From: Gemmataceae bacterium
GTDB taxonomy: Bacteria > Planctomycetota > Planctomycetia > Gemmatales > Gemmataceae
Direction of reading: 5' to 3'
DNA length: 64,000 nt
Assembly (NCBI GenBank): GCA_019694755.1
Contig: JAIBBI010000015.1
Location: forward strand, 1-64,000
The translations under genes and the position numbers were made by a program. Below, one piece after another: positions 1 to 64,000 of the stretch (positions within the stretch are counted from its first letter, which is position 1; each line of letters opens with the position of its first letter). A model generated the notes under the pieces. That model made no database searches. It saw nothing but the letters and a program-made list of their open reading frames with translations, and had not been told where the DNA came from.

Positions 1-273
1 GTGCGCGTGAAGATTCTGCAGGGCGACTCCCGTCAGGCGGAAGCCTGTCTACCCGTGGGCGAGTGTTGGATCGAAGACCTGCCCGAAGGACTGCCGATGG
101 GCGCACCCGTCGAGGTTACATGTGGCTGTGCTGAAGACGGTCTGGTCAGTGTCACGGCCCGCGATCCCGCCAGTGGTCGGACGGCCCGCGCCACCCTGCA
201 CCGAGAAGGGGGCCTGTCCGAAGCGGAAATCGAGAGCGAACGCCGCTGGGTCGAATCCGTCCACGTCCTCTGA
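1..273 (+). CDS. Hsp70/DnaK-like protein, C-terminal fragment (cut by window start)
   Basis: The readable 90 codons match the substrate-binding beta domain of Hsp70: the run VKILQGDSR followed by GECWIEDLP and VSVTARDPASG parallels [17 protein letters not shown] and [11 protein letters not shown] of the complete dnaK at 47530-49476 in this window. The first base of the window happens to be a GTG codon, but the family architecture says the ATPase domain lies upstream and is missing here. The protein stops soon after the beta domain (ending SVHVL), so the usual helical lid of roughly 100 residues is absent. That suggests a specialised Hsp70-like protein rather than the housekeeping chaperone. 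It is followed after 12 bases by a methyltransferase gene on the same strand. Confidence 0.7.
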   Translation: MRVKILQGDSRQAEACLPVGECWIEDLPEGLPMGAPVEVTCGCAEDGLVSVTARDPASGRTARATLHREGGLSEAEIESERRWVESVHVL

Positions 274-285
274 ATCGAGATAGCG

Positions 286-963
286 ATGCTTCGAAAACTC
301 TATGCCGGCGACCGCCTCCACAAGACTCGGCTTCACGACGAGAAAGGGAACTTTGCCGGCTGGCGGAACATTGTTCTGCACGGGCCGCCGGCCGTGGTCA
401 CAGGCCTTCTCCGTCTCGGTCTGGGTTACAGGCCAGCGCTGCCCTGGATTTCATACACCGCGATCGGGCGTCTTCGCAACTTCCTGACGCCTCAGAGCCG
501 GGTTCTGGAATTCGGTTCGGGAATGTCGACGGTATGGTTCGCCTCCCATTCGGCCGAGGTATGTTCCGTCGAAGACTACCGCCCGTGGTACGACAAGGTA
601 AGCGAGATTTTCCGACAGCGGGGAATCAAAAACGTCCGTTATCAGTTCGCTTCCACGGAAGAGGAGTACGCGGGTTTCATGTCCGGGGACAAGGTCGGGT
701 TCGATCTGATCGTGGTTGACGGGAGTTGGCGGAGCACGTGCATCGCGCGGGCCGCCGATATGCTCCGGCCCGGCGGCATCCTGTATCTGGACAACTCGGA
801 CAAAGACTCCGAACCCCATGGTGGCGACATGCGCCTGGCAGAAGAGCGAGCCCGCGAATTCGCTGCACGCCGAGGCGGGACCATAACGCTTTTCACCGAC
901 TTTGCACCGACGCAACTCTTTGTCCAACAGGGTCTGATGGTCCAGACTCCGGTTCAACGTTGA
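286..963 (+). CDS. class I SAM-dependent methyltransferase
   Basis: 225 residues. The Rossmann-fold SAM-binding signature is visible as RVLEFGSGMST around residues 71-81, followed by an acidic strand end (CSVEDY) and DLIVVDGSW near residue 146, then MLRPGGILYLDNS, which is typical of strand 5 in class I methyltransferases. No signal peptide or membrane segment is seen. The substrate cannot be read from the sequence. The gene sits between an Hsp70-like gene and a two-domain glycosyltransferase on the same strand with short gaps, so a role in modifying a glycan or its carrier is plausible but only inferred from context. The ATG start at 286 lies 12 bases after the preceding stop. Confidence 0.75.
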   Translation: MLRKLYAGDRLHKTRLHDEKGNFAGWRNIVLHGPPAVVTGLLRLGLGYRPALPWISYTAIGRLRNFLTPQSRVLEFGSGMSTVWFASHSAEVCSVEDYRPWYDKVSEIFRQRGIKNVRYQFASTEEEYAGFMSGDKVGFDLIVVDGSWRSTCIARAADMLRPGGILYLDNSDKDSEPHGGDMRLAEERAREFAARRGGTITLFTDFAPTQLFVQQGLMVQTPVQR

Positions 964-1014
964 CGGCATCTCTTGCTCCGGATATGCAGGCAGGCTGAAT
1001 TCCGGAGAGTGCCG

Positions 1015-2997
1015 ATGTTTCGCAACCCGTTTGCCCGCCTCCGGCTTTCGCTGGCGAGGGTGTTGCGACATGCGGGATTCGTGACACGCGGGCAGTTAAG
1101 AGATTTGCATGTCGAGCTTGCGGAATTCGCCACTCGAATTGACCTGCTGCATCAAAAACTTGCCCTGATTCAAACCGAGTTGGCCGCTCTGGCCGGAGCG
1201 GCCGCACGCAAATCCGATTTGGCATCGCTTGGAAGCTGTTATCAAATCGAGTCTAATCGAGTATCCGGTCTACTCCAATGGCTGGCAAAAGAGCCCTGGC
1301 GCGCAGAGCAAAGCACCGACGGCCCGTTGGTATCCGTGGTCCTTCCGATCCGAGACCGTCGCGACTTACTTCCGGTAGCAATTGCAAGTGTCCAGAACCA
1401 GACGTACTCAAATTGGGAAGTTCTGGTCGTCGATGACGGCGGTCCGCCCATAAAAGCCACAGGCGATTCACGAATCCGATATCTCAAGAACCGAGGGCGG
1501 GGAGTCTCCGCGGCACGGAACACGGGGTTGGATTCCGCGCGGGGCCAGTTCGTCGCCTATCTCGACTCCGACAATACGATGGCACCGGGATATCTGGCAG
1601 GCGCGGTAGCCGCGTTGCAGCGGCACCCGGAGACGCCCGCTGTCTACGCAGCTCAAGTAATCGCAGGGCCTGACGGCCGGCTTGAGGCAATTCGATTCCC
1701 GGAATACTGTCCCTCTGCGATGGCGCGGGGCAACCAGATCGACATCAACGTGTTTGTTCATCGAAGGGCTGCGCTCTCCGCGGCATTCGACGAATCATTA
1801 GAGAGACTAGTCGATTGGGACATGATCCGGAATGTCCTCCGATCCGGCCCGCCGGTACCCGTGCCAGCCTTGGGGGGAACATACTCAGCCGGTGAGTCCG
1901 GCAGAATAACCACCGACATTCCTCTGGGCCCAAGCTTCACCAAAGTTCGCCGAAAGTGGGAAAAAACGATCAACGGTTCCCTGCGCGTGCTTTATGCACT
2001 CTGGCACTGGCCCCAACTCACCGAGTCATACGTCCGTTGGGAAATCGATTACATGCGCCGCCGCGGCATCGAGGTGATGATCTGGACGGCAACCGAAAGC
2101 GTCGCCGCCTGGTTCGAACACCAGGCTCCAGTTCGCCGAGGCTCGTTTGATGCCGCTGTGTCCGAGTTTCGACCGGATATTGTCCACGGGCATTGGCTGC
2201 ACTTTGTTGAACAGTATGCAGGACACTGCCAGGATCGCGCGTTGCCATTGACCGTCCGCGGTCATGGATTCGAGTTTCATCCCGACATCGTCAAACGGCT
2301 ACAGGAAGCCACTGCGGTTCGTTCAATCTACCTGTTCCCGCACCAGTCGCTGTTGTTGGAGAAGCCCGACAAGATCATCGCATTAGGTTCCGGGTTCAGC
2401 ACAGACCTTTTTTACCCAGAGCCGAAAGACCGGCGGCGAGTCGTTCGCGCGGCCGCCGCTATTCCCACAAAAGACCTAACGACTTTTATGGATGTGGCGC
2501 AGAGATGCCCCGAGTTTCAGTTCACCCTTATCACCGCGCCGGTCGTGGGAAATGAACAGTACTTGGACCACCTTATGCGTGAAAACCGTGAACGCGGTCG
2601 GCCGGTCGAAATGCGCGTCAGTTTGTCGCACGAGGAAACGGCCCGGTTGGTGCGCGTCGCGGGGATCTGCCTCCACACACATGCACCGGAAGTGACGGTT
2701 GGTGAGCCTGTCAGCATATCCGAGGCAATGGGAACTGGTTGCTACGTGCTCACGCGAGACTTAGAGCCACTTGGAAGGTTGATCGGGAATGCAGGCCAGT
2801 GCTACGCCTCAGCCGAAGACGCCGCACGCCTGCTTCGCGAGACGCTGCGATGGTCGGATGTTGAATGGCGTGCCGCCGGCAACCGCTCACTCGACCGGGC
2901 CCACCTGAACCATGCGGATCACGTTGTTTTCGAGCAACTGCTCAATGACTGGCAGCAAATCGCGCTTTCAGCCGGGCGTTCCCGACTGGCCGCGTAG
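1015..2997 (+). CDS. two-domain glycosyltransferase (GT2-like fused to GT4-like)
   Basis: About 660 residues. I chose the ATG at 1015 because GGAGAG (1004-1009) sits five bases upstream; a TTG at 973 in the same frame has no comparable site. After a short helical N-terminus there is a GT-A fold of the GT2 type: VSVVLPIRDR, WEVLVVDDGG, GVSAARNTGLD and the acidic VAYLDSDN motif. The second half is GT-B/GT4-like: SLRVLYALWHWPQLTESY opening, FRPDIVHGHWLHF, TVRGHGFEFH, and the donor-site segment EPVSISEAMGTGCYVLT. The protein therefore probably carries two sugar-transfer activities for a surface polysaccharide or glycolipid. Donor and acceptor are unknown. Cytoplasmic, with no membrane segment seen. 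Confidence 0.75.
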   Translation: MFRNPFARLRLSLARVLRHAGFVTRGQLRDLHVELAEFATRIDLLHQKLALIQTELAALAGAAARKSDLASLGSCYQIESNRVSGLLQWLAKEPWRAEQSTDGPLVSVVLPIRDRRDLLPVAIASVQNQTYSNWEVLVVDDGGPPIKATGDSRIRYLKNRGRGVSAARNTGLDSARGQFVAYLDSDNTMAPGYLAGAVAALQRHPETPAVYAAQVIAGPDGRLEAIRFPEYCPSAMARGNQIDINVFVHRRAALSAAFDESLERLVDWDMIRNVLRSGPPVPVPALGGTYSAGESGRITTDIPLGPSFTKVRRKWEKTINGSLRVLYALWHWPQLTESYVRWEIDYMRRRGIEVMIWTATESVAAWFEHQAPVRRGSFDAAVSEFRPDIVHGHWLHFVEQYAGHCQDRALPLTVRGHGFEFHPDIVKRLQEATAVRSIYLFPHQSLLLEKPDKIIALGSGFSTDLFYPEPKDRRRVVRAAAAIPTKDLTTFMDVAQRCPEFQFTLITAPVVGNEQYLDHLMRENRERGRPVEMRVSLSHEETARLVRVAGICLHTHAPEVTVGEPVSISEAMGTGCYVLTRDLEPLGRLIGNAGQCYASAEDAARLLRETLRWSDVEWRAAGNRSLDRAHLNHADHVVFEQLLNDWQQIALSAGRSRLAA

Positions 2998-3009
2998 GGA
3001 TCCGCTGTC

Positions 3010-4272
3010 ATGGCTTACGAAAGAATCCGACAGTTGACTCGTGCCGCACATGGGCACATTCTCACCAACATCAATGTCTGGTCGCCGGATAGTCGGTGGA
3101 TCGTCTATGATACGCGATCCGATCCAGCAGGCACCGCCTTCGACGGGACACGTATCGAGCGGGTCAATGTCGATACCGGCGAAACTCGGGTACTGTACAA
3201 GTCCCGCAACGGATCGAAATGCGGAGTCGCGACTGTCTGCCCCGTATCAGGTAGCGTGGCTTTCATCCTCGGGCCGGAAAACCCAACTCCCGAGTATCAG
3301 TATGGTCCATCACGCCGGCGGGGTGTGATCGTCGATCCCGAATTGCCGGGTAAACTCTGCCCACTCGACGCCCGGGACCTGGTGCCGCCATTCACTCGCG
3401 GGGCTCTTCGTGGCGGCACCCACGTCCACGTATTCTCGCCCGACGGGAAGACTGTTTCGTTCACTTACGACGATGACGTCGTGCATTCTCCTGGGCAGCG
3501 CAACATCGGAATCGCGGACCTGAGTCGCCCCGTCGCGGTACCAGTCACCCATCTACGCAATCACTGCGGATTCTACTCGACGTTGCTGACCCGGACTTGC
3601 GCTTTTCCTCAGCGGGATACGGATGAAATCTCCCGAGCCTGCGAAGAAGGATGGGTCGGCCAGAATGGGTATTTGTCTCCCGACGGCACGAATCGTCGGG
3701 CAATTGCGTTTCAGGGGACTGTTTCAACACACTTCGGTAGTCACGTTGAAGTGTTCATCGTCGATCTGCCTCAAGACCTCACTACGCCGGCCGAGGAGCC
3801 ATTAGAAGGAACAACAGCCCTGTTACCAGCTCCGCCACTGGGTACGTGCCAGCGCAGACTGACATTCACTGCCGACCGGCATTTTCCGGGCGTACAGGGG
3901 CCTCGCCATTGGCTGCGCAGTTCTCCCGATGGCTCGCAGATCGCATTCCTTATGCGGGACGAGTCCGGCAAAGTCCAACTCTGGACGGTGGCTCCGTGGG
4001 GCGGTGCTCCAACGCAGATCACCGACAATTCGGCAGAAGTATCAACATGCTTCAGTTGGTCGCCCGACGGCGCATCTATCGTTTTCGGCACACGAAATGG
4101 ACTGTGGGCTGTCGAACCATCGTCTGGCCGGACCTTGATGGTCTGCGCAGCCGAACCGAGGCCGGAGGCGTGCGTGGTCTCACCCGATGGGCATCACGTC
4201 GCCTTCCTTCAGACGATCCATGGAAACAACCAGATCTTCGTCGCAAAGCTGGCAGCTAGGCTTCGGGACTGA
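3010..4272 (+). CDS. TolB-like beta-propeller protein (DUF3748/YidR-like)
   Basis: 420 residues with at least five recognisable TolB/WD40-like blades, each marked by an S-P-D-G/S-x signature: SPDSRWIVYDTR, SPDGKTVSFTYD, SPDGSQIAFLMRD, SPDGASIVFGTRN and SPDGHHVAFLQ. The start ATG at 3010 follows AGGGA with good spacing and lies 12 bases after the glycosyltransferase stop, suggesting co-transcription. No signal peptide is obvious, so it appears cytosolic, unlike periplasmic TolB. The overall layout resembles the DUF3748 group, whose function is not known. Its 3' end overlaps the convergent dioxygenase gene by 17 bases. Confidence 0.6.
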   Translation: MAYERIRQLTRAAHGHILTNINVWSPDSRWIVYDTRSDPAGTAFDGTRIERVNVDTGETRVLYKSRNGSKCGVATVCPVSGSVAFILGPENPTPEYQYGPSRRRGVIVDPELPGKLCPLDARDLVPPFTRGALRGGTHVHVFSPDGKTVSFTYDDDVVHSPGQRNIGIADLSRPVAVPVTHLRNHCGFYSTLLTRTCAFPQRDTDEISRACEEGWVGQNGYLSPDGTNRRAIAFQGTVSTHFGSHVEVFIVDLPQDLTTPAEEPLEGTTALLPAPPLGTCQRRLTFTADRHFPGVQGPRHWLRSSPDGSQIAFLMRDESGKVQLWTVAPWGGAPTQITDNSAEVSTCFSWSPDGASIVFGTRNGLWAVEPSSGRTLMVCAAEPRPEACVVSPDGHHVAFLQTIHGNNQIFVAKLAARLRD

Positions 4273-4915
4273 CACCCAGGACGATGTCGAACCGGGCCGC
4301 CAGCTCGCCGGGCGGACCGTCCTTCATTGGCGTGAATTCCGCTGTCATCGCCATTCGGGCACGCTCGTCCCGAACTGCGCGGAATATGCCGTCGCGGTCG
4401 TTTTGGGGTAGTCCGCGAATGAACAATTGAGTCGTCAGTAGTTCTTTGCCTGATCGTGTGATCTTGAAATGGATGTGGGGAGTCCGGCCGGGGTAGGGCA
4501 CCGGCTTGATAGTCCGAAAGTAATACTCACCATTCGAAGCGGTCGTGAAGCGGCCGAACCCTTGAAACCCTGTGTCTCGCTTGTCGCCGTTGGACGAGCC
4601 CTGGTGCAGGTATGCACCGTTGTTATCACATTGCCAGATTTCCACGACGGCGTTGCGGATCGGCGTCCCCTTCAGGTCGAGCACCCGGCCCGAAACGTGG
4701 CTGACAGTTCCCAGCGCGGCCGCCTTCGAATCGTTGACCCGGATCAGGTCGTTGTCGGTGTCGACGGGCAGTTTGGTGGGATAGAACGGCCCCTCGGTGT
4801 GCTTCGGCGTTATGACGAGGTTGTCCGACGCACGTACGCCGGACGCGGCGACGATGGACCCGCCCAAACTGCCCAGAAACAATCGCCGCGTTGGAATCAA
4901 GACCGTACGGCCCAT
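4256..4915 (-). CDS. secreted intradiol ring-cleavage dioxygenase family protein
   Basis: 219 residues, related to protocatechuate 3,4-dioxygenase beta chains, which cleave catechol-type rings between the two hydroxyls using non-haem Fe(III). The usual Tyr-Tyr-His-His iron ligands are visible as Y102 (in AYLHQ), Y141 (in PVPYPG) and H147/H149 (in PHIHFK). The N-terminus carries a twin-arginine export signal (RRLFLG at about residues 10-15 followed by a hydrophobic run), so the folded metalloprotein is probably exported. No other aromatic degradation genes lie nearby, so the substrate is uncertain. A structured RNA ending in a terminator lies about 85 bases upstream and could be its leader. 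Confidence 0.8.
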   Translation of the reverse strand: MGRTVLIPTRRLFLGSLGGSIVAASGVRASDNLVITPKHTEGPFYPTKLPVDTDNDLIRVNDSKAAALGTVSHVSGRVLDLKGTPIRNAVVEIWQCDNNGAYLHQGSSNGDKRDTGFQGFGRFTTASNGEYYFRTIKPVPYPGRTPHIHFKITRSGKELLTTQLFIRGLPQNDRDGIFRAVRDERARMAMTAEFTPMKDGPPGELAARFDIVLGVSPEA

Positions 4916-5000
4916 GGAAGACCTCCGGACATGGAATCGAAGGCAGGATGCTACCCGACACCAGCTTAATTTTCGGTGAAAGGTGATTTGGTTTCGTCAG

Positions 5001-5038
5001 GAAAAAGGAACGCCCCGGGGAGATACGACCCCGGGGCG
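5001..5038 (-). terminator. intrinsic terminator of the structured RNA
   Basis: On the minus strand CGCCCCGGGG (5038-5029) pairs perfectly with CCCCGGGGCG (5020-5011) across an 8-nt loop and is followed at once by TTCCTTTTTC. This is a textbook rho-independent layout on the minus strand. The plus-strand side has no T-run, so direction is clear. Confidence 0.7.
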
Positions 5039-5216
5039 CTCGACAATTCGCGGCTGTGCCCGACGGCAGAGCCCGTCGGCGGCCGTTAGGCCAGCCGCAC
5101 CTGTTTACCAGGTCTACTCAAGGGGACCACCTCCTTTTCTACAAGGCCACGCCTCCCGGCCATCGAATCGACCGCCCGGAGACCTTTCGCCCGTCGCGTC
5201 ACGATCACGCGACCCG
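5001..5216 (-). ncRNA. predicted structured RNA with terminator and short ORF
   Basis: Inferred transcript on the minus strand between divergent genes. Reading 5' to 3' it holds a 7-bp hairpin (arms 5207-5213/5193-5199), a 15-nt extended Shine-Dalgarno AAAAGGAGGTGGTCC (5138-5124), an 11-codon ORF from TTG at 5121 to TAA at 5086, a small CCTG-GTAAA-CAGG hairpin (5112-5100), a three-way junction (outer 7-bp stem 5098-5092/5056-5050 enclosing GGCC-TAAC-GGCC and a perfect 7-bp hairpin at 5079-5060), then a 10-bp GC stem followed by TTCCTTTTTC. A promoter-like pair lies just upstream (5252-5224). It may be an independent small RNA or a leader/attenuator for the dioxygenase at 4915. I do not recognise the family. 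Confidence 0.5.
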
Positions 5217-5223
5217 TTGCCCA

Positions 5224-5252
5224 ATGGTAGGCATGAGCCGGGCAAAATGCAA
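5224..5252 (-). promoter_or_regulatory. promoter-like TTGCAT-17-TACCAT for the structured RNA
   Basis: On the minus strand TTGCAT (5252-5247) and TACCAT (5229-5224) are separated by 17 bases, a reasonable sigma-70 spacing. A start point about 7 bases downstream would place the 5' end near 5216, directly before the first RNA hairpin. Match to consensus is moderate, so this is a prediction only. Confidence 0.4.
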
Positions 5253-5277
5253 TCGTTTTTCTTCGCGATTCGCTTTC

Positions 5278-5305
5278 TTGCTCCGGGTGCCGGGGGTGTT
5301 AGAAT
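5278..5305 (+). promoter_or_regulatory. promoter-like TTGCTC-16-TAGAAT upstream of the FHA-phosphatase gene
   Basis: TTGCTC (5278-5283) and TAGAAT (5300-5305) are spaced by 16 bases, giving a start near 5312 and a leader of about 55 bases before the ATG at 5368. It is divergent from the promoter-like element of the structured RNA, only about 25 bases away. Confidence 0.35.
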
Positions 5306-5367
5306 CACTGAAGCCTTGCAGATCCGGGATTCGCAGCGCGGCCTGTCCGTGCCGTCGCGGGGGAGTT

Positions 5368-7119
5368 ATGGCTTCGTTGCATATCCTGAAGGGACAGAAT
5401 GCCGGGACGCGGATCCCCCTCGACAAGCCCGTGCTGACGATCGGCCGGGAAGCGAAGGATTGTGATCTCGTCGTACCGAATCAGGCGGTCAGCCGGGTTC
5501 ATGCCCAGATCATCCAGGTTAACGGCCAGTATTTTCTAGAAGATCTGAAAAGCCGAAATCACACGTTTCTGAACAACAAACAGATCGAAGCCCGTCAGCC
5601 ACTGCGTGACAACGATCGGATCAAGATCTGCGACACGTTGTTTACGTTTCATTCGGGTAAGGAGGGGCTCCCGGCTCTGCCGGAGGACCTGCGCCGAACG
5701 CAATTGCACGACGAAGAACCGGACCTTCCTTCGACGGTTCAGGCCACGCTCTCCCGAGTTCCCCAGCAGCAACTACTTGAGGCTCAACCGGCGGATCGCC
5801 TCCGCGCCCTGCTCGAGATCAGTTCTTCGCTGAACTCCGCCGTCGGGCAGGACGCTTTGCTCGATCGGATCGTCGACGTGTTGTTCCAAACATTTCGGCA
5901 GGCGGACCGGTGCTTCATCATCCTGACGGACGAGGCGACCGGGCATCCGGTCGTCCGTAACTTCCGGCACCGAAGGCCGGCGGAAGATTCGCCGAAATTC
6001 AGCAAGACCATCGTCCGCCGTTGCCTTGACAAGATGGAAGCGTTTCTCATTGAAGACGCGGCCACTGACGGCAAACTCTCACTCGCACAATCGATCACCG
6101 ACTTCAAAATCCGCTCGGTCATGATCGCCCCGATCGGACCGCCGGAAGGCCCGGCCCATGGAGCGATTCAACTCGACACGCTTGACCGCGGTAAGCGATT
6201 CAGCCAGGACGACCTCAAGCTCCTCACCAGCGTGGCTCATCAGGCATCGGTGGCGATCGACAATTCCCGAATGCACGCGGACCAGGCCCGTCGCGACCGG
6301 GTCCTCCGCGACATGGAGATTGCCGAGCAGGTGCAGCGGAGCTTTCTCCCCCGACAAACGCCGGCGGTGCCCGGGTACGAGTTTTACGCGCACTACAAAT
6401 CAGCAATGACGATCGGCGGCGACTATTACGACTTTGTGGAACTGCCGGACGGAAAATGGGCGATTCTGCTGGGCGACGTGGCCGGCAAAGGCGTACCGGC
6501 CGCACTGCTCATGGCCAAACTCAGTGCCGAGGCGCGGTTTCACATTCTGACTCAGCCCGACCCCACAGCGGCGTTTGCCCGAATCAACGATTTCATCATT
6601 GATGCCGGCCTTTCAGACCGGTTCGTCACGCTGGCCGGCGCGATCCTCGACCCGGTCGCACATATCGTACGCCTGATCAACGGGGGCCACGTGACCCCGA
6701 TGCTATATCGGGCCTACACGGAAGAACTCATCGACGCGATCGCCAGTGATCGGACGGGATTTCCGCTCGGCGTCATTCCCGCGACGACTTACGAGTTCGT
6801 TGATGTCGAATTGGCCCCCGGCGACACACTACTTCTGTTCACGGACGGGGTCACGGACGCATTGAATCCGCAAAACAAGCAATTCCGTCTTGAAGGCGTC
6901 CGATCTGCAGTCTGTCTGGAGTCGGCTGTGGGCGAGGTCGGATCCTCCCCCGCGCGAACCGGAAAGCGACTGATCGATGCCGTCCGGTCCCACATTGCCG
7001 GGCGAGACCAGTATGATGACATCGCACTGGTCAGCCTGGGACGCTACGACGGCCCGCCTTCGAGCGGGTCGATTACCAAGGTCGGATTATCCACGAGCGA
7101 TCAGGCCCCGTTACGCTGA
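5368..7119 (+). CDS. FHA-GAF-PP2C (RsbU/SpoIIE-type) serine phosphatase
   Basis: About 583 residues from the ATG at 5368, chosen because GGGGAG sits directly upstream and the FHA domain begins at once; longer in-frame extensions upstream run through the RNA region. Domains in order: FHA (about 5-95, with LTIGREAKDCD and VSRVHAQI, the phosphothreonine-binding signature), GAF (about 140-310), and a C-terminal PP2C/SpoIIE phosphatase (about 345-570) with GGDYYDF, LLGDVAGKG and LLLFTDGVTD metal-binding motifs. Such proteins dephosphorylate anti-sigma-factor antagonists or related partners after sensing a signal through GAF and phosphoprotein through FHA. No STAS or anti-sigma kinase partner is adjacent. 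It is followed 13 bases later by clpS. Confidence 0.85.
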   Translation: MASLHILKGQNAGTRIPLDKPVLTIGREAKDCDLVVPNQAVSRVHAQIIQVNGQYFLEDLKSRNHTFLNNKQIEARQPLRDNDRIKICDTLFTFHSGKEGLPALPEDLRRTQLHDEEPDLPSTVQATLSRVPQQQLLEAQPADRLRALLEISSSLNSAVGQDALLDRIVDVLFQTFRQADRCFIILTDEATGHPVVRNFRHRRPAEDSPKFSKTIVRRCLDKMEAFLIEDAATDGKLSLAQSITDFKIRSVMIAPIGPPEGPAHGAIQLDTLDRGKRFSQDDLKLLTSVAHQASVAIDNSRMHADQARRDRVLRDMEIAEQVQRSFLPRQTPAVPGYEFYAHYKSAMTIGGDYYDFVELPDGKWAILLGDVAGKGVPAALLMAKLSAEARFHILTQPDPTAAFARINDFIIDAGLSDRFVTLAGAILDPVAHIVRLINGGHVTPMLYRAYTEELIDAIASDRTGFPLGVIPATTYEFVDVELAPGDTLLLFTDGVTDALNPQNKQFRLEGVRSAVCLESAVGEVGSSPARTGKRLIDAVRSHIAGRDQYDDIALVSLGRYDGPPSSGSITKVGLSTSDQAPLR

Positions 7120-7132
7120 GGCCAGGGAAGCC

Positions 7133-7459
7133 ATGAGCGATACTGTCACACTGCCCGAACTGGACGAAGAGGTCGATCAACGGACCAAGCGGCAGCCTCC
7201 GTACCATGTGATCCTGCTTGACGACGACGATCATACGTTTGATTATGTCATTCGCATGCTCAAGGAGTTGTTCGCGCACCCCGAGGAGAAGGGGTTCAAG
7301 ATGGCAGAGGAAGTCAACCGGACGGGGCGGGTCATCGTACTGACAACAACTATGGAACACGCGGAGCTCAAGCAGGAGCAGATCCATGCTTACGGCCCGG
7401 ATCCACTTCTAGAGCGTTGCAAAGGCTCCATGACGGCCGTCATTGAACCGGCTTGGTAG
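7133..7459 (+). CDS. clpS: ClpS-family adaptor of the Clp protease
   Basis: 108 residues from the ATG at 7133 (GGGAAG upstream). ClpS delivers proteins with destabilising N-terminal residues to ClpA/ClpC-ClpP. The body shows the family strand HVILLDDDDHTFDYVIRML followed by VNRTGRVIVLTTTMEHAELK. By eye, the first pocket residue (Asn34 in E. coli) is Asp here, Asp35 is kept, and the pocket His66 aligns with Asn in EVNRTG, so N-degron preference may differ. The N-terminal 20 residues are the usual unstructured extension. It follows the phosphatase gene closely and overlaps the convergent cyclophilin gene by 20 bases. Confidence 0.85.
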   Translation: MSDTVTLPELDEEVDQRTKRQPPYHVILLDDDDHTFDYVIRMLKELFAHPEEKGFKMAEEVNRTGRVIVLTTTMEHAELKQEQIHAYGPDPLLERCKGSMTAVIEPAW

Positions 7460-8039
7460 GTTCTTCGCGGCGAATGCTCTTGATAATGATGTCTTCGACG
7501 GGGACGTTGGCATTCTGACCGCGAACAGTTGTCTTGACTGACTTGATCTTGTCGACGACTGTCAGGCCGTCGATCACTTTGCCAAAAACGCACTGACCAA
7601 TCTCATCCGCCGCCTTGTCGCGATCCAGGCTTTCATTGTCCGCTACGTTGATGAAGAACTGGCAGGTGGCACTATTGGCCTGTGATTTCCTTGCCATTGC
7701 GAGCGTACCTCGGACGTTTTTCAGCCCGTTGGCCGACTCGCTTTCAATTGGGGGCCGAGCCTTCTTCTCTTTCATTCCGGGCTCGTAACCACCCCCTTGA
7801 ATAATGAAGTCTGCTCGGGAGTTCTCTCGCCCCATCACGCGATGAAAGACAGTACCGTCATAGAATTTGTCGTCGACATAACCGAGAAAATTCTTAACCG
7901 TAACCGGCGACTTATCTTCGAAGAGTTCCGCCCGGATCGTGCCCATCGAAGTCTCGATGACAACAATGGGATTGGCCGCCCCGGCCGGCCCGATCAGAGC
8001 GCAGTTGACAGCAATCGCGAAAATGGCCAGCAGTTTCAT
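7440..8039 (-). CDS. secreted cyclophilin-type peptidyl-prolyl cis-trans isomerase
   Basis: 199 residues. A Sec signal peptide (MKLLAIFAIAVNCALIGPAGA) precedes a cyclophilin fold with the expected motifs: FHRVM, ADFIIQGGGY, GTLAMAR, ATCQFFINV and FGKVIDG. The active-site arginine is in FHRV. It catalyses proline isomerisation during folding of exported proteins. An insertion rich in lysine and glutamate (PGMKEKKARPPI) lies in the middle, as in many bacterial periplasmic cyclophilins. It is transcribed convergently to clpS with a 20-base overlap, and lies downstream of two secreted CxxC proteins on the same strand. Confidence 0.9.
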   Translation of the reverse strand: MKLLAIFAIAVNCALIGPAGAANPIVVIETSMGTIRAELFEDKSPVTVKNFLGYVDDKFYDGTVFHRVMGRENSRADFIIQGGGYEPGMKEKKARPPIESESANGLKNVRGTLAMARKSQANSATCQFFINVADNESLDRDKAADEIGQCVFGKVIDGLTVVDKIKSVKTTVRGQNANVPVEDIIIKSIRREEPTKPVQ

Positions 8040-8065
8040 CGGATGAGTTCCGTAATGGTGGCACG

Positions 8066-9235
8066 TCAGGGCTGACGCTTTACTTCCTCGCTCTTTTCGA
8101 ATTCAAGAGACTCTTCGACTTCCTTAACTAACTCCGGTGATTGGGTGCGTGCCCGCTGCACGAATTGTCGGGCAGACGCCTCGGGACAACTCAGTGCGTA
8201 CCGGATAATCCCGCGGCGCATCAGTGGTGCGTCGTGCGTTTTCAAGTCGTATACGGCCAGCACCTCGGACGTCAGATCCCACATTTTCCATCGTCGGAGG
8301 TCCTCGATCGCCATGTCCGCAATGTCTCCCTGGCGAAGAAGGACCCGAAGCCCGGTCAGCGCCTCGGCCCGATTTCTGTCCGGGGCCGAATTCCGGCAGA
8401 ACCGGAGGGCACTCAGCGCGGCGCTTCGAGCCGGAAAGGTCTGATGTTCGTCGTTGAGGACCGTGAGTATCGTCTTCCAACCCTCCTGGGCGTCGAGCAT
8501 CACGATGCCGGCATATAGGCCCGACATTGCGCTGCGGTACCTGTCACCAGGGTTCAGGACCATCTGTTTCAGATGCTGGGCGTCGGCCGGCGCACCGCAG
8601 GCTCCGAGCAGATACGCAAATAGGCCGAGCCGTTCGATTGGCGTCTTGGGATCATCCAGCAACTTCCGGATTACCTTCGGATCGAGTTTCCGGGCCGCCT
8701 GAAGGACGGCCGCGTCTTCAGACCGGGCAAACTCCAGAAACGCCTCACCAGCGAGGTCGTCATCGGTGCTCGCCAGGTGGCTCCCGGCTAGTGCGAGTAT
8801 CTTCGCCGAGTCCTTGGGATCGATTTGAGTCGCCACCCGGAGGTAGTCGGCGAGTGCCGAGGATTGGACCGGCGTGCCCCGGTACGGGTCGAGCGTTCCG
8901 TTACGTTCGTCGCAAAAGATCAGGTATTTGGGCGGAGCCTTTACGTCGACGGGCACGTAACGCGGGATCGTAATCTGCTTTTGCGACCTGCGATTGGCCG
9001 AATCGCTTTTCACGACCTGATCGACAGTAAAATCCGTGGCACTGGTGTTGGAAACGCCCGTCGCGTTTACCGTGTTCAGGCGAGGATTCGATAGCGTCCC
9101 GTAGTATACGTGCCGGGCTTGAACCGCATCCTGACGCAACGACGGCCGGCCGGCAAACCCCTGACAAATAGAGCATGCGTCGACCGCGGCCGTGGTCATG
9201 CCAGCTACCAGGATTGCCACGAAAAAGTAACGCAT
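8066..9235 (-). CDS. secreted CxxC protein with helical repeats, copy 2 of a tandem pair
   Basis: 389 residues with a signal peptide ending near DACSICQG, so the mature protein begins with a CxxC pair. The rest is mostly helical, with HEAT-like repeats in the second half (for example RSAALSALRFCR and LMRRGIIRYALSCP). It is a clear paralogue of the gene immediately upstream (9239-10414): both share CxxC just after the signal, KYLIF/KFLIF, YRGTP and the C-terminal RRxxxRYALxCP segment. Only three bases separate the two genes, so they are surely co-transcribed. I do not recognise a named family. The exposed CxxC could bind metal or act as a thiol pair, but no activity can be assigned. Confidence 0.75.
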   Translation of the reverse strand: MRYFFVAILVAGMTTAAVDACSICQGFAGRPSLRQDAVQARHVYYGTLSNPRLNTVNATGVSNTSATDFTVDQVVKSDSANRRSQKQITIPRYVPVDVKAPPKYLIFCDERNGTLDPYRGTPVQSSALADYLRVATQIDPKDSAKILALAGSHLASTDDDLAGEAFLEFARSEDAAVLQAARKLDPKVIRKLLDDPKTPIERLGLFAYLLGACGAPADAQHLKQMVLNPGDRYRSAMSGLYAGIVMLDAQEGWKTILTVLNDEHQTFPARSAALSALRFCRNSAPDRNRAEALTGLRVLLRQGDIADMAIEDLRRWKMWDLTSEVLAVYDLKTHDAPLMRRGIIRYALSCPEASARQFVQRARTQSPELVKEVEESLEFEKSEEVKRQP

Positions 9236-9238
9236 GGC

Positions 9239-10414
9239 CTATTTTCCTGCTTTAGTTGCCGGTGTGGGCGGACTGGGGGCGATGGATTCCTGTTTCAGCA
9301 GTGAATCGACTTCATTGACCCAGGTGGCGTTTTTTGACCGTTGGTCTGCAAGGTACCTGCCGACAACGGGGTTATCCGGGCACTGTAGCGCGTAACGGAG
9401 GACGGCACGACGAATCAGCACCGTATCATGGGACGACTTCGTCGGAAGTTCAATGATCTGCGAGGCAACCTCCCAGTAACCCCATTTCCTCAAGTCTTCG
9501 ATGACAATATCCGCGAGGTCGACCTGATCGAGCATCTTGGCCACGGTCGCCGTCACGGTCGAACGGGGAACGACATCCGGCCGAAACTCCCAGATGAACC
9601 GGCACGCCCTTAATGCCGCGTATCGATACAGGTACTCCTTGCTCTTATCGAGCAGGGCCTTCTCTAACGTCTCCCAGCCGCCTTTGGGGTCAAGAATGGT
9701 AAGACCAGCGAACACCCCGTCGACGCCGCCTGTAAACATCCGCTCGGGATCGCTCAGTACCGCCCGGAGTGTCGCGGCATGCTCCGGCTTGCCGCAGTGG
9801 CCCAGAATCGAGCCGTACAACCCGAGTCGGGACACGGGAGACGCCGAATTGTTGAGCCAGGCCACGACTTTTTCCGCGGGGAACTTCTCCGCAACAGGAC
9901 GGAAGTCCTTGTATTCGACGTTTCCGAACTCCGTGTATGCGTCCTGTGCGATTTCCACGTCGGAATCGTCGAGAAAATCGAAGTAGTACCTGAGCCGCTC
10001 CCCGGCCGATTTGTCTTTCAGGGCGAGCGCCCCCTGGAGGTAGGTCGCGATTTTACTATCAGGCTTGAAGGGCGTGCCCCGGTAGGCATCGAGTTCGCCT
10101 TTGTAGACGTCGCCGAAGATCAGGAATTTCATCGGCTGTTTCGGATCCACGGGCAGGAACTTCGAGATCGAGATGACCTTCTTCCCCTCAAGGATGGGAT
10201 GCGACTTGATGACCTTTTCGATCTCGATTTCTGTCGTCCCCTGACTGAATTCACGCGGGTCCAATCGCGCATTCCTTGGCGAACCGAAGACAATCAAACT
10301 GGCCGACGCGGCCTCCTGAGCCAACGTAACGCCAGTCGAGTTACAGAACGGGCAGGACCAGATTTCGGAAGTAAACAGAGCCAGGAAAACCAGGCCAACG
10401 GCAAATCGTTTCAT
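9239..10414 (-). CDS. secreted CxxC protein with helical repeats, copy 1 of a tandem pair
   Basis: About 391 residues. The start is ambiguous: an ATG at 10414 begins a compact signal peptide (MKRFAVGLVFLALF), while an ATG at 10423 adds three residues and lies closer to a GGGAG. The signal ends at WSCPFCNS, leaving CxxC at the mature N-terminus as in its neighbour. Shared segments with 8066-9235 (FGxPRNARL/YGTLSNPRL, KFLIF, DAYRGTP, RRAVLRYALQCP) show an old tandem duplication with substantial divergence. HEAT-like helical repeats fill the C-terminal two thirds. Function unknown; exported, possibly acting as a protein-protein scaffold. Confidence 0.75.
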   Translation of the reverse strand: MKRFAVGLVFLALFTSEIWSCPFCNSTGVTLAQEAASASLIVFGSPRNARLDPREFSQGTTEIEIEKVIKSHPILEGKKVISISKFLPVDPKQPMKFLIFGDVYKGELDAYRGTPFKPDSKIATYLQGALALKDKSAGERLRYYFDFLDDSDVEIAQDAYTEFGNVEYKDFRPVAEKFPAEKVVAWLNNSASPVSRLGLYGSILGHCGKPEHAATLRAVLSDPERMFTGGVDGVFAGLTILDPKGGWETLEKALLDKSKEYLYRYAALRACRFIWEFRPDVVPRSTVTATVAKMLDQVDLADIVIEDLRKWGYWEVASQIIELPTKSSHDTVLIRRAVLRYALQCPDNPVVGRYLADQRSKNATWVNEVDSLLKQESIAPSPPTPATKAGK

Positions 10415-10481
10415 TGGTGGCATCACTCCCAAGTACAGGTCATTATGACCCGAATCATGGGGCCCGCCAATGGCAACGGCC

Positions 10482-11330
10482 TCAATCTGTTATCGCTGCA
10501 AGGAATCCCGCCACGGCATCGGCCGTGGCAGCCGTGTGGCTCAAAGGCGCGAGGTGCCCGGCACGGGGAATCACCGTCTGGTGACAGTCGATCAACCGAT
10601 CCTGAAGCAACTTGGCATTCGCAGCGGAAACGACGGCATCTCGGCCACCCGACACCACTAGAGTGGGCACCGTCACGTCTGGAAGGAGCCGCCCAATATC
10701 CAGCCGCTTGAGGAGCCGCATTCGATGCATGATCACGCACTGGTCGGTCTGCCAACAGCAACTGACGGCATGCCGAAGTTGCTCCTGAGTGGGCCGACCA
10801 CCGAAAAGAACGCTGAAAAATTGATTGAGGAAGGGGCAATCTTCGGGTAACGGGTAACTACTCAGGACGAGCGATGCAATCCGCTGAATAAGGCCGAACT
10901 CGTATCGGCCGCCGACTCCCTGAAGGGAGAGCGACGAGAATCGACCGGGGTTGCGGGCGACAGCGGCCAGCCCGACTACTCCTCCGAATGAAACTCCCAT
11001 CAGAGCAGGGCACTCCAAGCCTCGCCAATCAACGAATTCAGCAAGGTCGCCTGCAAGATCATTGATGGAGAACCGCTGACGCAACGCGAAAGAATCCCTC
11101 TCGCCCCGCGACTCCACTGCAATGACATGATGTCGTAGTGCGAGACGGCGGGCCAGCGGAGCTACCAGTTCGATGCCACCTGCCAAACCGGTCGCCAGAA
11201 CAACGGGTGAGCCTGAGCCCCACTCAGCGAAAGCAGGCGTGTAATGTTTCAGGTCGGCTGTTCCGCCGATCAACCGTGACAAACTTGAAGTCACTCCGCT
11301 CGTCCTGAGCCAGTTCGCCGTTACTTGCAT
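10482..11330 (-). CDS. alpha/beta hydrolase fold protein
   Basis: About 282 residues from the ATG at 11330, preferred because GGAAG lies seven bases upstream; an in-frame ATG at 11447 would add 39 unconserved residues. The fold shows the oxyanion region VVLATGLAGG, the nucleophile elbow MGVSFGG (Ser), the acidic residue in LVVSGGRDAVV and the histidine in IPRAGHLAPL, so the Ser-Asp-His triad is complete. Esterase, lipase-like or carbon-carbon hydrolase activity is possible; the substrate is not evident. No signal peptide is seen. It is divergent from the sigma-54 activator gene. Confidence 0.8.
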   Translation of the reverse strand: MQVTANWLRTSGVTSSLSRLIGGTADLKHYTPAFAEWGSGSPVVLATGLAGGIELVAPLARRLALRHHVIAVESRGERDSFALRQRFSINDLAGDLAEFVDWRGLECPALMGVSFGGVVGLAAVARNPGRFSSLSLQGVGGRYEFGLIQRIASLVLSSYPLPEDCPFLNQFFSVLFGGRPTQEQLRHAVSCCWQTDQCVIMHRMRLLKRLDIGRLLPDVTVPTLVVSGGRDAVVSAANAKLLQDRLIDCHQTVIPRAGHLAPLSHTAATADAVAGFLAAITD

Positions 11331-11554
11331 GGCGTACTTCCGTGAGAATTGCTTTGAATGCGTAGCAAAAATCGCGCCTTTCAGCCAGGTAGCCAGAGTA
11401 CTTTTCCGCAAAACATAACCACAAAAACACTTAAGATCATTTCTCACACGCGCGATTTGCCTCGGTGGCCGAAGTTGTCGAGTGTCGGGGAAAAAATCGG
11501 CGCATCGAATCCGAGCGACGACTTTTCGGCGCAGGAGTTCCGTATGATGCCGAC

Positions 11555-14500
11555 ATGCAACAAGTTAGGTCTGTACTCCGAGCCATCGGCCTCCCCAAAC
11601 TGCCCAATCACCGCATTTTCGTGATGGCTTCGATATTGGTCGTGATCGGGTTTGCGGTCAGCGTAATTTCTGTCGTTTGGACCACTCCGGAAATCGGAAT
11701 CGCGTCATCGATCAAAATGACCGTCAGCAATCTGGATGCAGAGTATTTTCACCCCTCAACCCTTCCGACGCCTACGGGCACGAACGAGTGGTCGGTCAAT
11801 AAGCTCGCCGGCGAGCACGTCGACTCCTGGGTTCAGTGGGTCAGGTCAATTCACGACCTGGAGAAACTGGACTACCCAATATCCGATGCCCCCCCGGCCG
11901 AAGGCTTCACGTTTCGAGACTCTGCGGGTCGAAACTGGGTCCGCGTGGGCCTTGTTCACGGGGGCGAAACGGTTGACCTTTGGTGCGAGGTGGGGCGTGT
12001 ATCCCGCCGAACGATCTTGCCATCGATACTTTGGATCATTCTCGAGGCCGGACTTTTTCTTGTTGGCGCGATCGTGTACTGGAACCGCCCTTCAGACCGC
12101 GGGGCGCAGATGTTCTACCTGCAATCCCTAGTCGTGGTAGGTGCCTATCTGGGGGGGTATCACTGGTCCCGGATTTGTACGCAGCCGGTCCTGACATGCA
12201 TATACATCGTATGCGCAACACTGTTGCCTGCCGTGAACCTGCACTTCTTCCTGTTGTTTCCGTCGCCCCGGAGAATCATGTACCGCCGGCCGGGCCTCAC
12301 ACTTCTGGCCGTTTACTCTGTGCCGGTGGTCTTCCTTGTCCTGTTGTTGACTGCATACACCGTCGTCCGATGGCTGGCCGAGTGGGGCGGCACCGCGGAC
12401 CAGATCACGCAATCGCTTCTCTGGTTGCGGAATGTCGCGTTCACCTACTTCGCGTTTGCCGCGTTATGGTATTTCGCCAGCATCGTCGTGCTGATCTACG
12501 GATATCGGAACACCCGCGACATCGCCGAGCGAAATCAGGCTCGATGGGTGATTGTGGGGTCAATCCTGGCCTCATTTCCTTTCGGATACGCACTCCTGAT
12601 GGCGGCCAGAAACCCGAGCGGATTCACGGGCGGCGCGGCTAGTTGGCCGCTATTTGTCGCCTCAGCGTGCTTTACATGCGCTTACGCGGTCGGAATCACG
12701 CGACATCGATTCCTGCAATTCGATCAACTTCTGAGTTCGGGCCTCGCTTATTTCCTCGTCAGCGTACTCGCAGCAATCATCTATTGCGCGCTCGTTGTCA
12801 CGGGGATGCTTCTTTTCGGATTCCGAGGCCCTTCGCTCGAACAGGCGGCCTGGGTGGGAGGTAGCGCCCTTGTCCTCAGCATCAGCCTTGATGCAGCACG
12901 CTCGCGTCTGAGCAGTTATCTGGACCGGAGATACCGGAAGGACAAAACTCAGATCGACCAAATTCTCCAGCAACTCGGCGGCGCGGTCGACCAACTCATC
13001 GACGCGCCGACGCTGGCTAACCGGCTACTTCAGGTGGCCGGCGACCTTCAGGGATATCCGCGCGGCGTCATTTACATCCGCGAACAGGGTGGCGGCTTCA
13101 TCCGTGCGGGCCGGCGAGATGACTTCGAGTATCCGGAGCATTTGGCTCCGCATTCGCCGCTACCCGCCGCTTTGGCGACTCGAATCACACTCGACCGACT
13201 CTCACTTCTTCCGACCGATCCGGTACGCCAACAAATGGCCACGCTTCGGTCCGACGTTGCGGTCGGCCTGCCGCATGCTGACCAACTCCTCGGCTTGTTG
13301 TTTCTAGGCCGTGCGGCAGGTCGGCCTGCGGAACCGACCGATGGCAGACTTCTCGCCAGCTTCGCGCCCGTGGCGGCCCTCGCCCTAGCAGGTGCTGAGG
13401 TCCGCGGATCGGTCGATACCCTGAATCGCGAGCTTCAGGCGAAGGTCAACAAGATTTCGGATCAGCAACGACGCATCTTTGCCCTCCAGCAGCAATTGAT
13501 TGCACAATCACGTCGTTTTCCGGCCGGCGAGGCGGGCGATCCCTCGCCCCCCACTCTTGCGGGTGAGCCTGCTCCGGCAGCACGTCCGCTGTTGGCGCTG
13601 GAAGCCATGATCGGGTCGAGCCCCGCGTTGCAACAGGTCCTTGAAGTCGTTCCCAAGGTGGCCGCCAACGCTTCGGCAGTGCTCATCTATGGCGAAAGTG
13701 GTACCGGCAAGGAACTGCTCGCCCGTGCATTCCACGATCTGAGTCCCAGGTCGGCCGGCCCCTACATCAAAGTTCATTGTGCCGCCTTGGCGCCGGGATT
13801 GCTTGAAAGTGAACTGTTCGGCCACGTGAAGGGGGCGTTCACCGGCGCTGTCCGCGACAAACCGGGCCGTTTTGAAGCTGCCGACGGCGGTACGCTGTTT
13901 CTCGATGAGATCGGCGACATCAGCGCGGACGTTCAGACCAAACTCCTTCGAGTGCTGCAGGAAAAGACATTTGAGCGTGTCGGCAGCAACGAACCCATCC
14001 ATGTCGATGTCCGCCTCGTGACGGCCACGCACCAAAACCTTGAGACATTGATTCGCGACGGGCGGTTTCGTGCCGACCTGTTTTACCGCCTCAATGTGAT
14101 CACTCTGGAGCTTCCTGCACTGCGGGAGAGGGGTGAAGACGTGCTGGAGCTGGCCCATCACTTCCTGCGCGCACACGCCATGCGTTGCAACAAAAACATC
14201 GAGTCCATCGATGACGATGCTCTTGTCGCACTTCGCGAGTATTCCTGGCCGGGCAACATCCGCGAGCTGGAAAACGTCATCGAGCGGGCCGTTGTCGTAT
14301 GTGATGCTAATGTCATCACGTTGCGAGACCTACCTGCCCAGATCCTCTCGCCCGGGGGCTTAGCTCAAGAATCGCCGCGATCGAAATCGAGGGAGCCCCG
14401 GCCAGGCACCAACGCCGTCCGGGCTGCGCGGGCCGCTCGACACGCCCGCGAAAAGTCGGAGATCCTCCAGGCCCTCCGGGACACGAACTGGAACCGTACC

Positions 14501-14590
14501 GAAGCCGCCACCCGACTGGGAATGGCTCGCAGTACGCTCCTCAGCCGGATGAAAAAATTCGGACTCGGGGAGTCGGCCAATTCTGGTTGA
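11555..14590 (+). CDS. membrane-embedded sigma-54 activator (multi-TM, GAF, AAA+, Fis HTH)
   Basis: About 1011 residues from the ATG at 11555; a GTG at 11465 in frame would add 30 residues and cannot be excluded. The first ~450 residues hold an initial membrane segment, an extracytoplasmic stretch of about 130 residues, then several further membrane helices ([11 protein letters not shown] is typical of this sensor type). A GAF-like region follows, then a short coiled coil, an AAA+ core with Walker A GESGTGKE (about 713), the sigma-54 contact loop GAFTGA (760-765), Walker [11 protein letters not shown] and [10 protein letters not shown], and a Fis-type helix-turn-helix at the C-terminus. No receiver or kinase domain is present, so the membrane domain probably senses a signal directly. 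Target genes are unknown. Confidence 0.85.
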
Positions 14591-14594
14591 CGAC

Positions 14595-15971
14595 CTACTT
14601 CGACAGGTCGACGCAGGCTAATTGTGAGTCGTTCCTTACAAAGCAGCATCGCTCTGAGTAGGCAGGGTGCGACCAGACGACCGGATGCCTCGCCATGAGA
14701 TTGTCGGCTTCCAGCAACTTCATGCGACCGACCTCCTCGTAGCCGGCCGGTGACAACTTGGCGAGAATCAACTCGCCGTGCTCATTGAACAGCCAATCGC
14801 GGCCGCCTTGTGGCGTAATGAACGCATTGCCCCATCGGTCTTCCTGTGTCGGCTTGCTGTCAGAGTCGGCCGATGTTCCTTTTTTCATGGGCCGCGTCGC
14901 TCGCATCGACTCCCAGACCCGGCTCCCGTCGTCGATCTTAAGGCAGCGGAGCTGGCCATAGGAGCAGACTCCGTAAATGTGCCCATCGCGAAGCACAGGC
15001 GTCGGCATGATACTGTGTAGCTTGTCCGTCCGGTTGGGCTGTTCGCTATTACTGTTTCCCTTCCACACCACCGTGACTTCCCTGGGATTCGTGCCAAGTC
15101 TCAACATCAAAGGGCCGTTGTAGAACGAAGTAATGAACAGGCGGTCCCCGTCCATCCGGGGCATGGGAATCGACAGTGCGGACTGATGCAACTTGAACGG
15201 CTGCTCCCAGAGGACCTCTCCGTTTTCCGGATTCAGCCCGCACACCGCTTCTGGATGCCAGATGACAAGGACACGCCGGCCCGCGACCGAATAGATGACC
15301 GGCGGGCAGTACCCGACATTGCGAACGGAAAGTGCCCGCCAAAGCTCCTTGCCCGAGTCTTTGTGAAAGGCAACGACGGTGGCATCACCACCAACAAGGC
15401 AGATAAGCCGATCGTTTTCGAGGAGCGGATGCGCAGAAAATCCCCAGACCTGCGCAGGGGCCGCATACTCCTTCATGAGGTCGTGTTGCCAGCGGACCTT
15501 ACCTGATTCGGCCTCCAGACTGATCAAGTGGCCCATCGCACCGAGCGTGTAGACGACTCCGTCTGCGACGACAGGAGTACACCGCGGACCGGAAGCAAAG
15601 CTGATTTTGTAGGGGCAGTCGTAAGCGTGAGTCCATTCAGTTTTGCCCGTCCGCGCGTCGATGCGGTGCACTCGTTCCTGCCCGGGAACGGCGATATTGG
15701 CGGCAAACGAGTTAGCCGGATTCTTGGTCTCAGGCGCGAGGATGCGGTCCGTGACGTAGACTTTTCCCGAGAATACGGCCGGACCTGCGTACCCGGCACC
15801 CAAGGGAATCTTCCATTTGAACTTGGGTGCCGCGGGCAGCGAATCAATAACTCCGTCTTCCCGCCAGATCCCGTCCCGGTTCGGCCCCATCCATTGTGGC
15901 CAGTCGTCGGCCGCGGCGACCCCCGAAAAAACCAATACAAAAAAGACCAAACCAACTGGTCGCATCGACAT
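14595..15971 (-). CDS. secreted PQQ-type beta-propeller protein
   Basis: 458 residues with a signal peptide (MRPVGLVFFVLVFSGVAAA) and repeated propeller blades of the quinoprotein type, seen as GKVYVTDR, RIDARTGKTEW, SLEAESGKVRW, AFHKDSGKELW and GLNPENGEVLW. The mature N-terminus DWPQWMGPNRDGIW is the usual opening of the large planctomycete family of outer-membrane or periplasmic PQQ-like propellers. These resemble BamB and alcohol dehydrogenases but generally lack proof of bound PQQ; I see no catalytic evidence here. It is convergent with the sigma-54 activator and 13 bases downstream of the anti-sigma gene, so it may belong to the ECF operon. Confidence 0.8.
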   Translation of the reverse strand: MSMRPVGLVFFVLVFSGVAAADDWPQWMGPNRDGIWREDGVIDSLPAAPKFKWKIPLGAGYAGPAVFSGKVYVTDRILAPETKNPANSFAANIAVPGQERVHRIDARTGKTEWTHAYDCPYKISFASGPRCTPVVADGVVYTLGAMGHLISLEAESGKVRWQHDLMKEYAAPAQVWGFSAHPLLENDRLICLVGGDATVVAFHKDSGKELWRALSVRNVGYCPPVIYSVAGRRVLVIWHPEAVCGLNPENGEVLWEQPFKLHQSALSIPMPRMDGDRLFITSFYNGPLMLRLGTNPREVTVVWKGNSNSEQPNRTDKLHSIMPTPVLRDGHIYGVCSYGQLRCLKIDDGSRVWESMRATRPMKKGTSADSDSKPTQEDRWGNAFITPQGGRDWLFNEHGELILAKLSPAGYEEVGRMKLLEADNLMARHPVVWSHPAYSERCCFVRNDSQLACVDLSK

Positions 15972-15984
15972 CGTTCCATTCCGT

Positions 15985-16695
15985 TCAGGTCGCGGAAATC
16001 TCTTCGTCGTTGTAGAAGGGCTCGATCGGTCCGTTCAGCACTTCCACAAGATAAACGACACCGGGCGACTCGGCCATTCGTAGCACGACGATTGTGCTTA
16101 CACTGTTTTCCGCGGCTCGACCCGTGGCGACTTCGGCGAGATTCCGGAACTGATTTTCTGTAACTACCGCGACGCGGGCAAGCGAATCGCGACGGACAAA
16201 CGTGAGCACGGGCGCGGTCACGCCATGAATGGTGCGTCGTTCACATGCCACCAGGAACTTCCCATTGAAACGTGGAGGGAAGGAAAACAACGGATTCTGA
16301 CGCGCGAGCCATTCAACGACTCCGTCCCGATTGGCCACCTCGTCGTATGCGGATGCCGCAATGGCGTCGGCATCGAATACCGGAGCCGGCCACAACCGCC
16401 ACCCGACCAGCAACACGCCCCCAGCCAATGTGAGGATCGCGATTTTTCGCATCAGGCTAAAGCGTGATGTCCGGGCCAATTGGCTTGCCAATTCCGCCTG
16501 CAAGCGGACGGGCACCACAACGGCCCGCATGGCTCGGGCAATACTATCGTCGTCGCGTCGCCCCTGACGACTGTGTTCCCGGCAGTTCGGACATTCCGCC
16601 AGGTGGCTTTCCAGAGCGCTGATCTCCCCCCCGTCCAATTCCGTGGCCCCGGGTCGCGCGAAGATCATCAGAAGCCGGGCCATGCCGCAAGTCAT
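15985..16695 (-). CDS. membrane anti-sigma factor with zinc-finger motif
   Basis: 236 residues. The N-terminal part carries HLAECPNCREHS, the H-x3-C-x2-C zinc-binding anti-sigma motif that grips ECF sigma factors. A single membrane helix (IAILTLAGGVLLVGW) follows near residue 85, and the last ~140 residues would lie outside the cytoplasm as a sensor. Its start overlaps the stop of the sigma gene by four bases (ATGA), so the two are translationally coupled and made in a fixed ratio, which is typical for a sigma/anti-sigma pair. Confidence 0.85.
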   Translation of the reverse strand: MTCGMARLLMIFARPGATELDGGEISALESHLAECPNCREHSRQGRRDDDSIARAMRAVVVPVRLQAELASQLARTSRFSLMRKIAILTLAGGVLLVGWRLWPAPVFDADAIAASAYDEVANRDGVVEWLARQNPLFSFPPRFNGKFLVACERRTIHGVTAPVLTFVRRDSLARVAVVTENQFRNLAEVATGRAAENSVSTIVVLRMAESPGVVYLVEVLNGPIEPFYNDEEISAT

Positions 16696-17213
16696 GGGGC
16701 ACCTCCGGTTGAAATGACTGTCTCCAGCCGTTTCCGCAAGTGTTGCTTCGCTCGTGCCAAACGCGACATCACCGTCCCCAGTGCAACGCCCATCTGGTCG
16801 GCAATTTCCCGGTAACTGAATTCCTCGAAGTAGAACAGAATCAGCGGTGTCCGATAATTCTCGGGCAAGTCATCAAGCGCCTTTTGCAGATCACACGGGT
16901 CGATTTCTCCGATCGGCTCGTCTGCGACTGGTTCGGGCCAGTCAAACTCTTCCGAAAACGCGACCGTCTTACGGGCCCTATCGTCGCGGCACTTTCGCAA
17001 GTAGCAATTCCTCACAATGGAGAACAGCCAGGGAAGCGGGCGATCCGGATCGCGAAGTTGTCCCCAATTCTCCTGGGCCCGGCAAAATGCCTCCTGTGTG
17101 AGGTCGGCCGCGAGGTCGGGTTTTCCAGAAAGTCGGTACGCGAACCGGTACACGGGTGCGTAATGCTCCGCTACGAGATCGTACACCCGCGAACGACCGA
17201 CGGGCCACGTCAT
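16692..17213 (-). CDS. ECF-type RNA polymerase sigma factor
   Basis: 173 residues. Region 2 is seen as YRFAYRLSGKPDLAADLTQEAF and PLPWLFSIVRNCYL; region 4 as LPENYRTPLILFYFEEFSYREIADQMGVALGTVMSRLARAKQ, a clear sigma-70 r4 helix-turn-helix. There is no region 1 or 3, so it belongs to the extracytoplasmic function group. It is coupled to the anti-sigma gene by an ATGA overlap. GGAGGGATCTG precedes the ATG. Its upstream region shares an eight-base box with the divergent lipoprotein genes, suggesting both promoters may be read by this sigma factor. Confidence 0.9.
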   Translation of the reverse strand: MTWPVGRSRVYDLVAEHYAPVYRFAYRLSGKPDLAADLTQEAFCRAQENWGQLRDPDRPLPWLFSIVRNCYLRKCRDDRARKTVAFSEEFDWPEPVADEPIGEIDPCDLQKALDDLPENYRTPLILFYFEEFSYREIADQMGVALGTVMSRLARAKQHLRKRLETVISTGGAP

Positions 17214-17249
17214 CAGATCCCTCCGGAAAGATGATCCCGATAGGCAAAA

Positions 17250-17257
17250 GTTATTCC
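17250..17257 (-). promoter_or_regulatory. GGAATAAC box upstream of the ECF sigma gene
   Basis: GGAATAAC on the minus strand lies about 37 bases upstream of the sigma gene start and resembles the GGAA-type -35 elements of ECF promoters. The same eight bases occur on the other strand at 17334-17341, ahead of the lipoproteins. Self-regulation by the sigma factor is an inference. Confidence 0.35.
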
Positions 17258-17333
17258 CCGGCGGAACAAAGGTCGGCGCCGGGTCATCTTGACAGTATTT
17301 CGCACCACCACCGCGATTTTTGTCAAATTCGCT

Positions 17334-17341
17334 GGAATAAC
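17334..17341 (+). promoter_or_regulatory. GGAATAAC box upstream of the lipoprotein genes
   Basis: Same eight bases as the box facing the sigma gene; TATC follows 13 bases later and could form the -10 side. An inverted TTGACA (17289-17294) and TGTCAA (17320-17325) pair also lies in this intergenic region and might be an operator. Confidence 0.35.
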
Positions 17342-17423
17342 CCGACCCAATTAGTATCTACTAGGGAGAATTGCGTTGCCGGCCCCGGCACGCGAGGGCA
17401 TTCACCACATCGAGGAAACCGTC

Positions 17424-17624
17424 GTGAAAAAGCTGTTTTCGCTCTGCCTGGCGCTCGCATTTGCGATGACGACCGTCGGCTGCGCCGACGCCCCGAAGCC
17501 GAAGGCTCCGGACAAGGCCAAGAAGGAAGAACCGAAGAAGGAAGAGCCCAAGAAGGAAGAACCGAAGAAGGAAGAGCCCAAGAAGGACGACAAGGCTGGT
17601 GAAAAGGAAGCCAAGCCGAAATAG
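17424..17624 (+). CDS. small lipoprotein with KKEEP repeats
   Basis: 66 residues from a GTG at 17424, supported by GAGGAAA upstream and by the fit of a short lipoprotein signal (KKLFSLCLALAFAMTTVGC, lipobox TVGC). After the lipidated cysteine the protein is almost entirely low-complexity: KPKAPDKAKK, then KKEEP four times, then KKDDKAGEKEAKPK. It should be a flexible, highly charged tether on a membrane leaflet. It is the first of three tiny lipoproteins in a row and is divergent from the ECF sigma gene. Confidence 0.75.
   Translation: MKKLFSLCLALAFAMTTVGCADAPKPKAPDKAKKEEPKKEEPKKEEPKKEEPKKDDKAGEKEAKPK
17520..17579 (+). repeat. tandem 30-bp coding repeat (KKEEP x4)
   Basis: Two perfect copies of a 30-base unit (17520-17549 and 17550-17579), each made of two near-identical 15-base halves encoding KKEEP with alternating GAACCG and GAGCCC ends. 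Exact tandem repeats of this kind can expand or contract by slippage, so repeat number may vary between strains. Confidence 0.9.
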
Positions 17625-17684
17625 CACCGAAATTCCGGTTCACCACACCGGTTTCAGGCTTCTACTTACGAAAGGACAGGAAAC

Positions 17685-17822
17685 GTGAAAAAGCTCCTCT
17701 CGATCTCCCTGATTGCGGCTTTCCTCGCCGTAATTTCCGTGGGCTGCGGCGGCAGTGAGCCGGCCAAGAAGCCCAATCCGGCTCCGGAAAAGTCGACCCG
17801 CGAAAACCCGCCGGGTAAGTAA
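17685..17822 (+). CDS. very small lipoprotein (45 aa)
   Basis: GTG start at 17685 with GGACAGGAAAC just upstream. The 45 residues read as a lipoprotein signal (KKLLSISLIAAFLAVISVGC, lipobox SVGC) followed by GGSEPAKKPNPAPEKSTRENPPGK. The opening MKKL and the cysteine context match the preceding 66-residue lipoprotein, so they are likely paralogues. Too short for most annotation pipelines, but start, signal, lipobox and stop fit together. Function unknown; a proline- and lysine-rich surface tether. Confidence 0.65.
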   Translation: MKKLLSISLIAAFLAVISVGCGGSEPAKKPNPAPEKSTRENPPGK

Positions 17823-17837
17823 GGCCAAAGTCGGAAT

Positions 17838-17870
17838 GCGACGCCGGGCGGCATGGGCCTCCGGCGTCGC
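17838..17870 (+). terminator. perfect 10-bp hairpin between two tiny lipoprotein genes
   Basis: GCGACGCCGG (17838-17847) pairs exactly with CCGGCGTCGC (17861-17870) over a 13-base loop, followed by TCCATTTTCG. It lies 15 bases after one lipoprotein stop and 20 bases before the next start. The T-tract is weak, so it may attenuate or protect the mRNA rather than fully terminate. Confidence 0.5.
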
Positions 17871-17890
17871 TCCATTTTCGGAGAGTCCCT

Positions 17891-18001
17891 TTGCGCTGGA
17901 TACTTTTTGTCGCAATTCTGATCTCTTTTGGTTGCTCCGGTGAGCGCGACCGGGACAAGAACAAGGACCTCGATCGGCCCAAGCCGGCGGAGCGTGGTTG
18001 A
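17891..18001 (+). CDS. very small lipoprotein (36 aa, TTG start)
   Basis: TTG start at 17891 with GGAGAG (17880-17885) five bases upstream. The 36-residue product is RWILFVAILISFGC (lipobox SFGC) after the start, then a charged tail rich in Arg, Asp and Lys (SGERDRDKNKDLDRPK). It is the third lipoprotein-like ORF in line and ends one base before the stop of the convergent cysteine-cluster gene. Signal, lipobox and ribosome site support it in spite of its size. Confidence 0.55.
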   Translation: MRWILFVAILISFGCSGERDRDKNKDLDRPKPAERG

Positions 18002-19246
18002 TTATCGTCCGTACCATGTTACCAGCCGGCTGAGATCATCTCGCCCCGCCATCAGTCGCGTAATCCACTTCTGCCGCCGGGTTCCGAGCAGCGGATTGTA
18101 TCCAAAGCTGTCATCGGTCACCTGCAGTGCCTTCTCAATTGCGTTTGTGGATCCCTGCAAGACGAATGCACGCGCCAGCCACATCGTCACCGGAAATGTC
18201 AGCGCGAGCGATTCGAACCCGTCCCAATACCTGTCGTGATAGTGGATCGGCCCAAAAAACTGGAACGACTCAATCTTGGTCTGATAATACCGCGTCAACA
18301 ACTCGTCGTCGGCCGCGGAAATCGGTCCCAATGGCGATTCCAATTCCTCAAAACTGACGGCCGGCATCCACGCATGAATTGGTGGGACCGGACCGGTTCC
18401 GCGGGCAAATCGGGCCGCGGCTCGGAGTAGTCTGATTCGGTTCTTCTGAAACATGCCCCGTTTGGCCCCAGTATCCCGCCGACAATAGAGGGCCGCCGTC
18501 ATCCGGAAGAGGATTCGACCAGTCGTCGAGGGCACCGGGACACTGGCCGGCACGTCCGACACTGCCTCCACCATCAAGTCGGCAAACTCGCCAAGGCGTT
18601 GTCCATCGAGTCTGTTCAGTCGAGATTGCCGGCAGACCGCCGCCAATGCGAGCGCGTGACGCCATCGAATCTCGAGCGGCCGGCCCGGCGTTGCAATGAT
18701 CCTGGAAAGCCGTTTGGTTAGTTGCTCGATGTTCTCCCATGTCAGCCGCTGCCAGCCTCGCGACCGCGGTGGTCGGATCGACCTGCCACGGACGCCTTCC
18801 CGTTCTTCCAGTTGATGTGCGTAGTTCGCAATTTCGATTTTCTGATCCGTGATTGGCCGGCCCTTGTTGGCCGTTGCCGAGGGGCACGCGAAGCGAACGC
18901 CGACTCTCCAGTGATCGCCCACAGGATTCAGAACGTAGGGATAGACCTGACAGGCCAAGGGCTTTTGAGTTCCGCCGAACTCAATATGAATCCGGCACCG
19001 GCCCGCCTCGTTGAGAAAGACACATCCGCCATCCTGACGGTGATTCAGCCGCCAGCGGTCGCTGAGGAATCCATCGCGGACGACGAGGGGCGTGTCGGCA
19101 AATTCGGGGCGTTTGGCCCATCCTTGATCGGCTATCCGCTGCCGCTCTGCGTCTGTGACGTGAATGGTGTACTCCCGGCAGCACTGACCACATTCGTGAC
19201 AGTCCCAGTTCTGGATGACGGGCAGGTGGCGAACCGGGAGTGGCAT
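18002..19246 (-). CDS. YkgJ-family cysteine-cluster protein
   Basis: About 414 residues from the ATG at 19246; an ATG at 19291 would add 15 residues. The N-terminus has the YkgJ signature DCHECGQCCREY (C-x2-C-x2-CC), with further cysteines in GGCVFLNEAGRCRIH, KPLACQVYP and FACPS, which probably bind zinc or an iron-sulfur cluster. The family includes FliB-like lysine methylases, but most members have no known role. The C-terminal ~250 residues are helical and unassigned. It ends exactly where the third tiny lipoprotein ends on the opposite strand. Confidence 0.75.
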   Translation of the reverse strand: MPLPVRHLPVIQNWDCHECGQCCREYTIHVTDAERQRIADQGWAKRPEFADTPLVVRDGFLSDRWRLNHRQDGGCVFLNEAGRCRIHIEFGGTQKPLACQVYPYVLNPVGDHWRVGVRFACPSATANKGRPITDQKIEIANYAHQLEEREGVRGRSIRPPRSRGWQRLTWENIEQLTKRLSRIIATPGRPLEIRWRHALALAAVCRQSRLNRLDGQRLGEFADLMVEAVSDVPASVPVPSTTGRILFRMTAALYCRRDTGAKRGMFQKNRIRLLRAAARFARGTGPVPPIHAWMPAVSFEELESPLGPISAADDELLTRYYQTKIESFQFFGPIHYHDRYWDGFESLALTFPVTMWLARAFVLQGSTNAIEKALQVTDDSFGYNPLLGTRRQKWITRLMAGRDDLSRLVTWYGR

Positions 19247-19338
19247 GGTTCTGTCTATCCGCCTGTCGGAGTACACCGGACGAGATACCATAGATTCTAC
19301 CGCAGTCAGTCACGACTGGCGGTATGAGGGTCATCGAT

Positions 19339-19797
19339 ATGCGTGTGGCACTCGGCTCGGATCATGCTGGATTCCCGCTCAAGGAGCGGCTCAAGGCGGC
19401 CCTTCGCGAGGACGGGTACACCGTCGACGACCTCGGAACATTCTCCACCGACGCCGTCGACTATCCCGACTTTGCCGAGAAAGTGGGCATTGCGGTACAG
19501 TCACGGCAGGTGGACCGTGGAATCCTGATCTGCGGGTCCGGCGTCGGCGCCAGCGTGGCCGCGAACAAGATACCCGGCATCCGCTCGGCCGTCTGTCACG
19601 ACATCTACTCCTGTCATCAGGGGGTGGAGCACGACGACATGAATGTCCTCACGCTGGGTGCCCGGATTGTCGGCGAATCGGTCGCGATCGAGTTGTGCCG
19701 CAGTTTTCTCGGTGCCAGGTACACGGCAGAGGACCGACACGCCCGACGGCTGGCAAAGATTAACGCTCTGGAGGCCCGCCACCAGTCACCGCACTGA
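19339..19797 (+). CDS. rpiB: ribose-5-phosphate isomerase B
   Basis: 152 residues from the ATG at 19339 (GAGG eight bases upstream; an in-frame ATG at 19324 lacks a site). RpiB interconverts ribose 5-phosphate and ribulose 5-phosphate in the pentose phosphate pathway. The family motifs are clear: GSDHAGFPLKE at the N-terminus, the active-site loop ICGSGVGASVAANKIPGIR with the catalytic cysteine, and EHDDMNVLTLGARI. Length is normal for the family. It is followed directly by tRNA-Asp on the same strand. Confidence 0.92.
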   Translation: MRVALGSDHAGFPLKERLKAALREDGYTVDDLGTFSTDAVDYPDFAEKVGIAVQSRQVDRGILICGSGVGASVAANKIPGIRSAVCHDIYSCHQGVEHDDMNVLTLGARIVGESVAIELCRSFLGARYTAEDRHARRLAKINALEARHQSPH

Positions 19798-19858
19798 GTT
19801 TTTCGACCGGGGACGTCTTGATTCGGACCGCAGCGGACGATAAAACTTCTTTCCCCAC

Positions 19859-19932
19859 GGGGGCGTAGCTCAATTGGTTAGAGCACCGGCCTGTCACGCC
19901 GGAGGTTGCGGGTTCGAGCCCCGTCGCCCTCG
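19859..19932 (+). tRNA. tRNA-Asp (GTC)
   Basis: 74 bases fold as a full cloverleaf: acceptor GGGGGCG/CGCCCTC (one G-T pair), D arm GCTC-AATTGGTTA-GAGC, anticodon arm CCGGC-CTGTCAC-GCCGG with anticodon GTC, variable AGGTT, T arm GCGGG-TTCGAGC-CCCGT, and discriminator G as expected for tRNA-Asp. The 3' CCA is not encoded. It lies 61 bases after rpiB and ahead of a strong terminator. Confidence 0.97.
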
Positions 19933-19951
19933 CTAGTTTTCAAGCAGATTT

Positions 19952-19986
19952 GTCGGGTCACCCTTGGGTGGCCCGACTTCATTTTC
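19952..19986 (+). terminator. terminator after tRNA-Asp
   Basis: GTCGGGTCACCC (19952-19963) pairs with GGGTGGCCCGAC (19966-19977), with one G-T pair and a 2-base TT between the arms, followed by TTCATTTTC. It lies 19 bases after the tRNA and should end the tRNA transcript. Confidence 0.75.
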
Positions 19987-19991
19987 AACCG

Positions 19992-21404
19992 TCACTCAGT
20001 CAACAGGAACTGCTGGATCTTTCCGTCCGGGCTCCGGAAGATGTTTACTTTGACCGTCCCCTGGGGACAAATGAGTCTAACCCGGGCGGCTTCCATCCCG
20101 CCACGCTCGCCTGTTGATTCGACTTCGGCCTTCGTCGGGGATCCCATGGCCGCGAGTCTCGCCTTCGACGTCTCGATTCGGGCATCGGTGAGATATAGGC
20201 TGAACTCCTCGCCCAATGAGGCCCGGTCCACCTTCCCGGCCTGAAGTTGCTTGAAGAAATCGATGCACGTCTCACGAAGCGATGGCCCCTGAACAGCGGG
20301 AATGGTGACTTCTTTTTTGCCCTGTTCCTTGATCAGGAGTTGCAACAACTCTCGATGCAACGCGGCCGAGTCGATGTGCTCGGCGTTGCTCAAGACTATC
20401 ACCGCCGACCGGGTCCTGGGAATCATGGCGTTGTAGGCGTGAAAACCGCTGACCGCGCCGTTGTGCTGGAGCACGATCTCGCCGTTTACCTTGGCCGAAC
20501 TCAAACCACAACCATAATCGCTGACTTTGCCGTTTCCGAGTGTCCGGGGCGCGGTCATTAGCCGCCAGGATTCGGGCCGGAGCACCTGGCCCGACATCAA
20601 CGCGAGATCCCATGTCGCAAGATCACTCGCCGTCGAATAGATACCGCCGGCTGCGTGAAGCCAGCCGGCCGCCTCAGGCTCAGCCGATTCTGTCGGCCCC
20701 AGCAAAACGGATGTATGACCGCGGGCCAGTCCGGCTTCGGTCGGATTCGGATCGCACTTCGAGTGAGTCATCTTCAATGGCTGGAAGACGCGGCGGTCGA
20801 GGAACTGCGGGAACGGTTCGCCTCCCACCTTCTCGACGACCCGCCCCAGAAGGATGTAGCCCGTGTTGCTGTAGGAGAATCGGGCCCCCGGCTCGAAGTC
20901 GAGTTTTCCACCTGCATATTCTCTGAGCAGGTTGTCCGCCGAGATCACCTTGCGCATCCGCCGGTCGAGAAAATCGAGGGGGTAGTAATCCGGATATCCC
21001 GAGACGTGATTCATGCAGTCGAGCAGCGAAATGTCGCTCGCCCGAGTCAGGTCGGGGCAGAATTTCGACACCTTGTCGCGTACGGTCAGTTTACCATCCT
21101 CTGCCAGCAGAAAGACACTGGCACAGGCAAACTGTTTCGTCACCGACCCGATCGCGAACGGCGTATTGACTGTGACCGGGTCACCTCCCGAAATCGCAGT
21201 CTTACCGAACCCTTTCGCCAGTACGACTTTTCCATCGCGGACAATGGCGACCGAGAGACCAACTAACCCCTTCGCCTTGACCTGCTGTTCGATGTAATTC
21301 TCGATCAATTCGCGGTCGAGTGCAGTCGGCAATGGAAGCGGCTGGCTGCGAGCCTGGCCGACGACGCAGAGTCCGATGACGGCGAGACAGATTCGGAAAT
21401 GCAC
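19992..21404 (-). CDS. secreted serine beta-lactamase-like hydrolase
   Basis: About 470 residues from a GTG at 21404, chosen because GAGGGGAG lies six bases upstream and a signal peptide begins at once (HFRICLAVIGLCVVGQARS). The class C beta-lactamase/D-aminopeptidase fold is marked by SVTK (Ser-x-x-Lys nucleophile), the YSN motif in FSYSNTGYILLG, and the HNG segment replacing KTG. Members are esterases, carboxypeptidases or peptidases acting outside the cytoplasm. The C-terminal ~110 residues form an extra domain of unknown role. It is convergent with the tRNA-Asp unit. Confidence 0.85.
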   Translation of the reverse strand: MHFRICLAVIGLCVVGQARSQPLPLPTALDRELIENYIEQQVKAKGLVGLSVAIVRDGKVVLAKGFGKTAISGGDPVTVNTPFAIGSVTKQFACASVFLLAEDGKLTVRDKVSKFCPDLTRASDISLLDCMNHVSGYPDYYPLDFLDRRMRKVISADNLLREYAGGKLDFEPGARFSYSNTGYILLGRVVEKVGGEPFPQFLDRRVFQPLKMTHSKCDPNPTEAGLARGHTSVLLGPTESAEPEAAGWLHAAGGIYSTASDLATWDLALMSGQVLRPESWRLMTAPRTLGNGKVSDYGCGLSSAKVNGEIVLQHNGAVSGFHAYNAMIPRTRSAVIVLSNAEHIDSAALHRELLQLLIKEQGKKEVTIPAVQGPSLRETCIDFFKQLQAGKVDRASLGEEFSLYLTDARIETSKARLAAMGSPTKAEVESTGERGGMEAARVRLICPQGTVKVNIFRSPDGKIQQFLLTE

Positions 21405-21476
21405 GAGATTCTCCCCTCGGGAAATCGACATTTGCCACTATGATAATGCGTTACCGACCAATGACCCGGGGAATTG

Positions 21477-22265
21477 ATGGGCCGAGTTCGCGATATCCGG
21501 GTTTCCCTGACTCCAGACTACCTGGCAACCGACGCCTTGTCGGGAAGCACCGCGGTGGCGATCGATGTGCTCCGCGCAACAAGCACGATGCTGACAGCAT
21601 TGGCCGCCGGCGCTCGCGCTGTTATTCCCTGCGCCACGATCGAAGAAGCCCGGTCCGTGTCCGTGGAAACGCGGTGGGCGCCGACACTCCTCGCCGGGGA
21701 GCGGGCAGGCCGGAAGATTGACGGATTCGACCTTGGCAACTCCCCGGCAGAATTCAACCCTGGAGCAGTCAAAGGGAAGACAATCATCTGCACGACCACA
21801 AACGGGACACTGGCGATCCTGGCGTGCCGCCGGGCCGATCGGGTCCTGATCGGGGCCTTCGTGAACTTCAGCACGGTCTGCGAACAACTCGCGGCTTCGG
21901 AGGGAACGATTCACCTCGTGTGCGCGGGCACCGACGGCCAGCCGACACTTGAGGATACACTCTTCGCCGGAGCCGTGATCGACTACTTGAGCGCGACGGG
22001 CGACATCAACCCGAACGATGCGGGCCGCATGGCGTGGGACAGCTTCGAGAACCACGGCCGAATTCTCTCGGCCGCATTCGAAGTCAGCGCGGGTGGAGAC
22101 AATCTGATCCGGGCCGGGCTAGCTGGCGATCTCAAGCTTTGTGCCGCCGTCGACAAGCTGGCCATCGGGGCCGAGGTACGATTCGATCCGCCCCGCATTG
22201 AAGTTGCCACCGCAGGAATAAAACGACAACATTGGCCGCACAAGAATCAAGGATCGCTTCGATGA
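21477..22265 (+). CDS. comB: 2-phosphosulfolactate phosphatase family protein (ComB)
   Basis: 262 residues from the ATG at 21477 (GGGGA upstream). ComB hydrolyses 2-phosphosulfolactate in archaeal coenzyme M synthesis; bacterial homologues are common but their substrate is often unproven. Family features seen include VAIDVLRATSTMLTAL, LLAGERAGRKIDGFDLGNSP, TIICTTTNGTLA and HLVCAGTDGQPTLEDTLFAG. Its stop overlaps the glycyl-tRNA synthetase start (ATGA), so the two are translationally coupled. No other coenzyme M genes occur here, which argues for a different or additional role. Confidence 0.8.
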   Translation: MGRVRDIRVSLTPDYLATDALSGSTAVAIDVLRATSTMLTALAAGARAVIPCATIEEARSVSVETRWAPTLLAGERAGRKIDGFDLGNSPAEFNPGAVKGKTIICTTTNGTLAILACRRADRVLIGAFVNFSTVCEQLAASEGTIHLVCAGTDGQPTLEDTLFAGAVIDYLSATGDINPNDAGRMAWDSFENHGRILSAAFEVSAGGDNLIRAGLAGDLKLCAAVDKLAIGAEVRFDPPRIEVATAGIKRQHWPHKNQGSLR

Positions 22266-23713
22266 GCAGCGCGAAACTGGACATGGAAAAACTCGTCGCC
22301 CTTTGCCGGCGTCGCGGGTTCATCTTTCAATCGAGTGAGATTTACGGCGGCATCAACGGCTTCTGGGACTACGGCCCCATGGGCGTCGAGTTGAAGAAGA
22401 ACATCAAGGATGTCTGGTGGAACGACATGGTCCGCAACCCGCCGCCGGGCCCGGACGGCCAGGAAATTACGATGGTGGGCGTGGATTGCTCGCTCATCAT
22501 GAATCCGAGAGTATGGGAAGCGAGCGGCCACGTCGGCGGATTCAGCGACCCGATGATCGATTGCAAGACGGAAGGGTGCAAAGGCCGATTCCGCGCCGAC
22601 CAGCTGAAGTCCACCCCATGCCCGCTGAAGCCGAGCAAGTGCGCCGGCGAGTTTGAGAAGTGCCAGCTCACCGAACCGCGGGTCTTCAACCTGATGTTCA
22701 AGACCTACGTGGGGGCACTCGAAGACGCATCCGCCGTTGCATATCTTCGACCCGAGACCGCGCAGGGGATCTTCGCGAATTTCAAGAACGTGTCGGACTC
22801 GTCTCGCGTCAAATTGCCATTCGGGATCGCCCAGATCGGCAAAGCCTTCCGCAACGAGATAAACCCCCGCAATTACACGTTCAGGTCTCGCGAATTCGAG
22901 CAGATGGAAATCGAGTTCTTCTGCCACCCCGACGAATCGATGAAGTGGTACCAGTACTGGCGCGACGTCCGGAAAAACTGGTACTCGACGCTGGGCCTGA
23001 ATTCCGATCGTGTCCTGCCTCGTGAGCAGGGAAAAGAGGAACTGGCGCATTACTCGATCGGTACGACGGACATCGAGTATATGTTCCCGTTCTCCGACGA
23101 ACCGCAGGAACTCGAAGGCGTCGCACACCGCGGCGCTTACGACCTGACTCAGCACATGACGCACTCGGGGAAGGACCTCGCCTATTTCGATGAGTTGGCC
23201 TGGCAGAAGGCGGATAAGTCCGTCTACGGTGGCGACAAGAAGAAGGAACAGGCGGCCAAGCAGTCGCCGCCGTACAAATTCGTTCCGCACGTTATCGAAC
23301 CCTCGGCCGGGGCCGATCGGTTTACGTTGGCCGTGTTGTGCGAGGCCTACCACGAGGACAAAGTGGCCGACGCCTCGGGCAAGCAGGAAGAACGCGTCGT
23401 CATGCGGTTTCACCCCCGACTGGCTCCGGTCAAGGCAGCCATTTTCCCCTTGGTGAACAAGGACGGCATGCCCGAGATCGCGGAAAGGCTGTATCGCGAA
23501 CTCAAGCGGGACTTCAACGTTCAGTACGACGACGGTGGCGCGATCGGCCGGCGGTATCGCCGACAGGACGAAATCGGCACACCCTATTGCATCACCATCG
23601 ACGGCGACACAGTCTGCGGTGGAAGTGTCACCATCAGAGACCGCGACACACTCGAACAGCGGCGGGTCCAACTCTCGGACGTTGTGGGTGAAATCCGGAA
23701 AATGGTGAAATAA
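22262..23713 (+). CDS. glyS: glycyl-tRNA synthetase, homodimeric type
   Basis: 483 residues. Class II synthetase of the alpha2 type, charging tRNA-Gly. The ATG at 22262 sits in an ATGA overlap with comB. Motifs: RGFIFQSSEIYGGINGFWDYGP at the N-terminus, motif 2 region FRNEINPRNYTFRSREFEQME, and the C-terminal anticodon-binding domain starting near VKAAIFPLVNKDGMPE. A cysteine-containing insertion (CKTEGCKGRF and CPLKPSKCAG) may bind zinc. The last residues GTPYCITIDGDT and VTIRDRDTLEQRRV are typical of the family. Confidence 0.95.
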   Translation: MSSAKLDMEKLVALCRRRGFIFQSSEIYGGINGFWDYGPMGVELKKNIKDVWWNDMVRNPPPGPDGQEITMVGVDCSLIMNPRVWEASGHVGGFSDPMIDCKTEGCKGRFRADQLKSTPCPLKPSKCAGEFEKCQLTEPRVFNLMFKTYVGALEDASAVAYLRPETAQGIFANFKNVSDSSRVKLPFGIAQIGKAFRNEINPRNYTFRSREFEQMEIEFFCHPDESMKWYQYWRDVRKNWYSTLGLNSDRVLPREQGKEELAHYSIGTTDIEYMFPFSDEPQELEGVAHRGAYDLTQHMTHSGKDLAYFDELAWQKADKSVYGGDKKKEQAAKQSPPYKFVPHVIEPSAGADRFTLAVLCEAYHEDKVADASGKQEERVVMRFHPRLAPVKAAIFPLVNKDGMPEIAERLYRELKRDFNVQYDDGGAIGRRYRRQDEIGTPYCITIDGDTVCGGSVTIRDRDTLEQRRVQLSDVVGEIRKMVK

Positions 23714-23723
23714 AGGATCGACG

Positions 23724-23752
23724 GGGAAGGGCGGTTACTTGCCGCTCTTCCC
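23724..23752. terminator. hairpin at the convergent glyS/aroC ends
   Basis: GGGAAGGGCGG (23724-23734) pairs with CCGCTCTTCCC (23742-23752) with one G-T pair across a 7-base loop. It overlaps the last codons of aroC and follows the glyS stop by 10 bases. No clear T-run on either side; it may act as a bidirectional 3'-end hairpin. Confidence 0.35.
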
Positions 23753-24832
23753 GACGGGAGTGATCCTTCGAAGCCAGTGGTCGGCCAACGTCAGGGCCAT
23801 CATCGCCTCGGCCATTGGCACGAATCGAGGCAGCAAGCAGGGATCGTGCCGACCGGTCGTCACGATCTCGGTCGATTCACCCGAACTAGTTACCGTTTGC
23901 TGCGGTCGCGGCAGACTACTCGTCGGTTTAACCGCAGCTCGGCACACGATCGGCTCGCCGCTCGATATTCCGCCGAGCATGCCGCCGTGACGATTGGTTG
24001 AGGTGCCGATTCGCCACGGGTCTTTCGGAACAAAAGCATCGTTGTTCTGGCTGCCACGACTCCGGGCGGCCGCGAATCCCGAGCCATATTCGAAGCCGAC
24101 AACCGCCGGCAGGCTTAAGATCGCCTTGGCGAGGTCGGCCTTGAGTTTGTCGAAAACGGGCTCGCCGAGACCGGGCGGGACGCCAACGGCGACCATCTCA
24201 CATACCCCCCCGATCGAATCGCGTTCCCGGCGGACCTCGTCAATCAATTCAATCATTCGCTCAGCGGCCGCCACGTCCGGACATCGGACGGGCGTCGATT
24301 CAACCTGCTCCGGCGTGACCATGGTCGGATCAGTAATGGTGGCGACGACATCTCCGACTTGAATCACGTAGCCCAGGATGCGGATGCCCTGTGAGGCGAG
24401 GAGTTTTTTTGCGACCGCGCCGGCGGCGACCCTGCAGATCGTCTCGCGGGCGCTCGACCGGCCACCGCCACGATAATCGCGAATGCCGAACTTGGCGTCG
24501 AAGGTCCAGTCGGCATGACCCGGCCGATATTTGTCGCGGATCGAGTCGTAGTCCTGTTCGCGGTGATCCTGATTGCGAAAGAGCAACCCGATGGGCGTAC
24601 CGTCCGTGACGCCTTCGAACACGCCAGACCAGATTTCGGGGATGTCGTCTTCCTGTCTTTGCGTGGTAAGCAATGACTGCCCGGGCCGGCGACGGCGCAG
24701 GTCGGGCATCAAGTCGTCGATTGCCAGCGGCAACCCCGGGGGGCAGCCGTCGATGATGCACATGTAGCCCGGGCCGTGGCTTACCCCGGCTGTGGTCACC
24801 CGAAACCGTTCTCCCCATGTGTTCGCTGGCAT
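23735..24832 (-). CDS. aroC: chorismate synthase
   Basis: 365 residues, normal length. AroC removes phosphate from EPSP to give chorismate using reduced FMN. Motifs include RVTTAGVSHGPGYMCIIDGCPPG (catalytic His in SHG; the usual TFGESHG is altered to TAGVSHG), DYRGGGRSSARET, and the C-terminal GGISSGEPIVCRAAVKPTSS. GRSSARET and the later NRHGGMLGGISSG support an intact enzyme. It is convergent with glyS and supplies chorismate for pheA and mqnD, also in this window. Confidence 0.95.
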   Translation of the reverse strand: MPANTWGERFRVTTAGVSHGPGYMCIIDGCPPGLPLAIDDLMPDLRRRRPGQSLLTTQRQEDDIPEIWSGVFEGVTDGTPIGLLFRNQDHREQDYDSIRDKYRPGHADWTFDAKFGIRDYRGGGRSSARETICRVAAGAVAKKLLASQGIRILGYVIQVGDVVATITDPTMVTPEQVESTPVRCPDVAAAERMIELIDEVRRERDSIGGVCEMVAVGVPPGLGEPVFDKLKADLAKAILSLPAVVGFEYGSGFAAARSRGSQNNDAFVPKDPWRIGTSTNRHGGMLGGISSGEPIVCRAAVKPTSSLPRPQQTVTSSGESTEIVTTGRHDPCLLPRFVPMAEAMMALTLADHWLRRITPVGKSGK

Positions 24833-24966
24833 AATCGCATTCTAACTTAATCCGGGGCGCCCCTTGCTACCGGAGTGAAGCTTGTCGTCGGGCGGGAGGG
24901 CCGATTAGGATGATCCTGCTGGCGGGTCAGGCGGATCCGCCGGGTCAATCCAATACGGTGAAGCTG

Positions 24967-25416
24967 ATGCGGTATGCACTGACGATTCTCCTCGTGGCCG
25001 GCCTGGCGTCCGCCCAGGTCAAAATCCCTCCCCGGTTCGGCATTGACGCCGACCTCGACAAGTACCCCCAGAAGACCGCACAGGACTCGCTCAGGTCCGT
25101 CCTGAAAGGAATCGAAGGGAAGCGTGTCGATTACGTGCTCGCGCACCTTGCCGAGCCGACATTTGTTGACGAACGCGTCAAGCAGACCGGCGGAAAGTTC
25201 GAGATCATGGTCCGCGAGACGACGGAAAAGCTCGATGCCGATCCGGAAATGATCCGCGACCTTCGCAAACTCCTGGCCGACGGTCAGTGGAAGGTTGAAG
25301 AGGGCACCGCGTCCGTGACTGCGGCCGAGGTCAAAGGGCGGGCAGCGTTTTTCAGAAAGATCGGTGACCGCTGGTTTTTCGAGAACCGGGTCCGCGCCGA
25401 CACGAAAGGTCCGTAA
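24967..25416 (+). CDS. secreted hypothetical protein (149 aa)
   Basis: Starts at the ATG at 24967 with a short signal peptide ([15 protein letters not shown]) followed by [14 protein letters not shown]. The mature part is a small alpha/beta protein with [18 protein letters not shown] and [16 protein letters not shown], a pattern seen in secreted planctomycete proteins that resemble NTF2-like/DUF-type folds. I cannot name the family. Its stop TAA shares a base with the ATG of the threonine aldolase (TAATG), so translation of the two is coupled. Confidence 0.6.
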
Positions 25417-26444
25417 TGATCATCGATCTCCGCAGTGACACGGTAACAAAGCCAACCGAAGGCATGCGGGCCGCCATGGCCGCGGCCGAGGTCGGCGACG
25501 ACGTCTATCGAGAAGACCCGACCATCATCCGTTTGGAAGAACGGGTCGCAAGCTTGCTCGGAAAAGAGGCCGCGCTGTTCGTCCCGTCGGGGTCGATGTC
25601 GAATCAGGTGGCCATCAAGGCACATACCAGCCCCGGGGATGAAATACTCCTGGATGAGTATTGCCACATCTACAACTGGGAAAGTGGCGGTCCCGCCCTC
25701 CTCAGTGGCGTGACCTGCAGGACGATTCACGGTGAATGGGGCATCCTCCGACCTGAGCAACTGGCCGACAAAGTCCGGCCCATCAACGACCACATGGTAC
25801 GCACACGAGTGGTCTGTCTGGAAAATACTCACAACCACGGCGGCGGCCGGATCTTTCCGTTGGAGACGATCAGGACCATAGAGCAGTGGGCCCGCAAGAA
25901 CGACCTCATCATGCATCTCGACGGTGCCCGATTGTGGAACGCGGCCGTCGCGACCGGCATCCCACTCGCCGTCTGGGCATCACACTTTGACAGCATCTCT
26001 GTCTGCTTCAGCAAGGGTCTCGGCGCACCGGTGGGATCGGCACTCGCCGGACCGGCCGACTTTATTGACAGGGCTCGCCGGTATCGCAAAGTCTTCGGCG
26101 GGGCAATGCGGCAGGCCGGCGTCATCGCGGCCGCAGCCCTGTACGCGATCGATCACCATATTCCGCGACTCGCCGAGGATCACGCCAACGCACAGATTCT
26201 GGCAGAAACCATCTCACTTTGCCCTGGCCTGAAACTGGCGCCGCCCGAAGTCCACACAAATCTGGTGTGGTTCGAGGTCGGAGAGCGACATGGGTCTGCG
26301 AAAGACCTGGCCGGCCGATTCAAGGAGCGGGGATTGCTCGTGGGCGTCGATCACCCGCGTCGGCTACGAGCCTGCACGCACCTCGACGCTTCCCGGGCCG
26401 ATATCGAGAAGGCAGCCGGGATCATCAAGTCCGTTTGCTGCTAA
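25416..26444 (+). CDS. ltaE: low-specificity L-threonine aldolase
   Basis: 342 residues. PLP enzyme cleaving L-threonine or L-allo-threonine to glycine and acetaldehyde. The fold opens with [16 protein letters not shown], has [18 protein letters not shown], the [15 protein letters not shown] motif and the PLP lysine in [11 protein letters not shown]. It starts within the stop of the preceding secreted-protein gene. Length and motifs agree well with the family. Confidence 0.92.
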
Positions 26445-26446
26445 CC

Positions 26447-27124
26447 GTGCATGTTCAACGACTCCACGACTGGAACGTCGACCCAAGGCAGGCGGTCGAA
26501 TTGCAGCGGGAATTGGCCCCACGAATCGATGTCAGTCGGCCAGTGAAGTCCTGGGCGACGGTCGCCGCGGCCGACGTGTCTTACAACCGGTTCTCGAATG
26601 TTATCTGTGCCGCGGTCGTCGTTTGGCGGCCCCGCGACCGCGAGGTTGTCGAGGTGAAGACCTCGCGAGTTCAAACATCGTTCCAATACCGAACGGGGCT
26701 ACTGAGCTTTCGGGAGGCTCCAGCCCTCCTGGAAGCCTTCCGAAAGCTCCGTAACACCCCCGATGTGATCATGCTCGACGGGCAGGGCCTGGCCCATCCA
26801 CGCCGTTTCGGGCTCGCGTGCCACGTCGGCCTCTGGCTTGGTCGACCGACCTTCGGCATTGCCAAATCGAGACTCGTCGGCACCGCAGGCCGGCTTGGTG
26901 AACGGGCGGGCTCCCGAGCAATCCTGAAGTACCAGGGCGAAGAGGTTGGTCTGGTCATTCGGACTAAAGCAAATTGCGACCCGCTTTTCGTGTCGCCGGG
27001 CCACCGGATCGACCTGGGATCCGCCGTCGCTGTCACAATGGGGTGTCTGTGCGGCCGCCGTTTGCCCGAGCCCGCCCGGTTGGCCCACGAGGCGGCAAAC
27101 GACGAGCGTCGTCGTATCGCGTGA
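26447..27124 (+). CDS. nfi: endonuclease V
   Basis: About 225 residues from a GTG at 26447, two bases after the aldolase stop; a TTG at 26435 is an alternative and the ribosome site is weak for both. Endonuclease V nicks DNA near deaminated bases such as hypoxanthine. Motifs match the family: VAAADVSYNRF (first catalytic Asp), YRTGLLSFREAPALLEA (Glu), MLDGQGLAHPRRFGLACHVGL (Asp and substrate-binding) and FGIAKSRLVG. It is probably co-transcribed with the aldolase. Confidence 0.9.
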   Translation: MHVQRLHDWNVDPRQAVELQRELAPRIDVSRPVKSWATVAAADVSYNRFSNVICAAVVVWRPRDREVVEVKTSRVQTSFQYRTGLLSFREAPALLEAFRKLRNTPDVIMLDGQGLAHPRRFGLACHVGLWLGRPTFGIAKSRLVGTAGRLGERAGSRAILKYQGEEVGLVIRTKANCDPLFVSPGHRIDLGSAVAVTMGCLCGRRLPEPARLAHEAANDERRRIA

Positions 27125-27386
27125 GTCAACGGTACAGTTTGCCAATTTCCCGGCTAAATTGATGTACATCTGCTCGGGTATGCTTCATTTGCTCTCGATT
27201 CGCCGACGATATGGTGTGTAGAATGTTCAAACCGACGGACCGGTCGGCACGAGCGTTCTGAGGACCCATCTCGGCAACGGTCGCGCCGATCCCCTGGCGA
27301 CCGATGGGCGTTCCGCCCGCAACTCGGCTCCCCGAAGTTCGGCGTCACCTCGGTCCGTTCGCCGCACCCGGGAAGGGAACACACGC

Positions 27387-27581
27387 ATGGCACATCGCTA
27401 TTCCAATCGTGTCCGCGGCATGATGAACCGGATCAGCCCGAAATCGGGTCGTCCAAGCTCGGCCGGGATCCGGAAGGACCTTGTCGAACGGGTGCGGTCT
27501 GAGATTGCGGCCGGCACATACGCAACGCAGGAAAAACTCGAAATCGCCCTCGATCGCCTCGCCGCTCGCCTTTCCGTCTGA
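27387..27581 (+). CDS. FlgM-like anti-sigma-28 small protein
   Basis: 64 residues. The ATG at 27387 follows GGGAAGGGAA. The C-terminal half (IRKDLVERVRSEIAAGTYATQ then EKLEIALDRLAARL) matches the sigma-28-binding region of FlgM, where a helix pair ends in DRL. The basic N-terminus is short. FlgM holds FliA inactive until the flagellar hook is complete, but no flagellar gene is visible in this window, so it may act on another sigma factor or be a stray member. A 262-base leader with a possible TAGAAT -10 at 27219 precedes it. Confidence 0.55.
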   Translation: MAHRYSNRVRGMMNRISPKSGRPSSAGIRKDLVERVRSEIAAGTYATQEKLEIALDRLAARLSV

Positions 27582-27685
27582 CACCGGCTGTGGATCGTTC
27601 CGATCCGCCGCGATACAATCCTGTTATCAAAACCACCAGACCGGCCCGGCGGCCCACCTGCCGGGCCGATTTCGCGGAGTAGCCT

Positions 27686-28171
27686 GTGTCGCTGCCGGCC
27701 GTCGCCGTCACCCAGACCCCTGAAGCCAAGTTTCGCGAGTACCTCGCTACACGGGCCCGCGCCCAGCGTTTCACCGAACAGCAACGGGAGATGGTGGCCT
27801 ACATCTTCTCGCAGCACAGTCATTTCGACGCCGAGGAACTTCTCGACGCAATGAAACGCGACGGGATTCGCGTGAGCCGGGCGACGGCCTACCGCACGCT
27901 GGCGAAACTGGTCGATGCGGGGTTGCTCCGACGGCTGGAAATCGGTCCTCGAACGCACTACGAGCACGACTACGGCTATCCCCAGCACGACCACCTGGTC
28001 TGCACGCGATGCAAGAAGATGATCGAGTTTCAGAGGCCGGAAATCGACCAGGTCATCCGCGACGTGTGCTCGGAGCACCTGTTTCAAATAGCAGGACACA
28101 CCCTGTTCGTTCGCGGCGTGTGCGCGGAGTGCAATCGGGCCCGCGGCAACCGCCGGCTGGACCTCGTCTAA
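27686..28171 (+). CDS. fur: Fur-family metal-responsive repressor
   Basis: 161 residues from a GTG at 27686 (GGAG upstream). Winged-helix DNA-binding part (GIRVSRATAYRTLAKLVDAGLL) followed by the dimerisation and metal part: HYEHDYGYPQHDHLVCTRCKKMIEF with the HDH and CxxC motifs, and a second cysteine pair in VRGVCAECNRA, which would form the structural zinc site. It could be Fur, Zur or PerR; the sequence alone does not settle which metal or peroxide it senses. It ends four bases from the lexA stop in convergent orientation. Confidence 0.85.
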   Translation: MSLPAVAVTQTPEAKFREYLATRARAQRFTEQQREMVAYIFSQHSHFDAEELLDAMKRDGIRVSRATAYRTLAKLVDAGLLRRLEIGPRTHYEHDYGYPQHDHLVCTRCKKMIEFQRPEIDQVIRDVCSEHLFQIAGHTLFVRGVCAECNRARGNRRLDLV

Positions 28172-28175
28172 CGAA

Positions 28176-28781
28176 TCAGCATTTCCTTATCACGCCGTTC
28201 AGCACGCCGAGAATGCGGATATCCCGATCCGGTGTCACGACGATCGGTGTCATTTCACGGTTGGCCGGGATGAGATGGATTTCGTCTTTCATCCGCTGAA
28301 AGACCTTGAGAGTCACCTCCCCATCGATCTGCGCGACAACCCGATCACCGTTCTGGGCCGATTCCTGATTGCGAATGATCACGATATCGCCGTCCTGGAT
28401 GTGCTCGTCGATCATCGACGTCCCCTGGACGCGCAGGGCATAAATGTCGGCCCCAGGAAACAACTCCGTCAGGTCGAGCCGCTCTTCCTGCTCCTCCGCG
28501 GCCAGAGGCGTACCGGCTGCGACGAGCCCTTTGAACGGGATCGAGGTGGTCGGCACTGTCCGGTGGCTGATCTGTATGGCCCGGGCCGACTTGCCCTGAC
28601 GACTGATAAAGCCCTTTTTTTCCAGGGCTTTGAGGTGGCACATTACACCATTGGGCGACCGAATTTCAAATGCAGTTCCGATGTCGCGAATTGTCGGCGG
28701 GAAGCCGCGGGACTCAATCTTGCGATTGATGAAGTCGAGTATCTCACGCTGTCGGCGGGTCAGGGATGTCAATTCCGCCAT
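28176..28781 (-). CDS. lexA: LexA repressor
   Basis: 201 residues. N-terminal winged helix (LTRRQREILDFINRKIESRGFPPTIRDIG) and C-terminal S24 peptidase domain. The self-cleavage site is the AG pair in GLVAAGTPL, the catalytic serine is in GTSMIDEHI and the lysine in GEVTLKVFQR, so RecA-stimulated autocleavage should work. It controls the SOS response. The 180-base upstream region contains a TGTAC-TGGAGTATAT-TGTACA arrangement that might be its own operator. Confidence 0.92.
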   Translation of the reverse strand: MAELTSLTRRQREILDFINRKIESRGFPPTIRDIGTAFEIRSPNGVMCHLKALEKKGFISRQGKSARAIQISHRTVPTTSIPFKGLVAAGTPLAAEEQEERLDLTELFPGADIYALRVQGTSMIDEHIQDGDIVIIRNQESAQNGDRVVAQIDGEVTLKVFQRMKDEIHLIPANREMTPIVVTPDRDIRILGVLNGVIRKC

Positions 28782-28865
28782 GGGATCGCCTCACTGGCTT
28801 GTGGCCCGGACGGCCGCAGGGGCCAAATGCACCCGTGCAGCCTCCGGTTCGTCCAACTCCATTGC

Positions 28866-28886
28866 TGTACTGGAGTATATTGTACA
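28866..28886 (-). promoter_or_regulatory. TGTAC-N10-TGTACA element upstream of lexA
   Basis: TGTAC (28866-28870) and the palindrome TGTACA (28881-28886) flank TGGAGTATAT, 85-105 bases upstream of the lexA start. The TATA-rich centre could be a promoter and the repeated GTAC half-sites an operator. Planctomycete LexA boxes are not known to me, so the assignment is speculative. Confidence 0.25.
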
Positions 28887-28961
28887 CTTGTCCACAAGGA
28901 AAGGGCAATTCCCGGAATCAGACCCGCTATTACTCCCCGGATCCGCCGGAATTCCACAGGT

Positions 28962-29813
28962 TCATGCGACGAACTCGACCTGGACCGGCTTGGCGATCAC
29001 GCCGGCTTTGTAAGCCTCTTCGAGAAGTTTCCGCACGGCCGCCCGCCCGCGATCACCGTAATCTACGGTCCATTCGTTCACGTACATGCCGACAAACTTG
29101 TCCGCCGTCGCGCGGTCCATGTCTCGGGCGTAGTTCAACGCGTAATCGAGGGCGGCAGCGCGGTGTTCAATCGAGTATCGAATGCTCTGTTTGAGCAGGG
29201 AACTGATCCGGGCGATCAGGTCCGGCCCCAGGTCCCGGCGGACGACGTTTCCGCCGAGCGGTAGCGGCAGTCCCGTCTTTTCCTGCCACCAGACGCCCAT
29301 GTCCACCACCAGATGGAGCCCCTGGTTTTGGAATGTCAGCTGTCCTTCGTGAATGATCAGCCCGGCCTCGTATTTCCCCTCGGCAACTGCCGCGATGATC
29401 TGATCAAACGGGATCACGTCGTACGTGAAGTTATCTCCGAGAAGCAATTTCAAAGTCAGAAATGCCGTAGTGAGCGTGCCCGGGACGGCAATCCTTTTCC
29501 CTTTCAGTTGATCTACCGTCATTGGCTGCCGAGCAACGACCATGGGCCCGTACTTGTCACCCATGCTGCAACCGCTCGGCAGCAACGCGTACTTGTCCAA
29601 CAGGTAGGAATAGGCGTGGATACTGACCGCACTGACCTCCAGTTCGCCATTGAGGCACCGGCGATTCAGCGTCTCGATGTCCTGAAGTTGGTGCACGAAT
29701 TTCAGCCCGCCCGTGTCGATCTTGTCGTGGGCGAGAGCGTAAAACATGAATGCGTCATCGGGGTCCGGCGAATGGCCCACATGAATCACGCGTTCTATAG
29801 TGCTGTTGGTCAT
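28962..29813 (-). CDS. mqnD: MqnD-type 1,4-dihydroxy-6-naphthoate synthase
   Basis: 283 residues from the ATG at 29813 (CAGGTC four bases upstream). It has the periplasmic-binding-protein-like fold of MqnA/MqnD, cytosolic here because no signal is present. The opening HVGHSPDPDDAFMFYAL, followed by VSIHAYSYLLDKYALLPSG and GKYEAGLIIHEGQLTF, is typical of MqnD, which makes the naphthoate ring in the futalosine route to menaquinone. MqnA shares the fold, so some doubt remains. It is downstream of an ABC transporter operon on the same strand, 68 bases away. Confidence 0.8.
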   Translation of the reverse strand: MTNSTIERVIHVGHSPDPDDAFMFYALAHDKIDTGGLKFVHQLQDIETLNRRCLNGELEVSAVSIHAYSYLLDKYALLPSGCSMGDKYGPMVVARQPMTVDQLKGKRIAVPGTLTTAFLTLKLLLGDNFTYDVIPFDQIIAAVAEGKYEAGLIIHEGQLTFQNQGLHLVVDMGVWWQEKTGLPLPLGGNVVRRDLGPDLIARISSLLKQSIRYSIEHRAAALDYALNYARDMDRATADKFVGMYVNEWTVDYGDRGRAAVRKLLEEAYKAGVIAKPVQVEFVA

Positions 29814-29881
29814 GACCTGAATTTCCCTCTCGAACTCCGAGTAATAAACCGTCGGCCGAGCCGATTGGCAACTGCCCCGAC

Positions 29882-30628
29882 TCAGGCTGTTAGTTCCGCC
29901 AGAAACTGCCGGGCGACCTCCGACCGCGGCGCGGCAAACAGGTCCGCGGGGGGACCGCTCTCGGCGACGCGCCCGGCCGACATGACATGCACAGTCGTAG
30001 CCGCCTGACGGGCGAAGGCCATCGCATGGGTGACGACGACCATCGTCTGACCGTCGCGTGCCAGGTCGGAAATCACGGCCAGGACCTCGGCGGCCATGCG
30101 CGGGTCGAGTGCGCTCGTGGGTTCGTCGAACAGAATTGCTCGAGGGCGGACCGCCAGGGCCCGGGCGATCGCCACCCGCTGTTGCTGACCGCCTGAAAGC
30201 TGATCCGGACGGGCCGTCAGCTTTTCGCCAAGACCCACGCGGTCGAGGAGTGCGCGGGCCTCCGATTCCGCCTGGTCCCGCGACAGCCCGAGCGACTTCT
30301 GCGGCGCCAGCGTCACGTTGTCGAGCACGGTCATGTGCGGGAACAGGTTGAACTGCTGAAACACCATGCCGACGGTCCGTCGAAGCCCAAGGAGCGACGC
30401 GGCCGAGGGGCCCGCCCCAAGGCTGTGTTCGCCGACGCGGACGGACCCGCCCTGAAACGGTTCCAGGCCGTTGATGCAACGGAGAAGCGTTGATTTGCCG
30501 CCGCCCGAGGGCCCGATCACGACGGCGACTTCGCCGGCCCGGACTTCGAGATCGATACCGTCGAGCACTTTCAGTCCACTGTGCGACTTGATCAGGCCCG
30601 TGACGGCAATAACCGGTTCGGGGCTCAT
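29882..30628 (-). CDS. glnQ: polar amino acid ABC transporter ATPase
   Basis: 248 residues. ATG at 30628 follows a strong GGAGGAG. Walker A GPSGGGKSTLL, the signature LSGGQQQRVAIARALA, Walker B AILFDEPTSALD and the H-loop VVTHAMAF are all intact. VFQQFNLFPHMTVLDNV is characteristic of the GlnQ/HisP group. Its start overlaps the stop of the fused receptor-permease gene (ATGA), so the two proteins are made together and form one importer. The gene symbol indicates family, not proven glutamine specificity. Confidence 0.88.
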   Translation of the reverse strand: MSPEPVIAVTGLIKSHSGLKVLDGIDLEVRAGEVAVVIGPSGGGKSTLLRCINGLEPFQGGSVRVGEHSLGAGPSAASLLGLRRTVGMVFQQFNLFPHMTVLDNVTLAPQKSLGLSRDQAESEARALLDRVGLGEKLTARPDQLSGGQQQRVAIARALAVRPRAILFDEPTSALDPRMAAEVLAVISDLARDGQTMVVVTHAMAFARQAATTVHVMSAGRVAESGPPADLFAAPRSEVARQFLAELTA

Positions 30629-32202
30629 CGCACGCTCCTCCCGGGACGATTTTCCAGTCGCCGGGCTAACAGCGACAACGGGTAACTCATCATCAGGTAG
30701 AGCAGGGCAGTGACCAGTGCGAGTTGGGCAAACGCTCGAGGCGCGTCGTTGGAGGCGATGTTGTACCGTTTGCTCAGTTCTTCGACGGCAATCACCGAGC
30801 AGATCGACGTGTCTTTGAACAGGCAGATGAAGTCGTTGGTCACCGGCGGAATCACCATGCGGACCGCCTGCGGCACGATGACGTACCTCAGCGCCTGTCG
30901 TCGGGTCAGCCCGAGTGCCAGGGCCGCCTCCGTCTGACCGACCGGGATCGCGGCCAGGCCGGCCCGGTAGATCTCCGACTCGTAAGCGGCGTAGTTGAGC
31001 GCGAGCCCGCAAACCGCGCTGACAATCGGGGCGAACGCCCGCACGCCGTCGGGCAGTCCGAGGAGTGGCACGAGGCCGAAATGAATGAAGTAAAGCTGCA
31101 ACAACACCGGCGTCCCGCGAACGACCTCGACGTACATCGCCAGCGGGCCGCGGACGAACCACGGGCCGAACTGCCGGCCTAGTGCGATCGTCAGCCCCAA
31201 CATGATCGCAAAGGGCATCGCCAACACACTGAGGAGCAGCGTCATCCCGGCCGCTTTGATCAACAGCGGCAGGTTGTTGCGGACGATCTCCCACGGGTCG
31301 ACGGCGGACTCACCGGGCCTCATCGTTTCGGTGAGTATCTCCGTTTCCGGTCGGATCAGCTCGTTCTGGGCTTCGGTCCAGATTCCATATTTGTCGAGGA
31401 TGGCGCGATAGCTGCCGTTGCGAAACGACTTGCGGAGGCCGTCGTTGATCCGGTCACGCAGGGCGATGTCTGTCGGCCGAAAGTACATGACATACCAGCC
31501 CCTTTCGACGGCCGGGCCGGCCTGCTTCACCTTGAACCGCTTGCCGTAATAGACGGCCGGTGGCGTATCGGTTACGGTCGCATCGAGCGCCCCGTTTTCC
31601 ACGTCACGGAACGCGTCGGTCGTGCCCTCATACCGGCGGACCTCGACGGTCCCGGCAAAGGCCCGGGTCATGTAACTGTCGGCGGCGGTGTTCTTGAGGA
31701 CGCCGACACGCCAGGAGCCGCCGCGTGTGCGCGGGCCTTTCAGACTGTTCCAGTCGCTGATCGTCGAATCATCGTTGCGGGCGAAGAGATGGAGTTCGTA
31801 AGCGTAGTATGGGATCGAGGCGATCTGGTCGCGGAGTCGTTCGGGGGTCAGCTCATACCCGTTGACAACGACATCGACGGTGCCTGTATGCAGAGTCTTG
31901 AGGAGTTCGGGCCAGTTGCTGGATTCGAACCGGCTCCGGACACCGAGTCCGCTTGCGAGCTGGGACATCAGGTCGAATTCGAAGCCGGTGACGATCTGGG
32001 CGTTGTCATCGGCGCGATAGATGTACGGTCCGCCGCCTTCCTCGTCGCCACCCCAGCGGAGTTCGCCGCGAGCCAGCACCGCGGCGAGGGCGTCGCCCTG
32101 TGGCCGACCGCAGCCGGCTAGCAGCAGGAAACTGCCCAGCAGGATCCACCGGCAGATTTGATTCAACCGAGGCCACCCCCTCACGTTCCGGAAAGACGGC
32201 AT
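30625..32202 (-). CDS. amino acid ABC transporter, fused substrate-binding lipoprotein and permease
   Basis: About 525 residues; starts at 32202, 32184 or a nearby TTG are all possible. A lipoprotein signal (LLGSFLLLAGCGRP, lipobox LAGC) leads into a SBP_bac_3 receptor domain (FEFDLMSQLASGLGVRSRF, DVVVNGYELTPERLRDQI). The second half is a HisM/GlnP-type permease of about five helices with the EAA-loop region AALALGLTRRQALRYVIVPQAVR. Receptor and channel are thus on one chain, an arrangement known for some glutamine importers. With the ATPase gene immediately downstream the importer is complete. Substrate not determined. Confidence 0.85.
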   Translation of the reverse strand: MPSFRNVRGWPRLNQICRWILLGSFLLLAGCGRPQGDALAAVLARGELRWGGDEEGGGPYIYRADDNAQIVTGFEFDLMSQLASGLGVRSRFESSNWPELLKTLHTGTVDVVVNGYELTPERLRDQIASIPYYAYELHLFARNDDSTISDWNSLKGPRTRGGSWRVGVLKNTAADSYMTRAFAGTVEVRRYEGTTDAFRDVENGALDATVTDTPPAVYYGKRFKVKQAGPAVERGWYVMYFRPTDIALRDRINDGLRKSFRNGSYRAILDKYGIWTEAQNELIRPETEILTETMRPGESAVDPWEIVRNNLPLLIKAAGMTLLLSVLAMPFAIMLGLTIALGRQFGPWFVRGPLAMYVEVVRGTPVLLQLYFIHFGLVPLLGLPDGVRAFAPIVSAVCGLALNYAAYESEIYRAGLAAIPVGQTEAALALGLTRRQALRYVIVPQAVRMVIPPVTNDFICLFKDTSICSVIAVEELSKRYNIASNDAPRAFAQLALVTALLYLMMSYPLSLLARRLENRPGRSVR

Positions 32203-32271
32203 TATATGTCCGCCCGACCCCGCACGCCCCATTTCTCCGGAGCCCCGCGGGTCCTTCGGGCCGGGCCGGGG

Positions 32272-32277
32272 TATAAT
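32272..32277 (+). promoter_or_regulatory. -10 element TATAAT upstream of aroDE
   Basis: A perfect TATAAT lies 46 bases before the aroDE start in a GC-rich region between divergent genes. No convincing -35 hexamer is seen at 16-18 bases, so either the promoter is activator-dependent or the match is partial. Confidence 0.4.
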
Positions 32278-32323
32278 CGAGGGAAATCACGAACAGTTTG
32301 TTCGGGACGGCGCAGGCACAGGC

Positions 32324-33820
32324 ATGGCAGAAAACGTTCGCATCTGCACGGTGATCGGCCGCACGCGTCACCGCATGGTCCTGGCCGAGATGCAGGAAGC
32401 CGTCAAACGCGGGGCCGACCTGATCGAGCTCCGGCTCGATTTCGTCGCGCGGGCCCTCGATCTCAAGCGACTCATCGCCGAGAAGAAATCCGAGCTGGTT
32501 GCGACGGTCCGCCGACCCGCCGACGGCGGCCGCTGGCCCTCCAGCGAGGAAACCCGGCAGATGTTGATCCGCCAGGTCATCGTGTCCGGCGGCTTCGACT
32601 GGATCGACCTCGAGACCGACATCGCCGACCAGATCAAGCGATTCAAGTCGACGAAGCGCATCATCAGTTATCACAATCTGAAACAGGTCCCCGAGGACCT
32701 CGACGACATCTACGACCGTATGTGCGGGCAGGACCCGGACATCGTCAAAGTCGCCGTCATGGCGCGAAGCCTGGCCGACAACAAGATCGTCCTCAACTTG
32801 TTGAAGCGGGCCAAGAAGCCGACCATCGCGTTCTGCATGGGCGACCTCGGATTTCCCAGTCGCCTGCTCGGTGCGGCTCTTGGTTCGCCGTGGGTGTATG
32901 CCGCGTTTAACAAAGAACGTGGTATCGCCCCGGGAATGCCGTCGTATGCCGAGGCGGCCAAGTTGTTCCGCATCGGACGGGTTCACGACGGGTCGAAGTG
33001 CTATGCCGTGGTCGGCGATCCGGTGAGCCACAGTTTCAGCCCGCTGGTCCACAACGCGGCTTTCAATTCGCTCGGCATGGACTCCCTTTACGTGCCGATC
33101 TGGGCTCCGCGGGGCCAGTTCCCGGCATGCCTGCAGACCTTCGGCAGTTTCGTCGACGGATTCAGCGTGACGATCCCGCACAAGGAGGTCGCCGCCCACG
33201 ACGCCGCCAGCCGGGACGCCACCGTCGACGAGACGCACGCGGCCAACACGCTCGTCCGCGGGCCGAAGGGGTTCAAGGCTTACAACACCGACTACCAGGC
33301 TTTTCTGGACACGCTGCTGACCGCATTGCCGAACAAGGACCTGCACAAGGTGCCGGTGTTGATTCTCGGCAGCGGTGGCATGGCCCGTGCGGCCGCCCAC
33401 GCGCTGGCGCGAGCCCATGCCACGCTGTGGATCGCCGGGCGGAACCACGACGCAACCAAACGACTCGCCGATGAAGTCGGCGGTGAATCGCTTGAGTGGG
33501 CCGGGCGCCACAAAGAAGGCTGCCCGATCGCCGTGAACTGCACGCCGGTCGGCATGCACCCCAATGTCAACGACAGCCCTCTGCACACAAGCTTCCTCCG
33601 ACCCGAAATCACTATCTTCGACACGGTTTACACACCAGAATCCACGATGCTGGTCAAGCAGGCCCGCGACCGGGGCTGCAAAGTGATCACCGGGGTCGAC
33701 CTGTTCGTCCGCCAGGCAGGGATGCAGTTCCACCTCTTCACGGGGCAGGACCCGCCGTACGAGATCATGGCTAAGGCCATGCGCCGGGCCCTATCCCCCC
33801 TCACCACCCCCGACGAATGA
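32324..33820 (+). CDS. aroDE: bifunctional 3-dehydroquinate dehydratase / shikimate dehydrogenase
   Basis: 498 residues. Residues 1-220 are a type I dehydroquinase (ICTVIGRTRH, DLIELRLDF, RRIISYHN-type segment KRIISYHNL, VKVAVMARS with the Schiff-base Lys, PWVYAAFN). Residues 230-490 are shikimate dehydrogenase: YAVVGDPVSHSFSPLVHNAAF, GFSVTIPHKE, ANTLVRGPKGFKAYNTDY, the dinucleotide loop LILGSGGMARAA and the C-terminal GVDLFVRQAGMQFHLFTG. The fusion catalyses two successive shikimate-pathway steps; it is best known from plants and chlamydiae and also fits planctomycetes. It heads a plus-strand block with aroK. Confidence 0.93.
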   Translation: MAENVRICTVIGRTRHRMVLAEMQEAVKRGADLIELRLDFVARALDLKRLIAEKKSELVATVRRPADGGRWPSSEETRQMLIRQVIVSGGFDWIDLETDIADQIKRFKSTKRIISYHNLKQVPEDLDDIYDRMCGQDPDIVKVAVMARSLADNKIVLNLLKRAKKPTIAFCMGDLGFPSRLLGAALGSPWVYAAFNKERGIAPGMPSYAEAAKLFRIGRVHDGSKCYAVVGDPVSHSFSPLVHNAAFNSLGMDSLYVPIWAPRGQFPACLQTFGSFVDGFSVTIPHKEVAAHDAASRDATVDETHAANTLVRGPKGFKAYNTDYQAFLDTLLTALPNKDLHKVPVLILGSGGMARAAAHALARAHATLWIAGRNHDATKRLADEVGGESLEWAGRHKEGCPIAVNCTPVGMHPNVNDSPLHTSFLRPEITIFDTVYTPESTMLVKQARDRGCKVITGVDLFVRQAGMQFHLFTGQDPPYEIMAKAMRRALSPLTTPDE

Positions 33821-33955
33821 GTTGGCGGGCAAGGTTGTCAAGATTGCCAGATTTCGGATGAGGATCTTGAAAAGCCGTGCGAACCCGCCGGTTCCCACCT
33901 CCATGGACGCTTCGTCAGATAAAATAACTCCCCGGGCCACCAGGGAGTATTTGCG

Positions 33956-34501
33956 ATGGAGTACCACGTCGAGATCATTCCGCAACAGACCGAGAACACC
34001 TGCTGGGCCGCCTCCATGGCCATGCTGCTGCAATACTTTGCGGGGCAGGGCGGGCCGGAGGGGTCCCGCCCGTGGAGCCCATTCCGTACCGGTTTCACGC
34101 CCGAATACGTCGCCAACCAGGTCGGAGGCGTCATCGCCATTGCCTACCAGCGGGACCAGATGCTGACAACCAACTTCCGGGACAACTTCGTACACCTGGC
34201 CAACCCCTGGCATCTGGACCACAAGTTCGACTTCAACAACGTGCCCGCGGCCGAATGGGACCGACTGCTCCGGGCCCACGGACCATACTTCCTTCTGGAC
34301 AACCGCATCTACAACGACCACGCGGTGATCGTCTCGGGAATCAACGTCACCTCCGACCAACTCACCATCGTTGACCCATGGCCCGTCGGCACCGGTGACA
34401 GGTACACCATCCGGCGATCCAACTTGGCACCGACGGGAACAGTGATTCACGCCGGCCGTGATACGGTCGTGTTGCATCCCGGCCGTGGCGGTGGATCGTG
34501 A
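33956..34501 (+). CDS. papain-like cysteine protease, AvrRpt2/C70-like
   Basis: 181 residues without a signal peptide or propeptide. The catalytic layout is visible: QQTENTCWAASMAM (oxyanion Gln and nucleophile Cys around residues 9-16), the histidine in YNDHAVIVSGI and an acid in TIVDPWPVG. This order and spacing match the C70/AvrRpt2-like and C39-like papain folds. Its stop lies inside the start of aroK (GTGA), so it is translationally coupled to shikimate kinase, an odd partnership. Substrate unknown; cytosolic or exported by an unseen route. Confidence 0.65.
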   Translation: MEYHVEIIPQQTENTCWAASMAMLLQYFAGQGGPEGSRPWSPFRTGFTPEYVANQVGGVIAIAYQRDQMLTTNFRDNFVHLANPWHLDHKFDFNNVPAAEWDRLLRAHGPYFLLDNRIYNDHAVIVSGINVTSDQLTIVDPWPVGTGDRYTIRRSNLAPTGTVIHAGRDTVVLHPGRGGGS

Positions 34502-34989
34502 CAGCCCGGTTTTTCCTCGTCGGGCCGCGGTGCGCCGGGAAAACGACCGTCGGGCGATTGCTGGCCCGGCGGTTGCAGTGGGATCACGTCGATACCGACG
34601 ACCGCGTCACCCAGCGGGCAGGGCGGACGGTGGCCGAGCTGTTCGATGACGTTGGCGAGGCCGGCTTTCGACAACTCGAATCCGATGTCCTCGCCGAAGT
34701 CGCCGGGCGGAGCCAAGTCGTCGTCAGCACGGGCGGCGGGATCGTGCTGGCACCGGCCAATCGCCATCTCCTGCAAACCGCGGGTGTCACCGTCTGGCTG
34801 ACCGCACCCGCCGACGTCCTGCACGCCCGGATGATCGCGGACCCGGCCACCGCCGCCGGCCGACCGACGATCACTATTGGCGACCGCGAACCGCTCTACC
34901 GCGAAGTGGCCCGATTCACGCTCGATACCGCTTCGCTATCCCCGGAAGAGGCCGTTTCCGCTATCCTCGCGGCATGTGGGAATTCCTGA
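34498..34989 (+). CDS. aroK: shikimate kinase
   Basis: 163 residues from a GTG at 34498 overlapping the protease stop. Walker A is GPRCAGKTTVGRLLA, followed by the shikimate-binding DTDDRV, FRQLESDVL and STGGGIVL, and the lid arginine region AGRPTI. It phosphorylates shikimate with ATP. The 3' end overlaps the prepilin peptidase start by 16 bases, so four genes from aroDE onward likely share a transcript. Confidence 0.92.
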   Translation: MTARFFLVGPRCAGKTTVGRLLARRLQWDHVDTDDRVTQRAGRTVAELFDDVGEAGFRQLESDVLAEVAGRSQVVVSTGGGIVLAPANRHLLQTAGVTVWLTAPADVLHARMIADPATAAGRPTITIGDREPLYREVARFTLDTASLSPEEAVSAILAACGNS

Positions 34990-36089
34990 ACCTGTTGCCG
35001 ATCATCGTCTGGACCGGGTGGTCGTTCGTCGTCGGCGCGTGCGTCGGTAGCCTGCTCAACGTCTGCGTCGCCCGAATTCCACTCGAGAAGAGCCTGCTCT
35101 GGCCGCTCGGTTCGCGGTGCGGCATTTGCTACCAGAGCATCCGCTGGTACGACAACCTGCCGCTGCTCAGCTACGTCATTCTCCGCGGCCGGTGCCGGCG
35201 GTGCGGTGCCGGATTCTCGCCGCGCTACCTGCTGGTCGAGTTCGCCACAGCCCTCGTGTTTGCCGGCCTGTTCTATGCCGAGGCGATGCTCAACGTCCGC
35301 GACAGCCACTTCGTCCGCGACAACACCTGGGCGATCCGCGGTGGGATGATCCCGGCAAGCCTCTGGGTTGTCGTTCTGCACCGCTGGCTGCTCGCATCAT
35401 TTCTCATCGTCGCCGCTGCCTGCGACATCCAGTCGCGTGAGATCCCGCTGTCAGTGACTGTCACCGGCACCATCGTTGGATTGGTGTTCTCCGCGTTCGT
35501 CGGTTGGCCCTGGCCCGAACCCGCGAGCCGGATTCCCGGCGGCGCGACCGAGTGGTGGCTGCTTCTCCCGCCCAACACCATTCCCACGGGCACCCAACTC
35601 TGGCCGTACTGGGGGCCGGCCCTCGACGGCATCCCGCACGATTCGGTACGGTGCGGCCTCGCCACGAGTATTCTGGGATTACTGTGCGGCACCTGGCTGC
35701 TGCGGGGCGTGCGGTTTCTGGCGACCCGCGGTCTGGGCCGGGAGGCGCTCGGACTCGGCGACGCCGACCTGATGATGATGGTCGGAGCGTTTCTCGGTTG
35801 GCAGGGCGTGTTCGCCGGGTTCTTCGCCGGGGCGGTGGCCGCGCTGGTGCTCGCCGTCGTGTCGGTGCTGATCTTCCGCGACGACTCGCTGCCGTTCGGA
35901 CCCGGGCTCGCGCTGGGGTCGCTGGGCGTCACGCTGTGTTGGCCCACGTTGTCGCCGGGCCTGGCAATTCTCCTGTTTCACCCGACGCTTCTGTTCGGCA
36001 TTTTCGGTGTGGGCGGGGTCATGATGTTCGGGCTGTGCTGGGTCATGGGCCGGATCCGCGGGCCGGTCGATGAGCCCGAATCGCCCTGA
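34974..36089 (+). CDS. pilD: prepilin peptidase (type IV leader peptidase)
   Basis: 371 residues, integral membrane with about eight helices. An N-terminal zinc-binding pair (CGICYQ and CRRCGAGFSPRY) matches the methyltransferase part of PilD/GspO. The two catalytic aspartates are in CDIQSREIP and GLGDADLMMM. It cleaves and may methylate prepilin-like proteins for pili or type II secretion. It has a ~60-residue periplasmic insertion after the first Asp (WPWPEPASRIPGG and on), longer than in typical enzymes. It overlaps aroK by 16 bases. Confidence 0.9.
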   Translation: MWEFLNLLPIIVWTGWSFVVGACVGSLLNVCVARIPLEKSLLWPLGSRCGICYQSIRWYDNLPLLSYVILRGRCRRCGAGFSPRYLLVEFATALVFAGLFYAEAMLNVRDSHFVRDNTWAIRGGMIPASLWVVVLHRWLLASFLIVAAACDIQSREIPLSVTVTGTIVGLVFSAFVGWPWPEPASRIPGGATEWWLLLPPNTIPTGTQLWPYWGPALDGIPHDSVRCGLATSILGLLCGTWLLRGVRFLATRGLGREALGLGDADLMMMVGAFLGWQGVFAGFFAGAVAALVLAVVSVLIFRDDSLPFGPGLALGSLGVTLCWPTLSPGLAILLFHPTLLFGIFGVGGVMMFGLCWVMGRIRGPVDEPESP

Positions 36090-36185
36090 ATCAGACCAAT
36101 TCAAATTCCGGGCATTGCTTTCCACCGGCCGCGGGCGACAATACCGCCGACCCCGTTCTACTCCGCTTCACCAGGAGGAATCGCA

Positions 36186-38294
36186 ATGAGCAAGCATGCG
36201 GTGGGAGTCATCCGAAACCTGGCGGTCGTAGGCCACGGCGCGGCCGGGAAGACGACGTTGGTCGATTCCCTGCTGTTCAAGGCGGGTGCCGTCCCGCGTC
36301 GTGGCTCGGTCGACGACGGCACCTCGTTCAGCGACTTCGACGACGAAGAACACAAGCGGCACTTCTCAATCGACGCCAGCGTCCTCACGGCCGATTACGA
36401 CGGCAAATACTTCGAAATCCTCGACGCGCCCGGCTACCCCGACTTCATCGGCGCGGCCCTCGGCACGCTCAACGCCGTCGAGACCGCCGTCATCGTGGTC
36501 AACGCGGCCCACGGCATGGAGGTCAACGCCCGCCGGATGTTCCGCGAAGCCGGCCAGCGCGGGCTCGCCCGGTTCATCGTGCTCAACAAACTCGACGCGG
36601 ACAACATCGACTTCGACCAGCTCCTCGACACGGTCAAGCAGACCTTCGGCAAAGTCGCGGTGCTGTACAACGCGCCCGATGCCGTCGGGGCCAAGTTCTC
36701 GAAGGTCGTGCCGGTACTCGACGGCGACGCCAGCCATGCGAAAGCACGGGCGGACCTGATCGACGCCGTCGCCGAGAGCGACGACGCCCTGCTCGAGAAG
36801 TACCTGGCCGACGGCGACCTGAGCAACGACGACATCCATGCCGCGCTGCCGAAGGCGATCGCGAACGGCGCGTGCATCCCGATTTTCTGCCTCGCCGCGA
36901 AGAAGGACGTCGGCGTCGCCGAACTGCTCAAGGCCCTGGCCGACTACGCGCCGTCGCCGGCCGTCGTGAAGCCGCACATCGCGCACACCGAATCGGGCGA
37001 CAAGGAAGTGGTCCCCGACGAAAATGCCGAGTTCGTGGGCCAGGTGTTCAAGACGGTGTTCGACAAGTTCGTCGGCCACATGAGCTTCATCCGCATTTAC
37101 TCGGGCAAGCTCAAGGACCACGCCACGATCTACAACCAGCGGACGCACAAGTCGGCCCACCTCGGCGCGCTGCTGCGGATGCAGGGCAAGGAACACAAGA
37201 CGGACAACGAGGCCGGGCCGGGCGAGATCGTCGTCGTCACCAAGATTGACGACTTTCATATCGGCGACACGCTGGGCTCGAGCCCCAATGTGCCGGCAAT
37301 CGACCTGCCGCGCTACCCCGACCCGATGTTCGGCCTGGCCTGCGAACCGAAGGCCCGCGGCGACGAGCAGAAGATCAGCACCAGCCTGCACAAGATCGCC
37401 GAGGAAGACCCGACCTTCCACATGACCCGCGACGCTCAGACGCACGAGCTCGTGGTCACCGGCATTAGTCAGCTCCACCTCGACGTGGTCCAGGCCCGGC
37501 TCAAGAAGCGGTTCGACCTCGACATCGTGACGCACGAGCCGAAGATCCCGTACCGCGAGACGATCCAGAGCAAGGCCGAAGGCGATCACCGCCACAAGAA
37601 ACAGTCGGGCGGTCGCGGCCAGTTCGGCGAGGTCCACCTGCGGATCTACCCGCTCAGTCGGGACATCCATTCGCAGAAGGACTTTGAGGAGCAGTTCGCC
37701 AACAAGAGCAACTTCGAGAAGATGCGGCACGCCCACTACGACCCGAATTACAACTTCGGGTTCATCGACCACATCGTCGGCGGCAGCATCCCCAACCAGT
37801 TCATTCCCGCCGTAGAGAAGGGCTGCCACGAGGTGCTCGACCGCGGCGCGTTGGCCGGCTACCGCGTGCAGGATATTGCCGTCGAGGTCCACTTCGGCAA
37901 GGACCACGCCGTGGACAGCAGCGAAGCCGCGTTCAAGACGGCCGGTCGCATGGCGTTCAAGAAGGCGATCATGGCGGCGAGGCCGGTACTGCTGGAACCG
38001 ATCGTGGACCTCGAGGTCACGGTGCCCAGCAAATACACCGGGGCGATCCTGGGCGACTTGAACACGAAGCGGGCCCGGGTGGACAACCAGGACAGCCTGC
38101 CGGGCGACCTGGCGAGCATCCACGCCAAGGCCCCGCTGGCCGAGGTGACACGGTACGCCGCCCAACTCGGCAGTATCACGCAGGGGCAGGGGAGCTACAC
38201 GATGAGCTTCAGCCACTATGACGTGGTGCCGGCCAACATCCAGCAGCAGATCGTCGCCAAGGCGAAAGTCCAACTCGAAGAAGACGAGGAGTAA
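36186..38294 (+). CDS. elongation factor G-like GTPase (FusA2 type)
   Basis: 702 residues with an excellent ribosome site (AGGAGGAA). GTPase motifs differ from canonical EF-G: G1 is VGHGAAGKTTL rather than AHIDAGKTT, G3 is DAPGYPDF and G4 is NKLD. Domains II to V follow, with the IV segment GGRGQFGEVHLRIYP and the C-terminal SLPGDLASIHAKAPLAEVTRYA. This is the paralogous EF-G-like group found beside the true factor in many bacteria; its exact ribosomal role is unsettled. A long palindrome lies 16 bases after its stop. Confidence 0.88.
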   Translation: MSKHAVGVIRNLAVVGHGAAGKTTLVDSLLFKAGAVPRRGSVDDGTSFSDFDDEEHKRHFSIDASVLTADYDGKYFEILDAPGYPDFIGAALGTLNAVETAVIVVNAAHGMEVNARRMFREAGQRGLARFIVLNKLDADNIDFDQLLDTVKQTFGKVAVLYNAPDAVGAKFSKVVPVLDGDASHAKARADLIDAVAESDDALLEKYLADGDLSNDDIHAALPKAIANGACIPIFCLAAKKDVGVAELLKALADYAPSPAVVKPHIAHTESGDKEVVPDENAEFVGQVFKTVFDKFVGHMSFIRIYSGKLKDHATIYNQRTHKSAHLGALLRMQGKEHKTDNEAGPGEIVVVTKIDDFHIGDTLGSSPNVPAIDLPRYPDPMFGLACEPKARGDEQKISTSLHKIAEEDPTFHMTRDAQTHELVVTGISQLHLDVVQARLKKRFDLDIVTHEPKIPYRETIQSKAEGDHRHKKQSGGRGQFGEVHLRIYPLSRDIHSQKDFEEQFANKSNFEKMRHAHYDPNYNFGFIDHIVGGSIPNQFIPAVEKGCHEVLDRGALAGYRVQDIAVEVHFGKDHAVDSSEAAFKTAGRMAFKKAIMAARPVLLEPIVDLEVTVPSKYTGAILGDLNTKRARVDNQDSLPGDLASIHAKAPLAEVTRYAAQLGSITQGQGSYTMSFSHYDVVPANIQQQIVAKAKVQLEEDEE

Positions 38295-38310
38295 TCGCCC
38301 CGGCCGACAC

Positions 38311-38359
38311 CAACATGCTCAAGGTGCTCACCGCGTGGGTGAGTATCTTGGGCATGTTG
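38311..38359. repeat. long imperfect palindrome, copy A
   Basis: Arms of 21 bases (38311-38331 and 38339-38359) around a 7-base loop; with one bulge the stem extends outward to about 38304-38367. Core is CTCAAGGTGCTCAC-loop-GTGAGTATCTTGGG. It lies just after the EF-G-like gene and could act as its 3'-end hairpin. Related copies occur at 40161 and 50563. Confidence 0.75.
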
Positions 38360-38386
38360 GTTGTCGGATCCGAATTTTCCGACAAC
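38360..38386. repeat. second hairpin competing with copy A
   Basis: GTTGTCGGA (38360-38368) pairs exactly with TCCGACAAC (38378-38386). The same GTTGTCGG can instead pair with CCGAC upstream (38304-38308) in the extended copy A hairpin, so the two structures exclude each other. Confidence 0.6.
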
Positions 38387-38517
38387 GCGCCTCGATTACT
38401 ATTCTTTTGTACACTATATTTTGGCACGACGGGACTCTGTGGGTCCGAGCCGACACCGGCCCGGCCGGGCCACGCCTATTTCCCATATCCCCATGTGCCG
38501 GCAAGGGTTACATCGCC

Positions 38518-40146
38518 ATGAATCGCCGCATCGTCGCCCAGTACCTCTACCGCGACCCCGCCGGGGTCCTGCTGTACAAGGTGCTCCGGTACCAGCCCAA
38601 GGACTTCCGCGTCCTCCGGCCGGACCCCGAGTTGCCGGGCAAGTCGATCTGGGGGCTACCGGCCGGCACGCCTCGCGTCCCGTACCTGCTCCCCGAGTTG
38701 CTCGCCTCGTCGGGCGTCGTGTTCGTCTGCGAAGGCGAGAAGGACGTCGATGCGCTACGCGCCGCGGGGCTGACCGCGACAACGCTGGCGGGCGGCACCA
38801 GTGCAACGTGGACCGAAGCGATCGTGAGCCACTTTCGCGGCCGATCGGTGATCCTGTTGCCCGACAACGACGATCCCGGCCGGGAGTACATGCGGCGTGT
38901 AGGTCGCGCGTTGCGACCGGTGGCCGGAGCGGTGGGCTGGCTCGAACTGCCCGACCTGCCGGCCAAGGGCGACGTCTCCGACTGGCTGGCCATGCCGGGC
39001 AACGACGCCGACAAGCTTCTGCGAATCGCAACAACGGCGACCAGACTCGAGCCGCCCTCCGACGACGCTCCGATGCGGGTTGTCCGGTCGGCGGCCGAGG
39101 CCGTGCGCCGCGACGTCGTGCGGCTGGAGGTCCTGTCTTGTCGGAAGATCGACTGGCTGTGGAAGCCCTGGCTGCCGCTGGGCAAACTCTGCCTGATCGA
39201 CGGCGACCCGGGGCAGGGGAAGAGCTACATGACGCTCGACCTGGCCGCCCGGTTGAGCCGGGGCGACGCGTTCCCCGACGGCGGGCCCGCGCCGGCCGCG
39301 CCGGTGAACTCGCTGCTCGTCTGCTGCGAAGACGGGCTGACCGATACGGTGCTGCCCCGCCTCGTGGCGATGAAGGCGGACCTGACCCGCATCCGTTGCT
39401 GGCAGGGCGAGCGACGCAACGGCGAGCCGTTCCGCCCGCCGATCCTGCCCGACGACTACGACGTGCTCCGCGAGGCGATCCGCGTCCACTCGGCGAAGCT
39501 CGTGATCATCGACCCACTCATGGCTTTCCTCGGGGCGAGCGTGAACAGCATCTCCGACCAGTCGGTCCGGCAGGTACTCACGCCGCTGGCGTCGCTCGCC
39601 GAGGCGGAAAACGTCACGATCCTGTTCGTCCGTCATCTGAACAAGACCAACGGCAAGCAGGCCGTGTACCGCGGCGGCGGTTCGATCGGGATCATCGCGG
39701 CCATGCGGACGGCCATGCTGATCGCCCGGCACCCGCACAACGCCGACATGCGGGTCCTGGCCATGGTGAAGTGCAATCTCGGGCCCGAGCCGATGAGCCA
39801 GGGCTTCCGCCTCACGCCCGCGGCCGACGACCCGGACGCCACGCTGGTCCACTGGGAGGGCCCGGTCGATCTGAAGGCCAACGATCTGGTCGGGGACGTG
39901 AAGGAAGCGCTCGACCCGAAGCACTGGCTGAGGGAACTGCTTGCCGGCGGCCCGCTCCCGGCCACGGAGGTGCTGGAGGAGGCTCAACAGGCGGGGATCA
40001 GCACGAGCACGCTGCACCGGGCCAAGGCCGCCCTGTCGATCGTGAGCAAGAAGAAGCACGACCAGTGGTACTGGCTGCCGCCGGGGATGACGAACCTCCC
40101 CCATCGGCCGGGCGAGCCGCTCGAGCCGCTCGAATTCAATTTCTGA
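38518..40146 (+). CDS. TOPRIM domain plus RecA/DnaB-like AAA ATPase
   Basis: About 542 residues from the ATG at 38518. The first part matches the primase-helicase type seen in plasmids and phages: VAQYLYRDPAG then a TOPRIM domain (VVFVCEGEKDVDAL, SVILLPDNDDPGREY). The second is an AAA_25/RepA-like ATPase with Walker A DGDPGQGKSYM and Walker B KLVIIDPLMAFLG, then VRHLNKTNG. A winged-helix tail may follow (STSTLHRAKAALSI). The N-terminal zinc-finger domain usual in such proteins is absent, and upstream sequence does not encode one in frame. The gene is alone between two palindromes, which suggests an acquired cassette. Role probably in replication or repair of a mobile element. Confidence 0.75.
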   Translation: MNRRIVAQYLYRDPAGVLLYKVLRYQPKDFRVLRPDPELPGKSIWGLPAGTPRVPYLLPELLASSGVVFVCEGEKDVDALRAAGLTATTLAGGTSATWTEAIVSHFRGRSVILLPDNDDPGREYMRRVGRALRPVAGAVGWLELPDLPAKGDVSDWLAMPGNDADKLLRIATTATRLEPPSDDAPMRVVRSAAEAVRRDVVRLEVLSCRKIDWLWKPWLPLGKLCLIDGDPGQGKSYMTLDLAARLSRGDAFPDGGPAPAAPVNSLLVCCEDGLTDTVLPRLVAMKADLTRIRCWQGERRNGEPFRPPILPDDYDVLREAIRVHSAKLVIIDPLMAFLGASVNSISDQSVRQVLTPLASLAEAENVTILFVRHLNKTNGKQAVYRGGGSIGIIAAMRTAMLIARHPHNADMRVLAMVKCNLGPEPMSQGFRLTPAADDPDATLVHWEGPVDLKANDLVGDVKEALDPKHWLRELLAGGPLPATEVLEEAQQAGISTSTLHRAKAALSIVSKKKHDQWYWLPPGMTNLPHRPGEPLEPLEFNF

Positions 40147-40160
40147 CTTCCGGGGTCAAG

Positions 40161-40201
40161 GCACTCAAGGTACTCACGTGACAGGTGAGCATCTTGAGCA
40201 T
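40161..40201. repeat. imperfect palindrome, copy B
   Basis: CTCAAGGTACTCAC (40164-40177) and GTGAGCATCTTGAG (40185-40198) form a 14-bp stem with two G-T/A-type wobbles and a 7-base loop, beginning 17 bases after the TOPRIM gene stop. Same architecture and near-identical arms as copy A. Confidence 0.75.
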
Positions 40202-40210
40202 ATTGCGCGG

Positions 40211-41653
40211 TTACTCGAATGGCCGGCGGGGGGGATCCTGGCCCTGGGCAAGAAAGGCGGCTGTGGGGACGATGTCGTCCCGGCTGATGCTCCGGGAAAA
40301 CAAGTTGGAGTAATAGTCGCGGGTGGCTGCCCGCGACATCCTGGGGAACTCCTGGAACAGTTCCGTCGCGGGGCGGTCGAGGTGAAAAACGCCCGGGCAC
40401 TTCATGGCCCGTGCCGCCCGGATGCGGTCGCCGTTGGAAGGGTGGGTGTCGAAGAGGCCGGTCTTGACCTGCTCCATTTCGCGGTTCAACTCCCGTAGTT
40501 TTTCCGGAGGTATGTCATCGACCAGGAGAAGTACGAGTTCGGTGAGATCGTTGGGCAGTTTGCCCCCATTGAAAAACGACATGACCGTCATCGGAAGTGA
40601 GGCGGAGCCTCCGATCGACAGTTGGGCCACCCGGCGCATCGTGCTGACGTAAGTCTCCGAGCCGACGAGCCGCGTCTGAAATGTGTCAGCATCGTACTCC
40701 ATCTGGCGCGACTGGAAACCGCTCACGGCGTGCCCCGCGTACATGAGCACGGCCAGGATGCCGCGGGAGAGCCAGACGCAGAACATGGCGAGATACAGGA
40801 TGACGGAGAACCGGTCCCCCGCGGCCGCACCGCGGGCCAGCGACTCGTCCCAGTCGTCGCGCTCGTAGACGACGCGGGAGAACCAGTAGTTGATCGAACG
40901 GATCAAGTTCGACAGTCGCATTCCCGCGCCCTGCGAAAAGTGCCCGAGTTCGTGGGCGATCACGCCGGCCAATTGCTCGATGGTCAGACCGGCCACGAGC
41001 GGCAAGCCGATCGTGAGCGTCAGGTCGCTGCCCCAGAATGAGCCGAGCCCGGCCATCGCATTGACCTCGGCGTCGATGTTGATTCGTCGCGGCTCTGGCG
41101 CGCCGACGGCCCGGGCGATACGAGTCACCAGTGCGAAGAGGAGCGGCTCGGAACCGAACTCCAGCGTGCGGAGCTTGGCCCGCCGCTGCCGGGGGGCGAA
41201 CAGTGGCTTCACCATGAAAAACGAGAGAATGCCGCCGACGACGATCGGCCCGACATAGACGAACAGAATACCCCAGATGTTTCGGAGCTTCGGGATCATG
41301 GCCGCGTTCGCGACGGCGTGCCAGCCGGTCAGTGCGACGACTCCGGCGATCAGCAGGATGTAGAGAACGGGCAGAAGGAGCATCATCCCGGCGACGACGA
41401 AGCAGCCAAATCGATACAGAGCGGTCGTGCGGACCGGCTCGATGTCGCCATGAAACGAGGCCAGGATTTCGGGGAGTTGAAGGGGGCCGCGGGGAGTCTC
41501 GGCGCGAGCCTCGTCGATCAGGGAACGGGGCGATTCGGTCTCTGCCGGCACGACGACGACCGACTGGCATTTCGGACATCGGCCACGCTTGCCAGCAAAC
41601 TTGGGATCGACGCGAAACGTGGCCTGACAGGAATCGCACCGGACGTCGAGCAT
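40211..41653 (-). CDS. M48-family membrane zinc metalloprotease with N-terminal zinc ribbon
   Basis: 480 residues. The N-terminus is a zinc-ribbon of the MJ0042 type (VRCDSCQATFRVDPKFAGKR then CPKC). Two or three membrane helices follow (around 90-115 and 135-165), then the peptidase with HELGHFSQGAG (zinc ligands and catalytic Glu) and a downstream acidic ligand in RQMEYDADTFQ. This is the HtpX/Ste24-like M48 group, which degrades misfolded membrane proteins. A further hydrophobic stretch lies near the middle. The zinc ribbon at the start is common in planctomycete proteins. Confidence 0.85.
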   Translation of the reverse strand: MLDVRCDSCQATFRVDPKFAGKRGRCPKCQSVVVVPAETESPRSLIDEARAETPRGPLQLPEILASFHGDIEPVRTTALYRFGCFVVAGMMLLLPVLYILLIAGVVALTGWHAVANAAMIPKLRNIWGILFVYVGPIVVGGILSFFMVKPLFAPRQRRAKLRTLEFGSEPLLFALVTRIARAVGAPEPRRINIDAEVNAMAGLGSFWGSDLTLTIGLPLVAGLTIEQLAGVIAHELGHFSQGAGMRLSNLIRSINYWFSRVVYERDDWDESLARGAAAGDRFSVILYLAMFCVWLSRGILAVLMYAGHAVSGFQSRQMEYDADTFQTRLVGSETYVSTMRRVAQLSIGGSASLPMTVMSFFNGGKLPNDLTELVLLLVDDIPPEKLRELNREMEQVKTGLFDTHPSNGDRIRAARAMKCPGVFHLDRPATELFQEFPRMSRAATRDYYSNLFSRSISRDDIVPTAAFLAQGQDPPRRPFE

Positions 41654-41682
41654 GGGTCGTGCTCCCGTTTCGTGTCAGCGAC

Positions 41683-43050
41683 TCAGCCGCCGGGGCCGCC
41701 CGGCGGGCCGCCGGGGCCGGGGCCGTGCTGCCCGAGCCGCGGTTCGTTGGGCCGGATGTCCACCTTGATGATGCGGTAGCTGCGATTCGGGAACCGGTCG
41801 ATTTCGTCCTCGCCCCCGCGGGCCGCCTGCGTCGGTGCGTCGCGCCACTGATCGCTCGATCGCAGCTTCACGATCTCGGCGTTCAGCTTTTCGTCAATCA
41901 CTTCGGCAAACACGTGGATCACGGTCGTCGGGGACGAAGGCGAGACCATCTCGGCGACGGAGTCGAGGCGGACGGCATTGCCGTCGAACCCGATGACCGG
42001 GGGGCCGACCCGCGCCTGCGCCGAACCCGGATTGACGTTGATGCTGTAGGGCCGGAGCAGGTCGGCCGCGTACGACTTGCGGGCTTCCGGCGTGATGTCC
42101 CCGCCGTCGAGGGTCAGCAGGCTACCGTTCTTGAATTCGGCGAATCCCGGCGAGGCCTCTTTCGCGGCGGCCCGTTCCGCCGTGGGCAGCGTCTCGCGAT
42201 AGGCGTCGAGCAGCTTGCCCTCGTTTATCAGTTCGGACCAGTGAACGAGCTGTTTGCGACCTTCGACTTGCAAACTGAATAGCAGCCGACCGAGCGCGGT
42301 GAGTTGGGCGTCGGTCATTTTGGCGTGCGGCAGAAGAGCGTGCCAGGTCCGGCCGCCCAGTTCCGGCGTATCGCGACCGAACACGGGAAACGTGTATTCG
42401 TATTTCCCTTCGGGCGTGTGCAGCATCAGGTTCAGGTCGACCTTGTAGCCGCCCTGGATCATCGACCACTCTTTGACGCCACGGAACTCGACGTTGTACT
42501 TCCCGTTGGCCCGCCCGATGATCCGATTGATATCGACGTTGTTGAACGTCTGCAATTCCTTGCTGAACCGCGTCCGCAGGCCGACGATGTCCTTCTCGTC
42601 GATGCCCTTGCGGGTCGGCCCGTCGAGCGTCAGCAGAAATGCGCCTTCCGGCGGCCCCTGAGCGGCTTTGGCGAACCAAACCTGGGCGAACTCGGCCGCC
42701 TGATTGCGGAGGGCCAAGTCGATCGCGAACAGGTAGGCCGCATACGAACCGCCCGTGAGGCCGGCGATCCAGAGTGCGGCCTTGGCGAGCGACAACCCGG
42801 CATATGCGCCTTCGGAATTGACCACATGCCGGCGGGCGATGAACCCGAGCGCGAGTCCGACGATCGGGACCACCAGCCAGAGCGGATCGAAGGCGGGCTT
42901 GCCGGCAACCCGACCGGCGAAGGTCAGACCGCCAATCAGCACCAATCCGAGAATGGCAACGCCGAGCGCGGCGACGGTGAGGCCGGAAACCGGCGTGTAG
43001 GCCGGCGCCTCGTCCGGCGACAGGTCCAGGGGCCGATCGATCCTGCTCAT
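41683..43050 (-). CDS. membrane-anchored hypothetical protein (455 aa)
   Basis: The first ~120 residues hold about three membrane helices (LTVAALGVAILGLVLIGGLTF, LWLVVPIVGLALGFIARR, ALWIAGLTGGSYAAYLFAIDLAL) in a layout like DUF4190-type proteins, including the GFIARR loop. The remaining ~330 residues are soluble, with no motif I recognise, and end in a Gly/Pro tail (GPGPGGPPGGPGG). The protein lies between the M48 protease and rpoZ on the same strand with short gaps, so it may be co-transcribed with either. Function unknown. Confidence 0.65.
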   Translation of the reverse strand: MSRIDRPLDLSPDEAPAYTPVSGLTVAALGVAILGLVLIGGLTFAGRVAGKPAFDPLWLVVPIVGLALGFIARRHVVNSEGAYAGLSLAKAALWIAGLTGGSYAAYLFAIDLALRNQAAEFAQVWFAKAAQGPPEGAFLLTLDGPTRKGIDEKDIVGLRTRFSKELQTFNNVDINRIIGRANGKYNVEFRGVKEWSMIQGGYKVDLNLMLHTPEGKYEYTFPVFGRDTPELGGRTWHALLPHAKMTDAQLTALGRLLFSLQVEGRKQLVHWSELINEGKLLDAYRETLPTAERAAAKEASPGFAEFKNGSLLTLDGGDITPEARKSYAADLLRPYSINVNPGSAQARVGPPVIGFDGNAVRLDSVAEMVSPSSPTTVIHVFAEVIDEKLNAEIVKLRSSDQWRDAPTQAARGGEDEIDRFPNRSYRIIKVDIRPNEPRLGQHGPGPGGPPGGPGG

Positions 43051-43069
43051 AGGTGTGGTTCCCCCGGGG

Positions 43070-43345
43070 TCAGCCGTCGACCGAACCAGTGCCGCCGTAC
43101 GGCACGGCGTCCTCGGCCACTTCGCCTTCGGCCGGCCGGGTCTTCAGGTTGTTCTCCAGATCAAGGTACACCTTGTCCTGGATGATTTCCTGCAGCACGA
43201 TCGCCATCTTGTCGCTCGTCTTCATGTCGACGAGCGGCTTGGCCCCCTGGGTCAGGGCGACGAGGCGCTTCTGGATGAGCGTCGACAGCTTGAACCGGCC
43301 ACCGATCTTGTTGATGATCGACTCTTCTTTCAATTCTTCCTGCAT
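43070..43345 (-). CDS. rpoZ: RNA polymerase omega subunit
   Basis: 91 residues from the ATG at 43345 (GGGAG seven bases upstream), overlapping the gmk stop as TGATG. The conserved omega core is visible as INKIGGRFKLSTLIQKRLVALTQGAKPLV and the following MAIVLQEI. Omega helps fold and retain the beta-prime subunit. The gmk-rpoZ pairing is conserved in many bacteria and supports the call. The C-terminal GYG-rich tail is variable. Confidence 0.85.
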   Translation of the reverse strand: MQEELKEESIINKIGGRFKLSTLIQKRLVALTQGAKPLVDMKTSDKMAIVLQEIIQDKVYLDLENNLKTRPAEGEVAEDAVPYGGTGSVDG

Positions 43346-43941
43346 CACTGGACTCCCGTCTCAAAGGCCTGATCGATGACGGCGGCAAGTTCGGCGGCCG
43401 CCGTCTCGAGGTCGTCGTTGCGAATCTGGTGCCGGTATTCACCGGCGCGTGCGAGTTCGGCCCTCGCCGTCTCCATGCGGCGGGCGATGGCTGCCGGGCT
43501 GTCCGCCCCGCGGCTGCGGAGTCGCCGGGCGTAGTCCTCCGGGTCGGCCGCGGTGATGAACACCGAAACATGATCGGGGATTTTCGCCCGGACCTGTTCC
43601 GCGCCCTGCACGTCGATGTCGAGGATCACGCCGAAGCCGCGGGCCCGGTAAGGCTCGACCTCGCTCTTCAGCGTACCGTAGTAATCCCGGCCGTGAACGA
43701 CCGCATGCTCGAGCAATTCGCCGGCCGCGATGGCCGCCTCGAACCGTGGCCGGTCCCAGAACCAGTATTCGACGCCGTCGGTCTCGCCCGGCCGGGGCGC
43801 ACGCGTCGTCGCGGAAACCGAGTGCCTCAGCGGCCGCATGGTCATGGCCAGCAGTCGTTTGATCAACGTGGTCTTTCCCGACCCGCTGGGGCCGGAGACG
43901 ATGATCAGCGGCCCGCGGGCGATGGCGCTGGTGGCGTTCAT
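43345..43941 (-). CDS. gmk: guanylate kinase
   Basis: 198 residues. Phosphorylates GMP to GDP. Walker A SGPSGSGKTTLIKRL, the GMP-binding SVSATTRAPRPGETDGVEYWF, LEHAVVHGRDYYGTL and ILDIDVQGAEQVR are all present. It is coupled at both ends: ATGA overlap with yicC upstream and TGATG with rpoZ downstream, giving the widespread yicC-gmk-rpoZ order. Confidence 0.95.
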   Translation of the reverse strand: MNATSAIARGPLIIVSGPSGSGKTTLIKRLLAMTMRPLRHSVSATTRAPRPGETDGVEYWFWDRPRFEAAIAAGELLEHAVVHGRDYYGTLKSEVEPYRARGFGVILDIDVQGAEQVRAKIPDHVSVFITAADPEDYARRLRSRGADSPAAIARRMETARAELARAGEYRHQIRNDDLETAAAELAAVIDQAFETGVQ

Positions 43942-44834
43942 TCGACGTTCTGCAGCATTTCGCGGATCTTCTCGAGAACCGCCTTGATGGCCACGACCTG
44001 CCGGGAGATCTCGATGTCTCCGGCCTTCGCGCCCATGGTGTTCGTTTCGCGGCCCATTTCCTGGGCGACGAATTCCAGCTTCCGGCCGATCGAGTCGTCA
44101 TTGCCGCGAAGGACTTCGCCGAACTGCGCGAGGTGGCTGTCCAGCCGGACGATTTCCTCGGCGATGTCCGACCGGTCGGCATAGAGGGCGACCTCGCGGG
44201 CCAGGTCCTCGTCGCGGAGCTGGGCCGCATTGTCGGCGAGCAGGTTTTTCACACGTTCGCGGAGCCGATCGCGGAAGCCCGCGGCAACGGTCGGCTGCCG
44301 GTCGCGGACGACATCAACGTGCCCCATGATCTCGTTGCGCCAGGCTTCGAGCTGAGTCGCCATCCTACCGCCTTCGTCGGCACGCATGGCCTGCAGGCGG
44401 GTCAGGGCGTCGGCCAGACCGGCCTCGAGGATCGGCCACTCGGACTCGGCATCGGCGGTGTTACCCTGCTCACCAGTCACGCCCGGCAGGGCGAGCACGC
44501 CCTGCAGCATCGATTCCAGCGTGGGCCTGTTCGACGACTCGAGGCCGCCCCAGGCGTCGGCGATCTGGCGGACGTAGCTCTGCAGAGCGACCTTGTTGAG
44601 CCGGAAGTCCTCGCCCCGGCTCTGTCGGTCGATCCGCAACTGAATGAGAATGGTGCCGCGACGAACGAAACGCCGGACAACCTTTTCGAATTCCGCCTCG
44701 AAGAGTCCGTACGGCTCGGGAGCCCGGAGATTGAGCTTGAGATGCCGGTTGTTGACCGACCGGACCTCGAAACGATAGGCGAGGGCAGCCGCGCCGCCGC
44801 GTGACTCCCCGAACCCGGTCATACTTAAGAGCAC
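43938..44834 (-). CDS. yicC: YicC/YloC-family endoribonuclease
   Basis: 298 residues from a GTG at 44834, giving the typical opening MLLSMTGFGESRG. Family hallmarks are the N-terminal RFEVRSVNNRHLKLNLR and the C-terminal ELEFVAQEMGRETNTMGAKA-type segment (KLEFVAQEMGRE, NTMGAK). YicC proteins have been reported as endoribonucleases. Its position upstream of gmk is the usual one. Confidence 0.9.
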   Translation of the reverse strand: MLLSMTGFGESRGGAAALAYRFEVRSVNNRHLKLNLRAPEPYGLFEAEFEKVVRRFVRRGTILIQLRIDRQSRGEDFRLNKVALQSYVRQIADAWGGLESSNRPTLESMLQGVLALPGVTGEQGNTADAESEWPILEAGLADALTRLQAMRADEGGRMATQLEAWRNEIMGHVDVVRDRQPTVAAGFRDRLRERVKNLLADNAAQLRDEDLAREVALYADRSDIAEEIVRLDSHLAQFGEVLRGNDDSIGRKLEFVAQEMGRETNTMGAKAGDIEISRQVVAIKAVLEKIREMLQNVE

Positions 44835-44850
44835 GCTGCGGCCCTCGGGC

Positions 44851-45123
44851 TTACGGGTTCCCGGAGGCGCCCGGCAGATTGATCGGGCCGTCGGCCGAGG
44901 GGCTCATGACGCGAACCTGCACCATGATGAGCAGGATCCAGGCGGCCGCGACGTAGATCGTAAAACGGGTGAAGGTATCGCCGGCCTTGGAGCCGAACGG
45001 CGAAGAGCCGCCGACGCCGCCGAACGCACCGGCCAGCCCGCCGCCCTTGCCGCGCTGGATCAGCACCACACCGATCAGAAAAATCCCGGTCAGGATGACC
45101 AAGAGATTGAGAATGTTTGCCAT
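44851..45123 (-). CDS. secG: SecG, preprotein translocase subunit
   Basis: 90 residues from the ATG at 45123. Two membrane helices (ILNLLVILTGIFLIGVVLI and TIYVAAAWILLIMVQV) flank the conserved cytosolic loop QRGKGGGLAGAFGG followed by SSPFGSKAGDTFTR, the SecG signature. It assists SecYEG-driven export. It lies between tpiA and yicC on the same strand; tpiA-secG adjacency is common in bacteria. Confidence 0.92.
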   Translation of the reverse strand: MANILNLLVILTGIFLIGVVLIQRGKGGGLAGAFGGVGGSSPFGSKAGDTFTRFTIYVAAAWILLIMVQVRVMSPSADGPINLPGASGNP

Positions 45124-45212
45124 GGCTTCCGCCCTCACGCCGGGCCGGGCGGTCCTCACCTCGGCCGTAACTCAAGGTTATACGGAGATTCCGAGCGCCC
45201 GCCAAGCGAAAA

Positions 45213-45968
45213 TCATGCCGCTCCGGCGACGATCGCGAGGAAACTCTCCGGCTTTAAACTCGCTCCGCCGACGAGCGCTCCATCGATATCGGGCTGACTC
45301 ATCAGTTCCCGCGCGTTTTCCGCCTTCACACTGCCGCCGTATTGAATCGTCAGCGCCGCGGCGGACTGTTCGTCCCACGCTTTCCGGGCCAGCCCCCGAA
45401 TGTAGGCGTGGACTTCCTGCGCCTGGTCCGGCGTGGCCGTCCTGCCGGTGCCAATGGCCCAGACCGGTTCGTACGCGATGGTCAGCCGATGGACCAGAGC
45501 GCGGTCGAAGCCTGCGAGAGCGTCGTAAAGCTGTCGCCAGATGATCTGCTGGGTGTGGTCCTTCTCTCGCTCTTCGAGAGTCTCGCCCACGCAGAGAATG
45601 ACATCGAGACCGGCATCAATCGCCGCGCGGACCTTGAGATTGATGAACTCGTTGCGCTCGCCGAGGCCGTGCCGACGCTCGGAATGGCCGAGGATGACAT
45701 ACTTGCAGCCGACATCCTTGAGCATTTCCGGGCTGACTTCCCCGGTAAACGCCCCTTCATGGGCCGGGTAAAGGTTCTGGGCGGCGACACCGACGCGGGA
45801 GCCGGCCAGGCATTCCGCGATCAAAGCGAGATAAGGGTAGGGGGGAGCCACCGCGACGCGAACGCGGTCGTCGGTGACGCCGGCGGCCACGGCCCGGGCC
45901 AGCGCCCGCCCACTGGCCGCGGAGGTGAACATCTTCCAGTTGCCGGCCACGAACTTCTGACGGGCCAT
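45213..45968 (-). CDS. tpiA: triose-phosphate isomerase
   Basis: 251 residues. Interconverts dihydroxyacetone phosphate and glyceraldehyde 3-phosphate. Motifs: FVAGNWKMF (catalytic Lys), [10 protein letters not shown] (His), [14 protein letters not shown] (catalytic Glu and loop 6) and [21 protein letters not shown]. The normal length and complete motifs make it a functional housekeeping enzyme. Followed by secG on the same strand. Confidence 0.96.
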
Positions 45969-46007
45969 CGGTGATTCCTTTCGAGGCGAACCGCCGGGCG
46001 ACGGGCG

Positions 46008-47132
46008 TCAGTCGGCGATCAGGGGAGCCATGGGGTAGCTGCCCAGAATCGTCATCTTATGCGTTTCCTTGTCGAGGGCCGTCAGGGCCTTTTTGGTCTT
46101 GGGGTCGTCTTCGTGCCCCTCGATATCGACGAAAAAAATGTACTCGTTCTTGGCATCGCGGGCCGGGAACGACTCGATCCATGTCATGTTGATCTTGTTC
46201 GACTTGAACACGTTGAGCGCGTCGACCAGCGACCCGGGATTGTGTTTGACCGAGAACATCACTGAGCACTTGTCTTTACCGGTCTTCGGGACCGAGGTGC
46301 TGCTGATCACCGCGAATCGGGTCTCGTTATCCGGCACGTCTTCGATATCCGGAGCCAGAACCTTCAAACCGTACCGCACCGCGGCCTGCCGCGATGCGAC
46401 GGCGGCCGCGCCGGGCTCGGTGAGTGCGAGGCGGGCTGCGTCGGCCGTGCTCGACACTTCGTGCAGCGACGCGTGGCTGACATTCTTGGCCAGCCAGTTC
46501 CGGCACTGCGACAGCGCCTGCCCCTTGCTGTACACCCGGCGGATTTCCATCTGCTCGCAGTTGGCCAGCAGGTTGTGATGGATCCGCAGGCGAATCTCGC
46601 TGCAGATCTTGAGCTGCGGCAGGCGGATGAACATCTCGAGCGTGTCCGCGACCCGCCCGTCGGTGCTGTTTTCGAGCGGCACGACCCCGAACTCGGCGTA
46701 GCCGCGGTTCACTTCCTCGAAGACGGCCGAGATGCTGCCCACGCGGAGGAACTCGACATCCTGACCGAATCGTTCGACCGTCGCGAGATAGCTGTAACTG
46801 TACTCCGGCCCGAGGAATGCGACCTTGATCCGGCGTTCGAGGGCACGGGCGCCGCTGATGATCTCGCGGTAGATCGCGCGAACGGTCACCTCGTCGAGCG
46901 GCCCCTTGTTATGACTGACGACGTTCTGAAGTACTTCCTGCTCACGGGCCGGCGAAAAAATGTCGGATCCGTTGGCCTCTTTGAGTTTCCCGATATCGGA
47001 GGCCAGGCCGGCCCGCTCGTTAACCATCTTCAGGATCTGAAGATCGAGTTTGTCAATCTGCGTGCGCAGGGTCTTTACCTGGGCATTGGCTTTCGCAGCG
47101 GTGGCGGCCGGGCTTTCAGACTTCCGCGACAT
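46008..47132 (-). CDS. pheA: chorismate mutase / prephenate dehydratase (P-protein)
   Basis: 374 residues in three parts: an AroQ chorismate mutase helix bundle (LRTQIDKLDLQILKMVNERAGLASDIGKLK, about 22-105), a prephenate dehydratase (VAFLGPEYSYSYLA, GVVPLENSTDGRVADTL, and the DNETRFAVIS motif with the catalytic Thr), and a C-terminal ACT domain (CSVMFSVKHNPGSLVDAL, TWIESFPARDAKNEY) that binds phenylalanine for feedback control. It converts chorismate to phenylpyruvate. An unconserved alanine- and lysine-rich N-terminal tail of about 20 residues precedes it. Confidence 0.95.
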   Translation of the reverse strand: MSRKSESPAATAAKANAQVKTLRTQIDKLDLQILKMVNERAGLASDIGKLKEANGSDIFSPAREQEVLQNVVSHNKGPLDEVTVRAIYREIISGARALERRIKVAFLGPEYSYSYLATVERFGQDVEFLRVGSISAVFEEVNRGYAEFGVVPLENSTDGRVADTLEMFIRLPQLKICSEIRLRIHHNLLANCEQMEIRRVYSKGQALSQCRNWLAKNVSHASLHEVSSTADAARLALTEPGAAAVASRQAAVRYGLKVLAPDIEDVPDNETRFAVISSTSVPKTGKDKCSVMFSVKHNPGSLVDALNVFKSNKINMTWIESFPARDAKNEYIFFVDIEGHEDDPKTKKALTALDKETHKMTILGSYPMAPLIAD

Positions 47133-47436
47133 CGGCGAACCTCGGTAATCGGAGACAAATTTTCACCTACTCTAGTTGCTCAGTAAATCACTGTCAATGA
47201 ACCAGTTAAAGCAACAGATGCCGATTTTCCCGGGAATTGTACCGGTTTCCGGTCATGGCGATCACACAGGATGCGCCGACTGGGAAAGATGTGTATGCCT
47301 GTCCAGAGGCGGGCCGCCAATTTGGCAGTCGGATCCTTGCGGGCCTCAAAACTCTGAGCGGGATCCGAGTCGGGACCGGTCCTATTTCAAGGGAAAAACG
47401 TCGACGGGAATCGCCCGTGCCGGTTTTTTATGAGAA
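47133..47436. other. intergenic region between pheA and the dnaK promoter
   Basis: No credible gene is seen. The left part would carry the divergent pheA promoter (TTGCTCAGTAAATCACTGTC region near 47176, without a clear -10). A weak hairpin ACGGG-AATCG-CCCGT (47404-47418) followed by GCCGG and six T bases might end a short upstream transcript on the plus strand, but the stem is only five pairs. Confidence 0.4.
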
Positions 47437-47452
47437 TGGCACGGCGGATGCT
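47437..47452 (+). promoter_or_regulatory. sigma-54-type promoter upstream of dnaK
   Basis: TGGCACGGCGGATGCT matches the -24/-12 consensus (TGGCACG-N4-TTGCW) with a single mismatch; the GG and GC pairs are correctly spaced. It lies 78 bases before the dnaK ATG. A small perfect hairpin CCGCCC-CCC-GGGCGG (47482-47496) sits in the predicted leader. A sigma-54 activator is encoded at 11555-14590, although nothing links the two directly. Confidence 0.55.
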
Positions 47453-47529
47453 TATTGACCGCCGTTCCCTTAAACACAGTGCCGCCCCCCGGGCGGTTAC
47501 ACATACCGGAAATTGAAACGGAGCAACCA

Positions 47530-49476
47530 ATGGCCACTGAGAAAATCATCGGGATCGACCTGGGCACGACCAACTCGGTTGTGGCGGTCATGGAAGGTGG
47601 CGAGGTCAAAGTCATCGCCAATCAGGAAGGCAACCGCCTGACCCCCAGCGTAGTCGCGTTCACCGACAAGGGTGAGCGGCTGGTCGGCGACCCGGCCAAG
47701 CGTCAGGCGATTACCAATCCCCGTCGGACCATTTACTCGATCAAGCGGTTCATGGGCCGGCGACACAACGAGGTGGAAAGCGAAGAGAAGCTCGTCCCCT
47801 ACAAGGTCGTCGGTGGCGCGGCCGACCTCGTAAAGGTCGATATCGACGGCAAGCAGTACACCCCCCCGGAAATCTCGGCCCTCGTCCTCCGCAAGCTCAA
47901 GGAGGCTGCGGAAGCCTACCTCGGGCACACGGTCCGCAAGGCGGTCATCACCGTCCCGGCGTACTTCAACGACGCCCAGCGTCAGGCGACGATCGACGCG
48001 GCCCAGATCGCCGGTTTCGATACCGAGTGGGAGATCGAAGACCCGGCCACGGGCAAGAAGTCAAAGCAGCGGATGCGCATCATCAACGAGCCCACCGCGG
48101 CATCGATCGCCTACGCCCTCGACAAGAAACATGACCAGAAGATCGTCGTGTTCGACCTCGGCGGCGGCACGTTCGACGTCTCGGTCCTCGAGATCGGGGC
48201 CGACGGCGTGTTCCAGGTCGTGTCCACCAACGGTGACACCCACCTGGGTGGCGACGACTTCGACCAGGTCCTGATCGACTACATTGCCGACGACTTCAAA
48301 AAGAACAACGGCATCGACCTGCGGAAGGACCAGATGGCCCTTCAGCGTCTCAAGGAAGCTGCCGAGCGGGCCAAGAAGGACCTGTCCCAGCAGACTTCGA
48401 CGGAAATCAACCTGCCGTTCATCACGGCCGACGCGTCGGGGCCGAAGCACCTCCAGCTTTCGATCACCCGGTCGCAGTTCGAGAAGATGGTCGACGGCCT
48501 GATCGAGCGCTGCAAGAAGCCCGTGCTGACCGCACTGGCCGACGCCAAACTTTCGAAGAGCGACATCGACGAAATCGTGCTCGTCGGCGGCATGACCCGC
48601 ATGCCCCGCGTGCAGGAGATCGTCAAAGAGATCTTCGGCAAGGAAGGCCACCGCGGCGTGAACCCGGACGAGGTCGTCGCCATTGGTGCGGCCATTCAGG
48701 GCGCTCAGCTCCTGCTCGGCAGCAAGAGCGACATCCTCCTGCTCGACGTCACGCCGCTGACCCTCGGCATCGAGACGCTGGGCGGCGTGTTGACGCCGAT
48801 GATCGCGAAGAACACCACGATCCCGCACAAGAAGAGCGAGAAGTTCACCACCGCGGCCGACAACCAGCCCTCGGTGGAGGTCAAGGTGTACCAGGGCGAG
48901 CGACCTATGGCCAAGGACAACAAGGCCATCGGTACGTTCCACCTCGACGGGATCGCCCCGGCCGCCCGGGGAACGCCGCAGATCGAGGTCACCTTCGACA
49001 TCGACGCCAACGGCGTGCTTAACGTCTCGGCCAAGGATCTCGGCACAGGCAAGGAAAACAAGATCCGCATCGAAGGATCGAGCGGTATGAGCGCCGACGA
49101 GATCGAGCGGATGAAGCGCGACGCCGAGGCCCACGCCGACGAGGACAAGCAGAAGCGGGAACTGGCCGACGCCCGCAACGAGGCGGACGCCCGCATCAAC
49201 CAGATGGAGAAGCTGCTCAAGGACAATGCCGACAAGATCAAGGACACGGACAAGGCCCCGATCCAGTCGGCCATCGAAAAGCTGAAGCTGAAGGCCTCCG
49301 GCGAAGACGCCGCCGCCATCCGGCAGTCGATCGAGGAACTCATGACGGCGTCGCAGGCAATGGCCCAGCACCTGTACGCCCAGCCCAGTGGCGGTGCGGC
49401 CGGGGCGGCCCCCGAAGCGGGTGGCGGCAAGGGCAAGGACGACGTCATCGACGCCGAATTCGAAGTGAAGAACTGA
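47530..49476 (+). CDS. dnaK: Hsp70 chaperone DnaK
   Basis: 648 residues from the ATG at 47530 (GGAG eight bases upstream). Complete: ATPase domain opening [19 protein letters not shown], linker and substrate domain ([29 protein letters not shown]) and helical lid, ending in the family tail [15 protein letters not shown]-driven folding chaperone working with DnaJ and GrpE, neither of which is adjacent. A C-terminal Gly/Ala stretch precedes the tail. It is followed by a strong intrinsic terminator and is therefore probably monocistronic. Confidence 0.97.
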
Positions 49477-49497
49477 TCCGGATATCCTGAGTGTAAC

Positions 49498-49526
49498 AAG
49501 CCCGCCGGCGACCCCGGCGGGCTTTC
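49498..49526 (+). terminator. intrinsic terminator after dnaK
   Basis: AAGCCCGCCGG (49498-49508) pairs perfectly with CCGGCGGGCTT (49514-49524) across a 5-base loop, followed by TC. It lies 21 bases after the dnaK stop; the A/T pairs at the stem base give it features of a bidirectional terminator. Confidence 0.85.
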
Positions 49527-49580
49527 TCATGCGCGGATATCGGGTACACTGGAGCAGTGTCGATGCCGGGAGGATTCCGA

Positions 49581-50555
49581 ATGGCCGTGCAACCCCTCGC
49601 GCCGGAACCGAAGTTCTGGTCGAAGTACTCTCCGCACCAGGAACTGCCCATCTCCGGCCTTTCGTCGGCGGCCATCCACGTCGGCTGTGCCGTCCTGCTC
49701 GTTCTCCTCCTGAACTTCGTCATCGGTGGTGGTCGTGACCCCGGCATGCCCCTCGAGGTATTCGACGAGGGAACGATCAATGCCGGGGGCGGAGGCGACC
49801 CCAACGGCAAGGCCGTCAGCAACGTCCCCGGCTCGGGACGGGTCGAGCGTGCGGATACCGAGGAACTCCCTGCCGACACGCCCAAAGCCAATGCGGCCCT
49901 CGGCGGCCTGCCGGACGTCCGCGATACCCTGCCGGACCTGCCGGCCAACCCGCTTTCCGATCGCACAGTCGATTCCTCCGCGGCGAAGAACCAACTCGAC
50001 GGCGTCGGCAAGTCGGCACCGAAGGGCCCGCCCCAGAGCGCGGGCCGGGGCGGCCCGGGTTCCGGCGGCGGGAAAGGGAAGGGCTCGGGGCCCGGCGAGG
50101 GAACGGGGGATCAGGCGGGCTCTCAGGGCTCAATCCGCCACAAGCGGAATAAACGCTGGACGCTATCGTTCAACACCAACGGCGACTATTTACGCCAGCT
50201 CTCCGCCCTCGGTGCGATTCTGGTGGCTGAATACCCGGACGGTACGCGGGTCATGTTCCGGAAGTTGGATCAATCGCCGGTGCCGCCCGAGGTGATCGAC
50301 CCGGACATCCGCAACCGCATGGTCTGGGTCGACGAGCGCCCCTCGGCTGTCCGCGAGTTGTCGGAAGCGATGGGCGTCTCCCGGATGCCGACGGCCATCA
50401 AGGCGTACTTCCCGTTCAAGCTGGAAAACGAAATGCTGAAGCTGGAACTTGCCTACCGCGGCAAACAGGAAGAGGAGATCCACTCGACCGTGTTTCGTGT
50501 GCTCATGGACGGCCGCCGCTACCGACTTGTTGTAGAAGAACAGCGGTACAACTGA
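49581..50555 (+). CDS. TonB-like single-pass membrane protein
   Basis: About 324 residues from the ATG at 49581 (GGGAGG seven bases upstream). A single membrane helix (AAIHVGCAVLLVLLLNFVI) near residue 45 is followed by a long Gly/Pro/Asp-rich linker (residues ~60-190, including GRGGPGSGGGKGKGSGPGEG) and a globular C-terminal domain of about 130 residues. This topology resembles TonB or TolA, and the gene faces an ExbB-ExbD-ExbD operon, so it may be the transducer of that motor. The C-terminal domain does not show an obvious TonB motif, so the role is inferred from topology and context. Confidence 0.55.
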   Translation: MAVQPLAPEPKFWSKYSPHQELPISGLSSAAIHVGCAVLLVLLLNFVIGGGRDPGMPLEVFDEGTINAGGGGDPNGKAVSNVPGSGRVERADTEELPADTPKANAALGGLPDVRDTLPDLPANPLSDRTVDSSAAKNQLDGVGKSAPKGPPQSAGRGGPGSGGGKGKGSGPGEGTGDQAGSQGSIRHKRNKRWTLSFNTNGDYLRQLSALGAILVAEYPDGTRVMFRKLDQSPVPPEVIDPDIRNRMVWVDERPSAVRELSEAMGVSRMPTAIKAYFPFKLENEMLKLELAYRGKQEEEIHSTVFRVLMDGRRYRLVVEEQRYN

Positions 50556-50562
50556 GGCCCAA

Positions 50563-50605
50563 GGCTTCCAAGATACTCACGAAAGAACTGACAATCTTGA
50601 CTACC
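50563..50605. repeat. diverged palindrome-like repeat, copy C
   Basis: Aligns with copies A and B: TTCCAAGATACTCAC, a 7-base spacer, then CTGACAATCTTGACTACC. The inner pairing is degraded but outer segments (CAAGAT/ATCTTG, and GGCCCAAGG with CCTTGAGGCC) can still pair. It begins eight bases after the TonB-like gene stop. Confidence 0.5.
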
Positions 50606-50640
50606 TTGAGGCCGGGCACGGCCCAAATTCCTGACACCCG

Positions 50641-51243
50641 CTATTCCTTCTTCACCAGCAGCGTCTTTTCGATCCCGGCAGCCCGGGCGGCATCCATGAC
50701 GGCGACGACCGCGCCCCAGTCGACGCCCTGCGCGTCGAGCAGGATCTGGCGTTTCTGGGCCGTCTTCACGAACTGTGCGAGCCGGGTGGAAAGCTCGTCC
50801 TTGCCTACCGTCTGATCCTCAATGCGGATGCCGTCGGGCCGCAGGGTCACGCGGATCGTGAACTCCTTCACCCGCTCTGCCACCGCCTGTTTCGCACCCG
50901 AGTCCAGTTTCGCCGTGGTCGCGCCCGGCATGTCGAGCACTTTGCGGATCGACTCGTACGTCGTCGTCAGAATGAAGAAGATCAGGAGCACTAAAGTCAC
51001 GTCGATGAGCGGATTCATGTCGAGCCGGGACTCGTCCTCGTGCTCGGGCCGAAGTGGCGGCTCGACTTCGGCCGCGGCGGCCGCGAACACCGGATGGGCT
51101 TCCAGCGACACCCAGTCACCGGACTCACCCCGGACCTCGTCGGTGGGGTCCAGACGTCCGTCGGCCAGGCCGGCGCGGATGGCCTCGGTCGTCTGCCCGG
51201 CGACCGATCGCGGCGAACCTTCGTGGCGGACAGACCAGGTCAT
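50641..51243 (-). CDS. ExbD/TolR-family protein with N-terminal GYF-like domain (second ExbD)
   Basis: 200 residues. Residues 1-55 (MTWSVRHEGSP, AIRAGLADGRLDPTDEVRGESGDWVSL) resemble the GYF_2 type of small domain. The ExbD part begins at DMNPLIDVTLVLLIFFILTTTY, with the essential membrane aspartate in PLIDV, followed by a periplasmic domain ending in ILLDAQGVDWGAVVAVMD. ExbD subunits line the proton channel with ExbB. It overlaps the first exbD by four bases. Confidence 0.85.
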   Translation of the reverse strand: MTWSVRHEGSPRSVAGQTTEAIRAGLADGRLDPTDEVRGESGDWVSLEAHPVFAAAAAEVEPPLRPEHEDESRLDMNPLIDVTLVLLIFFILTTTYESIRKVLDMPGATTAKLDSGAKQAVAERVKEFTIRVTLRPDGIRIEDQTVGKDELSTRLAQFVKTAQKRQILLDAQGVDWGAVVAVMDAARAAGIEKTLLVKKE

Positions 51244-51950
51244 TTCGGCCGCTCCTGGACTTCCGCCTTGACCTCCGTCAGTCCCTCGGACCGCAACGCC
51301 CCCAGGCGGCCCGCGAATTTCTGCACCACCTCGAACGGCAACTTGTGATGCGCGGCGACCCGGCAGCCCAGCGTCTGACCGGCTTCCCGACTCTTGAGCT
51401 TCTGTCGAATCCGCTCGATCACGGCATCGGCCGAGATTCCGTCGTCCGCCGGGAGGGGAGGGCCGTCGCCGACGGCGAAGGAATAGACCGGCTGCCCGCC
51501 GGGCCCCAGGTCCATGCCGACAACCAGCGTCCCCTGGCCGGAGAACAGCGTGGCATAGCTCGTCTCCGGCACGATCACCTTCGAGCCGCCGACGGCGACC
51601 GTCGCCGTCATCATGAAGAAGATGAGCAGTACAAGGCTGATATCGATGAGCGGGACCATGTCGACATCGTCGTCTTCGTCGCCGCGGCGGTGCCGGATCG
51701 GCAGACCGAGTTCGACGGGTTCGAGCGCTTCCGCCCGGTCGTCGGCCACGGCGACATCACGGCGTGGCAGGTAGATACTGAATTCGGGGCTGTCGGCGAT
51801 CAGCGACCAGTGGTCCGATCCCGCCGGGCGCACACGGTCGCGTGACGATACTCGGCCCTGCTGAAGCCAGTCGGCCAGCACCTCGTACGGCACTGATTCG
51901 TAGGCGCGGTTGGCTGCCGAGAGCCAGACATCGTAATGCGTCGCCGGCAT
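51240..51950 (-). CDS. ExbD/TolR-family protein with N-terminal GYF-like domain (first ExbD)
   Basis: 236 residues from the ATG at 51950, which overlaps the exbB stop (TGATG) and is preceded by GGAGG. An N-terminal cytosolic module (MPATHYDVWLSA, VLADWLQQGRVSSRDRVRPAGSDHWSLI) resembles the GYF_2 domain of the neighbouring ExbD. The membrane segment is DMVPLIDISLVLLIFFMMTA with the key Asp in PLIDI, then a periplasmic domain. Part of a proton-driven ExbBD motor. Confidence 0.85.
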   Translation of the reverse strand: MPATHYDVWLSAANRAYESVPYEVLADWLQQGRVSSRDRVRPAGSDHWSLIADSPEFSIYLPRRDVAVADDRAEALEPVELGLPIRHRRGDEDDDVDMVPLIDISLVLLIFFMMTATVAVGGSKVIVPETSYATLFSGQGTLVVGMDLGPGGQPVYSFAVGDGPPLPADDGISADAVIERIRQKLKSREAGQTLGCRVAAHHKLPFEVVQKFAGRLGALRSEGLTEVKAEVQERPK

Positions 51951-52585
51951 CAGGCCTCCGCACGGGGGCGGGCGTCCTGAAGCAGCACCAGCAGTTTCTG
52001 GCCCGCGCTCTTCATCTTTAGCTCGTAGCGGGCGATCCAATCTTTGAAAAGCACGTGGGCGAATACCAGCGGGATGGCGGTCACGAGCCCGAGCGCGGTG
52101 GCGAACAGGGCCAGGCCGATGGCCCCGGCCTGGCTGGTCACGCCGCCGGCCGCCGCCGCCTGAATCGCGGTAAACGTGTTGATCATGCTGATGACGGTGA
52201 GCAGCAGCCCGACCATCGTGGCGACCTTGGCGATCGCGAGGATCGGTGCCAGAAGAAAGTTCAGGTCGGGCAGAATCTCCAACTCAATGATGTTGGCCAT
52301 CGACCGTCTCATGGCCGCGGTGCCCTGAGCCTGCGTATCGAGCGCGGCCGGGAACAGCTTTTTCGCGATGAGCCCCGGCTGGGTCTCGCAAAACAACTTC
52401 GCCTGGGCCGGACCGTGCTCGTTCAGTACCGCCTGGAACTTCGGCAGGAACTGGTTGAGGTCGGTCCGGGCGTCGAGGTTGAGCAGGATTCGCCAGATGA
52501 CGAGCGTCAGGGCGGTCAGCGACATGGCGAACAGGGGCAGAGCGAAATACCACTCGCGCGTAACGAAATCGAAGAATGCCCCCAT
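51950..52585 (-). CDS. MotA/TolQ/ExbB proton channel family protein
   Basis: 211 residues. An N-terminal membrane helix (YFALPLFAMSLTALTLVIW), a cytosolic loop of about 80 residues, then two helices (LLAPILAIAKVATMVGLLLTVISMI and GAIGLALFATALGLVTAIPLVFAHVLF). The GLVTAIP segment with preceding small residues is the family signature. With the two ExbD genes downstream, in overlapping order, it forms an ExbB-ExbD-ExbD operon powering an outer-membrane or surface process, perhaps with the TonB-like protein at 49581. Confidence 0.88.
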   Translation of the reverse strand: MGAFFDFVTREWYFALPLFAMSLTALTLVIWRILLNLDARTDLNQFLPKFQAVLNEHGPAQAKLFCETQPGLIAKKLFPAALDTQAQGTAAMRRSMANIIELEILPDLNFLLAPILAIAKVATMVGLLLTVISMINTFTAIQAAAAGGVTSQAGAIGLALFATALGLVTAIPLVFAHVLFKDWIARYELKMKSAGQKLLVLLQDARPRAEA

Positions 52586-52677
52586 CGCAGCGTCCTTTCT
52601 GACGATTCACCGACTTGAGACTTAGAATCCCATCTCGACTCGCCCGCGGCAAGGGGCCGGCCCGCCGGTCGAACGGA

Positions 52678-53928
52678 TCATTCGACGTTGAGAATGTGCC
52701 CGAGCTTTTCCTTCTTCGTCTCGAGGTACCGCCGGTTGTTTTCCCCGGCGGGCACTTCGATCGACACCCGTTCAACGATCTTCAGCCCGTAGGCGTCGAG
52801 GCCGACGACCTTCTTCGGGTTGTTCGTCAGCAGGCGAATCTTGCGAATGCCGAGGTCGCAGAGGATCTGAGCCCCGATGCCGTAATGCCGCAGATCGGCC
52901 GGGAATCCAAGCCTGCGATTCGCTTCGACGGTGTCCAGATTTTCCTGCTGCTGCAGGTTATAGGCGCGGAGCTTGTTCAGCAGCCCGATGCCCCGACCTT
53001 CCTGACGCATGTAAAGGACCACGCCGCGGCCAGCGGCCGCCACCTGGGCCATCGCCCGGCCGAGCTGCGAGCCGCAATCACAAAGGCCACTGCGAAAAAC
53101 ATCGCCGGTCAGACATTCGCTGTGGATGCGAACGAGGACCGGGTCGATGGCACACGGCACGCAGCCGTCCTGCTCGACTCCGACCCCACCCATGGTCAGA
53201 GCCAGGTGCGGCTCGGCATCCACGATTGACGTATACGCGATCAGATCGAACGTGCCGTACGGCGTCGGCAACTTGAGCGCGAGTTCCCGGCGAATGAGCT
53301 TTTCGCGGTCCCGGCGGTACTTGATGAGCTCTTCGATCGTGCACATTTTCAGGCCATGGGCCTTCGAGAATGCGACGAGATCATTCAGCCGGGCCATCGT
53401 GCCGTCCGGGTTGACGACTTCGCAGATCACCGCCGCCTCTTTGAGCCCGGCCAACCGGCATAGGTCGACGCTGCCTTCCGTGTGTCCGGCCCGGACAAGG
53501 ACGCCGCCCTCCTTGGCCCGCAAGCCCGGGACGTGCCCCTTGCCGCGGATCAGGTCTGACGGGCCGCTGCGGTCGTCGATCGCGACCTGAACCGTCCGCG
53601 CGCGGTCGAAGGCCGAGATGCCGGTAGTAATGCCGGTGCGGGCATCGATGTACGGGGTGAATGGAGTGGCCGCAGGGTCCGGGCTGTTTCCCGGCAACGG
53701 CTCCAGGGCGAGCCGCTCGCAGATGGGCGGGGACATCGCCAGGCACACAAGGCCGCAGGCGTTCCGCATCATGAAATTGATCGCGTCGGCCGTGGCGTGT
53801 TGGGCCGCGACGACCAGATCGCCCTCGTTTTCCCGGTTCTCGTCGTCGACGAGAATCACCATCTTTCCCGACCGGATGTCTGCCAATACGTCTTCGACGG
53901 GGCTGAATACGCTCTCGGCCTTGCTCAT
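52678..53928 (-). CDS. ribBA: bifunctional DHBP synthase / GTP cyclohydrolase II
   Basis: 416 residues. The N-terminal half makes 3,4-dihydroxy-2-butanone 4-phosphate from ribulose 5-phosphate (VDDENRENEGDLV, HTEGSVDLCRLAGL). The C-terminal half is GTP cyclohydrolase II with the zinc cysteines in HSECLTGDVFRSGLCDCGSQL, RQEGRGIGLLNK, and LRHYGIGAQILCDLG and LLTNNPKK. It supplies both precursors of riboflavin. A good -10 TATAAT lies about 42 bases upstream. No FMN riboswitch is evident in the short leader. Confidence 0.95.
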   Translation of the reverse strand: MSKAESVFSPVEDVLADIRSGKMVILVDDENRENEGDLVVAAQHATADAINFMMRNACGLVCLAMSPPICERLALEPLPGNSPDPAATPFTPYIDARTGITTGISAFDRARTVQVAIDDRSGPSDLIRGKGHVPGLRAKEGGVLVRAGHTEGSVDLCRLAGLKEAAVICEVVNPDGTMARLNDLVAFSKAHGLKMCTIEELIKYRRDREKLIRRELALKLPTPYGTFDLIAYTSIVDAEPHLALTMGGVGVEQDGCVPCAIDPVLVRIHSECLTGDVFRSGLCDCGSQLGRAMAQVAAAGRGVVLYMRQEGRGIGLLNKLRAYNLQQQENLDTVEANRRLGFPADLRHYGIGAQILCDLGIRKIRLLTNNPKKVVGLDAYGLKIVERVSIEVPAGENNRRYLETKKEKLGHILNVE

Positions 53929-53969
53929 GGTGTCGTACCCGGGCGGTGTTGGAAACGGGATCGTCCTGT

Positions 53970-53975
53970 ATTATA
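53970..53975 (-). promoter_or_regulatory. -10 element TATAAT upstream of ribBA
   Basis: Perfect TATAAT on the minus strand, 42 bases before the ribBA start. No matching -35 is obvious. The complementary strand reads TATTAT (53969-53974) and could serve the divergent inositol-phosphate synthase gene. Confidence 0.4.
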
Positions 53976-54036
53976 GAGGGTGTGCAGCCGCCCGCCGGCG
54001 TACTCCCACCTGACTTCGCACCTCGGACGAGATGGA

Positions 54037-55161
54037 ATGGCCTCGCGACGCGTCGGAATCTGGCTGATCGGCGCGGGTGGTGCCGTCGGTGCCTCGGTCG
54101 CTCTGGGTCTGAGTGCACTTTGTCGGGGTCAGATCGACACCACGGGACTGGTTTCCGCGCTCCCCCACTTCCGGTCGCTCGATCTCGACCCGCTGGATTC
54201 GATTGTGCTCGGTGGTCACGACATTCGAGAGTATGACCTGGCGACGGAAGCCGCGAAGGTCGGCGGCGGCACGCCGGCTTACCCCCCACGACTGGTCGAC
54301 GCTTGCCGACCCGATCTCGACACCTGGACCCGCAATGGCCGGCCCCGGGCGGCCTCCGTGGCCGACTTTCAGCGTGACCTGGCCGAATTCGCGACCCGTC
54401 ACAACCTGACGCAGCTCGTTGTCATCAACGTGGCCTCGACGGAGTCGCCGGCCGAGCCGCACCCGGCCCACGACTCGGCCGAGAAATTGATGGCTGCAGC
54501 CCGCACCGGGGACTACAGGTCCATGCCTCCCAGCGGGTGGGACGCACTGGCAACAATCTCCTCCGGGCACCCGTACGTGAACTTCACGCCATCATGCGGC
54601 TGCAACCTCCCCGGACTCCTGGAACTGGCCAGTCAGAGAGGTGTCCCCGTCGCCGGTTCAGACGCCAAGACCGGGGAGACACTACTGAAGACGGTGCTCG
54701 CGCCGATGTTCGCCGCCCGCAACCTGCGCGTGCTGAGTTGGGTCGGACACAACCTGCTCGGCAACAACGACGGCCGAACGCTGGCCGACCCCGACCGGAA
54801 GGTGTCCAAGCTGAAGAACAAAGACCAGGTGGTCGCCGAGTCGCTCGGTTACTCGCCCCAATCGCTCACATCGATCGAGTTCGTCGAGTCACTCGACGAC
54901 TGGAAGACCGCGTGGGATCATATTCACTTCGAAGGGTTTCTCGGCGTTCGCATGTCGCTTCAGTTTACCTGGCAGGGGTGTGATTCGGCGCTGGCCGCCC
55001 CGCTGGTCATTGATCTGGCCCGGTTCGCACTGTTGGCCCAACGGAAGGGAGAGGCGGGGCCAATGGCACACCTCGGCGTTTTCTTCAAAAACCCGCTTGG
55101 GGGCGGCCGCCATGATTTCGCCGAGCAGTGGCGCACACTCCGGGAGTATGCCGAACGATGA
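54037..55161 (+). CDS. inositol-3-phosphate synthase family protein
   Basis: 374 residues from the ATG at 54037. An N-terminal NAD-binding fold (VGIWLIGAGGAVGASVALGL) is followed by the MIPS catalytic segment: VNFTPSCGCNLPGLLELA, VAGSDAKTGETLLKT, VLSWVGHNLLGNNDGRTL and LKNKDQVVAESLGY. The enzyme converts glucose 6-phosphate to inositol phosphate. It is shorter than eukaryotic forms, as for archaeal and bacterial ones. Its stop overlaps the start of the isomerase gene (ATGA), beginning a five-gene operon. Confidence 0.85.
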   Translation: MASRRVGIWLIGAGGAVGASVALGLSALCRGQIDTTGLVSALPHFRSLDLDPLDSIVLGGHDIREYDLATEAAKVGGGTPAYPPRLVDACRPDLDTWTRNGRPRAASVADFQRDLAEFATRHNLTQLVVINVASTESPAEPHPAHDSAEKLMAAARTGDYRSMPPSGWDALATISSGHPYVNFTPSCGCNLPGLLELASQRGVPVAGSDAKTGETLLKTVLAPMFAARNLRVLSWVGHNLLGNNDGRTLADPDRKVSKLKNKDQVVAESLGYSPQSLTSIEFVESLDDWKTAWDHIHFEGFLGVRMSLQFTWQGCDSALAAPLVIDLARFALLAQRKGEAGPMAHLGVFFKNPLGGGRHDFAEQWRTLREYAER

Positions 55162-56024
55162 AGCTCGCCTTCAGCACGAACGCTTACCTTCGCGTTCCGT
55201 TTGCGGACGCCGTCCGCCGGATCGCGTCCATCGGGTACTCCGGCGTCGAGATCATGGCCGACGTACCGCACGCCTGGCCAGCGTATATCCTGCCGGAACA
55301 AGTCTTCGCATTGCGGCAGGCCGTCGACAACAACGGGCTCGAGATTTCGAACGTCAACGCCTTCATGATGCATGCCGTGAACGATCCGCGGCAGAAGTAC
55401 TGGCACCCGTCCTGGATCGAGCCCGACCCTCATTACCGCCGGCTTCGGGTCCGCCACACGATCGCGGCCCTGGAGCTAGCGAAAATGCTCGGCGCCCCTT
55501 GCATCACCACGGAGCCCGGCGGCCCGCTTGAACCCGGTACGTCCTGGCAGGTCGGCCTCGACCTGTTCGTGGAAGAACTCAAGCCTGTCATCGAAAAGGC
55601 TGACAATCTTGGAATCTTGCTCCTGATCGAACCGGAGCCGGATCTGCTCATCGAGACGGCCGAGCAGTTCGAGGAACTGATGACCCGGATCGAGTCGCCC
55701 GCCGTCGCGTTGAATTTCGATGTGGGGCACTTTTACTGTGTCGGTGACGATCCTCCGGCCACGCTCCATCGCCTCCGGCGATTCATCCGCCATATTCACC
55801 TGGAGGACATTGCCGGCACACGGGTCCACGCCCACATGATTCCGGGGGACGGGGCAATCGACCTTCCGGCAACGCTCGCGGCGATTCGCGAGATCGACTA
55901 CCGGGGTTGGGTCACGATCGAACTCTACCCGTACGCGGCCGACCCGGACATGGCCGCGAAAACAGCGTACGACCGGGTGCAGGGAATGTTGGACGCCCCT
56001 TGCCCGGATGGTAAGATGGGGTAA
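55158..56024 (+). CDS. sugar phosphate isomerase/epimerase family TIM barrel
   Basis: 288 residues. Xylose isomerase-like TIM barrel with expected metal-site strands: GVEIMADVPHAWP, CITTEPGG, LLIEPEPDLLI, ALNFDVGHFYCVG, HIHLEDIAGT and VTIELYPYAADP. ATGA overlap with the inositol-phosphate synthase suggests it acts on that product or a related cyclitol or ketose. The exact reaction is not readable from the sequence. Confidence 0.8.
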   Translation: MKLAFSTNAYLRVPFADAVRRIASIGYSGVEIMADVPHAWPAYILPEQVFALRQAVDNNGLEISNVNAFMMHAVNDPRQKYWHPSWIEPDPHYRRLRVRHTIAALELAKMLGAPCITTEPGGPLEPGTSWQVGLDLFVEELKPVIEKADNLGILLLIEPEPDLLIETAEQFEELMTRIESPAVALNFDVGHFYCVGDDPPATLHRLRRFIRHIHLEDIAGTRVHAHMIPGDGAIDLPATLAAIREIDYRGWVTIELYPYAADPDMAAKTAYDRVQGMLDAPCPDGKMG

Positions 56025-56044
56025 AGCCCGGACTGGGGTGCATC

Positions 56045-56983
56045 ATGATTCGCAGGTATGCGTGGGCTCTCGCGTTGTTTCTCGCTGTGGGTGCTTCGGC
56101 TCGTGCATCCATCATCTGGGGCTATGCGCCCAGTCTGCCTTCGCCAAACAACCCGGGCGGCCCGGCCGTATACGACCCTCGGTTCGACCGGTTCAGCACC
56201 AATTTTCCGACCGAAGGACCGATCGCCGCACCCGCCGGGAACCTGCTCTTCGGGCAGGGTTCGGGTGTCAACATCGATCTTTCGGGAGTCGGCTGGGTGA
56301 CCAATGATCAGGTCCGCGGCCTGACAATGGTCTCGCCGAATAACTTCATCGCGGCGGCCCATAGTGGGCTCATCACCGGAGCATTTGCGCCAGGCAATCA
56401 GGTATCCTTCCTGACGACCGGCGGAACCATCTTCACGACAACCATTGCCGCTAACATGCGCGTCCCCAGCGTGGTCGGTGCGTCCAATCCAGTGACTGAT
56501 ATTCTCTTTGGCACTCTCACGAACCCGGTCCCGGCTGGCGTTCGGATCTACTCCATCGCGTCGGGGCCGATCAACCCGACTACTGAGATCGGCATGTACA
56601 CGATGGAGCAGCGGGTCGGGTTGAACCGACCATCCGGCCTGTTTGGTGACGTGACTCTGGGTGAAGGCGATAGCACAAACGTATTCATTAGCGATTTTCA
56701 GCCAAATACGCCGGGCATCGGCTATAACCCGGGTGAAACGCTTTACACCGTCGGCGATTCCGGTGCCCCGAGCTTCATCATTGAGGGGGGCGACATCCGA
56801 TTGCTCGGTCACCACATGGCCGTGACAAACATCTCAGGAATCGACTACACCGTCGATTCCTACCTTCCGGACTACAAGATGACGATCGAAAACCTGATCG
56901 CCGTGCCGGAGCCGACATCGTTCGTGCTGGCCGGAATCGCAGCTTCGGGCTGGTACATCCGTCGCCGTCGGCAGACGGCGTGA
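56045..56983 (+). CDS. trypsin-like serine protease with PEP-CTERM sorting signal
   Basis: 312 residues. A signal peptide (RRYAWALALFLAVGASARA) is followed by a chymotrypsin-like domain whose triad can be placed: His in NNFIAAAHSG, Asp in VTDILFGTL and Ser in VGDSGAPSF (a GDSGGP variant). The C-terminus is a PEP-CTERM signal: VPEPTS, a hydrophobic helix FVLAGIAASGWYI and RRRRQ, recognised by exosortase. The protein is thus likely sorted through an exosortase system to the cell surface or extracellular matrix. It starts 20 bases after the isomerase gene and overlaps the UbiA gene, so it is part of the same operon. Confidence 0.75.
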   Translation: MIRRYAWALALFLAVGASARASIIWGYAPSLPSPNNPGGPAVYDPRFDRFSTNFPTEGPIAAPAGNLLFGQGSGVNIDLSGVGWVTNDQVRGLTMVSPNNFIAAAHSGLITGAFAPGNQVSFLTTGGTIFTTTIAANMRVPSVVGASNPVTDILFGTLTNPVPAGVRIYSIASGPINPTTEIGMYTMEQRVGLNRPSGLFGDVTLGEGDSTNVFISDFQPNTPGIGYNPGETLYTVGDSGAPSFIIEGGDIRLLGHHMAVTNISGIDYTVDSYLPDYKMTIENLIAVPEPTSFVLAGIAASGWYIRRRRQTA

Positions 56984-57828
56984 CCCGGCTGCTGACCTTC
57001 GCCCGTCTCGTCCGCCTGCCGAATGTGTTTACCGCCACGGCCGACGTCAGCGTCGGCCTCCTGGCAGGGCAGATCGGCGGACCAACCGCCTTTGCAATTC
57101 TCGGCGCCTCCGCCTGTCTTTATGCGTCCGGAATCGTCTGGAATGACTACTTCGATCGCAAGATAGACGCGGTTGAACGCCCCGGGAGGCCGATCCCCTC
57201 GGGTGCAGTTTCCGCCCAACTCGCCCGCATGCTTGCGATCGTTCTTATGATCAGTGGGCTGGCCTTAGCCTGGTTTGTCAGTCCGGCGACCGGGTGGCAT
57301 TCGGTTGCGTTGGCGATGCTGATCCTCGGATACAACGCGGGGTTGAAGTCTACGACTCTCGGCCCAATGGCAATGGGCGGATGTCGGGCGGTCAACGTCC
57401 TCCTGGGCTTCGCCACCACCTCGGTTAATTGGTCTCTGGAAATTGCATCTGCGACGATTGTCGGCATATACATCGTCGGTATCACCGTGTTCGCGCGGGA
57501 CGAAGCCGGACTGAGCCGGCGATCCCGACTCACGTTCGGCGCGGCCGTTGTTCTGACCTCGATCCTGGCTGCCGCAGTGGTGCCGACCCACGGGTCAGCG
57601 CACCTTTATCTGCTGGCCGCGCTATTTGCTTTCCTGTCGTCGCGCGCGGTTTTTGCCTGGCAGAACCCTCACTCCGGGCCCGTTCAGCGGTTTGTGAAAG
57701 CCGGGATTCTGGGACTGATCGTATTGGACTCCGCGCTGGCGGTGGCCTTGGCTGGTCCGATCGGCCTGGCGGTCCTAGTCTGGCTTCTGCCTGCTTTCGC
57801 CTTGGGGCGATGGGTTTATTCGACGTGA
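56980..57828 (+). CDS. UbiA-family prenyltransferase
   Basis: 282 residues, about eight membrane helices. A GTG start at 56980 overlaps the PEP-CTERM gene stop (GTGA). The first Asp-rich motif is NDYFDRKIDAVERPGRPIPSG, a near-perfect UbiA N-D-x3-D signature. A second motif is suggested by FARDEAGLSRR. UbiA enzymes attach prenyl chains to aromatic rings, to glycerol phosphate or to other acceptors in the membrane. It resembles the EboC-like group of UbiA proteins. Given an inositol-phosphate synthase in the same operon, the acceptor might be a cyclitol derivative, but that is inference. Confidence 0.85.
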   Translation: MTRLLTFARLVRLPNVFTATADVSVGLLAGQIGGPTAFAILGASACLYASGIVWNDYFDRKIDAVERPGRPIPSGAVSAQLARMLAIVLMISGLALAWFVSPATGWHSVALAMLILGYNAGLKSTTLGPMAMGGCRAVNVLLGFATTSVNWSLEIASATIVGIYIVGITVFARDEAGLSRRSRLTFGAAVVLTSILAAAVVPTHGSAHLYLLAALFAFLSSRAVFAWQNPHSGPVQRFVKAGILGLIVLDSALAVALAGPIGLAVLVWLLPAFALGRWVYST

Positions 57829-57836
57829 GGTCACGC

Positions 57837-59549
57837 ATGCTGCGAAATTCCGATTGGGTGGTCATGGTTGGCCTGTTGATGGTTCTGGCCGGTCCGCTGG
57901 CGGCCATGGCCGCCTCGCCCGAAACAGACCGTGCCCGCAAGTTCGTCGCCGACCACGAAGCACGGATTCGCCCCCTCGACATCACAGCCGGCAAGGCGTG
58001 GTGGGACGCCAACACCACGGGCAGCCCCGAATCCTACAAGCGCAAGGAAGAAGCGCAGAACGCCATCGACGCGGCACTCGCCGACCCGAAGACGTTTGCC
58101 GAACTCAAGGCAATTCATGCCGACCGGAAAAAGATCGACGATCCGATCACAGCGCGGTGTATCGAGGTGCTTTATCTGATGTACCTCGAAAAGCAGGTCG
58201 AGCCCGAACTCCTCAAGAAAATCAGCGCGCTGGCCAACGAAGTCGAAAACAAGTTCAACGTTTACCGCGCCAAAGTCGACGGCGTGGAACTCAGCGACAG
58301 CAAGGTCCGCGAGATCCTCAAGGAATCGACCAACAGCGCCCGCCGGAAGGACACGTGGGAGTCGAGCAAAGGTGTCGGCAAAGCGGTTGAGGCCGACCTT
58401 AAGGCTCTCGTGAAACTCCGCAATGAGGCGGCCCGAAAGCTGGGATACGCCAACTTCCACGACCTGTACCTCGCCCTCAACGAACAGGACGCGAAGTCGC
58501 TGTTCGCACTCTTCGATGAACTCGACACGCTGACCCGCGGGCCGTTTCTTGCCGCCAAGGCGGACATCGACACCCGTTTGGCCGCCCTGTACGGCATCGG
58601 TGTCGCGGAACTCCGCCCCTGGCATTACCACGATCCGTTCTTCCAGGAGAGCCCGTCGGTCTATGCAGCGAGCCTCGACCAGCCGTTCAAAAAGGGCGAC
58701 ATTCTCGACATCTGCAAACGGTTCTACACGGGCGTCGGTCTGCCGATCGACGACGTGCTTGCCCGCAGCGATCTTTACGAGAAGAAGGGGAAGAGTCCGC
58801 ACGCCTTCTGCACCGACATAGACCGGGCCGGGGATGTCCGCGTTCTCGCCAACATCGTGCCGAACGAGTACTGGATGGGCACGATGCTCCACGAACTGGG
58901 CCATTCGGTTTACAGCAGCAAGAACATTCCCGCCACGCTCCCCTACGTCCTCCGCAGCGAGGCCCACATCCTGACAACCGAAGGTGTGGCCATGCAGTTC
59001 GAACGGTTCAGCAAACAGCGACCGTTCCTGGAAAAGATGGGCCTGACCATTGAGAATCCCGAAGCCTTTGACGAAGCGGCCCGGAAGACGCAAGTCAATC
59101 AATTGCTCATCTTCTCCCGCTGGTGCCAGGTCATGCTCCGGTTCGAACGGGGCATGTATTCCGACCCGGATCAGGACTTGAACAAACTCTGGTGGGATCT
59201 CGTGGAAAAGTACCAGGGCTTGAAGCGGCCCGAGGGGCGAAACGAGCCCGACTACGGGAGCAAGATCCACATCGTCAGCGCGCCGGTGTACTACCACAAC
59301 TACATGATGGGCCAACTGTTCGCGTCACAGGTCCATCACGCCCTGTGCCGGGAAGTCTTTAACGGAGCCAATCCGGCGACGACGCTTTACAACGACAACG
59401 CCAAAGTCGGTGCCTGGATGACGAAGAAGGTGTTTGCGCCGGGCAAGTCGCTGAGTTGGAACGCTTTGACGAAATATGCGACCGGTGAAGAGCTCAATGC
59501 CAAGGCATTTGCCTCGGACTTCCAGGCCAAGCCGAACCCGGTCAGGTAA
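57837..59549 (+). CDS. secreted HExxH zinc peptidase, M2/M3-like
   Basis: 570 residues from the ATG at 57837 (GAGG six bases upstream). The signal peptide is WVVMVGLLMVLAGPLAAMAA. The rest is helical, with the zinc site TMLHELGHSVYSSKN (HExxH) and a downstream glutamate in LTTEGVAMQFERF. The layout is that of gluzincin dipeptidyl carboxypeptidases and oligopeptidases (M2, angiotensin-converting-enzyme-like, or M3). It is the last gene of the plus-strand operon, 8 bases after UbiA, and overlaps the convergent amidohydrolase by 8 bases. Likely digests peptides outside the cytoplasm. Confidence 0.8.
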   Translation: MLRNSDWVVMVGLLMVLAGPLAAMAASPETDRARKFVADHEARIRPLDITAGKAWWDANTTGSPESYKRKEEAQNAIDAALADPKTFAELKAIHADRKKIDDPITARCIEVLYLMYLEKQVEPELLKKISALANEVENKFNVYRAKVDGVELSDSKVREILKESTNSARRKDTWESSKGVGKAVEADLKALVKLRNEAARKLGYANFHDLYLALNEQDAKSLFALFDELDTLTRGPFLAAKADIDTRLAALYGIGVAELRPWHYHDPFFQESPSVYAASLDQPFKKGDILDICKRFYTGVGLPIDDVLARSDLYEKKGKSPHAFCTDIDRAGDVRVLANIVPNEYWMGTMLHELGHSVYSSKNIPATLPYVLRSEAHILTTEGVAMQFERFSKQRPFLEKMGLTIENPEAFDEAARKTQVNQLLIFSRWCQVMLRFERGMYSDPDQDLNKLWWDLVEKYQGLKRPEGRNEPDYGSKIHIVSAPVYYHNYMMGQLFASQVHHALCREVFNGANPATTLYNDNAKVGAWMTKKVFAPGKSLSWNALTKYATGEELNAKAFASDFQAKPNPVR

Positions 59550-60384
59550 ATCGGAAAAGTACCCTCGCCGTGCCTTCGAAGATCAGCTCGTGCAGGTGCG
59601 GCGCGAACCAGCCGGCGATCAGATCGCGGTATGACTGGATGTTCACGAGCGGCCAATCGCTTCCGAAAACGAAGCGGTTCGGCCGCTCGGCATATCGAAA
59701 CGCCCGAAGTACGGCCGCCCGCAGGTCGGACAACTGCTCGACGACATCCTCATCAGGCGATTGCCATTTGGTACCGACAACCAGACCTGACAGGTCGGCC
59801 CAGACGTTGACGTTTTTGTAGATGACCGCGGCGGCATCCGTCAGCCACGGGTTACCGAAATGGGCGATCACGAATCGCACATTCGGGTGGTCAACGGCTA
59901 CGTCGTCGATGGGAAGCGGATGGGCGAACCGTAGTCGTGCACTCTGCGAATACGTGTCACCGGTGTGGAAGATCACCGGAATGTTGTGCCGGGCGGCCAG
60001 TTCGTAGTAAGGCCGATAGTTGGCATGATCGGGCGGGAAGGGGAGGTAGCCGAGATACACATTGAGGGCCCGGACCCGCCCGCCCGCCAGCACACGGTCG
60101 CACCTGCGAATGTGGTCTGGATTCGATCGACCGGGGTCGCACACACCCGCGGCATAAATGCCGGGCACCATTTCCCCGATCCGGAGAGTCAGATCGACGC
60201 CGAGCGGGTCGTCTTCGGCCCCCAGCCAGGAGCCCATGGCAATACAGCGTTTAATCCCGGCAGCGGCGAGTTCCGCCCGGACGCATTCGGCGACGGACTC
60301 GGGCGGCCCCTCGAGTCGGGAGTCAAGTGGCCCCACACCGGGGAGCCGTGGCGGAACTAAATGAAGGTGCGCATCCGTCATCAC
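59542..60384 (-). CDS. amidohydrolase-family TIM barrel hydrolase
   Basis: 280 residues; a second ATG three bases on (60381) is also possible. Features of the amidohydrolase-2 group: TDAHLHLVPP (HxH metal ligands), VIFHTGDTYSQSA (His), FVIAHFGNPWL (His) and FGSDWPLVN (Asp). Such enzymes act on cyclic or aromatic carboxylates and related compounds; the substrate is unknown. Convergent with the zinc peptidase. Confidence 0.85.
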   Translation of the reverse strand: MMTDAHLHLVPPRLPGVGPLDSRLEGPPESVAECVRAELAAAGIKRCIAMGSWLGAEDDPLGVDLTLRIGEMVPGIYAAGVCDPGRSNPDHIRRCDRVLAGGRVRALNVYLGYLPFPPDHANYRPYYELAARHNIPVIFHTGDTYSQSARLRFAHPLPIDDVAVDHPNVRFVIAHFGNPWLTDAAAVIYKNVNVWADLSGLVVGTKWQSPDEDVVEQLSDLRAAVLRAFRYAERPNRFVFGSDWPLVNIQSYRDLIAGWFAPHLHELIFEGTARVLFRFT

Positions 60385-60425
60385 CGGGACAGTTTACCGC
60401 GCGGAGGATCCAGTCTGGATAGGCG

Positions 60426-60890
60426 TCAGCCCCGACCCTTGCGGAAATTCGTCATATCATGCTGCATGATCGTTACGCCCGAACTCCCGTCGGTCGTCGG
60501 TCCCAGAGTGAAGACCCCGAATTTCCCCGAGGTCGTCTCGACGAGGTACAGGGCCGACTGGCCGGGCGTAATCGTTCCGGTGGTCATGACGAAATTGACC
60601 CCCTGGCTCGGACTGACGCCGAATACGCGGAGCAGGTCCATTTCGGCGAACCCGGTGACCTTACCGGCCGAGCGGTCGACCAGAGTGGCCATCAGTTTGC
60701 CCTGTTTGTGGTCGAGCAACCAGACACCGTCGAGCGGTGACCTCGGATTCACCCCGGACATGCCGGTGCAAATGATGTAGTTTTCCGACCGGTCATTCGC
60801 GGCTTGCGCCGGTCGGGAACAGAAGTGAAACCCTGCTGTGGCGAGTACGCCGAGCGATATCCCGCAAATCAGTGTCGGAAACGTGCGCAC
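60426..60890 (-). CDS. secreted hypothetical protein (about 154 aa)
   Basis: The start is uncertain: the frame reads ATG-GTG-ATC-GTG at 60899-60888, with GGGAGG directly before the ATG; the GTG at 60890 has the best spacing. A signal peptide (RTFPTLICGISLGVLATAGFHF) leads to a mature protein with YIICTGMSGV, GVWLLDHKQGKLMATLVDRS and ALYLVETTSGKFGVFTLGP, which looks like a small beta-rich domain repeating a beta-hairpin. I do not recognise the family; similar secreted proteins are frequent in planctomycetes. Confidence 0.6.
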   Translation of the reverse strand: MRTFPTLICGISLGVLATAGFHFCSRPAQAANDRSENYIICTGMSGVNPRSPLDGVWLLDHKQGKLMATLVDRSAGKVTGFAEMDLLRVFGVSPSQGVNFVMTTGTITPGQSALYLVETTSGKFGVFTLGPTTDGSSGVTIMQHDMTNFRKGRG

Positions 60891-60954
60891 GATCACCATC
60901 CTCCCGGGCCGAGGGTATGGTGTACCCGATCCCGCAGAAAATGGGCAACCCCGG

Positions 60955-63393
60955 TTAGTAAGCCCTGTCCAGAGTACCCTTGTCGCCGCGAACAAACGGC
61001 AGCCAGACAAGGCCGACGAGCCTGACACTGATGTTGGCTTTCGTGGGCTTGATCTCAGCCGTCTCCAGTTGGAGCTTGGCGGCGTCGGCGCTCTCCGAAA
61101 TCGCGTCGATCTCCGCCTGCATCGTGTCGTGCAGTTCCTGAAGTTTCTGCTTTTCAGCGTCGACGTTTTGCTGTGCATTCTCGGCATTCTGGCTCTGCTG
61201 CATCGTCCGGCCCACGGACTTAGCCGCCGTCGCCGCCTTGCTGATGTTGCCTGCGGTCACGACTTTGCGCCCGCCGAAGATACTTCCGAGAATAGTGGAG
61301 CCGAACGAAATCACCGTACTCATCTTCGACGACTGCGCCTGAGCCTCCTTGGCCTGCAAGGCGAGTTCGGCCTTTCGAACCTTTTCTTCCTGTTTCGCGA
61401 ATTCCTTGGCGAACTTGGTCTGCAGTTTCGCTACGGCGGCGTCCCGGGTTTCCCGCATCGCCTGCTGCACACGGATGCGGAACTCGCGTTCTTCCTCGCC
61501 AACCTTGGAAGTGAGATCGATATCGTCGTTCGAGAACTGAAACAAAGTGAGCCGCTTGTTGGCGTAAACCCAGTTGGCGAAGTCCTTGCTCCACTTCGCG
61601 TAGTTTTTGCTTGTGGAAGCCGGCCCGGCACATTCCGCGAACTCGCCGTGCGGGGCGTCTTTCGACAAATCGTCGAGGGGAATTTCGATTTCCTCCGCCT
61701 GGTCCCAATTCACCGGGACTGCATCGTCCGTGATCTCGACCACGGCTGAAATGTCCTGGCCGTCGTCCACTTTCAGCTTCTTGTCAGCAAACCGGACCTG
61801 GGCGCAGGCGAACAGCCGGGGCAGGAAGACGATGCCATCGCCGGCTCGCGGGGGAGCAAACAGCTGAGTGATTTCCGGCGGAAGCACCGGGCGTGCGGCG
61901 GCGGCCGGCTTCGCGGCAATCGCCGGCTTATTTTCGCTACCGGCCGGCTTCGGGGGGACTGCTTCGGCCCGACGTGCCGCCATCAGGCCCTTGATTTGCG
62001 CTCTCGACATCGGGCCGCGGAGATACGACATTGCCCACCGCGACTGCATGATGACCTGACCATCGTCGTGGACGCTGTGGAGCAGGAAGACGCGGTTTCC
62101 CAGTGCCGAGAGAGTCCGCTCCATTTCGCCGCGGTCAAACTTCCCGCCCTGTGCCGACGCAGCGCCGTCGAGCCCGTCGAGGATTCGCATCTTGTCGCGC
62201 TCCGTCTGGAGCCGACCGATGAACCAGGTCCCGATGTTTGAGAGTCCTTTGTAGTCGATGTCGACCGGGTTTTGCGTCGCCAGCACGACGCCCAACCCGA
62301 ACGCCCGGGCCTGCTTGAGCAGCGTAAGAAGCGGTTGTTTGGACGGCGGATTGGCGACAGGCGGAAAGTAGCCGAATATCTCGTCCATATAGAGCAGGGC
62401 ACGTAGGCTCGACGTGCCAGACTGTGATCGCATCCATGCCAGCATCTGGTTGAGCAGCATGGTAACGAAGAACATCCGCTCGGCATCACCCAGATGCGCA
62501 ATGGAAAAAATGGCGACCTGCGGCTTGCCGGCCGGGGAGTACAGCATTTTTCCGATGTCGAGCGGTTCACCTTCCATCCAGGCCGCGAAACTCGGCGAGG
62601 CCAAAAGGTTATTCAGCTGCATGGCCAGTTCAAAGCGGTCCTTGGCCGGGAAAAACGTGTCAACGTCGAGTACGCCGACTTTCTTCACCGTGGGGTTCTG
62701 CACCTCGGCAATCAGCCCGCCCAGATCGAGGCTTCTGCCATCGGCCCATGCTTTCTGAAGTATGTTGGAAAGGAACACCATCTCGCGGCTTTTCACCGAA
62801 TCCGCGCTCACTCCGACGAGTTGCAGGAGGCCACCCACCGTGGAGCTGACTCGCTCCCGCAAGAGTTCTCCATCTTCGAGGATTTCCGGTGGCGGCACGT
62901 CGAAACTGCGGAGCACTGATACCGGTAGCCCGGCGGAACTCCCCGGTGTGAATACCGAAAAATCGGCAGCGGCGCGAAGTCGGTCGATCCGATCGGGCTC
63001 TTGCTTCCAGTCGGCGAGCCCTTTTTTCCACATCGCCGCCTGCTGAGCCGCAAACTCGTCAACCGACACCCCGGCCTTGACCGCATCTTCTTCGTTGACC
63101 CACGGCCGAAATTGTTCCGGCGTCAGCCCCGGAAAGGTGAGCAGTAGATTGCTCAAATCGCCTTTGGGGTCGATCACAATCGCCGGGATGCCGTCGATCG
63201 CAGCTTCTTCGATCAAATCGAAGCACAATCCGGTCTTTCCGCTGCCGGTCATTCCGACGACCAGACCGTGCGTTACGAGGTTTTTGGAAGGGAACAGGAC
63301 GAGGTCGTCGAGAGTCTTTTTCGCAGGCAGATCGTACTTGCGGCCGAGGTAAAAAACGCCGAGCTTTTCGTAATCGGGGAGTGCGGCTGCCAT
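60955..63393 (-). CDS. HerA/DUF87-like hexameric ATPase
   Basis: 812 residues from the ATG at 63393. A FtsK/HerA-type motor core is seen: Walker A GMTGSGKTGLCFDLI near residue 48, VIDPKGDLSNLLL, Walker B ALLYMDEIFGYFPP and the sensor LATQNPVDIDYKG. A linker rich in Ala/Pro/Lys follows (around 490-530), then a soluble region and a coiled coil near the C-terminus (QNVDAEKQKLQELHDTMQ). HerA pumps DNA in end resection with the nuclease NurA, but no NurA-like gene is adjacent; other family members act in defence or conjugation. Specific role unknown. Confidence 0.8.
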   Translation of the reverse strand: MAAALPDYEKLGVFYLGRKYDLPAKKTLDDLVLFPSKNLVTHGLVVGMTGSGKTGLCFDLIEEAAIDGIPAIVIDPKGDLSNLLLTFPGLTPEQFRPWVNEEDAVKAGVSVDEFAAQQAAMWKKGLADWKQEPDRIDRLRAAADFSVFTPGSSAGLPVSVLRSFDVPPPEILEDGELLRERVSSTVGGLLQLVGVSADSVKSREMVFLSNILQKAWADGRSLDLGGLIAEVQNPTVKKVGVLDVDTFFPAKDRFELAMQLNNLLASPSFAAWMEGEPLDIGKMLYSPAGKPQVAIFSIAHLGDAERMFFVTMLLNQMLAWMRSQSGTSSLRALLYMDEIFGYFPPVANPPSKQPLLTLLKQARAFGLGVVLATQNPVDIDYKGLSNIGTWFIGRLQTERDKMRILDGLDGAASAQGGKFDRGEMERTLSALGNRVFLLHSVHDDGQVIMQSRWAMSYLRGPMSRAQIKGLMAARRAEAVPPKPAGSENKPAIAAKPAAAARPVLPPEITQLFAPPRAGDGIVFLPRLFACAQVRFADKKLKVDDGQDISAVVEITDDAVPVNWDQAEEIEIPLDDLSKDAPHGEFAECAGPASTSKNYAKWSKDFANWVYANKRLTLFQFSNDDIDLTSKVGEEEREFRIRVQQAMRETRDAAVAKLQTKFAKEFAKQEEKVRKAELALQAKEAQAQSSKMSTVISFGSTILGSIFGGRKVVTAGNISKAATAAKSVGRTMQQSQNAENAQQNVDAEKQKLQELHDTMQAEIDAISESADAAKLQLETAEIKPTKANISVRLVGLVWLPFVRGDKGTLDRAY

Positions 63394-63441
63394 ATCAGAC
63401 GGTCTCGTTGAGAACGACGGGGCCCGTCTGGGCAGTGTATC

Positions 63442-63669
63442 GGCCGGGTGCCGGGCAGTCCGCCTTGCAGGGCTGGTGCGATGAGGTTTACATTCTGATC
63501 GCGGAAACCCGGTTCGGGAGCAAGGATGCGCAACTTCCTGCGAAGTCTCAAGTTCGCTTACACCTATCGCTGGCGGTTCGGCGCTTCCGTTGTTTGCGTC
63601 ATCCTGGCTGCTGCACTCTGGGCGATGAATCTGTCTGCAGTTTACCCGGTCATGCAGTTGCTCTTCCGT
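63442..63669 (+). repeat. tandem duplication, copy 1 (offset 331)
   Basis: From GGCCGGGT at 63442 the sequence is repeated 331 bases later (63773 onward) without net insertions to the window end. It covers about 84 bases upstream plus the first 48 codons of an ABC transporter-like gene. Within the coding part 14 of 144 bases differ. Confidence 0.9.
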
Positions 63670-63717
63670 CCCGAGCAGACCTGGGCGGTGCAGCTGGACG
63701 AAGAAGTCAACAAGTGA
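63526..63717 (+). pseudogene. truncated 5' copy of an ABC transporter gene
   Basis: 63 residues from the ATG at 63526 (CGGGAGCAAGG upstream): a short basic start (RNFLRSLKFAYTYRWRFG) and one membrane helix (VVCVILAAALWAMNLSAVY), then a stop at 63715-63717. It matches the first 48 residues of the gene at 63857 with two conservative changes (V to A, V to I) and eleven synonymous codon changes. It therefore looks like the 5' remnant of a tandem duplication, although the mostly silent substitutions hint that it stayed under selection for some time or is expressed as a short membrane peptide. Confidence 0.6.
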
Positions 63718-63772
63718 CTGTGATGAGCGACGGCCTCGGCGGGAGATTCGGATCCCGTTCGGGCAGAGCTTT

Positions 63773-64000
63773 GGCCGGGTCCCGGGCAGTCCGCCTTGCC
63801 GGATCGGGGCAGGGTGGTTTACATTCCTGTCGCGGAAACCCGGTTCGGGAGCAAGGATGCGCAACTTCCTGCGAAGTCTCAAATTCGCTTACACCTATCG
63901 CTGGCGGTTCGGCGCGTCCGTTGTTTGCGCCATTCTGGCTGCGGCGCTCTGGGCAATGAACCTGTCCGCAATCTACCCGGTCATGCAATTGCTATTCCGC
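63773..64000 (+). repeat. tandem duplication, copy 2
   Basis: Second copy of the 331-base-offset duplication, running off the window end, so its right boundary is unknown. Confidence 0.9.
63857..64000 (+). CDS. ABC transporter ATP-binding/permease protein, N-terminal fragment (cut by window end)
   Basis: 48 codons are visible from the ATG at 63857 (GGGAGCAAGG upstream): RNFLRSLKFAYTYRWRFG, then the first membrane helix ending in NLSAIYPVMQLLF. The pattern of a short basic helix, a YRWR turn and a first TM with IYPV resembles the start of MsbA-type half transporters fused to an ATPase in planctomycetes. The nucleotide-binding domain would lie outside the window, so the call rests on the N-terminus only. 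Confidence 0.45.
   Translation, partial: MRNFLRSLKFAYTYRWRFGASVVCAILAAALWAMNLSAIYPVMQLLFR

Follow-up and report, generated by a model that had tools for sequence, protein, structure and literature searches.

Layout of an RNA gene on the minus strand

The window, a 64,000-nucleotide stretch of DNA from a Gemmataceae bacterium, contains an RNA gene of about 215 nt on its minus strand (5217-5001) with its own promoter and terminator. The gene downstream encodes an intradiol dioxygenase and the divergent gene an FHA-GAF-SpoIIE protein (both by Pfam). Read from 5252 to 5001, sequence and fold place promoter-like boxes, a 7-bp hairpin, a second stem, AAAAGGAGGTGGTCC, a TTG codon, an 11-codon ORF, hairpins at the stop codon and a terminator in that order.

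5224..5252, minus strand: promoter, with -35 TTGCAT (5252-5247), a 17-nt spacer and -10 TACCAT (5229-5224); read from the sequence
5193..5213, minus strand: 5' hairpin of 7 bp, GTCGCGT-GATCGTG-ACGCGAC, with loop motif NNNCGTG; sequence
5141..5192, minus strand: second 5' stem, GGGCGAAAGGTCTCC ... GGGAGGCGTGGCCTTGT; predicted fold
5124..5138, minus strand: extended Shine-Dalgarno element AAAAGGAGGTGGTCC, complement of the 16S rRNA 3' tail; from the genome's own 16S
5086..5121, minus strand: short ORF, TTG start, 11 codons, MSRPGKQVRLA*, stop codon TAA at 5088-5086; sequence
about 5113-5099, minus strand: CCTG/CAGG hairpin; sequence
5081..5092, minus strand: stop-codon hairpin GGCC-TAAC-GGCC, formed by the ORF end and a proximal arm; sequence
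5050..5098, minus strand: competing outer stem, GCGGCTG (5098-5092) with CAGCCGC (5056-5050); minimum-energy fold
5079-5073 with 5066-5060, minus strand: CCGACGG/CCGTCGG stem inside the outer stem; minimum-energy fold
5001..5041, minus strand: intrinsic terminator, a 13-pair stem (5041-5008) with an 8-nt loop and a U-rich tail; sequence

An earlier note on this DNA had named the promoter, the 7-bp hairpin, the CCTG/CAGG and GCGGCTG/CAGCCGC stems, the terminator and the 11-codon ORF, and all of these were read directly on the minus strand. It was silent on the 13-15 nt that are complementary to the 3' tail of 16S rRNA and on conservation of the ORF as a frame. Its three-way junction is possible through the alternative GGCC-TAAC-GGCC hairpin, but at minimum energy the strand folds into one long hairpin with interruptions. 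The promoter is weak compared with the consensus and absent from a consensus-scan listing; at the corresponding position of the alignment most close homologues carry a better one (TTGAC..TAGAAT). In homologues the second 5' stem takes the form of GCTAGAGCC paired with GGTCTAGC, as read informally off the alignment by eye. The core of the terminator is a perfect 10-bp stem, CGCCCCGGGG/CCCCGGGGCG (5038-5011), which extends to 13 bp when its flanks are counted and is followed by TTCCTTTTTC (5010-5001).

The minus strand had a folding energy of -123.6 kcal/mol, compared with -96.7 +/- 5.3 for shuffled sequences (z = -5.1, with none of 200 shuffles as low), and the plus strand was nearly equal in foldability (z = -4.7). 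Because both strands fold far below their shuffles, the case for the RNA rests on comparison across genomes, and the strand was chosen not by energy alone but by the conserved promoter, ribosome-binding site, ORF and U-tract.

Homologues, covariation and gene neighbourhood

By BLASTN the region occurs once in its own genome and was found in 17 of 59 relatives, with the parts in the same order and frequent compensatory changes in the alignment of all BLASTN homologues. One of the 18 places outside its own genome (L018) was discarded: the match is spurious, a chance one within another sequence. R1, a covariance model covering the 3' half, matched 74 of the 102 genomes searched in the order and 118 of the 249 in the class, nearly always in one copy, and a phylum-wide model built from Planctomycetota sequences only (R2) matched 147 of 344 phylum genomes with one copy each; these fractions are lower limits, stricter filters being used in searches over more than 40 genomes. 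R1 also matched loci in other classes of the phylum, and every hallmark was present in those sequences. When named genomes were scanned with a pattern, most of those matched were Planctomycetota, Tautonia sociabilis, Paludisphaera soli and many Phycisphaerales among them; the clostridial matches (L190, L219, L226) were ordinary genes with strong ribosome-binding sites and were rejected. Five public MAG records (L206, L224, L231, L251, L252) are labelled Kuenenia, Bacillota or Proteobacteria. The labels of L224 and L231 look wrong, since these correspond to Planctomycetota genomes (G138, G451).

Covariation was scored in A4, an alignment of 100 homologues fitted to the model's structure, so that its pair counts lean toward that structure: 93% of cells paired, compared with 67% after shuffling and 27-48% with slid partners, 25 of the 26 modelled pairs had double changes (562 double-change cells versus 135 in shuffles), and the covariation score was 0.58 versus 0.16 shuffled and at most 0.13 slid. 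Covariation in the outer-stem region lies in helices 1-3 of A4, and the terminator (helix 4) had 96% of its cells paired and double changes in 12 of 12 pairs. Because of the way A4 was fitted, the 5' hairpin, which lies outside R1 and R2, was tested on segments picked by loop motif and distance only. In most of 111 homologues it precedes the ribosome-binding site by 62-84 nt, and 70% of it paired versus 53% when shuffled, with 132 double-change cells against a shuffled mean of 58 and maximum of 75, counted over homologues that are phylogenetically non-independent. The covariance search and compensatory changes proposed as checks in the earlier note have therefore been obtained, with homologues throughout the phylum and stems that covary.

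Some families depart from the common layout. Isosphaeraceae-like homologues (L025, L101-L123) apparently have one more hairpin ahead of the 5' hairpin, with a loop of the ACACACG type. Pirellulales-like homologues (L133-L152) have a GATC-rich hairpin instead of the usual terminator, often containing GGATCACC, a look-alike of the 16S tail, and their U-tract is further on or absent.

A scan of the window with Rfam 15 gave no family over its gathering score except a tRNA, which agrees with the earlier statement that the RNA is not RNase P, tmRNA, SRP RNA or 6S RNA. That tRNA, a tRNA-Asp (GTC) at 19859-19933, is the window's sole known RNA gene. No family matched in a scan of 12 homologous loci, and a literature search found no report of such an RNA in Planctomycetota. 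The homologues bear out the first proposal, that the minus strand encodes an unrecognised, structured RNA carrying a short ORF and a terminator. This is a real RNA, new to Rfam, phylum-wide and stand-alone, and it is near certain from the sequence comparisons that its gene is conserved in single copy across Planctomycetota.

Neither neighbour in the window recurs in the neighbour clusters of homologues, and the nearest gene downstream in 115 homologues shares the strand of the RNA in 57 and opposes it in 58 (neighbour genes were called by tblastn and codon-position GC, because antisense ORFs in GC-rich DNA can hide genes such as that for DAHP synthase). Because neither the downstream gene nor its orientation is conserved, the RNA is not a leader of the dioxygenase gene, and of the two roles first suggested, small RNA or dioxygenase leader, only that of a stand-alone RNA gene was retained. 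The only recurrent downstream gene encodes DAHP synthase, the first enzyme of aromatic amino acid synthesis, which at 34 of the 115 loci follows the RNA on its own strand at a distance of 46-680 nt (L025, L099-L121 and others). A cis-acting attenuator leader of the gene downstream (that for DAHP synthase in one clade and that for the dioxygenase in the window) would fit this adjacency as well as the leader-like ORF, alternative hairpins and terminator. However, the 34 loci amount to one Isosphaeraceae-like family (f3) and six Gemmataceae, first downstream genes elsewhere are as often opposite, the terminator stem (5041-5008) shares no bases with the switching arms (5098-5050), and the peptides contain no runs of aromatic codons. 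Attenuation is thus strongly disfavoured, to the point of being highly improbable; a leader of either gene was rejected on synteny, and we read the adjacency of DAHP synthase as an inherited neighbourhood rather than cis-regulation. The RNA does resemble leader-peptide attenuators of the trp/his/erm type in having a short ORF and mutually exclusive hairpins, where the position of the ribosome would select the fold, but it differs in being stand-alone, with its terminator outside the putative switch and no conserved downstream gene.

The ribosome-binding element and the short ORF

Ahead of the ORF lies AAAGGAGGTGRTCC, complementary to the whole 3' tail of 16S rRNA, whose 3' end in this genome is TTGGATCACCTCCTTTCT (also given as GGTTGGATCACCTCCTTTCT). 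The computed duplex between the window element and the tail comprises 15-16 bp at -25.0 kcal/mol. Across 115 homologues the median was -24.2 kcal/mol, compared with -8.3 for 673 control ORFs, each of which was allowed its best start among many, and 0.15% of these control ORFs reached the family median. Within the window, the extended Shine-Dalgarno element was matched nowhere else at one mismatch or fewer. All conserved positions of the 13-mer fit pairing to the 16S tail, and its variation mostly keeps the pair, with A or G opposite U at one position and C or T opposite G at another. Judged by this complementarity, the most conserved stretch of the RNA is a ribosome-binding element and not a free seed.

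Such a duplex could also belong to an RNA that binds the 30S subunit in order to block or buffer the anti-Shine-Dalgarno tail, as a ribosome sponge, a dormancy factor or a checkpoint for the 16S 3' end, in which the ORF only recycles captured subunits. Complementarity to the whole tail accords with this, and the normally spaced start codon and short frame would permit release. It leaves the covarying 5' domain and the stop hairpin unexplained, however, and titrating ribosomes from a single-copy gene needs very high expression, so we consider this role quite unlikely.

All 115 homologues have an ATG, GTG or TTG start at a normal distance from the ribosome-binding site, and a stop codon, with an ORF length of 8-15 codons in 114 and 24 codons in the other. 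The first stop fell within the interval beside the GACGG landmark in 77 of 83 cases in the true frame, versus 19 and 8 of 83 in the other frames, and this excess indicates that changes in ORF length preserve the frame. The 99 distinct ORFs encode 92 distinct peptides. Changes between close ORFs were 8 synonymous versus 26 nonsynonymous, a synonymous share of 24% compared with 27% expected without selection, although the count is small (34 changes) and the codons are constrained also by RNA pairing. Since amino-acid change is near neutral and the frame is kept, what is conserved in this predicted ORF is the act and place of translation, not the peptide. The RNA is probably translated, and with regard to the dual-function small RNA class, conservation of the frame argues for translation.

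A micro-gene whose functional product is the peptide of 8-15 residues would account for the strong ribosome-binding site, the start and stop codons found in every homologue, and the recurrence of Cys/Ser early in the peptide and of basic residues ahead of its C-terminus. The diversity of the peptides and the near-neutral synonymous share argue against it, as does the constraint that RNA pairing puts on the C-terminal codons, and a role for the peptide itself is very unlikely.

Relation to CC2171 and a proposed fold switch

On layout and reciprocal model matches, the closest known RNA is Rfam RF01867, the CC2171 sRNA of Caulobacter and other Alphaproteobacteria. In the open-access literature we found, CC2171 appears only in lists, with no function attached. 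It has GAAAGGAGGTGATCC right before the start codon at the same spacing, that is, GAAAGGAGGUGAUCC followed at a fixed distance by a start codon and short ORF, and it is likewise stand-alone with an intrinsic terminator and no required neighbour. The alphaproteobacterial ORF differs in being longer (about 18-32 codons, beginning MSHCH- or MSSE-), and the sequence upstream of the ribosome-binding site looks unlike that of the Planctomycetota RNA. The ribosome-binding element and a short ORF recurred in the seven alphaproteobacterial pattern matches, of which three were RF01867 at E<=3e-6, one over the cut-off. R2 matched 17 of 96 alphaproteobacterial genomes, and 12 of the 12 best places were RF01867 at E<=3e-4, five over the cut-off. 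In the other direction, 98 Planctomycetota genomes were searched with RF01867 and 17 gave a match, which for at least 11 of them lay at the R2 locus; none of the 98 exceeded its curated cut-off (75 bits), and the window was unmatched at E<=10. The ribosome-binding site and terminator may carry much of the score in these cross-matches, so that common descent is no more than a possibility. The predicted architecture common to the Planctomycetota RNA and CC2171 is established.

Five Planctomycetota genomes (G393, G411, G376, G410 and G378) have sub-threshold RF01867 matches outside the set placed at the R2 locus; these may be second copies or chance. Of three Sphingomonas matches, L306 lacks the usual start spacing and was left out of the membership count. 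Sphingomonas sp. Root710 has a second CC2171-like RNA (L308), whose stop is in the loop of a hairpin, GCGCG-TCTAA-CGCGC, as seen also in Planctomycetota. In three Rhodobacteraceae-like loci (L241, 2023-3375; L179, 4127-5352; L228) a yhhQ-like transporter gene precedes the CC2171-like RNA, and in L241 and L179 an ArfB-like ribosome-rescue gene follows it, a suggestive link to translation termination.

The listing of CC2171 as an sRNA, the stand-alone gene with promoter and terminator, and the conserved loop motifs would suit a conventional base-pairing sRNA, in which the 5' hairpin loop or the CCGACGG hairpin binds target mRNAs and the ribosome-binding site and ORF serve only to protect or localise the RNA. 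Conservation is highest in the ribosome-binding element and not in a free seed, and the frame is kept exactly, which makes this alternative unlikely, if still worth weighing.

The last codons of the ORF can pair either with the arm just past the stop (GGCC-TAAC-GGCC, with the stop in the loop) or with the distal arm (GCGGCTG/CAGCCGC). In homologues the stop codon is inside or beside a hairpin. Among 78 non-redundant homologues, the stop hairpin reached p<0.05 against shuffles in 26%, compared with 1% for three displacements of the position; a further one, of +24, gave 24% and lands on the next hairpin of the RNA. Pairing of the ORF end with the distal arm reached p<0.05 in 53%, and both pairings reached p<0.1 individually in only 32%. 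A structured RNA with a short internal ORF and its stop codon in a hairpin is also the description of tmRNA. Here the RNA has its own ribosome-binding site and start codon, in contrast to tmRNA; no tRNA-like part was detected in it, and the tmRNA model (RF00023) was unmatched in the window. Identity with tmRNA was rejected, the tmRNA of this genome being a separate gene (G000:C15:12-400).

We tentatively favour, at slightly less than an even chance, a ribosome-operated fold switch that acts in trans, the switch itself being inferred from complementarity. A 30S subunit would be captured at near-maximal affinity, and the ribosome would translate the short frame and terminate on a hairpin. Its footprint at the stop codon would occupy the shared ORF-end strand and take it out of pairing, such that the RNA would hold one fold while ribosomes load and terminate and another fold otherwise. 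In this way the RNA could report, and perhaps buffer, free 30S or termination capacity. The proposal draws on the single copy and wide spread of the gene, the covariation, the lack of a conserved neighbour, the pairing to 16S rRNA, the kept frame with an unselected peptide, both ORF-end pairings exceeding their controls, and the layout shared with CC2171. Against the switch, it may be that so strong a ribosome-binding site does no more than protect the RNA. A wider and more doubtful proposal is that the Planctomycetota RNA and alphaproteobacterial CC2171 belong to one deeply conserved, ribosome-reading class, mini-mRNAs that would capture 30S subunits through a full complement of the 16S tail, be translated for the sake of translation, refold at termination and act as trans sensors of ribosome availability or termination.

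A single-copy, structured RNA that is found across a phylum with its own promoter and terminator likely does something general, and in this case its anatomy points to the ribosome itself. The uncharacterised Caulobacter CC2171 family is recast as a related, probably translated RNA, a link that makes function approachable in the tractable organisms Caulobacter, Planctopirus and Gemmata.
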